This document shows positions 1 to 27,981 of a DNA stretch of 27,981 nucleotides, piece after piece. Origin of the DNA: a virus; IMG/VR virus record IMGVR_UViG_3300042987_001440, positions 1 through 27,981 of that record; one strand, 5' to 3'. The notes under the pieces are model-generated. The model did not search any database. It saw only the letters and a program-made list of their open reading frames with translations, and was not told where the DNA came from. The position numbers and the translations under genes are program-made. Each line of letters opens with the position of its first letter. Within the stretch, counting starts at the first letter, position 1.

Positions 1-176
1 TGTACACCGTGACCGTGAAGGTGATCGCAAAGGGTGAAGACAACGACTTCGAGCAGGAGGTCACCGTCGACAGCCGTCATATCAAGACCGTCGAAGGGGT
101 GAACTTCGTCCAGCGCCATCTCGCAGAGGCGATGTTCGCGATGGGGGAAGCCGCGAACAAGAAGCCCAAGAAGTAA
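1..176 (+). CDS. Hypothetical phage protein, 5' end outside window
   Basis: The frame is open from the window edge to a TAA at 174-176 and gives 57 residues, starting YTVTVKVIAKG and ending in a lysine-rich tail (NKKPKK). The visible part is mostly charged, with alternating beta-like segments at the front and one helix (VQRHLAEAMFAMGEAA). I do not recognise the family. It lies just upstream of the spanin genes on the same strand, so it probably belongs to the end of the late or lysis region. Confidence 0.6.
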   Translation, partial: YTVTVKVIAKGEDNDFEQEVTVDSRHIKTVEGVNFVQRHLAEAMFAMGEAANKKPKK

Positions 177-178
177 GG

Positions 179-310
179 CTGCGCCGCATCGAACGCATCC
201 TGGCCGAGTACATCGGTCAGGATGTCCGCAAGACCCGGCTGCCATTCTGGTGGTGGGCCATACGATACTGGCGCGATCGAGCGCTGCGAAAGGGGGACCG
301 AGGATGCTAG
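179..310 (+). CDS. Possible small protein between the first gene and the spanins
   Basis: An open frame runs from just after the first gene to TAG at 308-310 and overlaps the start of the inner spanin by 7 nt. It would read RRIERILAEYIGQDVRK, then an aromatic WWWAIRYW stretch and a basic tail, about 43 residues. The amphipathic, basic and tryptophan-rich composition looks like protein rather than noise. No ATG, GTG or TTG is in frame, so a CTG at 179 or another rare start would be needed. It could be a small membrane-active lysis accessory, but that is inference. Confidence 0.3.
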   Translation: MRRIERILAEYIGQDVRKTRLPFWWWAIRYWRDRALRKGDRGC

Positions 311-663
311 GCCTGTCGATTACCCAAGTTGCAGTAGGGGCGCTGCTGATCCTGGCGGCGGTTACCGTCGGGGTCACCCGATGGCAGTTGAACGACTGCC
401 GTGCGGACCTCGCCCAGTTCAAGGCAGCCTACGAGCAGCTTGCCCGGAGCGTTCGGGCTCAGAACGATGCTGTCCTAGCCCTGGAGAAAAAGTCGGCGGA
501 AACGGCCCGCCGTGCAGCCCAGGCGCGTGCGCAGGCGGGCAAAGCTACCGAGGTAGCCCAACGCCACGCGGACGCGCTGGCGGGCTTCCTGGGAGCTTCT
601 GGCACCTGTTCTGACGGGATCAAGGTGGTGAGAGATGACCTACGCAGCCAGCAGACTCCCTGA
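304..663 (+). CDS. Inner-membrane spanin subunit (Rz-like)
   Basis: This 119-residue protein has an N-terminal membrane segment (about residues 6-24, ITQVAVGALLILAAVTVGV) followed by a long alanine-, glutamine- and lysine-rich coiled coil (about 28-95). That is the layout of type II i-spanins. Such proteins span the periplasm and, with an outer-membrane lipoprotein partner, fuse inner and outer membranes at the end of lysis. The ATG at 304 is chosen because AAAGGGGGA lies just upstream; an earlier GTG at 250 would place a non-membrane stretch ahead of the anchor. The next gene overlaps its 3' end in another frame and encodes a lipoprotein, as in lambda Rz/Rz1. Sequence identity to known spanins was not tested. 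Confidence 0.8.
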   Translation: MLGLSITQVAVGALLILAAVTVGVTRWQLNDCRADLAQFKAAYEQLARSVRAQNDAVLALEKKSAETARRAAQARAQAGKATEVAQRHADALAGFLGASGTCSDGIKVVRDDLRSQQTP

Positions 664-931
664 CCGGCCGGCGCTCCCGAGCCGGGCCACAGTAATGCTG
701 GCTGCGCTGGGTCTGCTGGGGTGCTCCAACGTCCCGGTCGCCCCGAAGGAAGTCCGGGTGCCGGTGACCGTCTCCTGCATCGAGCAGGCGCCGCAGCGTC
801 CCTCGATGATGTCCGACCAGGAACTCCTGGCGCTCGACGACTATGGGATCGTGGTCGCACTCGCACGGGACCGGCGTATCAGGCAGGGCTATCAGGCCGT
901 GCTGGAGTCGGTCGTGGAGGGGTGTCGGTAG
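635..931 (+). CDS. Outer-membrane spanin lipoprotein (Rz1-like)
   Basis: The ORF starts inside the inner-spanin gene in a different frame and encodes 98 residues. A hydrophobic segment ends in the lipobox LLGC (about residues 27-30), and the next residues (SNVPVAPKEVRVPVTV) are proline- and valine-rich as in Rz1 proteins. After signal peptidase II cleavage the Cys would be lipidated and the protein anchored in the outer membrane, facing the Rz-like coiled coil. The overlapping arrangement is a well-known signature of spanin pairs and implies a Gram-negative host. The first ATG (635) leaves about 20 residues before the hydrophobic core; the in-frame ATG at 695, directly before it, is an alternative start. 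The last 53 nt overlap the convergent minus-strand gene at 879-1163. Confidence 0.8.
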   Translation: MTYAASRLPDRPALPSRATVMLAALGLLGCSNVPVAPKEVRVPVTVSCIEQAPQRPSMMSDQELLALDDYGIVVALARDRRIRQGYQAVLESVVEGCR

Positions 932-1163
932 CGTCGATGCGGGCGAGGGCGGGGTCAACCGAGTCCGGCAGCCATTGCATCCCGGTCCCCGCACCCCACT
1001 CCCCGTCGACTGTGCTTATGAACTCCGCGCGTAACTCCCGCAGCGCCTCGGCCAGTTCGGCTCGATCTCGTTCCAGTGAACGAACAAATTCAAGGAAGCC
1101 GCGTTGCCCTCCTGGGCCTGATCCCCAGGTGGCATCGGTTAACGGCGTCGGTCGCTCGCTCAC
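879..1163 (-). CDS. Small acidic/helical protein, last gene of the early operon
   Basis: Ninety-four residues beginning MSERPTPLTDATWGSG. A probable coiled coil (about residues 22-47, FLEFVRSLERDRAELAEALRELRAE) is followed by a proline-rich C-terminal tail. I do not recognise the family. GTG at 1163 is chosen because GGAGG lies 7 nt upstream and the GTGA overlaps the stop of the preceding gene, the coupling used elsewhere here. The 3' end overlaps the outer-spanin gene convergently, so the early and late transcripts would be antisense to each other. Confidence 0.6.
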   Translation of the reverse strand: MSERPTPLTDATWGSGPGGQRGFLEFVRSLERDRAELAEALRELRAEFISTVDGEWGAGTGMQWLPDSVDPALARIDATDTPPRPTPARPDSPA

Positions 1164-1324
1164 GATTGGTCCTCCTTCACCTTCCCATACTTCTGCACGA
1201 TGTTCACCGACTCCGTATACGGAGTCGGCACGAACGTGCAGTCCTCGTCCAACACATACTTCCCCCGTGACCGCAGGTACTCCTTCGCCCGCGCCAGCTT
1301 CTCTTCGTAGGTCTGCTTGTCCAT
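1160..1324 (-). CDS. Small hypothetical protein (54 aa)
   Basis: This short gene reads MDKQTYEEKLARAKEYLRSR and ends KYGKVKEDQS. ATG at 1322-1324 is preceded by GGAGGGTGACCC, a strong Shine-Dalgarno site. Its TGA overlaps the GTG of the next leftward gene. The product is charged, with a helical N-terminus and no membrane segment. A perfect 22-nt DNA palindrome lies inside it, encoding the PTPYTES stretch. Function unknown. Confidence 0.65.
   Translation of the reverse strand: MDKQTYEEKLARAKEYLRSRGKYVLDEDCTFVPTPYTESVNIVQKYGKVKEDQS
1207..1228. repeat. Perfect 22-nt palindrome inside a coding region
   Basis: The sequence reads identically on both strands from CCGACTCC through the central GTATAC to GGAGTCGG, with no loop. 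It lies within the 54-residue gene at 1160-1324. It could bind a dimeric protein or be a chance product of codon choice. No T-tract follows, so it is not a standard terminator. Confidence 0.7.
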
Positions 1325-1327
1325 GGG

Positions 1328-1468
1328 TCACCCTCCGATGGACCAGATGATGGTGAGCCACACGACAAGCCCGAGCGTGGTTCCCACGATCACACCGATC
1401 GTGAGGTTGTCCAAGTCGTGCTTGTCGTCCAGGTCACTGCGTGCCGTTTCAAGTAGATCGTTTTTCAT
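1328..1468 (-). CDS. Small single-pass membrane protein (46 aa)
   Basis: The protein has a charged N-terminal half (MKNDLLETARSDLDDKHDLD) and one hydrophobic helix (about residues 22-44, LTIGVIVGTTLGLVVWLTII). The start ATG at 1466-1468 is preceded by AAAGGAGAGCACC and by the recurrent leader element CCAACC, so expression is well supported. It sits near the end of the leftward early operon, next to the Cro-like gene. It might act in superinfection exclusion or membrane remodelling, but no motif shows this. Confidence 0.7.
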   Translation of the reverse strand: MKNDLLETARSDLDDKHDLDNLTIGVIVGTTLGLVVWLTIIWSIGG

Positions 1469-1488
1469 GGTGCTCTCCTTTGGTTGGT

Positions 1489-1713
1489 TTACTTCTTCCC
1501 CGTCGACTTCCCGAACTGCCACCCCGGCTCGAACAGATCCGGCCGAAGCTCGTGCGGCGAGAACCCGTACGCCTTGCACAGTGCCCGCACATGCGCCTGG
1601 GGGATGCGCCCCTTGCGTTTCCATTGATACGCGGCCTGTGGCGTGATGCCGCACACATGCGCCGCCTCGCTGAGATTCGCGGCCTTCTCAAGCACCTTGT
1701 CGATACCGTTCAC
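1489..1713 (-). CDS. Cro/YdaS-like helix-turn-helix DNA-binding protein
   Basis: Seventy-four residues with one HTH domain: LSEAAHVCGITPQAAYQWKR (about residues 14-33) contains the two HTH helices, followed by GRIPQAHVRALCKAYGFSPHELRPDLF. This pattern is typical of the YdaS_antitoxin/Cro group of phage repressors. GTG at 1713 is chosen because AAGGAGGT lies just upstream and the GTGA overlaps the helicase stop. As the only Cro-sized regulator in the window, it is a candidate for binding the TTAAAS-N5-GTTTAR palindromes in the four leftward promoters. That link is inference. A CI-type partner could lie outside the window. Confidence 0.75.
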   Translation of the reverse strand: MNGIDKVLEKAANLSEAAHVCGITPQAAYQWKRKGRIPQAHVRALCKAYGFSPHELRPDLFEPGWQFGKSTGKK

Positions 1714-3115
1714 TTCGTCACCTCCTTCAACAGATTGAGCAACCCTCGTTGCGTGCGGTCCTTGCCCTGCAACACCTCGACCACGCGCGCGTCGACCGTA
1801 TCCTTGGCGACGATGTGATGCACGATCACCGTCTGCGTCTGACCCTGCCGGTATACCCGGCGGTTCAACTGGTCGTACTCTTCCAGGCTCCACGTCAGGG
1901 TGTACCAGCAGACCGCGTGCCCGCCGGCTTGCAGGTTCAGCCCGTGAGCCACGCTCGCCGGGTGCGCGAGCAGCACGGGCAGCCGGTCGCCCTCGTTCCA
2001 TAGCGTTGCTATCTCGTCCGACTTCTTCGCCGAGATCCCGCCACCCAGGTAGGGGACGTCGAGTCCGAACTCACGCTTCATCGCGCGCTGGATTGCCTCG
2101 GCTTCGTGCTGGAACGCCACCGCGACCAGCAGCGGCTGTCCCGCCTGCTCTTCGACCAAGTCGATCAATGCGTCGAGCTTCTCCGTGTGCAGTTCCTGCA
2201 CGCTCGCGTCGGCGTAGACGTGCCCGCCCACGATCTGGCGCAGCTTGTTCACCACGACCGCGGCGTGGGCTGCACTCAGGGTGTCCTTCCCGAGGTCGGC
2301 CACGAGGTCACGCTCCAGCGTCTCGTACGCAATCCGCACGTCCGCCGGCAACCACACCTCGATCGTGTTGTAGAGCAGCGGGGGCATCTGCAAGTGGTCT
2401 TCGGCTTTCATGTACATGCAGATGTCCTGAATCGCGGCCGTGATCTTCGGCGCTGTCTCGGCCGTCGGCTCCCACACTTCGACCGACTTCCCGCCCCCGA
2501 TGCGGATCAGTTGCGAGGTGAAGTAACGCTTGCGAAAGTGCGTGACGAACTTGCCCAGCCGCTCACCGCCGTCGAGCAGTTTCACCTGAGCCCAGATGTC
2601 CTGCAGGTTGTTCGCGGCCGGTGTTCCGGTGAGACAGATCACCCGCTTTACTCGCTGGTCAAGCATCCCTTCGAGCGCCTTGTAGCGCTGAGACTTCGCG
2701 TTCTTGAACTTGGTCGATTCGTCCAGCACCACGACCTGGAAGTGCGGGCGCAAGCGCTGCACCGCGAGCCAGCGCAGCCCTTCAGGGTTGATGACGAACA
2801 CGTCTGCCCCTGAGTCGAGTGCCTTTGCTTTCTTGCTTCCGTGCAGGATCGCCACCTTGAGGTCGGCGCCCCACTTCTCGACTTCTTTCGGCCATACGGA
2901 GTAGCACACGCGTAAGGGCGCGACGATCAGCGCTGGACCAAGCCTGTGCTGTTTGAACAATTCCAGTGCTTTTAGGGTACATGAGGTCTTCCCTAAAGCC
3001 CCGGCTCAAGGAAGAGCCCCGCGCCAGCGTTATCAAGTAGGTGCTGGACAGCACGTACTTGATACGGGCGAGGTTCCCATATCCTTGAGCCGGGATCATT
3101 CTCCGACTGTTTCAT
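1710..3115 (-). CDS. SNF2/DEAD-like helicase; reading frame broken at the Walker A motif
   Basis: The gene starts at ATG 3113-3115 (overlapping the HNH stop as ATGA) and reads 40 residues: MKQSENDPGS, then a Q-motif-like PRPYQVRAVQHLL, then GAGLFLEPGL, followed by TAG. Downstream, in another frame, it resumes with GKTSCTLKALELF, so EPGL plus GKTS restores a normal Walker A. The rest is complete: motif Ia (ALIVAPLRVC), motif II (VVVLDESTKFKN), motif III (LTGTPAAN), and a C-terminal helicase domain with HGLNLQAGG and QLNRRVYRQGQT. The intact product would be about 455-460 aa, an ATP-dependent DNA translocase probably used in replication or recombination. A two-base insertion (TA at 2994-2995) explains the break. 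It may be a true mutation, a sequencing error or, less likely, recoding. The frame resumed after the break (first possible start TTG 2960) lacks Walker A, so such a product should not hydrolyse ATP. Confidence 0.8.
2991..2998 (-). other. Frameshift point in the helicase Walker A codons
   Basis: On the minus strand the bases read GAG CCG GGG CTT TAG GGA AGA. The upstream frame gives EPGL and then stop. Skipping TA gives GGG AAG ACC TCA (GKTS). A -1 slip would give EPGLLGKTS, one residue too long. A +1 slip at CTT-TAG, as in RF2 mRNA, leads into the wrong frame. No canonical slippery heptamer is present. Confidence 0.75.
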
Positions 3116-3540
3116 TTGCGTCTCTTTGTGAAATGGATTCTGGCGTGCTCAGCTTGAGATGCCAGTACCTGTAGGTTGGAAGGTCGGTTGTCGTGCGCGT
3201 TGCCGTTCTTGTGATGCACCACTTCACCCGGGCGCAACTTACGCCCGAGCAGCTTCTCTGCGAGGACTCGGTGCTCATGCCTGCCGTGCAGCTTTCGGTA
3301 CGTCTTGGGCTTCGGTGTAGCGCGGGCACGCCGAGTCTCGCTAATCTTGCGGGCGCTCTTCTTGCCGTTCGCTGCACCGTTAAACCCTCGCTGGCATCCA
3401 CCACCGCAGAACTTCAGCCGCTCGATCCCGCGCCGTATGTCGGAGCGCTGGTACATGGTCAGCACGAAGGTCTTGCCACAGTGCGCGCACTCTGCGGTGG
3501 CGCCATGGTACGGGGGCGAAGGTGGGCGTCCGGCTCTCAC
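3112..3540 (-). CDS. HNH endonuclease (homing type) with zinc-binding N-terminus
   Basis: A product of 142 residues. The N-terminal part carries CAHC and, about 28 residues on, CGGGC, probably a zinc-binding treble clef. The C-terminal half is a classic HNH_3 core: HGRHEHRVLAEKLLGRKL, then VVHHKNGNAHDNRPSNLQVL, with the catalytic His pair and the structural Asn. GTG at 3540 is chosen because GGAG lies 8 nt upstream and GTGA overlaps the VRR-NUC stop; a GTG at 3555 is the alternative. It sits directly upstream of the frame-broken helicase. Free-standing HNH genes often invade phage operons beside essential genes, so it may be a selfish element. Confidence 0.8.
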   Translation of the reverse strand: MRAGRPPSPPYHGATAECAHCGKTFVLTMYQRSDIRRGIERLKFCGGGCQRGFNGAANGKKSARKISETRRARATPKPKTYRKLHGRHEHRVLAEKLLGRKLRPGEVVHHKNGNAHDNRPSNLQVLASQAEHARIHFTKRRK

Positions 3541-3827
3541 GTCATGTGCTCCCACAATGTTTCACTGAGCAAGTCCTTGAATGCTTCCTCGTCGCGGATC
3601 AGGTAGACGTTGTGATCGTTGACGAGTAGCCAGTTGATGATGACGTTCTGCTTCGCTCGGGCGCGGCCTCGGGCCGCCTTGAACTCCACCTCCAGCACGT
3701 CACCGAAGGGGCTGAAGAAGAATCGGTCGGGCCACCCGGGCGCTGCGTAGATTTTCACCGTCGCCCATCCCGCACCCTCGGCGAGCTTCACGCATTTGGA
3801 TTCGAGACGGGCTTCGGGGCCGGGCAT
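3537..3827 (-). CDS. VRR-NUC domain nuclease (phage type)
   Basis: This 96-residue protein is a single PD-(D/E)XK nuclease domain of the VRR-NUC kind. The pattern is E6 near the start, PGWPDRFFF (D34), LEVEFKAARG (E48, K50) and a downstream Q60 before a helix. Stand-alone phage VRR-NUC proteins act on branched or structured DNA, and several behave as Holliday-junction nucleases. A helicase gene downstream fits a recombination or replication-repair role. ATG at 3825-3827 overlaps the preceding stop as TAATG, implying coupled translation. Confidence 0.8.
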   Translation of the reverse strand: MPGPEARLESKCVKLAEGAGWATVKIYAAPGWPDRFFFSPFGDVLEVEFKAARGRARAKQNVIINWLLVNDHNVYLIRDEEAFKDLLSETLWEHMT

Positions 3828-4198
3828 TACTTCACTTTCGTCAGCGAGAGGTCTTCCTTCGTGAACGACTCGACGCCTTCCGGCTCGTCGCCGTTCGAGA
3901 CAAGGGTGCGCCACACGTCGGTCACCACGGTGATCTTGTAGGCGTCCGCGCGCTTGGGCGACTTCCGGCACCACCGAAGGTAGCGCTCCGGGTCAACCAT
4001 GGTTGGGACAATGCTGGTCTTGATCTCGGCGTGGCCGATGGCGCCCGACACTGCCCCCGAGGGGGAGCGCTTGAGTTCGGTGAAGAGCTTGGCGCGCAGT
4101 TCCTTCTCCTGCGCTTCGATCGCGTCAACGATCTTCTGCTGGGCGAGCCGCTCCTGACGCAGGGTGTAGAGTTGGTCGGCGATCTTCGAGAGGTTCAT
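3827..4198 (-). CDS. Hypothetical early protein with N-terminal coiled coil
   Basis: One hundred and twenty-three residues. The N-terminal half is a predicted coiled coil (IADQLYTLRQERLAQQKIVD to ELRAKLFTELKR). A compact region follows with SGAIGHAEIKTSIVPTMVDP, a tryptophan (YLRWCRKS) and DVWRTLVSNGD. The arrangement resembles small phage proteins found beside Gam- or nuclease-type genes, but I cannot assign a family. ATG at 4196-4198 is preceded by the recurrent leader CCAACCAAGGAG. It is the first gene behind the promoter at 4224-4252, heading the transcript through VRR-NUC, HNH and helicase. Confidence 0.7.
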   Translation of the reverse strand: MNLSKIADQLYTLRQERLAQQKIVDAIEAQEKELRAKLFTELKRSPSGAVSGAIGHAEIKTSIVPTMVDPERYLRWCRKSPKRADAYKITVVTDVWRTLVSNGDEPEGVESFTKEDLSLTKVK

Positions 4199-4223
4199 GG
4201 TCTGCTCCTTGGTTGGAAGTTGG

Positions 4224-4252
4224 AGATTAAAGGTCTGGTTTAGTGTTGTCAA
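4224..4252 (-). promoter_or_regulatory. Leftward sigma70 promoter with internal operator
   Basis: On the minus strand, -35 TTGACA (4247-4252) and -10 TAATCT (4224-4229) are separated by exactly 17 bp. The spacer contains most of a palindrome-like operator (4227-4243, plus strand TTAAAGGTCTGGTTTAG), shared with three other promoters here. The -35 lies inside the 3' end of the upstream gene (4227-4448). It would drive the 4198 gene, VRR-NUC, HNH, helicase and the Cro-like gene. Confidence 0.75.
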
Positions 4253-4448
4253 GCGCTTTCAGTTTGCGATCGACGATTGCGTAGTTCACCGGGTCGGGCG
4301 ACTCGACCACGCGTATGTCACGGACCATCGTCCAGCGCATGGATAGGTCAGCGGCATAAGCGTCCGCTTCGGCTTCGGTGGCGAACCGAAGCGCGTTGCC
4401 GTACCACTTGCCTGTTGAGTCAGTCTGTACTTCAGGTGCGTAGCTCAT
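4227..4448 (-). CDS. Hypothetical protein (73 aa)
   Basis: The product begins MSYAPEVQTDSTGKWYGNAL and continues RFATEAEADAYAADL, then a short beta-rich half with VRDIRVVES. The phrase about a residue being present for each 'column' (FATEAEADAYAADL) is common in small phage proteins of unknown role. Two ATGs occur; the second (4446-4448) is chosen because AGGAG stands 7 nt before it and only 1 nt before the first. The same leader (CCAACCACAGGAGTAT) precedes the DNA polymerase gene. Its last codons contain the -35 and operator of the next promoter. Confidence 0.65.
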   Translation of the reverse strand: MSYAPEVQTDSTGKWYGNALRFATEAEADAYAADLSMRWTMVRDIRVVESPDPVNYAIVDRKLKALDNTKPDL

Positions 4449-4450
4449 TG

Positions 4451-4786
4451 TCATACTCCTGTGGTTGGAAATTTCCATGCGCCTTCGAGCGTGTACCGGA
4501 CTTCCCTGTACTTGCGTTGCCGCTCGTTCTTCGTGAGCTTGATCTCGGACAACTTCGCGTCGTCCCCGTCCCCGATCGCGTAGACGGCCACCCAAATCTT
4601 CGAGCGGCCTTCGCGTGTCCAGCGGGCAACGTGCACGCACCTGGCCGCGTGCAGCGCCCGGAGCCAGATCCGCACACTGAACACGCCGATGCCGGTCTTG
4701 CGCGCGATCATGTTCAGCGTGCTCGGGTGATTCTGCACGACCTTGAGCATCGCGCAAAGGGAGGCATGGGGGAGTCTACCGGCCAT
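4451..4786 (-). CDS. Winged-helix-like DNA-binding protein
   Basis: One hundred and eleven residues. The N-terminal 60 residues read as a winged helix: MLKVVQNHPSTLNMIARKTG (helices 1-2), VFSVRIWLRALHAARCVHVA (recognition helix and strand), then a wing with EGRSKIWVAVYAIGDGD. A charged tail rich in KNERQRKYRE follows. It could regulate phage or host transcription. It lies in the leftward early operon directly after a gene of unknown role. ATG at 4786 has GGAGG 12 nt upstream, a longer spacing than usual. Its stop lies in the leader of the next gene. Confidence 0.65.
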   Translation of the reverse strand: MAGRLPHASLCAMLKVVQNHPSTLNMIARKTGIGVFSVRIWLRALHAARCVHVARWTREGRSKIWVAVYAIGDGDDAKLSEIKLTKNERQRKYREVRYTLEGAWKFPTTGV

Positions 4787-4788
4787 GG

Positions 4789-5430
4789 TTACTTAAACCT
4801 CCGCTCTCGCTCCATCCGGCGCAGCGTCATGCGTGGCGATTCTCCGCGTTGCATTTCGTAGCCGCACCCAAGAACTCCACCCTTCCACGATCCCGTTCGC
4901 TCGCCCACTTCATCGCTGAACTCGACATTGATGGACTTGGAGACTCGCCAGAACGGCGGCCACGGTCGCCACCATGATCTCGATTCGGCGTTAATAGTAG
5001 CGGTTCGCACTTGTACGTCGCCAGAGCGCAGCACGTAACGGTATGGGTGCTGCTCCGGTTCGCTCAGGATCTCGTGCTTGACGTGACGCCACTGCCAAGG
5101 CATTGCGATGATCTTGATTGGGTCTTCGCGCTTCCCCTTGCACTTCCCCCAATGCAAGTGCAGACCGTCACCGAAGAAGGTGAAACCGTAAGTCGGGCCT
5201 GAGCACTGATATTCATCCGGCACTACACGCGACCACGGGAAAGAGACGGCAACTCGCATCAGGCCAAAGCCTAGACGTACCCATGCGCGCCGCTGCTCAT
5301 GCCAGTCTGAAGGGAACTCGATCTCAGCTTGCAATCCCCGAATCCCCAGGACAGCGTAAGCGATCTCGCCGTCGCGCCCGAACACTCGCAGCAGCAATCC
5401 CTTTCGTTCACGTTCAATGCGTAGCTTCAT
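4789..5430 (-). CDS. Hypothetical phage protein (213 aa)
   Basis: A tryptophan- and arginine-rich protein starting MKLRIERERKGLLLRVFGRD, with a central block YGFTFFGDGLHLHWGKCKG and a later GDVQVRTATINAESRSWW. It has no membrane helix or signal peptide. I recognise the overall pattern (beta-rich front half, HLHWG, aromatic C-terminal half) as typical of conserved phage early proteins without known function. ATG at 5428-5430 overlaps the preceding TGA as ATGA. It is the longest unknown in the early operon. Confidence 0.7.
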   Translation of the reverse strand: MKLRIERERKGLLLRVFGRDGEIAYAVLGIRGLQAEIEFPSDWHEQRRAWVRLGFGLMRVAVSFPWSRVVPDEYQCSGPTYGFTFFGDGLHLHWGKCKGKREDPIKIIAMPWQWRHVKHEILSEPEQHPYRYVLRSGDVQVRTATINAESRSWWRPWPPFWRVSKSINVEFSDEVGERTGSWKGGVLGCGYEMQRGESPRMTLRRMERERRFK

Positions 5431-5588
5431 TCCGCTTGCTCCCTCAACAGCGCCGGCAAGTTATCCGGCTCGACGATCGTGCGATAGCCCTGCCCGCACT
5501 GGCGGCAGCGCCACCAGACGGACGTGCCGAGCACGCCCATGTAGATCGACTCGCCCTTGCAGTCCGGGCACAGTGGTACGTATTCCAT
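5427..5588 (-). CDS. Small zinc-ribbon protein (53 aa)
   Basis: The gene encodes MEYVPLCPDCKGESIYMGV, then WWRCRQCGQGYRTIVEPD. Two CxxC pairs 18 residues apart (CPDC and CRQC) form a zinc ribbon. Such mini-ribbons bind nucleic acid or host RNA polymerase in other phages, but the role here is unknown. The start ATG is at 5586-5588, and the stop overlaps the next gene as ATGA, so the two are likely co-translated. Confidence 0.7.
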   Translation of the reverse strand: MEYVPLCPDCKGESIYMGVLGTSVWWRCRQCGQGYRTIVEPDNLPALLREQAE

Positions 5589-5589
5589 T

Positions 5590-6201
5590 TCAAAACCCCC
5601 CAAAGCGTTGGGCGCAAATCGGGCCGATGCCCATCTCGATCGACGCCGGGTCCGTGAGATCCCGCCCGCACGAGCAGCAACGGCCCGAGAGCTTGCCGTA
5701 GCGCTTCGCCGCTTCCAGCGGGTCGGCCTCGAACTCGGCGAGCATGGAGCGCACCTTCGGCTCGGCGAGCCCGAGGCGGGCCTTGAAGAGGCTCAGCATC
5801 TCGCTCTCGATCTTGCCCACGCAGTTCCCGTTGTACATCACCCAGACCAGTGAGTCCTGGTTCCGGCGGGAGAGCTTCAGCGGGTCGACGTGCAGCGTGG
5901 CGTGCTTCTGCATGACGGCGAAGAGCTTCGGCAGACGCGTGCCGGCAGGCGCCCCGGCGCGGGGCATGGACCATGCGACAAGCTTTGCCGCGAACTCCTG
6001 CTGCTTCTCGCTCGCGTAGGAGCCGTAGCGTTCGAGCTTGGCTGCGAGTTCCAGGCAGATGTCGGACTTGCCGGCTGCGAACTGGTCGTTGCGCACGCCG
6101 AATCGCTCGGCAGCGTCCCGCAGTTCTTCGGGTGTCGGGCTCACGCCCGGGTTGACCCCGCGCTTGACGCGGGTCGAGTTGATGTTGGCGGTGTCGAACA
6201 T
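5590..6201 (-). CDS. DUF6011 domain protein (203 aa)
   Basis: The C-terminal end carries the diagnostic DUF6011 zinc motif GRCCSCGRDLTDPASIEMG followed by IGPICAQRF, with Cys ligands in CCSCG and in PIC. The N-terminal two thirds are helical and charged (DICLELAAKLERYG, QEFAAKLVAWSMPRAGA). DUF6011 proteins are common in phages and mobile elements, often beside DNA-processing genes, with no proven activity. ATG at 6199-6201 is preceded by the recurrent CCAACCAAGGAGC leader, and a strong promoter with operator lies directly upstream at 6230-6258. Confidence 0.8.
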   Translation of the reverse strand: MFDTANINSTRVKRGVNPGVSPTPEELRDAAERFGVRNDQFAAGKSDICLELAAKLERYGSYASEKQQEFAAKLVAWSMPRAGAPAGTRLPKLFAVMQKHATLHVDPLKLSRRNQDSLVWVMYNGNCVGKIESEMLSLFKARLGLAEPKVRSMLAEFEADPLEAAKRYGKLSGRCCSCGRDLTDPASIEMGIGPICAQRFGGF

Positions 6202-6229
6202 GGTCTGGGCTCCTTGGTTGGGAGTAGTG

Positions 6230-6258
6230 ATCTTAAACGTGACGTTTAACTTTGTCAA
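6230..6258 (-). promoter_or_regulatory. Leftward sigma70 promoter with perfect palindromic operator
   Basis: On the minus strand, TTGACA (6253-6258) and TAAGAT (6230-6235) are 17 bp apart. The spacer and first -10 bases hold TTAAACGTGACGTTTAA (6233-6249), a 17-bp palindrome perfect apart from its central base. A bound dimer would block RNA polymerase, so this is a likely repressed early promoter for the DUF6011 gene and those behind it. Confidence 0.8.
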
Positions 6259-6262
6259 GCGA

Positions 6263-6742
6263 CTAGATCAAGCCGCACTCGGCGAACGAAGTCACCTTGG
6301 CGGCAGTCACGATGAAATGGTCCAGCACCTTGACATCGATCAGCGCACAGGCATTCTTGAGGCACCGGGTAAGTGCTTCGTCAGCGTGCGACGGCTCCGG
6401 CGTGCCACTCGGATGATTGTGCGCGAGCAGAATAGCTGCCGCGTTGTGCGACAGTGCACGTTTCACCACCTCTCGGGGGTACACGCTGGTCTGCGAGAGC
6501 GTACCCCGGAACATCTCTTCGGCCGCGATGACCTGATTCTGCGCGTTCAGGAACACGACCCAGAAGGCTTCGTACTGCAGCGGGGCGAGGTTTAGCCGCA
6601 GGTAGTCCCGAACGGCTGCCGGGGAGAGCATCGCGTCCTTGGGTTTCGCGAGCCGGCTGCGAAGAAGCTCGATCGCAGCTTCGATGACTGCATCTTCACT
6701 GCCGTAGGTCTGGATCTGCTCACGTACGAGGTTGCGTTTCAT
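6263..6742 (-). CDS. RadC-like JAB/MPN domain protein
   Basis: This 159-residue protein matches the C-terminal RadC domain: [20 protein letters not shown], then [32 protein letters not shown], and the JAMM metal motif [15 protein letters not shown] (HNHPSG at about 108-113, Asp at 121). RadC/JAB domains are metal-dependent hydrolases or nucleases common on plasmids and phages; a DNA repair role was proposed but is unsettled. The N-terminal HhH part of full RadC is absent, as is usual in mobile elements. ATG at 6740-6742 has the CCAACCAAGGAG leader. It is the first gene behind the promoter at 6782-6810. Confidence 0.85.
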
Positions 6743-6781
6743 GGTGCCGGTGCTCCTTGGTTGGCTGCACTGCTGGGTTGA

Positions 6782-6810
6782 ATCTTAAAGACCTGGTTTA
6801 ATCTTGTCAA
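6782..6810 (-). promoter_or_regulatory. Leftward sigma70 promoter with operator, divergent from the replication module
   Basis: On the minus strand, TTGACA (6805-6810), a 17-bp spacer and TAAGAT (6782-6787). The operator copy TTAAAGACCTGGTTTAA spans 6785-6801. It drives radC and probably the whole leftward early operon. Its -35 overlaps the -35 of the rightward promoter at 6804-6832. Confidence 0.8.
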
Positions 6811-6832
6811 CGACTTTTTTCAAGCGTATCTT
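6804..6832 (+). promoter_or_regulatory. Candidate rightward promoter for the replication module
   Basis: Plus-strand TTGTCA (6804-6809) and TATCTT (6827-6832) are 17 bp apart, 28 nt before the ATG of the DUF2800 gene. The -35 box shares bases with the divergent leftward -35, so one bound repressor could influence both directions. The match is weaker than for the leftward promoters. Confidence 0.5.
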
Positions 6833-6860
6833 TAGCGCTCGAAAATCAAAGGGATGCGAC

Positions 6861-7583
6861 ATGACCACTCACTTCTGGCTCGGCGGCTCGATCGCCAAGC
6901 GTGCGCTCGCCTGCCCAGGCTCCCTGCAATACAAGGGCTCCGGCTCGTCCGCCGCTGCTGACCGCGGCACACTGCTGCACGAAGCGATGACGAGGCTCAC
7001 CACCGGGGAACTTGCCCGCGTGGAACATGCTGTTGGCATGTCAGCCCTGGGCCAGAGCATCACATCCCGAGACGCGCGCCAAGCATTGCTGCCAGCACTC
7101 CGGGCGGTCGAGGCGTGGCTCGACGGTCGGCCGGCGCAGTACGAGGTGCAGGTAAAGTTCAGGTCGATCCGCCAGGCGGGCGGCACTGCGGACGTGCTGT
7201 CCGAGCACGGCATCGCCGACTACAAGTTCGGCCGCCAGCCCGTGGACGTGAAGAAGAACGAACAGATGATGTTCTACGCCGCAGCCGCGATCGAGTCCAA
7301 CGTCCTGCCCAAACGTGCCGAGTATTCCATTTGCATCATCCAACCGGAGGTGAAAAAGACGCCCATGGTCGACACGGTCACCCACGAGGAACTGCTGGAC
7401 CTGACAGCCAGGCTCAAGGAAGCCGCGAAGAACGCACGCTCCTCCAAGCCTCGCTTCGCCGCGGGCGACCACTGCCTGTGGTGCCCCGCTAGACAGACAT
7501 GCCGTGTGAGAGTAGAGTCGCCCTTCGCTGCTCTTAAAGCAGCGCTTTACCCAACCGAAACGAAACGAAAGGAAGTGAAATGA
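6861..7583 (+). CDS. DUF2800 family PD-(D/E)XK nuclease-like protein
   Basis: Two hundred and forty residues with the DUF2800/Cas4-RecB-like layout: an N-terminal Cys region (LACPGS), GTLLHEAMTRL, then GGTADVLSEHGIADYKFGRQ (the D and the DYK of the nuclease core), KKNEQMMFYAAAA (motif IV QxxxY-like), and a C-terminal CLWCPARQTCR cysteine cluster that could hold iron-sulfur or zinc. Family members sit beside phage polymerases and are thought to process DNA ends. ATG at 6861 follows AAAGGGA. It is the first gene of the rightward replication operon and overlaps the next gene as ATGA. Confidence 0.8.
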   Translation: MTTHFWLGGSIAKRALACPGSLQYKGSGSSAAADRGTLLHEAMTRLTTGELARVEHAVGMSALGQSITSRDARQALLPALRAVEAWLDGRPAQYEVQVKFRSIRQAGGTADVLSEHGIADYKFGRQPVDVKKNEQMMFYAAAAIESNVLPKRAEYSICIIQPEVKKTPMVDTVTHEELLDLTARLKEAAKNARSSKPRFAAGDHCLWCPARQTCRVRVESPFAALKAALYPTETKRKEVK

Positions 7584-8188
7584 GCACTGCAATGGTGAAG
7601 TTCGACCTATCCAAGCTCAACGTCGCAGCCCGCACGATGACGGCTGCAGTCCCCTCCCCCATGTCGTATCTGCGCATGGACAAGTCAGGCGAGTGGACCT
7701 ACGGCGCCGAGCAGGATGAAGTCCCGGCCGGCACCCAGTTGGCTGTCAACCCCGAGTCGTTCCAGCGAGGCTACGTCGCCTGGCAGGACACCAAGGGCGG
7801 CGCGCCGGCTGCCAAGCTGGACGAGCGCATGTACTCCTGCTTCGAGGAACTGCCCGAGGTGGGCGATTGCCCGAAGGGTGCGCGAGGTTGGGAAGCGCAG
7901 TTCGGCTTCTCGATGAAGGCCATCAACGGGGGCAAGATCGCTGGCACGGAGTTGCAGTACCGCTCCAGTTCCGACGGCGGCAAGCGTGCGATCGCAGCAC
8001 TCATCACCGAGGTGGCCGAGGGCGCGCCTCAGAACCCCGGCAAGATGCCCTTGATCGTGCTGGACTCCCGATCGTACAAGCACGCGTCCTACGGGAAAAT
8101 CTACGCGCCCGTGTTCAAGATCGTGAAGTGGGTGCCGTTGCCCAAGGAGCCGACGGCGAAGGTCGCCCCGGCACGCAAGTCGAAGTAA
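7580..8188 (+). CDS. Hypothetical replication-module protein, candidate ssDNA-binding protein
   Basis: This 202-residue product begins MSTAMVKFDLSKLNVAARTM and contains YLRMDKSGEWTYGAEQ, a RGYVAWQDTK stretch and a basic C-terminus (KVAPARKSK). It lies between the DUF2800 nuclease and DNA polymerase A, where many phages of this kind carry a single-stranded DNA-binding or recombination partner. The mixed beta composition with exposed aromatics would allow an OB-like fold, but I see no decisive motif. ATG overlaps the upstream TGA. A terminator-like hairpin follows its stop. Confidence 0.7.
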   Translation: MSTAMVKFDLSKLNVAARTMTAAVPSPMSYLRMDKSGEWTYGAEQDEVPAGTQLAVNPESFQRGYVAWQDTKGGAPAAKLDERMYSCFEELPEVGDCPKGARGWEAQFGFSMKAINGGKIAGTELQYRSSSDGGKRAIAALITEVAEGAPQNPGKMPLIVLDSRSYKHASYGKIYAPVFKIVKWVPLPKEPTAKVAPARKSK

Positions 8189-8195
8189 TCCTCAC

Positions 8196-8215
8196 GCCCC
8201 CGCAAGGGGGCTTTT
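8196..8215 (+). terminator. Rho-independent terminator or attenuator before the polymerase gene
   Basis: GCCCCC-GCAA-GGGGGC forms a six-pair GC stem with a stable tetraloop, followed by TTTT. It lies between the stop at 8188 and the leader of the polymerase gene. The short U-tract suggests partial read-through that would lower polymerase expression. Confidence 0.65.
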
Positions 8216-8235
8216 CCAACCACAGGAGTATAACA

Positions 8236-10101
8236 ATGTCATCCATTCTATGGCTCGACTACGAGACTCGCTCCGAGTGCGATCTCCTCAAGGCGGGCGT
8301 GTACAACTACGCTGCACACCTTTCGACCCGGGTGCTGATCGCATCCTACGCGCTCGACAACGGTCCGGTGAAGCGTTGGGAAGCGTGGAAGCGGCCCAAC
8401 CTGCCGATGGATCTACGCAAGTACCTCATGGACAAGCGCATCACCATCCGTGCTCACAACGCCACCTTCGAGCGCCTCATCACCAAGCATTGCCTGGGGA
8501 TCGACATCCCTGCGTCCCGCTGGTACTGCACGAGCTACCAGTCGCGCTCGGCCGGCTGCCCGTCATCCCTGGACGACCTCGCGCGCATGGTCAACCCGGC
8601 ACACCGCAAGGATGCCAGGGGTATGGACTTGATCCGGCGCTACTCCTGCCCGCCGTTCGAGAACGACGCCGCGGGCCTGACCGAGTTCGGCGAGTATTGC
8701 GACCGGGACGTGGAGATCACGCGCGCCCTGTCCAAAGCACTCCCCCCGCTCACGGACGAAGCTCGCCGGGTGTGGGTGGCAAACGAAGTCATCAATGATC
8801 GCGGGCTGCCGATCGACACGGAGTTGTGCGAACTCGCGCAAGCCTACATGGAGCGCGAGATCGAAGCGCTCGAAGCGCGCATGGTGAAGCTCACCGGCAC
8901 CAAGACCCGAGGTCAGGCAGTCGCCCAGTGGGTCTACGAGCGGCTCACGGAGGACCAGGCCGAACTGATGCACAAGGAGGGCGGCAAGGTGAGCCTCGAC
9001 AAGGCGGCACGCCAGGCGCTGCTCGAACTGGATCTGCCGCCCATGGTGCAGGAGGTGCTGGAGATCATGGATGGTGCGTCCATGTCGAGCACGGCCAAGT
9101 TCGGCAACTTCCTGCGGCGTACCTCCAGCGACGGCCGGCTGCGTGGCGCCTTTGTCGCCGCGGGTGCATCGGCCACCGGGCGCTATGCCTCGTGGGGGGT
9201 CCAGCTACACAACCTGCCACGCATGTCCGCCAAAGACCCCGAGGCTCTCAAGCGCAAGATGAAGCGCCGGCAGCCGGTCACGCCCGAGGAACTGAAGTCG
9301 ATGCTGCGGCCCGCGATCTGCGCCGGCCCGGGCAAGCACATCGTGCGGTGCGACTGGAATGCGATCGAGGCTCGCGGCCTGCCCTGGCTCGTCAACACGC
9401 CCGAGTCGAACGCGTACCTGGGTGCGTTCCGTGATCCGACTCGCGACATCTACATCGAACAGGCGAAGGCCGCCGGCCTGGGCGAAGCTCGGCAGGAGGG
9501 CAAGGTCGTGGTGCTCTCACTCGGTTACGGTGGCGCCGTCGGCGCCCTGTCGAAGATGGCGAAGGCGTACGGCGTGGCTATCCCGGACCCGGACAAGGTC
9601 GTCAAACGCTGGCGTCAGGCGAACCCCTGGGCTCGTCAGTGGTGGGACAACCTGATGTCGATCGCCGGCAAGTCGCTGCGTGAGGACACCATCCGTGAAG
9701 CCGGCAGAGTCCGCTTCGTGGGCTCAGGGGTCATGGAGCTACCCTCCGGTCGCTACGTGTACTATCCGGGGCTCCAGCGGGACGCAGAGGACGGGCTCGT
9801 GTACCTGAAGGCGGCGAAGAAGCCGAAGAAGGGTGAGCCCTGGCCCCTCACCCGACTGTGGCACGGCGTCATCGCGGAGAACGCAACGCAGGCAGCCTGC
9901 TGCGACTTGCTGCGTGATCTCACCGTGCGGGAGCAGGATTCCCCCCTCATCGGGCATGTGCATGACGAATGCATCGCCGAGTGCGACAACAAGAAGGATG
10001 GAGAGACATGGCTACAAGACGCAATGCTCAGGGCGCCCAAGTGGGCGAAGGACTTTCCGCTGGCGGCAAAGGCGGAAAGCGCAAAACGGTTCGGAAAGTA
10101 A
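8236..10101 (+). CDS. DNA polymerase I-like (family A) with 3'-5' exonuclease domain
   Basis: A 621-residue replicative polymerase. The N-terminal exonuclease motif Exo I is DYETR (D8, E10), with later Exo-like HNATFERLI and the YCDRDVEITR aspartates. Polymerase motif A is CDWNAIEARGLPWL (about 372-385), motif B is RQEGKVVVLSLGYGG (about 419-433) and motif C is GHVHDECIAE (HDE about 576-578). This is the phage type A polymerase, which copies the genome with primase and helicase. ATG 8236 follows the leader CCAACCACAGGAGTATAACA; longer upstream open frame is excluded because it overlaps the preceding gene. The 3' end overlaps the likely primase start by 94 nt. Confidence 0.95.
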   Translation: MSSILWLDYETRSECDLLKAGVYNYAAHLSTRVLIASYALDNGPVKRWEAWKRPNLPMDLRKYLMDKRITIRAHNATFERLITKHCLGIDIPASRWYCTSYQSRSAGCPSSLDDLARMVNPAHRKDARGMDLIRRYSCPPFENDAAGLTEFGEYCDRDVEITRALSKALPPLTDEARRVWVANEVINDRGLPIDTELCELAQAYMEREIEALEARMVKLTGTKTRGQAVAQWVYERLTEDQAELMHKEGGKVSLDKAARQALLELDLPPMVQEVLEIMDGASMSSTAKFGNFLRRTSSDGRLRGAFVAAGASATGRYASWGVQLHNLPRMSAKDPEALKRKMKRRQPVTPEELKSMLRPAICAGPGKHIVRCDWNAIEARGLPWLVNTPESNAYLGAFRDPTRDIYIEQAKAAGLGEARQEGKVVVLSLGYGGAVGALSKMAKAYGVAIPDPDKVVKRWRQANPWARQWWDNLMSIAGKSLREDTIREAGRVRFVGSGVMELPSGRYVYYPGLQRDAEDGLVYLKAAKKPKKGEPWPLTRLWHGVIAENATQAACCDLLRDLTVREQDSPLIGHVHDECIAECDNKKDGETWLQDAMLRAPKWAKDFPLAAKAESAKRFGK

Positions 10102-11954
10102 AAGCCCCCGGGGGTGAGCCCGGGGGCAAGGCTTCTTCCAACCAAGGAGAAGATGCTAGAACTGGAGGAGGTAGCACTAGCCCGCCCATCGTAACGGCAT
10201 TGGCCCTCGCACGCAAGGGGATCAAGGTTTTCCCGTGCCGGCAGGACAAGTCGCCGTACACCAGCAACGGATTCAACGCCGGCACGACCGACGCGGACAA
10301 GATCCGCCGCTGGTGGGACGTCTGGCCCGACGCACTGGTCGGCGTGCCGACAGGGCAGGGGCTCTCCGTACTCGACGTCGATCTCAAGGGCGCCACGGTC
10401 GAGGAGAGGCTCGCGGAGTTGCCCCAGGGGCTGCCACCGACGCGCATGCACGTCACCCGCAGTGGCGGCAGGCACTACGTCTTCTCGGATCCCAAGGGCC
10501 GCTTACGCACGCGCGCAGGGCTCCTGCCGGGCATCGACACGCGAGGCAAGGGCGGATACGTCGTCTGGTGGTCGGACAGTCCGCCCAATGGGGACGTGCT
10601 GCCCATTCCTCCCTGGCTTTTGAAGCTCGCCCCGACGCCAAAGCCTGTGAAGAAGGACGCACCCGTCGTGTCCGCCACGATCGCAGCCCTGGGCTGGCCC
10701 GTGGTGCGCAAGCGCATCGAGCAGGAGCTGCACCAGATCGACCCGGACGTCGGGCACGATGCGTGGTACAGGCTCGGCATGGCGATCTATCACGAGTCGG
10801 GCGGGGTGCAGGAAGCGCTCGATCTGTGGGACGCTTGGTCTGCGAAGGGGAAGAAGTACAAGCCGGGCGAGTGCGCCACGCGCTGGCGTAGCTTCGCTAC
10901 GGGCCGCGAGGACAAGATAAGCTGGTCAGGTGCCCGACAGGCCGCGGCGAACGCTCCTGGGCCGTCTGGTGAGCCCGCAGGGGCATTGCCACCGAAGGGG
11001 TTGGCGCTCGCATCGGATCTCATCGACACGGACTTCCCAGACCCCGCGTTCGTCATCGACGGCGCGATCAAGCTGACCCCCGGTGCGTGGCTGCTGGCAG
11101 GCAAGCCCAAGGACGGCAAGACCTGGTTGTCGATGAATTTGGCCTGTGCAGCGGTCAGTGGGCGCGAGTACGTGGGGTGCAGGGCTCCGAAGCCTGGGTC
11201 GGTTATCTACATGAGCCTGGACGATGACAGCCAGGGGCGATTCGTGCGCCGGCTGGCGTGGATGAACATCAGCAAGGTGGAAGCTCAGGGGCTGCTGGTC
11301 GCCACCTCGGTGGATGCGGATCACTTCAGCAGTGCGTACGACATGGCCGAGAAGCTTCTCAAGACCTACCCTGGGGTGCGGTTCATGGTGATCGATACGT
11401 TGGGATCGTTTCGATCACGGGACCGCAAGGACGGGGTGTACCAGCAGGAGTACGATGAACTGAAGGCGATCAACGGACTCGCGCACGAGTACAACGTGTG
11501 CATTTTGATCGTGCATCACTTTCGCAAGGGTGCAGTCGATCCGGCAACGCCGTTCGAGTCGATCTCGGGCACGCTGGGGTTGCAGGGCGGTGTCGACGGC
11601 ATGATCGTGATGACACGCAAGGACTACTCGCACCCGACCGACTCCGCGCTCGACGAGCGTCTGGCGGCACTGTGGTATCGGGGGCGTGATGTCGACGAGG
11701 GCGACGTCGGTATGCGGCTGCATGACGGTCAGTGGCACGTCATCGGTGGATCAGGCGACGTGCTCATGGGCGACACGCTGAAGGAAGTGATGGCGGTGCT
11801 GAGACAGCAGCCCGATCGCTGGTTCACCTCGCGTGAGGTGGCATCCGAGATCGAGGGTGCGAAGTGGGAAGCTGTCCGCAAAGCGTTGCAGCGCGCGGCG
11901 AAGCGGGGGTCTGTACATTCATCCAGTACCGGGTACAGGCTGAAAAAGACGTGA
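10008..11954 (+). CDS. Primase-polymerase/helicase fusion protein
   Basis: The order of domains is: N-terminal bifunctional primase-polymerase (about residues 63-205; ALALARKGIKVFPCRQDK, GVPTGQGLSVLDVDLKG with catalytic acids); a PriCT-2-like helical domain (about 228-312; DAWYRLGMAIYHESGG, KYKPGECATRWRSF); a RecA/KaiC-like ATPase (Walker A LLAGKPKDGKT at about 362-372, sensor YMSLDDDSQGR, Walker B FMVIDTLGS); and a C-terminal winged helix (WFTSREVASEIEG). It would unwind DNA and make primers at the fork. ATG at 10008 has GGAGAGAC before it and gives 648 aa with a basic, glycine-rich 60-residue extension. The shared leader element, however, points to an out-of-frame ATG at 10153, so the true start is uncertain (TTG 10200 is another option). 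Confidence 0.85.
   Translation: MATRRNAQGAQVGEGLSAGGKGGKRKTVRKVKAPGGEPGGKASSNQGEDARTGGGSTSPPIVTALALARKGIKVFPCRQDKSPYTSNGFNAGTTDADKIRRWWDVWPDALVGVPTGQGLSVLDVDLKGATVEERLAELPQGLPPTRMHVTRSGGRHYVFSDPKGRLRTRAGLLPGIDTRGKGGYVVWWSDSPPNGDVLPIPPWLLKLAPTPKPVKKDAPVVSATIAALGWPVVRKRIEQELHQIDPDVGHDAWYRLGMAIYHESGGVQEALDLWDAWSAKGKKYKPGECATRWRSFATGREDKISWSGARQAAANAPGPSGEPAGALPPKGLALASDLIDTDFPDPAFVIDGAIKLTPGAWLLAGKPKDGKTWLSMNLACAAVSGREYVGCRAPKPGSVIYMSLDDDSQGRFVRRLAWMNISKVEAQGLLVATSVDADHFSSAYDMAEKLLKTYPGVRFMVIDTLGSFRSRDRKDGVYQQEYDELKAINGLAHEYNVCILIVHHFRKGAVDPATPFESISGTLGLQGGVDGMIVMTRKDYSHPTDSALDERLAALWYRGRDVDEGDVGMRLHDGQWHVIGGSGDVLMGDTLKEVMAVLRQQPDRWFTSREVASEIEGAKWEAVRKALQRAAKRGSVHSSSTGYRLKKT
10104..10127 (+). 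terminator. Strong GC hairpin after the polymerase gene
   Basis: GCCCCCGGG-GGTGAG-CCCGGGGGC gives a nine-pair stem directly behind the polymerase stop. No clear U-tract follows (AAGGCTTCTT), so it may be a weak terminator, an RNA processing or stability element, or an attenuator. It lies inside the likely 5' coding part of the primase gene. Confidence 0.45.
10153..10194 (+). other. Thirteen-codon ORF behind the conserved leader, overlapping the primase 5' region
   Basis: CCAACCAAGGAG (10138-10149) is followed by AAG and ATG at 10153. The frame reads MLELEEVALARPS and stops at TAA 10192-10194. The primase frame continues from the same place as VTALALARKGIKVFP. Either this is a leader peptide coupled to the primase, or the primase N-terminus is MLELEEVALARPS and one base has been lost or two gained near 10190. 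Confidence 0.4.
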
Positions 11955-12124
11955 AAATGTCCCAGGTGTCCCACCCCGTCCCAGGGGGTACCCCATGTCC
12001 CATGTCCCAGTGTCCCAGGGTAGGGGTAAGTGTCTGATTATAGGGGGGTGTCTATTTTCAGACTGACTTATACACAAGGGGGGTGGGACACTACGTATTA
12101 GTATACAGGTTAGTGACCACTAAC
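11955..12124. other. Candidate replication origin: TGTCCCA iterons, DnaA-box match, palindrome
   Basis: Directly behind the primase-helicase gene are five direct TGTCCCA copies (11958, 11967, 11996, 12003, 12011), one CGTCCCA (11977) and one inverted copy TGGGACA (12084-12090). TTATACACA at 12068-12076 fits the DnaA-box consensus TTATNCACA. The surrounding sequence is more AT-rich than the genes and includes GTATAC and the near-palindrome GTTAGTGACCACTAAC (12109-12124). No convincing gene is present from 11955 to 12205. The function as an origin is inferred from repeats and location. Confidence 0.5.
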
Positions 12125-12177
12125 ATAGGTTCAAAGGGTGAATTGCAGGTGCTTATGCGTTATGCATGGACGACAAA

Positions 12178-12198
12178 AAGCCCGCACGAGGCGGGCTT
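12178..12198 (-). terminator. Rho-independent terminator of the small leftward operon
   Basis: AAGCCCGC and GCGGGCTT pair as an eight-bp stem around the loop ACGAG. Read on the minus strand the stem is followed by a T-tract (CTTTTTG), as expected for transcription arriving from the genes at 12206-13317. On the plus strand the following TTGG is too weak a U-tract for efficient termination. Confidence 0.8.
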
Positions 12199-12205
12199 GG
12201 TTAGG

Positions 12206-12442
12206 CTAGCGGCTGTGCGCCAAGGTAATTAACGCGTCTTTCCGGTCTTGGTTGGCGTATTCCCAGCCGTCTCGCCACGCTGCAGAAAAGGCTCTAGACC
12301 AAGTAAGCTTGCCCGAGCTTTGGCGTTTGTCGGCGTATGGGCAATCTGTTATCGAGGCATTGGAAAGGCGCGCTGCTGCCCCCTTAAGGAAAGCCCCACG
12401 CATGGCGCGATTCCAGGAGAGAAAGTTGGCGGGCAGGCTCAC
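12206..12442 (-). CDS. Rmf/CrpP-like small protein
   Basis: Seventy-eight residues. The core GAFLKGAAARLSNASITDCPY followed by SGKLTWSRAFSAAWRDGWEYA resembles the ribosome modulation factor/CrpP fold, whose markers are a G-x-x-A helix, a CPY segment and a W-x-x-(A/G)W-x-x-G helix. Bacterial RMF binds the 30S subunit and drives 70S dimers into hibernation; phage relatives are annotated but not understood. GTG at 12442 overlaps the preceding TGA (GTGA). An in-frame ATG at 12403 lacks an RBS and would still keep the core. It is the last gene before the terminator. Confidence 0.65.
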   Translation of the reverse strand: MSLPANFLSWNRAMRGAFLKGAAARLSNASITDCPYADKRQSSGKLTWSRAFSAAWRDGWEYANQDRKDALITLAHSR

Positions 12443-12651
12443 CGCTTTTTTCCCGCCAGCTTACGTGCGAACAACGCCTCCGCCGCTTCGCGGGGCATGC
12501 CTTTTTCGCAGTATCGCCATGTCTTGGCGACGCCGCCGAGAACGTGCGCAGCATAGTTGCTGCATTCTGCGTAAACCCCAAAGGTGCCGTTTTGCGGGAC
12601 GAGGGCGTATCGCTTTCCGGCTTTATTGGCGGCGATTTTGAGTGCTTTCAT
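12439..12651 (-). CDS. Small hypothetical early protein (70 aa)
   Basis: The product begins MKALKIAANKAGKRYALVPQ and has a central VYAECSNYAAHVLGGVAKTW and a helical, basic end (MPREAAEALFARKLAGKKR). The second half, with RYCEKGMPREAAEALF, looks like a short domain seen in small phage proteins of unknown role. ATG at 12649-12651 follows CCAACCGGAGAACTAAG, a variant of the shared leader. It is coupled by GTGA overlap to the Rmf/CrpP-like gene. Confidence 0.6.
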   Translation of the reverse strand: MKALKIAANKAGKRYALVPQNGTFGVYAECSNYAAHVLGGVAKTWRYCEKGMPREAAEALFARKLAGKKR

Positions 12652-12678
12652 CTTAGTTCTCCGGTTGGTTGGGTTGGG

Positions 12679-13008
12679 TTAGCGGGAGATGAGCTTCTTG
12701 TGCGCCTGCTTCCGGGCGCGCTTGAGATACTCTGTGACGGCAACGTGGCGCTCTTCGCTGGTAGCGCACTGGCGCCAGCTTTGGAGCGCCCCGTAATGCG
12801 CGCCAGACCGAGTCGCTGACGGGAGCCACTCGAAGTACGTGCCTGGAGCGATGCAGTAGCCTGAGCGTTCTTCTGTGAGCGTGTAAGTCGCCACTCGGAA
12901 GGCTACGCGAGCGCCGATCTCACGGCCCTTGGAGTCGAGCACGCCAAAGGGTACGACCATAGCCGGCTCTTGGGTTTTGTCGGTCAGTTTGGTGAGTTGC
13001 AGTGACAT
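12679..13008 (-). CDS. Hypothetical early protein (109 aa)
   Basis: The sequence starts MSLQLTKLTDKTQEPAMVVP. A beta-rich first half (PFGVLDSKGREIGARVAFRV, TYTLTEERSGYCI) leads to GTYFEWLPSATRSGAHYGAL and a basic helix at the end (EYLKRARKQAHKKL). No known domain is recognised. ATG at 13006-13008 follows CCAACCAAGGAAGCCACC. It belongs to the four-gene leftward operon that starts at the promoter 13357-13385. Confidence 0.65.
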   Translation of the reverse strand: MSLQLTKLTDKTQEPAMVVPFGVLDSKGREIGARVAFRVATYTLTEERSGYCIAPGTYFEWLPSATRSGAHYGALQSWRQCATSEERHVAVTEYLKRARKQAHKKLISR

Positions 13009-13035
13009 GGTGGCTTCCTTGGTTGGTTGGGTAGG

Positions 13036-13317
13036 TTAGGCTTTTATGCCGCGGCGGGCGAGCCATTGAGCGGCTTGCTTCGACACTTGGTTGCAGCACA
13101 GAGTCGAAGCGATCGACCCGGCAAAGATCCAATCCCAATCTTCGAGCGGGGCCGCCTTTTCTACGAAGATCGTGTCGTCGGCGTTTTCCGCACCTCCGCA
13201 AAGGAGGTTCCGCACTTCGATGCGAAGCGTGTTGGACTTAATCGAATCGGCTGCGCGGAAGAGCTTGTCGGCGCGGGCGCGAAGCTCTTGGTATTGGGCG
13301 TTTTGCGCTTCGTTCAT
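13036..13317 (-). CDS. Hypothetical early protein (93 aa), first gene of the small leftward operon
   Basis: Ninety-three residues, with an N-terminal helical half (YQELRARADKLFRAADSIKS, IEVRNLLCGGAEN) and a C-terminal half DWDWIFAGSIASTLCCNQVS. Three cysteines occur, but no paired CxxC motif. ATG at 13315-13317 has GGAGAACTGAG upstream. As first gene behind an operator-controlled strong promoter it is likely made early in infection, perhaps against host functions; that role is inference. Confidence 0.65.
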   Translation of the reverse strand: MNEAQNAQYQELRARADKLFRAADSIKSNTLRIEVRNLLCGGAENADDTIFVEKAAPLEDWDWIFAGSIASTLCCNQVSKQAAQWLARRGIKA

Positions 13318-13356
13318 CTCAGTTCTCCGGTCGGTTCTTGGGCAGGTGTTGTGTGA

Positions 13357-13385
13357 ATCTTAAAGACCACGTTTAACTTTGTCAA
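13357..13385 (-). promoter_or_regulatory. Leftward sigma70 promoter with operator
   Basis: On the minus strand, TTGACA (13380-13385), 17 bp, and TAAGAT (13357-13362). The operator TTAAAGACCACGTTTAA spans 13360-13376. It is the fourth member of the promoter family and drives the genes 13317 to 12206. Confidence 0.8.
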
Positions 13386-13392
13386 CGTCTTT

Positions 13393-13409
13393 TTAAAGCA
13401 CATGTTTAA
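13393..13409. promoter_or_regulatory. Fifth operator copy in the divergent control region
   Basis: TTAAAGCACATGTTTAA matches the TTAAAS-N5-GTTTAA operator. It begins 33 bp from the previous copy (13360), about three helical turns, so two dimers could bind on one DNA face. It is not inside an obvious leftward promoter and may control the rightward operon starting at 13470. Confidence 0.6.
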
Positions 13410-13412
13410 GTC

Positions 13413-13441
13413 TTGTATTTCAAGAACTTGAAGCGTACGAT
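13413..13441 (+). promoter_or_regulatory. Candidate rightward late promoter with TTCAAG palindrome
   Basis: TTGTAT (13413-13418) and TACGAT (13436-13441) are 17 bp apart, 28 nt before the ATG at 13470. The spacer holds the near-palindrome TTCAAGAACTTGAA (13419-13432). A very similar sequence lies before the terminase operon at 20995-21010, suggesting a shared late control site rather than a plain sigma70 promoter. Confidence 0.4.
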
Positions 13442-13469
13442 ACGTCGCGGTAGAAAAAGGTTTGACTAA

Positions 13470-13922
13470 ATGACCAGGAAACTCGAAACCTCGCTCGTGT
13501 CGATCAGTTGCCCGGAGCTTCGGCGGGCTGGATTGTTCGTCGAGGGCAAGTCGAAGCTGCTGCGCTGGTCCAGCGGCACGAGTGTCATGGTTCGAGGCGG
13601 CATGACGTGTCTGGAGTTCGATGGCGTTGTGATCCCTCTGTCGTACACGCCAGCGAACCTCGGCGGTTGGCGACCGTGGATGCTCTGCGCCGGGTGCGAC
13701 ACGATGCGTGGCCGGCTCTTCCTCGACGCGGGCAAGTGGGTCTGCCGGATCTGCGCCGACATCCGCTACGCGACTGAAGGCGCACCGATGAAACGTCCAC
13801 GCATTCACACCCAGATCGCTCGTATTGACGAACGCGTGACCTGGGCTCGTCGACCGTGGCAAGCGCGAGCGTTGCTCGCGAAGCGTGCCAGGCTCGAAGC
13901 CAAACTCAAGGCGATGAAGTGA
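13470..13922 (+). CDS. Zinc-ribbon protein, first gene of the nonulosonate operon
   Basis: One hundred and fifty residues. The central LCAGCDTMRGRLFLDAGKW and CRICADIRYATEG contain two CxxC pairs (CAGC and CRIC) about 18 residues apart, a zinc ribbon. The C-terminal 45 residues are basic and helical (ARRPWQARALLAKRARLEAK). The pattern resembles a family of bacterial and phage zinc-ribbon proteins with 'CxxC...CRxC..L.Y' and unknown role; nucleic-acid binding is plausible. ATG at 13470 follows AAAAAGG. Its stop overlaps the GTG of the dehydratase gene (GTGA). Confidence 0.7.
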   Translation: MTRKLETSLVSISCPELRRAGLFVEGKSKLLRWSSGTSVMVRGGMTCLEFDGVVIPLSYTPANLGGWRPWMLCAGCDTMRGRLFLDAGKWVCRICADIRYATEGAPMKRPRIHTQIARIDERVTWARRPWQARALLAKRARLEAKLKAMK

Positions 13923-14737
13923 ACTCAGTTCTCATCACAGGCGGGTCAGGTTTCCTCGGGTGGGGGTTGATCTATGAGCTACTACGTCGAGGCGTGTCGA
14001 GGATATGTGTCTACTCCCGTGGCGAATACCGGCAGCATGTACTACGCACCCGGTTCACGGACTCGAAGATTCGATGGTTCATTGGTGACGTGCGTGACGT
14101 CGACAGGCTACGTCGCGCCATGCACGGGATTGACACCGTCATACACGCTGCTGCGCTCAAGCGCATCGAGGTAGGTGAGTACAACCCCAGCGAGATGTTC
14201 GCCACCAACATCCAGGGATCGCAGAACGTGCTCGATGCCGCGGAGTACGCAGGCGTGAAGCGAGCCGTGCTCGTGTCCAGCGACAAGGCGTACCAGCCCG
14301 TCAGTCCCTACGGCATCTCGAAGGCGGCAGCCGAAGCGCTATTCCGTCGGCATAGCGGTCGGCTCGAGACGTGTGTCGTGCGCTACGGCAACGTGGCAGG
14401 CTCGACCGGATCGGTCATCCCCATGTGGCGCGACATCCAGGGCGTGGTGCGCGTGACTGATCCGACTTGCACCAGGTTCTGGATGTCGCGTGAGCACGCG
14501 GTCGAGTTCGTGCTACAGGCCGCACACGCTACGCTGCCTCGTGAGGTGTGTATTCCGAAGTCATTGCCCGCATTCAGGCTCATGGACTTGGCGACCGCGA
14601 TGAACAAGGAGTACACGGTCACGGGGCTGCCAGAGCACGAGAAGCTGCACGAGTCCATGGGTCCGGGGCTGTCGAGCGATCAGGCTCGACGCATGACCGT
14701 CAACGAGATCAAGGAGGCGCTTCGCAGTGTCCCGTAA
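13919..14737 (+). CDS. PseB-like UDP-sugar 4,6-dehydratase (SDR)
   Basis: A 272-residue NAD(P)-dependent SDR enzyme: Rossmann motif TGGSGFLG at about 7-14, then GDVRDVDRLRRAM, VIHAAALKRIEVGEYNPSE, and the active site SSDKAYQPVSPYGISK (D122, K123, Y131, K135). The Asp-Lys pair before Tyr distinguishes PseB/FlaA1-type inverting 4,6-dehydratases (UDP-GlcNAc, with C5 epimerisation) from ordinary epimerases, and RYGNVAGSTGSVIPMW is typical of the same group. It should start the pseudaminic pathway. It is shorter than typical PseB (about 330 aa), mainly at the C-terminus. GTG at 13919 overlaps the upstream stop. Substrate stereochemistry is inferred. Confidence 0.85.
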   Translation: MNSVLITGGSGFLGWGLIYELLRRGVSRICVYSRGEYRQHVLRTRFTDSKIRWFIGDVRDVDRLRRAMHGIDTVIHAAALKRIEVGEYNPSEMFATNIQGSQNVLDAAEYAGVKRAVLVSSDKAYQPVSPYGISKAAAEALFRRHSGRLETCVVRYGNVAGSTGSVIPMWRDIQGVVRVTDPTCTRFWMSREHAVEFVLQAAHATLPREVCIPKSLPAFRLMDLATAMNKEYTVTGLPEHEKLHESMGPGLSSDQARRMTVNEIKEALRSVP

Positions 14738-15383
14738 CCCGCACCAAGTGACGAAGGACTTCGAGGCTGCGCTCTGCGAGTACACGGGCGCGCCGTACGC
14801 TGTCGCGGTGAACTCCTGCACGATGGCTCTCACGCTGGCCGTGGCGTGGCATTTGCGTCATGAGTACCCTGGGTGGGTTGTGGAGCATGAGATCACCATC
14901 CCCAAGCGCACCTACGTCTCCGTGCCCCAGGCGATCATCCATGCTGGCGGCCGTCCGGTATTCGACGATCGGGAGTGGCTGGGCTACTACCAGTTGAAGC
15001 CCCTCCCGGTATTCGACTGCGCTCGTTGGTTCTCTGAGGATATGTACAGCGCGGACCCCCCGTGGCGCGATGGTGGGGGCTATGACGGTAACATGCTCTG
15101 TGTCTCCTTCCATGCGTCCAAGACTCTCGGCCTGGAGCAGGGCGGCGCGATCCTGCATGACAACCCCGAGGCTGATGCCTGGTTCCGCCGTGCGCGCTTC
15201 GACGGTCGAGCCGAAGGTGTGGCGCCGAAGGATGACACGGGCATCATCGTAGGCTGGCACGCGTATATGAATCCCTCCACGGCTGCGCAAGGTATCCTGA
15301 AGCTACATTCACTCCCCCGCCATAACGAGCCCCTTCCAAATGACGACTATCCAGACCTCTCCATCCTTGACATCTTTCGCTGA
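14727..15383 (+). CDS. Short DegT/DnrJ/EryC1-type (PseC-like) sugar aminotransferase
   Basis: The product has family landmarks: VAVNSCTMALTLAV (substrate/PLP phosphate region), VFDCARWF (D97 at the PLP-ring position) and SFHASKTLGLEQGGAI, with K132 as the presumed PLP lysine. It would add the 4-amino group to the keto sugar made by the PseB-like enzyme. At 218 residues it is far shorter than the usual 370-390: the small C-terminal domain is missing. The end YPDLSILDIFR looks natural rather than torn. The following HNH gene overlaps it by 44 nt. Either it is a minimal phage form or a truncated one. GTG 14727 overlaps the upstream gene. Confidence 0.75.
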   Translation: MSRNPHQVTKDFEAALCEYTGAPYAVAVNSCTMALTLAVAWHLRHEYPGWVVEHEITIPKRTYVSVPQAIIHAGGRPVFDDREWLGYYQLKPLPVFDCARWFSEDMYSADPPWRDGGGYDGNMLCVSFHASKTLGLEQGGAILHDNPEADAWFRRARFDGRAEGVAPKDDTGIIVGWHAYMNPSTAAQGILKLHSLPRHNEPLPNDDYPDLSILDIFR

Positions 15384-15705
15384 GCGGTTCTGGGCGAAGG
15401 TGAAGAAGACGCGCGCCTGTTGGAACTGGACCGCGGGATGCTTCAATCACCCTCGTGGGGGCACGAGCTACGGCTGTTTCTACTTGGGTAGCCGAACCGA
15501 TGGCACGCGGAAGATGCACCCTGCTCATCGCGTTGCGTACGAGCTTTCTGTCGGCGCAGTGCCTCCGGGCATGAAGGTTCTCCACAAGTGCGACAATCCC
15601 CGCTGCGTTAACCCAGCGCACCTGTTCCTGGGCACGCAGCGTCAGAACGTCGATGACATGGTGGCGAAAGGTCGTGCCTGGTGGCAGGCAGGAGGTTCGA
15701 AGTGA
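15340..15705 (+). CDS. HNH endonuclease embedded in the nonulosonate operon
   Basis: This 121-residue HNH_3-type protein has an aromatic front (FWAKVKKTRACWNWTAGCFN), the AP2-like HPAHRVAYELSVGAVPPGMK, and the catalytic block VLHKCDNPRCVNPAHLFLG, with H-K-C-D, two Cys and N-P-A-H. A tail with NVDDMVAKGRAW follows, as in phage homing nucleases. It is probably a mobile, free-standing homing enzyme. It starts inside the aminotransferase gene in another frame, so insertion did not disrupt transcription. The stop overlaps the GTG of the DUF3310 gene. Confidence 0.85.
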   Translation: MTTIQTSPSLTSFAERFWAKVKKTRACWNWTAGCFNHPRGGTSYGCFYLGSRTDGTRKMHPAHRVAYELSVGAVPPGMKVLHKCDNPRCVNPAHLFLGTQRQNVDDMVAKGRAWWQAGGSK

Positions 15706-15917
15706 ACCCACTCGATGAGCAGATCGGCGGAGAGCACTACAAGGGTATGCCGATCCAGCCCGTCGAGTACATCCATCGCAATGGCATACCCTTCATCGAG
15801 GGTTGCGTCATCAAGTACGTGTCCCGATGGAAGGGCAAGGGCGGCGTCGAGGATCTACGCAAGGCGCGGCACTTCATCGACCTACTCATCCAACTCGAAA
15901 CGGAGCCCTACAAGTGA
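15702..15917 (+). CDS. DUF3310 family protein
   Basis: Seventy-one residues: EQIGGEHYKGMPIQPVEYIH, then GCVIKYVSRWKGKGGVEDLR and KARHFIDLLIQLE. HYKGMPIQPxEYI and YxSRWKxKGGxEDLxKA are the hallmark of DUF3310, a helical family very common in phages and usually encoded among nucleotide-metabolism or replication genes. No activity is established. GTG at 15702 has AGGAGGT 5 nt before it and overlaps the upstream stop (GTGA). It has no known link to sugar biosynthesis. Confidence 0.85.
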   Translation: MNPLDEQIGGEHYKGMPIQPVEYIHRNGIPFIEGCVIKYVSRWKGKGGVEDLRKARHFIDLLIQLETEPYK

Positions 15918-16210
15918 CCGTCCAGATCCGTGACGACAAGCAAGCGCTACGCGTGAGCATCCCGCCGACCGGCGAACTCGACATGCCGGCCGCGATCGAG
16001 CTCGCGCGTGACCTGATCGATGCCGTGACCCAGTGTGGGTTCGAAGTCAAGATGAACGTCGAGGTGCCTCGTCATCAGCCGACCGATCACCAGCTTGCGC
16101 TGGCTGTCACGCGCGTGGGGCACATCCGGCGCAACGCGCAGCACGCTCGATGGGACGACGGCAGGACCAACAGCGAGATCGTGATGCGCGTCGTGGAGGC
16201 TTGCCTGTGA
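15914..16210 (+). CDS. Hypothetical protein (98 aa) in the operon
   Basis: The product starts with beta-like TVQIRDDKQALRVSIPPTGE, then a helix (PAAIELARDLIDAVTQCG), FEVKMNVEVP and a C-terminal helical part with HIRRNAQHARWDDGRTNSE. The layout (strand-strand-helix-strand) would suit a small alpha/beta domain. I do not recognise the family. GTGA overlaps on both sides show tight coupling to DUF3310 and the cytidylyltransferase. Confidence 0.65.
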   Translation: MTVQIRDDKQALRVSIPPTGELDMPAAIELARDLIDAVTQCGFEVKMNVEVPRHQPTDHQLALAVTRVGHIRRNAQHARWDDGRTNSEIVMRVVEACL

Positions 16211-16806
16211 CCTGTGTCGCCATCATCCCCGCCCGCGGCGGCAGTCAGCGCATCCCTCTCAAGAACATTCGCCTCTTCCACGGCAAGCCGATTATTGACT
16301 ATTCGATCAAGGCTGCTCAGGACTCGGGCCTCTTCCAGCGTGTGTTCGTATCCACCGATCACGTTGGCATAAGTTCGGTGGCGTACAGAGCAGGCGCGGA
16401 CGTGCTCTGGCGTCCCGACAGCCTCGCGAAGGACAGCGTAGGCACGCAGGCCGTGATGGCTGATGCACTCAGCACGGTTATGCGAGACTGGATCGCGGTC
16501 AAGCCCCCTGTCTATGCCTGCTGCATATACGCCACGGCACCGTTGATGACGAGCTTGGATCTGATCCACGGGTACGCGCACCTACGAGCGCTCGACGTGC
16601 CCTACGTGTATACGACCGGCCCGGACTGGCAGGACGCCGGTCAATGGTACTGGGGCACGGTGCGCGCGTTCCTCGACGGCGTGTCGCTCGACCAGGCGCG
16701 CTTCTATAGCTTGCGCGAGGCGCGTGTTTGTGACATCAACACCGAGGACGACTGGCAGCGAGCCGAGCAACTGTATGCCAATTTCATAGGGAGCAAGCGT
16801 GTCTAA
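16207..16806 (+). CDS. PseF-like CMP-nonulosonic acid cytidylyltransferase
   Basis: A 199-residue member of the CMP-sugar synthetase family: IPARGGSQRIPLKNIRLFHG at about 7-26 is the CTP-binding signature; VFVSTDHVGISSVAYRAGAD and DSVGTQAVMADAL follow. CIYATAPLM and the end DINTEDDWQRAE fit pseudaminic-acid cytidylyltransferases (PseF) better than NeuA. It should activate the nine-carbon acid with CTP to CMP-sugar for transfer. Its presence shows that the operon makes an activated donor, not just an intermediate. GTG at 16207 overlaps the upstream stop. Confidence 0.9.
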   Translation: MTCVAIIPARGGSQRIPLKNIRLFHGKPIIDYSIKAAQDSGLFQRVFVSTDHVGISSVAYRAGADVLWRPDSLAKDSVGTQAVMADALSTVMRDWIAVKPPVYACCIYATAPLMTSLDLIHGYAHLRALDVPYVYTTGPDWQDAGQWYWGTVRAFLDGVSLDQARFYSLREARVCDINTEDDWQRAEQLYANFIGSKRV

Positions 16807-17368
16807 CGGTATCGAGTTGTGGCGGGGCGAGTTCGGAGACGAGTACACCAAGCGCAATCAGGTGGATTGGCGCAGCCGGGGCAGGTTCTGGGGCGACCTT
16901 TTCTTCAACACGGGTGCGCGTTCCGTGCTCGAAGTCGGATGCAATGCTGGCTGGAACCTGAGTTCCATCAGGCGCGAGTACCCTGACGTCCGTGTCGCCG
17001 GCACCGACATCAACGAGGCTGCGCTCGAACAGGCGCACGCCGCGGGCCTGGAGGTGTACAACTGCCTTGACTTCCGAGCGGTCCCTGGCAAGTTCGAGTT
17101 GGTGTTCACGGCAGGCGTCCTGATCCACATCGAGCCGCAGCATGTGCGCGAGGTGATGGCGGCCATCATCGACAAGTCGTACCGATGGGTGCTTGCGGTC
17201 GAGTACGAGGACTCCTACGAGACGGCGATCCCGTATCGAGGGCACGCCGACAAGTGCTGGAAGCGGCCCTACGGCAAGCTGTACGAGGACATGGGGCTCA
17301 AGCTCGTGGAGAAGTCGTTCCCGGCGGGCTTCGACAACTGCACTGCGTGGCTGATGGAGAGGCAGTGA
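16799..17368 (+). CDS. Pseudaminic acid biosynthesis-associated SAM methyltransferase
   Basis: One hundred and eighty-nine residues. The start IELWRGEFGDEYTKRNQ is the characteristic opening of the pseudaminic-acid-associated methylase family. SAM motif I is VLEVGCNAGWNLSSI (about 43-57), then GTDINEAALEQA, then FELVFTAGVLIHIEPQHV, and the late VEYEDSYETAIPYRGH and CWKRPYGKLYE repeat the family pattern. It probably methylates the sugar or its N-substituent. GTG at 16799 overlaps the cytidylyltransferase by 8 nt. No DNA-methylase DPPY or NPPY motif is present, so a DNA target is unlikely. Confidence 0.85.
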   Translation: MSNGIELWRGEFGDEYTKRNQVDWRSRGRFWGDLFFNTGARSVLEVGCNAGWNLSSIRREYPDVRVAGTDINEAALEQAHAAGLEVYNCLDFRAVPGKFELVFTAGVLIHIEPQHVREVMAAIIDKSYRWVLAVEYEDSYETAIPYRGHADKCWKRPYGKLYEDMGLKLVEKSFPAGFDNCTAWLMERQ

Positions 17369-17616
17369 GCGACGAAGACATGCTGAAGCTGAGGCATCTT
17401 CCTGGCACTACGCTGACGCCCGAGGTAGTGCTGCACCGTACGCTCAACAAGCTGCCGCGCATAAAGGCGGTGGCGATAGTGATTCAGTGGGATGACGGCA
17501 GCATGGATACGGATTGGTCACAGATGCAGCGATCGGAATTGTTTATGACGGCGTACTCTCTGACGAGTGACGTCCACGCGTTAATGCGTGGCGACACTAG
17601 CGTGGAGGGGGTATGA
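17365..17616 (+). CDS. Small conserved phage-type protein (83 aa)
   Basis: The core AIVIQWDDGSMDTDWSQM flanked by KLPRIKAVAIVI and SELFMTAYSLTSDVHAL is a pattern I associate with small hypothetical phage proteins ('WDDG...TDWSQM'). No enzymatic motif is visible. GTG at 17365 and the terminal ATGA overlap bind it tightly to the methyltransferase and the amidotransferase genes. Confidence 0.65.
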   Translation: MSDEDMLKLRHLPGTTLTPEVVLHRTLNKLPRIKAVAIVIQWDDGSMDTDWSQMQRSELFMTAYSLTSDVHALMRGDTSVEGV

Positions 17617-18674
17617 CCCTCTGCACGCGCTGCATCTACCCTGACACGCGCCCCGACGCACACTTCGTCAACGGCGTGTGCTCGGCTTGCCGGTCGTACG
17701 CCGAGCGCCAGTACGTTGACTGGGGCGTGCGAGCCTCCGTGCTGCGGGACATGCTCTACGCCGCCAAGCGCAAGCTCGCCCCCTACGACTGCGTCGTGCC
17801 AGTGTCCGGTGGCAAGGACAGCACGTACCAGGTCATCAAGCTCATCGAGCTAGGAGCCAAGGTGCTCGCGGTCAATGCCGGCACGGACTACCTCACGCCG
17901 CTCGGCCGGCACAACCTGGACAACCTCAAGCGCTTCTGTGACGTGATCGAGTGGACGCCCAACATCGAGGTGCGCAAGAAGCTCATCCGCATCGGGTTGC
18001 GGCAGGTGGGCGACTTGTCCTACCCCGAGCATCTTGCCATCTGGGCGATCCCCATGCGCGTGGCGACCTTGATGCGCATCCCGCTGGTCGTGTGGGGCGA
18101 GCAGCCGCAGCGTGAGTACGCCTGCCCCGAGGGCGTGCCGCCGGCTACTCGTCTCACGAGCCGGTGGGTGTCCGAATTCGGAGGGCTGCTCGGCCTGCGC
18201 TTGTCCGACTGCGTTGGCTTGGAAGGGCTGACCGAGCGCGATCTGGAGCCCTTTCGATTCCCGTCCGACACGGACCTCGACGCTGCTGATGTCAGCGGCA
18301 TATGGCTTGGCGACTACGTCGACTGGGACGGGTGGAAGAACGCGTTCATCGCCCAGCAGTACGGCTTTCAGGTGGGAATGGCCCCCGTGGAGACGAGCCT
18401 TGCCAACTACGAGAACCTGGACAACTACGTCACTGTGCTGCGCGATCATTTGCGTTATCTCAAGTACGGCTACACTCGCGCCACCGACATTGCCTGCTCC
18501 CACATCCGCCGCGGCAGACTGTCGCGCGAAGAAGCGCTTCGCCTGGTGGAGCGAGCCGGACACACGCCCCTCACAAGCCTGGGCAAGCCGATCGATGAAG
18601 TGCTCGCCTACGTGGGTATCTCCCGGCGCGAGTGGGACGAGGAGTGCGTGAAGTGGGCCTCGCAGTCCGAGTGA
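17613..18674 (+). CDS. N-acetyl sugar amidotransferase (PseA/WbpG family)
   Basis: The protein (353 aa) has an N-terminal zinc site (CTRCIYPDT, C4 and C7; CSAC, C23 and C26), then the ATP-pyrophosphatase PP-loop SGGKDS at 65-70, then conserved ALINE-like blocks (AVNAGTDYLTPLGRHNLDNL, HLAIWAIPMR, VVWGEQPQREYACPE). WbpG and PseA enzymes use ATP and ammonia to convert an N-acetyl group on a sugar to N-acetamidino, giving acetamidino-modified pseudaminic or related acids. The ammonia normally comes from HisH through a HisF-like partner, which is the next gene here. ATGA overlap with the upstream stop. Confidence 0.9.
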   Translation: MTLCTRCIYPDTRPDAHFVNGVCSACRSYAERQYVDWGVRASVLRDMLYAAKRKLAPYDCVVPVSGGKDSTYQVIKLIELGAKVLAVNAGTDYLTPLGRHNLDNLKRFCDVIEWTPNIEVRKKLIRIGLRQVGDLSYPEHLAIWAIPMRVATLMRIPLVVWGEQPQREYACPEGVPPATRLTSRWVSEFGGLLGLRLSDCVGLEGLTERDLEPFRFPSDTDLDAADVSGIWLGDYVDWDGWKNAFIAQQYGFQVGMAPVETSLANYENLDNYVTVLRDHLRYLKYGYTRATDIACSHIRRGRLSREEALRLVERAGHTPLTSLGKPIDEVLAYVGISRREWDEECVKWASQSE

Positions 18675-19372
18675 TCCCCACGCTGCTCGCCAAGGGAAAG
18701 CAACTGGTCAAGGGCCAGCGCTTCAACCCCAACCGAGTCGTGGGTCACGTTCAACAGGCCGCCCGCGTGCACCAAGCTCGTGGCGTCGATGAGCTATGCA
18801 TCCTCGACGTGGCCGCCACACCGACGGGCCGCGGGCCTGATTTTGACGCGATCGAGGCTCTCACGCAGAACTGCTTCATGCCCCTGACGGTTGGTGGAGG
18901 CGTAAGCACGTTGGGCGACGTCGAGCGATTGCTGCGCGCAGGCGCGGACAAGGTGGCGATCAAGAGCGCCTACTACGCCGACTTCGACTTCCTCGACGCT
19001 TGCGCTAATCGGTTCGGGTCTCAGGCGATCGTGATAGCGCTCGACGTGAAGGAGGAGCGCCGCAACGATCGGATCGTGATCGACCTGGCCCGGGACATCG
19101 AGGCTCGTGGCGCTGGCGAGATCCTGCTCACTGCGATGGACCGCGAGGGCACGATGGAGGGCTACGACCTGGCGTTGATCCACGCGGTAGCGCATGCCGT
19201 AGACATACCTGTCATTGCGCATGGCGGGTGTCGCAGCTACCAGGACATGCACGCCGCGATCCGGGCTGGTGCCTCTGCCGTGGCTGCCGGCGCGTTGTTC
19301 CAGTTCACCGACGCCACGCCTCGCGGGGCCGCCGAGTACCTGTACATGCAGGGGGTGGAGGTGAGGCTGTGA
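18653..19372 (+). CDS. HisF-like (beta-alpha)8 barrel partner of the amidotransferase
   Basis: A 239-residue TIM barrel with HisF landmarks: RVIPTLLAKGKQLVKG, ELCILDVAATPTGRG, LTVGGGVSTLGDVERLLRAG, DKVAIKS, VIALDVKEE (D131), AMDREGTMEGYDL and VIAHGGCRSYQDM. In true HisF the first strand carries the catalytic Asp11 (IPCLDV); here that position is Leu12 (IPTLLA). It is therefore probably not histidine synthesis but the WbpI/HisF2-type carrier of ammonia to the PseA-like enzyme. GTG 18653 (GAGGAG 8 nt upstream) is chosen by homology to the normal N-terminus; GTG 18671 would give a GTGA overlap. Confidence 0.85.
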   Translation: MGLAVRVIPTLLAKGKQLVKGQRFNPNRVVGHVQQAARVHQARGVDELCILDVAATPTGRGPDFDAIEALTQNCFMPLTVGGGVSTLGDVERLLRAGADKVAIKSAYYADFDFLDACANRFGSQAIVIALDVKEERRNDRIVIDLARDIEARGAGEILLTAMDREGTMEGYDLALIHAVAHAVDIPVIAHGGCRSYQDMHAAIRAGASAVAAGALFQFTDATPRGAAEYLYMQGVEVRL

Positions 19373-19815
19373 GGGAGACGAAGCGTGGGCGTAGTGTCGT
19401 GATCAGCCTGGTGGACATCTACACCCGCTGGGACCAATTCATCGGCCCGTTGTACGCGTTGCTGTCGGAGCGTACGCCCGAGCAGAGCATCAGCCACAAG
19501 CGGATGCCGACGATGGCGCAGCACACGGAGTTCGTCGGCAGCCGGCCGTACTTGCACTGGTACGAGATACTGGCCGACGGCAAGTCGGTCGGCGCCATCT
19601 ACCTCTCGAAGCAGCGCGAGATCGGCGTGTCGATCTTCATCCATCAGCAGCGCAAAGGCTACGCTCGCGCGGCCGTGCTTGAACTCATGCGCCTGCACCC
19701 GGGCAAGTTCCTCGCCAACGTCAACCCGAAGAACGAAGCGAGCATCAGGCTCTGGGAGTCGCTCGGATTCAACTTGCTACAGGTGACCTATGAGAGCCCC
19801 GTACATCGTAGCTGA
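19369..19815 (+). CDS. GNAT N-acetyltransferase, candidate PseH-like enzyme
   Basis: This 148-residue acetyltransferase contains QSISHKRMPTMAQHTEFVGS, YLHWYEILADGKSVGAIYLS, EIGVSIFIHQQRKGYARAAV (the acetyl-CoA loop, variant RxxGYA) and NVNPKNEASIRLWESLGF. The N-P-K-N-x-A-S-x-R-L segment is usual for GNAT enzymes of the RimI/PseH type. In this operon it would acylate the 4-amino group of the sugar before release and condensation, filling the PseH step. Its exact substrate is inferred. GTG at 19369 overlaps the HisF stop. Confidence 0.8.
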   Translation: MRETKRGRSVVISLVDIYTRWDQFIGPLYALLSERTPEQSISHKRMPTMAQHTEFVGSRPYLHWYEILADGKSVGAIYLSKQREIGVSIFIHQQRKGYARAAVLELMRLHPGKFLANVNPKNEASIRLWESLGFNLLQVTYESPVHRS

Positions 19816-20779
19816 AGTATCGTGCAACCATCTGGGCAGCCTCGACCGTGCGCTCGCCTTGATCGCCGCGGCAGCCGCGGCCGGCGCCGACGCGGTCAAG
19901 TTCCAGTGCTGGGCCGATGACAAGATGGTGCTGGGCGACTACACAATCGCTGGCACGGTGTGGGACGGCAGAGACATGCGGGCACTGTACCGCGAGGCGT
20001 GGACTCCGTGGGAGTGGTTCCCATTGCTCTTCGACCACGCCCGGGCGCACAAGATCGGGTGCTTCGCTTCCGTGTTCGACCACGAGTCGCTCGCCTTTCT
20101 CGAAGGCCTCGGCTGCCCACGGTACAAGATCGCGAGCTTCGAGATTGTGGACCTACCCTTGATCGAAGCGGTGGCGAAGACCGGCAAGCCCATTGTCATC
20201 AGCACTGGGATGGCGACCCATCACGAGGTCGGTCGTGCATGGGAATTGGCTGAAAACCTTGACGCGGATGTGACGCTGCTCAAATGCACCAGTGCTTACC
20301 CGGCAACGGCCGCCTCTGCGAACCTGAATACCATGCTCGACATGATGGACCTTTACTATCCTATCGGGCTCTCCGACCACACCCTTGGGCTCGTGGTCCC
20401 GGTCGCCGCCACCGCGCTCGGCGCGACCATGATCGAGAAGCACATCACGCTCAAGCGCTCCGACGGCGGCCCGGATGCCGCGTTCTCGTCCGAGCCGCAC
20501 GAGTTCAAGGCCATGGTCGATGCGTGCCGCGAGGCGGCTTTGTCGATCGGCACGGTCACCTACGGCCCGACCGAGTCCGAGCTACCTTCGCTCCAGTTCC
20601 GGCGCAGCCTGTACTGGGCTCGCCCATTGCGCGAGGGCGAGATCGTTCTTGCCAGCGATCTGCGCACCGCTCGCCCTGCACTCGGTGAACCTCCGTCCAA
20701 GCTGGGCAAGTTCATCATGCGCCGTGTTCGGCGCGACGTGGACTTCGGCGACCCCGCGCTTCTGGAGGACGTGGACTGA
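19790..20779 (+). CDS. PseI-like pseudaminic acid synthase
   Basis: A 329-residue NeuB-family enzyme that condenses a 6-deoxy-2,4-diacylamino hexose with phosphoenolpyruvate to a nonulosonic acid. Landmarks: IVAEVSCNHLGSLDRALALI (6-25), GADAVKFQC, GTVWDG and LYREAWTPWEW (the TxWDG...LY.eAxTPWEW run is specific for PseI rather than NeuB), YKIASFEIVD, STGMA (138-142), KCTSAYPA, GLSDHTLG (193-200), EKHITLKRSDGGPDAAFS and a C-terminal SAF-like domain (about 272-325). Length and both domains are normal. It overlaps the GNAT gene by 26 nt. Confidence 0.92.
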   Translation: MRAPYIVAEVSCNHLGSLDRALALIAAAAAAGADAVKFQCWADDKMVLGDYTIAGTVWDGRDMRALYREAWTPWEWFPLLFDHARAHKIGCFASVFDHESLAFLEGLGCPRYKIASFEIVDLPLIEAVAKTGKPIVISTGMATHHEVGRAWELAENLDADVTLLKCTSAYPATAASANLNTMLDMMDLYYPIGLSDHTLGLVVPVAATALGATMIEKHITLKRSDGGPDAAFSSEPHEFKAMVDACREAALSIGTVTYGPTESELPSLQFRRSLYWARPLREGEIVLASDLRTARPALGEPPSKLGKFIMRRVRRDVDFGDPALLEDVD

Positions 20780-20991
20780 TGCGAGTCGCCTGGTTCCGAG
20801 TCATCACCGAGCTTGAGAACCGGGGCGTCACGCTCCGATCTCAGGCCGAGACGCTTCAGGTGAGCCTTGGCACCCTGTACTACTGGAAGTCCGGGGGCGA
20901 GCCCAAGTACGTTCATGGCGAGAAGCTGCTTGGCCTGTACACCGATGTCGTCGGTGTGGAGCCGCCCCGTATCACGTACGCTTCGACGTGA
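20779..20991 (+). CDS. Small helix-turn-helix protein
   Basis: Seventy residues. LRSQAETLQVSLGTLYYWKS is a clear HTH segment (about residues 21-40), followed by YVHGEKLLGLYTDVVGVEPP. ATG is shared with the upstream TGA as TGATG. It ends the coupled operon and precedes the palindrome and terminase genes. It could be a late regulator or a DNA-packaging accessory; the DNA-binding call is firm, the role is not. Confidence 0.75.
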   Translation: MRVAWFRVITELENRGVTLRSQAETLQVSLGTLYYWKSGGEPKYVHGEKLLGLYTDVVGVEPPRITYAST

Positions 20992-20994
20992 TTT

Positions 20995-21010
20995 GTTCAA
21001 GTATTTGAAC
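20995..21010. promoter_or_regulatory. Palindrome GTTCAAGTATTTGAAC before the terminase operon
   Basis: GTTCAA and TTGAAC pair around GTAT. It matches TTCAAGAACTTGAA at 13419-13432 before the other late operon (TTCAAG-N3-TTGAA). No convincing -10 box follows at the right spacing. It could be an operator for an activator or repressor, or part of a late promoter. Confidence 0.45.
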
Positions 21011-21056
21011 GGGATCGGTGGTAGGGTTCGCGCCATTGCGACCTGGATTCCGCCTC

Positions 21057-21452
21057 ATGGCAACACGGAAGAAGCCCCCGCGTAAGGCACCGAAAAAGCC
21101 ATTTCGCGCAGCCAAGGCCGAACTCATGGCCGAGGCTGTCGCCGCTCGCATCGAGCCCCTCGACTACATGCTGATGGTGCTCAACGCGCCCCCGCCCGTC
21201 CAAGGGCCGCGCGAGGACATTGAGCTATACCTTGCCCGTCTCGATCGCTACGAGGACCGGCGCATGGATGCCGCCAAGGCAGCAGCCCCCTACGTTCACC
21301 CGCGGCCGCAGGTTGCAGTCAAGCTCGAATCGGTCGAGGACGTGGTCGAGAAGCCGGTGAACATGCTCGAACTGGCGAAGCAGGTTGCGTTTCTTTTCAC
21401 CCTCGCGCAGGTTCGGCCCGAGGTGGACATCACCCCGCACAAGCTCAACTGA
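21057..21452 (+). CDS. Probable terminase small subunit
   Basis: The product starts with a basic tail (MATRKKPPRKAPKKPFRAAK), then AVAARIEPLDYMLMVLNAPP, then ARLDRYEDRRMDAAKAAAPYVHPR. The 'DYML.VLNdP...RR.DAAKAAAPYVHPr' pattern is characteristic of a phage small-terminase family. TerS recognises the packaging site and loads TerL. Position just before the packaging and head genes supports this. ATG 21057 (131 aa) is preferred; GTG 21018 would add 13 residues. Neither has a strong RBS. Confidence 0.75.
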   Translation: MATRKKPPRKAPKKPFRAAKAELMAEAVAARIEPLDYMLMVLNAPPPVQGPREDIELYLARLDRYEDRRMDAAKAAAPYVHPRPQVAVKLESVEDVVEKPVNMLELAKQVAFLFTLAQVRPEVDITPHKLN

Positions 21453-21462
21453 GGACACAGCC

Positions 21463-21615
21463 ATGCCGCTGACCAAAAAGGGCAAGAAGATCATGGGCGC
21501 CATGAAGAAGACTTATGGCGATACGAAGAAGGCCAAGTCGGTCTTCTACGCGTCGGTGAACAAAGGCAAGATCAAAGGCGCCGAGACCGCGGCCCCGTCC
21601 ACCTTGGTGAGCTAA
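21463..21615 (+). CDS. Small basic phage protein (50 aa)
   Basis: MPLTKKGKKIMGAMKKTYGD followed by TKKAKSVFYASVNKGKIKG. The K-x-x-x-V-F-Y-A-S-x-N-K-G pattern is seen in many phages between terminase and structural genes, without known function. It is strongly basic and might bind DNA. ATG 21463 has GAGGA upstream. Confidence 0.75.
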   Translation: MPLTKKGKKIMGAMKKTYGDTKKAKSVFYASVNKGKIKGAETAAPSTLVS

Positions 21616-21624
21616 GGAGCCGTT

Positions 21625-22011
21625 ATGCCGAGAGCATCTGGACTGCTTCAACCTACCGACGACCGAGCGCTTGCGCCGAGCACGGTCATCACGTTTCTGA
21701 TGACCGGCGGATCGAGCGCTCAGGCAAGCGATTGGCCTGCCGACACGGGCTCCGCAGCCGCGAACGCCGGCACCGCCGGCATCCACCTTGTGCGCATCAC
21801 TCCGGTGTCGACCGCCGGGGGCGCGTTCTTCTGCACCGCCAATCTCCATAGCACCGCAGCCACGGTCCCCTCCAGTGGCGTCACGGTGTCGACGACTTCG
21901 AACGCGCCCGTGATGTCGGCTCGGGAGTTCCAGGTCACTGGCGGTTCCACGGGATTCAGCTTGGCTGCCTACACCAGTGGCGTGGTCATGGTTGAGTGTT
22001 GGCGCAAGTAA
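21625..22011 (+). CDS. Probable structural (decoration-like) protein (128 aa)
   Basis: A threonine-, serine- and alanine-rich beta protein: RALAPSTVITFLMTGGSSAQ, then GIHLVRITPVSTAGGAFFCT, then VTVSTTSNAPVMSAREFQVT and a short end. Such composition is typical of small virion surface or decoration proteins. TAAGGAGCCGTT precedes the ATG at 21625. If virions are glycosylated, its many Ser/Thr residues are possible acceptor sites; that is speculation. Confidence 0.55.
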   Translation: MPRASGLLQPTDDRALAPSTVITFLMTGGSSAQASDWPADTGSAAANAGTAGIHLVRITPVSTAGGAFFCTANLHSTAATVPSSGVTVSTTSNAPVMSAREFQVTGGSTGFSLAAYTSGVVMVECWRK

Positions 22012-22062
22012 CTCCGCAGCAATCAAGCAATGCCGCTAGTCGGCGAATAAAGGAGTATGACC

Positions 22063-22518
22063 ATGGCATGGTACGATCGAATCACCACATCACTGCACGG
22101 GCGCCGTGTCGGCCTGCAACGGCTTTCCAGTTCCCAGGACGCGCGCAAGAACGAAGTCCTTGTCGGCCCGGAAGCCATTCGCACCTACGCGACGACCGGC
22201 GACTCTACCGGCACCAACCTGGCACCTTACGGCGTGAGCCTGCTCACGACCGTGTCGTCCAGTTGCGTGTTCGTTCTCGACCCGCCCATTCCCGGCGTGC
22301 AGAAGACGCTGGTGTTTGGCTCGACGGGCGGCGGCTCGATGTACGTCAAGACCGCCAACAGCGAGACGATCATCAGCACTCTGGGGTCGAGCTTCACTAC
22401 GCTCAAGAGCACGGCCGGCAACGGGGGCACGGTGACGCTGCAAGGCGTCACGACCGCGATCTGGGCCTGGGTCGGCACCGGGTCTTCCCTGGTGGCTGCC
22501 GCTACGACATCGACCTGA
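22063..22518 (+). CDS. Probable structural protein, related in style to its neighbour
   Basis: This 151-residue Ser/Thr/Gly-rich protein reads VGPEAIRTYATTGDSTGTNL, LLTTVSSSCVFVLDPPIPGV, KTLVFGSTGGGSMYVKTANS and ends in low-complexity AAATTST. Beta-strand-rich with few charges, it resembles head fibre or decoration proteins in composition. ATG 22063 is chosen because AGGAG is 7 nt upstream (1 nt for the ATG at 22057). Assignment to the virion rests on composition and location. Confidence 0.55.
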   Translation: MAWYDRITTSLHGRRVGLQRLSSSQDARKNEVLVGPEAIRTYATTGDSTGTNLAPYGVSLLTTVSSSCVFVLDPPIPGVQKTLVFGSTGGGSMYVKTANSETIISTLGSSFTTLKSTAGNGGTVTLQGVTTAIWAWVGTGSSLVAAATTST

Positions 22519-22528
22519 TGGAGGGTTT

Positions 22529-23362
22529 GTGGCCGACCAAAAGCAGGTAGCACTCATCGGCAGCGCGCCGGCCTCCATCCGGCTCGCGCCGTACAACGAC
22601 CCCTCGTGGCAAGTGTGGGGTTGCTCTCCGGGAGCCTACGGGGTCGTCCCCCGTGGGCGCTCGAACATCTGGTTCGAGATGCATCGCTATGAACCTGGGC
22701 AGACATGGTTCAGCCCCGAGTATTGCCAGTTCCTGCGAGATCACCCGTGTGTCGTGGTTGCAGAACCGCGCCCCGAGATCCCGAACGGCATCATGCTCGA
22801 CTACGATGCGCTCGTGAAGAAATACTCGCCGTACTTCTTCACGTCCTCCATCGCTTGGATGATGGCTCACGCGATCGAGATCGGTGCCACCAAGATCGGT
22901 CTGTGGGGTGTCGACATGGCCGCGAACGAGGAGTACGAAGCCCAGCGTGCTGGCCTTCACTACTTCGCGCTCATCGCCGCTCAGAAGGGCATCGAGGTCG
23001 GCGTGCCTCCCGAGTCGGATCTCTTCCGGCCGCGCTTCCTCTACGGCGTGGACGAGGTGAAGCACTTCCACGTCAAGATGCGCGCACGCCGTGAGGAGTT
23101 GAACCAGCGGTTGATGGCCGCCGAGCAGGCGGTGCAGCAGAAGCAGCACGAGGCCGCGTTCATCCGTGGCGCGTTGGACGACCTCAACTACTGCTTCCAG
23201 ACCTGGCCCGACAAGACCAACTACCTTGAACCACCGAAGGCCGCTCTACCGCCGGCAGAGGTGTTCCAGTCTGTTGTGTTCGACGCAAGCAATCCGGCAA
23301 TCGCACAGACATCCACCGAGGTGCCGGCGGCAACGCCGAGCGTCATGGCGAACTTTCGATGA
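22529..23362 (+). CDS. DUF115/GT42-like protein, candidate sugar transferase
   Basis: A product of 277 residues. It opens with VALIGSAPASIRLAPYNDPS and VWGCSPGAY, close in pattern to the 'GxGPSL...D...cN' nucleotide-sugar site of GT42 sialyltransferases and DUF115 (MptE/Maf-like) proteins. About residues 103-135 read FFTSSIAWMMAHAIEIGATK and IGLWGVDMAA, matching 'TSg..a...Ai.lG...I.L.GiD' of the same fold. Maf proteins move pseudaminic acid onto flagellin. The C-terminal third is coiled coil (REELNQRLMAAEQAVQQKQH) with a variable tail. Similar phage proteins occur without sugar genes, so transfer of the nonulosonate is a hypothesis. GTG 22529 follows GGAGGG. Confidence 0.6.
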   Translation: MADQKQVALIGSAPASIRLAPYNDPSWQVWGCSPGAYGVVPRGRSNIWFEMHRYEPGQTWFSPEYCQFLRDHPCVVVAEPRPEIPNGIMLDYDALVKKYSPYFFTSSIAWMMAHAIEIGATKIGLWGVDMAANEEYEAQRAGLHYFALIAAQKGIEVGVPPESDLFRPRFLYGVDEVKHFHVKMRARREELNQRLMAAEQAVQQKQHEAAFIRGALDDLNYCFQTWPDKTNYLEPPKAALPPAEVFQSVVFDASNPAIAQTSTEVPAATPSVMANFR

Positions 23363-24975
23363 CGGCCCCCGCACTGAATCTTGACGAGATCGTGGCGAGG
23401 CTGACGGGCTTGCCCCCGGCTTCGCTTCGTCAGGTGCAAGAGTCAGTGGGGGCGTTGACCGCGAAGTTCCGGTGGCAGCCTAATCCCGGCCCGCAGACCG
23501 AAGCCTACAATTCCAAGGCCGACGTGCTGCTGTACGGGGGCGAGCCCGGGGGCGGCAAGACTCAGCTACTCCTCGGGCTCGCGTTCAACGAGCATCGGGA
23601 GTCGATGATCTTCCGGCGCAAGTACACCGACCTCGACCGCATCATCCGCGATGCGCTCAAGATCCATGGCTCTCGCGATGGGTTCAATGGATCGGCACCG
23701 CCGAAGCTGAAGCTCGGCGACGATCGCCTGATCTCGTTCCGTGCAGCCCAGAACGTGGGCGACGAGCAGAGCACCATGGGCGACGGGCGAGACTTCCTCG
23801 GCATCGACGAGGCGACCCACTTCGCCAAGTCGCAGATCCAGTTCCTCATGGGCTGGGTGCGTACCGATCGCCCGGGTCAGCGCACGCGCACCGTGCTCGC
23901 GACCAACCCACCTCTGGCGGCCGAAGGGTTGTGGGTCGTCGAGATGTTCGCCCCCTGGCTCGACCCGCAATTCCCCGTGCCGGCAAAGCCGGGGGAGCTT
24001 CGCTGGGTCATCACCGACGAGGACGGCAATGACCGCTGGGTCAACGGCCCCGATCCGGTGTCGATGGCGGGGCGGCTCATCAAGCCAAAGAGCCGTACCT
24101 ACATCCCGGCCAGCATGTCGGACAACCCCTACTACGTCGACAGCGACTACCGACGAGAACTCGACGCCATGCCCGAGCCCTTTCGCTCGATCCTCATGGG
24201 CGGGTTCCGCACGAGCTTCAAGGACGCCGACAACCAGGTGATCCCCACGGCTTGGGTGCAGGCAGCACAGTCTCGCTGGAAGCCCGAGCCACCTCCCGGC
24301 GTGCCGTGCTGCGCGATGGGCGTGGACATGAGCGGCGGCGGCGCGGACCCGATGATCATTGCGCCTCGTTGGGACGGGTGGTATGACAACCTCATAGAGA
24401 TCCCTGGCAAGGACATCCCCCAGGACCGGGCTGGGGCGTGGTGCGCGGGCCAGGTGCTGACGTACCGGTGCGACAAGGCGCTGGTCGTGATCGACATGGG
24501 CGGCGGCTACGGAGGTTCGATCTACGAGCGGTTGAAGGAAAATGACATCGAGACGGTCGGCTTCCGCGGTGCTGAGGGCACTCCCCGACGCTCGAAGGAA
24601 GGCAAGTACAAGTTCCCCAACAAACGATCAGCCGCGCACTGGCTCTTTCGTGAGGCGCTCGACCCCGGGCAGCCCGGTGGGTCGCCGATCGCGTTGCCGC
24701 CCATCCCCCGGCTGCTGGCAGACCTGACCGCAGCGACCTTCGAGGTCACGGCGAACGGTATCAAGGTCGAGGCGAAAGAACATGTGTGCGCTCGCCTGGG
24801 ACGTTCCACCGACTACGGTGACGCCGTTATCATGGCCTGGTTCGAGGGGCCAAAGGAAACGTCGGCAGCGCTTGACTGGATCGACAACCGGATCACCCGA
24901 GGCAGCAGTCGTCGCCCGCAAGTGATCGGCGTACGCCCGGCGTTGAGCGCCCGGAGGTACACGAACCATGGTTGA
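23359..24975 (+). CDS. Terminase large subunit
   Basis: A 538-residue packaging motor. ATPase: Walker A GGEPGGGKT at 60-68, Walker B FLGIDEAT at about 146-153, coupling motif TRTVLATNPP. Nuclease: MGVDMSGGGADPM (first Asp), ALVVIDMGGGYGG (second) and STDYGDAVIMAWF (third), the RNase H-like triad. It translocates DNA into the prohead and cuts the concatemer. ATG overlaps the preceding stop as ATGA. Length and all motifs are intact. Confidence 0.95.
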   Translation: MTAPALNLDEIVARLTGLPPASLRQVQESVGALTAKFRWQPNPGPQTEAYNSKADVLLYGGEPGGGKTQLLLGLAFNEHRESMIFRRKYTDLDRIIRDALKIHGSRDGFNGSAPPKLKLGDDRLISFRAAQNVGDEQSTMGDGRDFLGIDEATHFAKSQIQFLMGWVRTDRPGQRTRTVLATNPPLAAEGLWVVEMFAPWLDPQFPVPAKPGELRWVITDEDGNDRWVNGPDPVSMAGRLIKPKSRTYIPASMSDNPYYVDSDYRRELDAMPEPFRSILMGGFRTSFKDADNQVIPTAWVQAAQSRWKPEPPPGVPCCAMGVDMSGGGADPMIIAPRWDGWYDNLIEIPGKDIPQDRAGAWCAGQVLTYRCDKALVVIDMGGGYGGSIYERLKENDIETVGFRGAEGTPRRSKEGKYKFPNKRSAAHWLFREALDPGQPGGSPIALPPIPRLLADLTAATFEVTANGIKVEAKEHVCARLGRSTDYGDAVIMAWFEGPKETSAALDWIDNRITRGSSRRPQVIGVRPALSARRYTNHG

Positions 24976-25417
24976 GTACGCTTGCGCCGACATCGCTACG
25001 CTCGCGCCCGAGATCGCGCCCCTGATGCGTGCGAACTGGGCCGAGAGGCATGCAAATGCTCCCAGGTACGCGCTTGAACCGAACCTGGACGTGTACTGCG
25101 ACGCCGAGGAGCGCGGCCTGCTGCGGCTATACACGGCCCGCGAGAACCGTGCACTTGTAGGCTACGTGGTTGTGCTGGTTGCGTCTCGCCCGCACGCGGT
25201 GTCGGATACCGTTGGCGCTGTCGACGCGTTGTATGTCTCTCCATCGCATCGAGCCAATGGCGTTGCTACCGATCTTCTTCGCTTCGCCGAGGAGCGTTTG
25301 AAGCTGGCTGGTGTGACTACCATGGCCGTAGGCGCAAATGACCCGCGCATCGTACGATGGCTTCGCATGACAAGTGGGTACTCTTACGCCGAGACTCTTT
25401 TGGAAAAGGAACTGTGA
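24968..25417 (+). CDS. GNAT acetyltransferase of the head module
   Basis: One hundred and forty-nine residues. The acetyl-CoA motif is VDALYVSPSHRANGVATDLL (variant R-x-x-G-V-A) followed by RFAEERLKLAGVTTM and a C-terminal WLRMTSGYSYAETLLEKEL. Phages of this type often carry a GNAT gene between terminase and connector, with unknown substrate. It is clearly different from the GNAT in the nonulosonate operon (19369-19815) in motif and position. ATG overlaps the terminase end by 8 nt. Confidence 0.8.
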   Translation: MVEYACADIATLAPEIAPLMRANWAERHANAPRYALEPNLDVYCDAEERGLLRLYTARENRALVGYVVVLVASRPHAVSDTVGAVDALYVSPSHRANGVATDLLRFAEERLKLAGVTTMAVGANDPRIVRWLRMTSGYSYAETLLEKEL

Positions 25418-25653
25418 TGGAAGCGATCATTACCTCAGCCGTAGGAGCACTGGCGTCTTCCGTTGTCGGCGGCCTGATGAACAAGAAGGACAAACCTGCT
25501 GCGCCGGCTCCGAAGGTAGAGACCCCTACGCTCATGCCTGACCCCATGGCGCAGAAGGCGCAGGAGCGCCGCAAGGCCGCGGTCAGCCTCTCTCGTCAAC
25601 TCAACGCGGCCGACACGGTACTGACCGGCGGCGACAGCAAGCTGGGGGCGTAA
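25417..25653 (+). CDS. Small head-module protein (78 aa)
   Basis: MEAIITSAVGALASSVVGGL is a hydrophobic, glycine/alanine-rich front, possibly a membrane-active or amphipathic helix. NKKDKPAAPAPKVETPTLMP and a charged helix (KAQERRKAAVSLSRQLNAAD) follow. This layout is common for small podovirus proteins before the connector. Role unknown. TGATG joins it to the GNAT stop, and the TAATG at 25653 to the connector. Confidence 0.65.
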   Translation: MEAIITSAVGALASSVVGGLMNKKDKPAAPAPKVETPTLMPDPMAQKAQERRKAAVSLSRQLNAADTVLTGGDSKLGA

Positions 25654-27311
25654 TGACTCCCAAGCAGCTCTATGACCTTGGAACGGACCTCTTCGCCAAG
25701 AAGTCGTCCTTGAACAATCTGCACCAGGAGCTAGCAACGCACTTCTACCCGGAGCGCGCGACGTTCACCGTGACGCGCAGCCTGGGAGAAGACTTTGCCG
25801 GCAACCTGTCGACGAGCTACCCGCTCCTGTGCCGGCGTGATCTGGGCAACCAGTTTGGCTCGATGCTGCGCCCAACGGCGAAGCAGTGGTTCCACATGCA
25901 GCGTCGGTACGAGAAGAACGAGAAGACCGAGGTGCGGCGCTTTCTCGAAGCGTTCGAGGAAACCCAGCGACGGGCGTTGTACGACCCCATCAGCCAGTTC
26001 ACCCGTGCGACCAAGGAGGCCGACCATGACTTCTCGGCCTTTGGTCAGTGCGCACTGTCGGTCGAGGTCAACCACAATTCAAAGGCGGGGTCGCACCTGC
26101 TTTTCCGTTGCTGGCATCTGAAGGACATGGCCTGGCAGGAAGACGAGTCCGGGAAGGTGGAGACGAAGTTTCGCAAGTGGAAGCCCACGCTTCACACCCT
26201 GCGGCGCACGTTCAAGAAGCTGCCGCAGCAGTTGGAGAGCCGCCACACCTTGACGCCGTTCGACGAGCACGAGGTGTGGCACATCGTCGTGCCGGCGGAT
26301 ATGTACGACAAGGGGACCAAGCTTCCCTACTGGGGGATCTGGTACGACCCGGCTCACGACTTCGTTCTCGACGAAGCGCCCCTGTGGACCGGGCACTATG
26401 TCATCCCCCGATGGCAAACGGTGTCGGGGTCTCAGTACGCCTACAGCCCTGCCACCGTGGCCGCGCTGCCTGACGCACGGCTGATACAGGCCATGACGTT
26501 CACGCTGCTGGAAGCGAGCGAGAAGGCTTCCTCGCCGCCCATGATCGCGACACAGGACGCCGTGCGCTCGGATCTCGCCCTGTATGCCGGTGGCGTTACC
26601 TGGGTCGATTCCGAATACGACGAGCGCCTCGGTGACGCGCTTCGTCCGGTCACGCAGGACTTTCGCGGGTTGCAGTACGGCCCCCAGATGAACGCAGACG
26701 TGCGAGCACTCATCCGCGAGGCGTTCTACTTGAACAAGCTCGCCATGCCCCAGCGTGGCCCGGAGATGACAGCCTACGAAGTGGGCCAGCGAGTGCAGGA
26801 GTACATCCGCAATGCGATGCCCATTTTCGAGCCAATGGAAGCCGAGTACAACGCGGCGTTGTGCGAGAACGCGTTCGAGTTGCTCTGGCGCAACGGGGCG
26901 TTCGGTGACCCGCGCAACTGGCCGAAGGAGTTGCTTGGCGCGGAGATCGAGTTCCGCTTCGAGAGCCCGCTGCACGACGCCATCGAAGAGCAGAAGGGCC
27001 ACAAGCTCATGGAGGTGAAGGCGATGCTCGCCGACGCTGCCGCCATCGAGCCCAAGGCTATCGCCCTCGTCGACTTCCAGGTCGCGCTGCGCGAAGCCAT
27101 GGAAGGCATCCAGATCCCGGCAACGTGGATCAGGTCCGAGGACGAGGTCAAGAAGCTCGCCGCCGCGCAGGAGCAGGCAGCCGCCGCCCAGCAGATGCTT
27201 GCCAGCATGGAGCAGGCGTCGAACATCGCCAAGAACAACGCGGCCGCGCAAGCACAGGCGCCCGTGGAGGCGCCTGCCACGGGGTCTCCTCTTGACATGA
27301 TGGCGGCATAA
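25653..27311 (+). CDS. Head-tail connector (portal), podovirus T7 gp8-like
   Basis: A 552-residue protein in the T7 gp8/Head-tail_con family: LYDLGTDLFAKKSSLNNLHQ and ELATHFYPERATFT, then RRDLGNQFGSMLRPTAKQWF, TKEADHDFSAFGQCALSVEV, LPDARLIQAMTFTLLEASEK, and the late RGPEMTAYEVGQRVQEYIRN. C-terminal Ala/Gln-rich helix (EEQKGHKLMEVK to QEQAAAAQQML). It forms the dodecameric vertex for packaging and tail attachment. It ties the window to podovirus-type phages. TAATG start overlap. Confidence 0.92.
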   Translation: MTPKQLYDLGTDLFAKKSSLNNLHQELATHFYPERATFTVTRSLGEDFAGNLSTSYPLLCRRDLGNQFGSMLRPTAKQWFHMQRRYEKNEKTEVRRFLEAFEETQRRALYDPISQFTRATKEADHDFSAFGQCALSVEVNHNSKAGSHLLFRCWHLKDMAWQEDESGKVETKFRKWKPTLHTLRRTFKKLPQQLESRHTLTPFDEHEVWHIVVPADMYDKGTKLPYWGIWYDPAHDFVLDEAPLWTGHYVIPRWQTVSGSQYAYSPATVAALPDARLIQAMTFTLLEASEKASSPPMIATQDAVRSDLALYAGGVTWVDSEYDERLGDALRPVTQDFRGLQYGPQMNADVRALIREAFYLNKLAMPQRGPEMTAYEVGQRVQEYIRNAMPIFEPMEAEYNAALCENAFELLWRNGAFGDPRNWPKELLGAEIEFRFESPLHDAIEEQKGHKLMEVKAMLADAAAIEPKAIALVDFQVALREAMEGIQIPATWIRSEDEVKKLAAAQEQAAAAQQMLASMEQASNIAKNNAAAQAQAPVEAPATGSPLDMMAA

Positions 27312-27589
27312 TGGCCGAGAAGAAGCCTACCCGAGCGATCGGCCCTTTTGTACCGCCACCCTACGAGCTTGGTGACGCCTCCGCGTTCCAGGCTCTTGAG
27401 CGTGGCGAGGCCGAGCCGTACCAGCAGCAGCGCGCACTGAAGTGGCTCATCGAGCAGGCCGCGGGCACCTACGAGTTCAACTACTACCCGACTGATCGAG
27501 ACACCTCGTTCGCACTCGGGCGCGCGTTTGTCGGGCAGCAAGTCGTCAAGCTGCTGCGGCTGAACACCTCGCAACTACGGAGAGAATGA
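27311..27589 (+). CDS. Bbp19-like phage protein
   Basis: Ninety-two residues. RALKWLIEQAAGTYEFNYYP followed by TSFALGRAFVGQQVVKLLRL is the core pattern of the Bbp19 family (named from Bordetella phage), found beside podovirus connectors. No function is established. Its final codons (RLNTSQLRRE) and the following start region are duplicated at 27786-27826. Confidence 0.8.
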   Translation: MAEKKPTRAIGPFVPPPYELGDASAFQALERGEAEPYQQQRALKWLIEQAAGTYEFNYYPTDRDTSFALGRAFVGQQVVKLLRLNTSQLRRE

Positions 27590-27597
27590 TGGCTGAC
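27557..27597 (+). repeat. 41-nt direct repeat, copy 1
   Basis: Begins CGGCTGAACACC and ends GGAGAGAATGATGGCTGAC. It covers the end of the Bbp19-like gene, the RBS GGAGAGA and the start of the next gene. An identical copy is at 27786-27826, so the repeats start 229 nt apart. Confidence 0.9.
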
Positions 27598-27792
27598 CTA
27601 CAACCACACCAGCAACGTGTTGTCACCGAACGTGAAGAGTTAGCCGACAAGCTCTCGAAGCTGTCGGCGTTTATCGTCGGTAGCGTTTTTGCATCGCTTC
27701 CCGACGCCGAGCAGGAGCGCTTGCGGCGGCAGGCTCAGATTATGGACGCTTATGTCAATGTGCTGGACGAGCGTATAGCCGCGTTCGGCTGA
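27586..27792 (+). CDS. crAss001_48-related small protein
   Basis: Sixty-eight residues, almost all helical: HQQRVVTEREELADKLSKLS, then AFIVGSVFASLPDAEQERLR and QIMDAYVNVLDERIAAF. The pattern 'QRVxxEkxELxeKlxKLxxFi...L...E..RLxxQxxxMxxYxxvLxeRIaaF' is the widespread crAss001_48-related family, function unknown. ATG 27586 (or 27589) follows GGAGAGA. It is bracketed by the two 41-nt repeats, so it looks like an inserted or duplicated unit. Confidence 0.8.
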   Translation: MMADLQPHQQRVVTEREELADKLSKLSAFIVGSVFASLPDAEQERLRRQAQIMDAYVNVLDERIAAFG

Positions 27793-27826
27793 ACACCTCG
27801 CAACTACGGAGAGAATGATGGCTGAC
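27786..27826 (+). repeat. 41-nt direct repeat, copy 2
   Basis: Identical to 27557-27597. Here its first bases are the final GGC TGA of the crAss001_48-like gene. The rest is non-coding and gives the last gene its GGAGAGA RBS and ATGATGGCTGAC start. Confidence 0.9.
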
Positions 27827-27981
27827 GAGAATATCGTCGATGAGGTTGTAGACACCAAGGTAGTGACCCAAGCTGCGCCCGCCGGCACGATCGACACGTC
27901 CGCTGCCGACACTGTGCTGCTGACCGACCCGCCGAAGGATCCGGTCGCTGATGCGGCTGCGACCAAGCCGGGCGACTGGCC
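27815..27981 (+). CDS. Probable scaffolding protein, 3' end outside window
   Basis: The open frame reads ADENIVDEVVDTKVVTQAAP, then GTIDTSAADTVLLTDPPKDP, and runs off the edge after 55 codons. An acidic, low-complexity N-terminus directly after the connector genes is usual for podovirus scaffolding proteins, which organise the prohead. ATG 27815 or 27818 follows GGAGAGA supplied by the second repeat copy. The call rests on position and composition only. Confidence 0.55.
   Translation, partial: MMADENIVDEVVDTKVVTQAAPAGTIDTSAADTVLLTDPPKDPVADAAATKPGDW

Follow-up and report, generated by a model that had tools for sequence, protein, structure and literature searches.

A candidate Maf-like nonulosonate transferase gene in the packaging module of a BPP-1-like phage with a pseudaminic acid cluster

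The stretch of DNA analyzed here, called the window below, has a length of 27,981 nt and is the whole of positions 1 to 27,981 of the IMG/VR virus record IMGVR_UViG_3300042987_001440. Table 1 lists its pseudaminic acid (Pse) cluster and, downstream of it, two genes for small Ser/Thr-rich proteins, the gene under study, and the terminase gene. Because the terminase resembles that of Bordetella phage BPP-1 and its relatives (Rauchvirus), and because the order terminase-GNAT-portal is common to both, the window represents a BPP-1-like podovirus. Unlike the window, BPP-1 lacks detectable PseI/NeuB, an annotated protein intervening between TerS and TerL, and a homolog of the gene under study.

Table 1. 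Positions of the Pse cluster, the gene under study, and its neighbors in the window
Feature	Position	Strand	Remarks
PseB-like UDP-GlcNAc 4,6-dehydratase	13856..14737	+	best NCBIfam model PseB, below cut-off
Short PseC/DegT-like aminotransferase	14727..15383	+	218 aa; best match, below cut-off
PseF-type CMP-nonulosonate cytidylyltransferase (makes the CMP donor)	16033..16806	+	179 bits, cut-off 206
Pseudaminic acid biosynthesis-associated methylase	16799..17368	+	TIGR03587, above cut-off
WbuX-type N-acetyl sugar amidotransferase	17613..18674	+	TIGR03573, above cut-off
WbuZ/HisF2-type acetamidino modification protein	18632..19372	+	below cut-off
GNAT acetyltransferase, possible PseH	19228..19815	+	
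PseI, pseudaminic acid synthase (makes the nonulosonate)	19790..20779	+	373 bits, cut-off 340
Family c6, Ser/Thr-rich (26%), probably a structural protein; second candidate acceptor	21625..22011	+	128 aa
Ser/Thr-rich (29%) protein, family c2, candidate acceptor	22057..22518	+	153 aa
Candidate Maf-like nonulosonate transferase (DPSW family)	22529..23362	+	277 aa, GTG start
Terminase large subunit	23359..24975	+	41% identical to BPP-1 bbp25

Based on the NCBIfam matches, and with the GNAT protein as a possible PseH, the cluster is predicted to produce CMP-activated pseudaminic acid, which probably bears an acetamidino group. The catalytic part of the PseF-type protein starts at about residue 60. 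A PseG-like protein was recognized neither in the cluster of the window nor in that of L252, a representative of the ~75-kb phage lineage described below. The short PseC/DegT-like protein apparently lacks the usual C-terminal part, for which the homologous DNA of the related phage L002 leaves little room. Directly after its gene, an HNH_3 homing-endonuclease-like gene (15340-15705, + strand) is located inside the cluster.

The gene at 22529-23362 has a GGAGG directly 5′ of its start codon, and its stop codon overlaps the start codon of the terminase gene in the sequence ATGA. A first-pass annotation had proposed a nonulosonate transferase, based on three elements resembling GT42 sialyltransferases and DUF115/Maf proteins. 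All three were located in the protein and are conserved, i.e. GSAPAS (residues 11-16), CSPGAY (residues 32-37), and FTSSIAWMMAHAIEIGATKIGLWGVDM (residues 104-130). The gene also lies where it had been placed, with the two Ser/Thr-rich proteins upstream and the terminase downstream. In comparison with the L002 relative (84% identical), dN/dS is 0.14 overall and 0.076 over the first 230 codons, showing that strong purifying selection acts on the gene. The low dN/dS, the presence of more than 140 viral relatives, and residues that do not vary among 60 relatives confirm that it is a genuine gene and not a chance ORF.

Searches of Pfam, NCBIfam, and PHROG with the protein gave no usable family, and a PDB search with its single sequence returned chance matches only. 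In IMG/VR contigs, successive protein and profile scans retrieved 6, 24, and then 141 relatives, which are called the DPSW family here. The 50,697 GenBank phage records contained one member (Microcystis phage PP496355, 31% identity), a plasmid search gave none, and one scan of 84,980 prokaryote species genomes gave a single contig, in a Betaproteobacteria MAG, which is probably a phage. The family is therefore confined almost entirely to viruses and is hardly represented in cultured phages. The label “type 11 methyltransferase” on the Microcystis phage relative is supported neither by fold nor by sequence. A few long ORFs were considered as domain fusions and rejected, i.e. those of 631 and 577 aa, in which the N-terminal stretch resembles out-of-frame readthrough, and one of 541 aa, the length of which is due to an intein insertion.

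The first-pass annotation had suggested checking whether the gene and the Pse genes co-vary, and had noted that phages with the gene but without Pse genes would weaken the link. BPP-1-like relatives were picked by their terminase alone, using whole records of at least 20 kb. Fourteen of these have both the DPSW gene and PseI/NeuB, and seven lack both. PseI alone occurs in none, and the DPSW gene alone in three, in each case near a contig end with the upstream side missing. Among the records with the gene and without NeuB, G030, G038, G044, and L235 carry the gene near a contig end. In the 18 GenBank phages that have a related terminase, tblastn found neither gene. Across all typed loci, which were partly chosen via these genes and include some records twice, 50 have both, seven have neither, and one has the DPSW family only. 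In a terminase tree of 46 typed phages the DPSW gene switches state four times, with NeuB in agreement. There are only three to four independent changes within the BPP-1-like lineage and three independent pairs (sign test p 0.25), so this control is consistent with co-variation but small. As a background value, the NeuB protein of the window matches just 3 of the 50,697 GenBank phages.

The pairing recurs in a lineage of ~75-kb phages, for which no similarity to the terminase or portal of the window was detectable in the stretches read. The DPSW family occurs together with NeuB in 12 of the 13 records larger than 70 kb and together with NeuA in all 13; in the NeuB exception (G015) the cluster is cut by the contig end, and NeuA is located at its end. 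The Pse cluster of this lineage differs in its makeup from that of the window; it encodes PseB and PseI, both above the cut-offs, a full-length PseC, a formyltransferase, and an oxidoreductase, and the DPSW gene can be more than 20 kb away from it, among structural genes. The complete Microcystis phage has a distant DPSW member and neither NeuB nor NeuA, which counts against the link. The gene thus co-varies with PseI/NeuB in the BPP-1-like lineage and is paired with it again in the ~75-kb lineage. Taken together, the genetic link of the DPSW family to the Pse pathway is well supported. As a side observation, the Pse cluster of the ~75-kb phages includes a fusion protein (L252:4196-6289) in which a cytidylyltransferase is joined to an aminotransferase of class III (GSA-aminomutase-like).

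For the protein, AlphaFold predicted a model with a mean pLDDT of 86.7 and values of more than 90 in the core, except for a short loop near residue 135. It consists of a Rossmann-type core (residues 1-170), a long helix (residues 179-225), and a disordered tail. Foldseek against the PDB placed chains of CstII (GT42) at ranks 1-10 (best E 5.4e-6), followed by thiamine pyrophosphokinase and Cst-I. VIA-align Z scores were 10.8 for MjHPPK (MptE, PF01973), 10.3-10.7 over ~150 residues for Cst-I, CstII, and 9c08 (Pasteurella), and 10.5 for thiamine pyrophosphokinase, so that this top group is a tie; animal sialyltransferases had values of 6.7-7.5. The predicted relationship to GT42 and to DUF115/Maf thus agrees with the model, for the latter at the level of the fold, where the PF01973 likeness rests on MjHPPK, and the Maf structure 5MU5 was not among the matches listed. 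The GT-A-like single Rossmann domain of GT42 is recognizable in the predicted model, as is the PF01973 domain fold, and the former is common to MptE and thiamine pyrophosphokinase.

Sequence comparisons gave weaker signals. A 22-member profile searched against 177,635 PDB sequences had GT42 proteins as the top eight matches, each of them weak (E 0.03-0.9), and the protein belongs to no Pfam family, so membership in GT42 by sequence was not found. PF01973 was matched weakly by four of the 22 relatives (E 0.029 or worse); the protein itself gave no match and does not reach the curated cut-off. The DPSW profile matches phage PF01973 proteins co-linearly, but the match is weak (E 0.009, probability 4%). 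The catalytic or central domain of Maf is PF01973 and was reported to be similar to Cst-II (PMC11339370). This likeness, together with the Foldseek, VIA-align, and profile matches, gives good support for a predicted fold of the GT42/Maf/MptE superfamily. The modeled fold by itself does not discriminate between a transferase and a kinase.

Five residues, E50, H52, D129, E135, and Q139, are invariant in 60 of 60 relatives, and 59 of these retain T105, S106, S107, and R140. The invariant polar set is located at or near the glycine-rich loop and the GxDM strand and would fit a putative nucleotide-sugar donor site. Inteins favor essential conserved sites, and in one relative (L240:2321-3943, - strand) the protein is interrupted by an intein of ~260 aa precisely at the junction of GVDMSA and TEEYGYQR, which points to a functional role of the GxDM/E135/Q139 region. 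The catalytic base of GT42 is His188 in CstII (PMC4202792). Judged by sequence order, the 60 relatives have no conserved His after the D129/GxDM strand, and H52 precedes that strand; H52 and E135 are candidate catalytic bases. Because the His after the GxDM strand is missing, the protein should not be classified as a GT42 member.

The neighbors of the DPSW gene are of virion type in both lineages. The usual order is c2 - DPSW gene - terminase in the BPP-1-like lineage, and in the ~75-kb lineage the DPSW gene is usually located between the families c5 and c4. Proteins of c2, c5, and c4 are small, with Ser/Thr contents of 27%, 22%, and 24%, respectively, compared to about 10% in terminase and portal. 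One member of c5 has a match to a virion structural family in PHROG, and in Rhizobium phages a distant c2 homolog directly follows the major head gene. For the c2 protein of the window, an all-beta model of moderate confidence was obtained (pLDDT 72), and its best PDB match (E 2.2e-4) is the capsid spike of a Pseudomonas phage. Within the BPP-1-like lineage, c2 is present in all typed phages with the DPSW gene and in one of the seven without it. The Ser/Thr richness, the capsid spike match, the head-gene homolog, and the co-occurrence with the DPSW gene suggest the c2 protein as the first candidate acceptor.

NeuB-carrying viral records without the DPSW family (21 of 48) are mostly large and have a distant NeuB. 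Among the 30 records with the NeuB nearest to that of the window, 25 contain the DPSW family, and two of the other five contain true PF01973 proteins. In G074 (L265:4025-7699), a viral record of 88 kb, a PF01973-TPR protein of 864 aa with similarity to NCBIfam PseD and a PDB match to 5MU5 is encoded directly after PseI. In G075 (L264:2686-6860), the head module encodes two PF01973 proteins, which follow the major head protein and a virion structural protein. A PF01973 search had no match in the ten IMG/VR DPSW-family records included, nor in the Microcystis phage. Other nonulosonate phages therefore appear to fill the transferase slot with Maf-type enzymes. Separately, the records G091-G097 and G101 (~53-160 kb) have a NeuB with 32-34% identity, no DPSW family, and mostly no PF01973 protein.

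The DPSW protein can be compared with three groups of known proteins. The Maf flagellin nonulosonosyltransferases (MAF_flag10/PF01973; PDB 5MU5) have the same superfamily fold, and both types of genes travel with Pse genes and lie beside genes for Ser/Thr-rich surface-type proteins. In contrast to Maf, the DPSW protein has only about 280 aa, with no N-terminal domain and no recognizable TPR or helical-bundle acceptor domain; after the core, the model has just one long helix (residues 179-225) and the disordered tail. In addition, the DPSW family is virus-only and below PF01973 detection, and no flagellin gene was seen in the phage record. The GT42 enzymes Cst-I and CstII (Campylobacter) and 9c08 (Pasteurella) are the best Foldseek matches and have in common with the DPSW protein a glycine-rich G-x-x-P-S loop and the helix-strand motif TSS..WM..AI..GA..I.L.GVD(M/F). 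However, the identity is ~15-20%, the His after the GxD strand (CstII His188, Cst-I His202) is absent from the DPSW protein, and GT42 enzymes use glycan acceptors, whereas the proposed acceptor here is a virion protein. MptE and thiamine pyrophosphokinase have an equal VIA-align Z and the same Rossmann-type core, but they are pterin and thiamine kinases, while the genomic link of the DPSW gene is to nonulosonate genes. The protein is best regarded as a new variant of the Maf-like nonulosonate transferases, minimal in form and found in viruses only.

The interpretation that accounts best for these results, and that we regard as fairly probable, is that a minimal Maf-like pseudaminyltransferase acts together with the phage's own Pse pathway and glycosylates the virion. 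PseB, PseC, the GNAT protein, and PseI would generate pseudaminic acid, WbuX and WbuZ would probably add the acetamidino group, and PseF would produce CMP-Pse. The DPSW protein, as a small soluble glycosyltransferase and a stripped-down relative of the Maf catalytic domain and of GT42, would then move the sugar from CMP-Pse to Ser/Thr residues of an acceptor in the cytoplasm, in all likelihood the capsid-spike-like surface protein c2 or another structural protein of this kind. Newly made virions would then bear a sialic-acid-like sugar, presumably with a benefit to the phage. The general idea of the first-pass annotation, i.e. a nonulosonate transferase, is supported. A transferase function as such is likely. 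If it is a transferase, a virion protein is the more probable acceptor; the Maf-like link to nonulosonate synthesis and the Ser/Thr-rich virion-type neighbors were both observed, and we infer the acceptor role from position and composition. The assertion that the phage has no classical glycosyltransferase held for GT2, which was absent from 39 related phage records; for other GT families, which were partly covered, it stands to that extent.

An unlikely explanation, yet the most probable of the alternatives, is a CMP-nonulosonate transferase that acts on a molecule of the host surface (a lipid-linked sugar, lipooligosaccharide, or flagellin) and remodels the cell surface, e.g. for a superinfection block. 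The nearest solved structures, LOS sialyltransferases, act on glycans, and phage genes altering host surface glycans are well known. Phage-encoded enzymes that convert pseudaminic acid have been described in A. baumannii (PMC12053666). However, the DPSW gene is located in the packaging or head module beside virion-type proteins in two unrelated lineages, in a third lineage PF01973 relatives are encoded next to the major head gene, and the distribution of c2 follows that of the DPSW gene; these observations argue against a host acceptor. It is improbable that the protein is instead a missing pathway enzyme, e.g. the UDP-sugar hydrolase PseG, although PseG was not recognized in the clusters of the window and L252, and the tight linkage to PseI is what a pathway gene would show. 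The distance from the Pse cluster and the location among structural genes in the ~75-kb lineage do not fit this proposal, and known PseG is a GT-B-type enzyme and thus has another fold. Furthermore, the place of the DPSW protein is taken in other nonulosonate phages by Maf/PF01973 proteins, and Maf is a transferase (PMC11339370).

Still less probable is a pyrophosphokinase or another nucleotide enzyme of the MptE/thiamine pyrophosphokinase type without any connection to sugars. The tied VIA-align scores and the weak matches to PF01973, which is named after MptE, are compatible with such an enzyme, but it would leave unexplained the joint presence and absence with PseI and NeuA and the replacement by Maf, and GT42 is first in Foldseek and in one sequence profile. 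The overlap with the terminase start codon and the position beside the terminase in the BPP-1-like lineage would also suit a packaging or head-assembly protein, e.g. a terminase partner, that uses a nucleotide-binding fold. This is the least probable of the explanations considered, since BPP-1 and seven typed relatives do without the gene, it does not adjoin the terminase in the ~75-kb lineage, and its association is with PseI and not with the terminase.

In the open-access literature, coverage of which was incomplete, we found no report of a Pse pathway encoded by a phage together with a transferase for the virion. If virion glycosylation by the DPSW protein is true, phages make a bacterial sialic acid analog and use it on their own particles, which would represent a novel type of virion modification, and a virus-only family of more than 140 environmental phage contigs, nearly absent from cultured phages, would gain a function. 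A minimal Maf would also reveal the requirements of the transferase core, and a pseudaminyltransferase that is compact and soluble could be of practical use. We consider it an even chance that several unrelated phage lineages combine a Pse-type pathway with a dedicated, virus-only minimal Maf-type transferase (or Maf) in the head or packaging module and place acetamidino-Pse on their own capsid spikes.

Some phages have more than one DPSW-family gene. One phage contains two differing copies in tandem (L239:1809-4033, - strand). A second, very distant paralog is present in L243:3076-3708 and L245:3404-4057 as well as in the records G080, G083, and G084; it has about 210-217 aa in the loci read and is located ~10-15 kb from the main copy, in another gene neighborhood.
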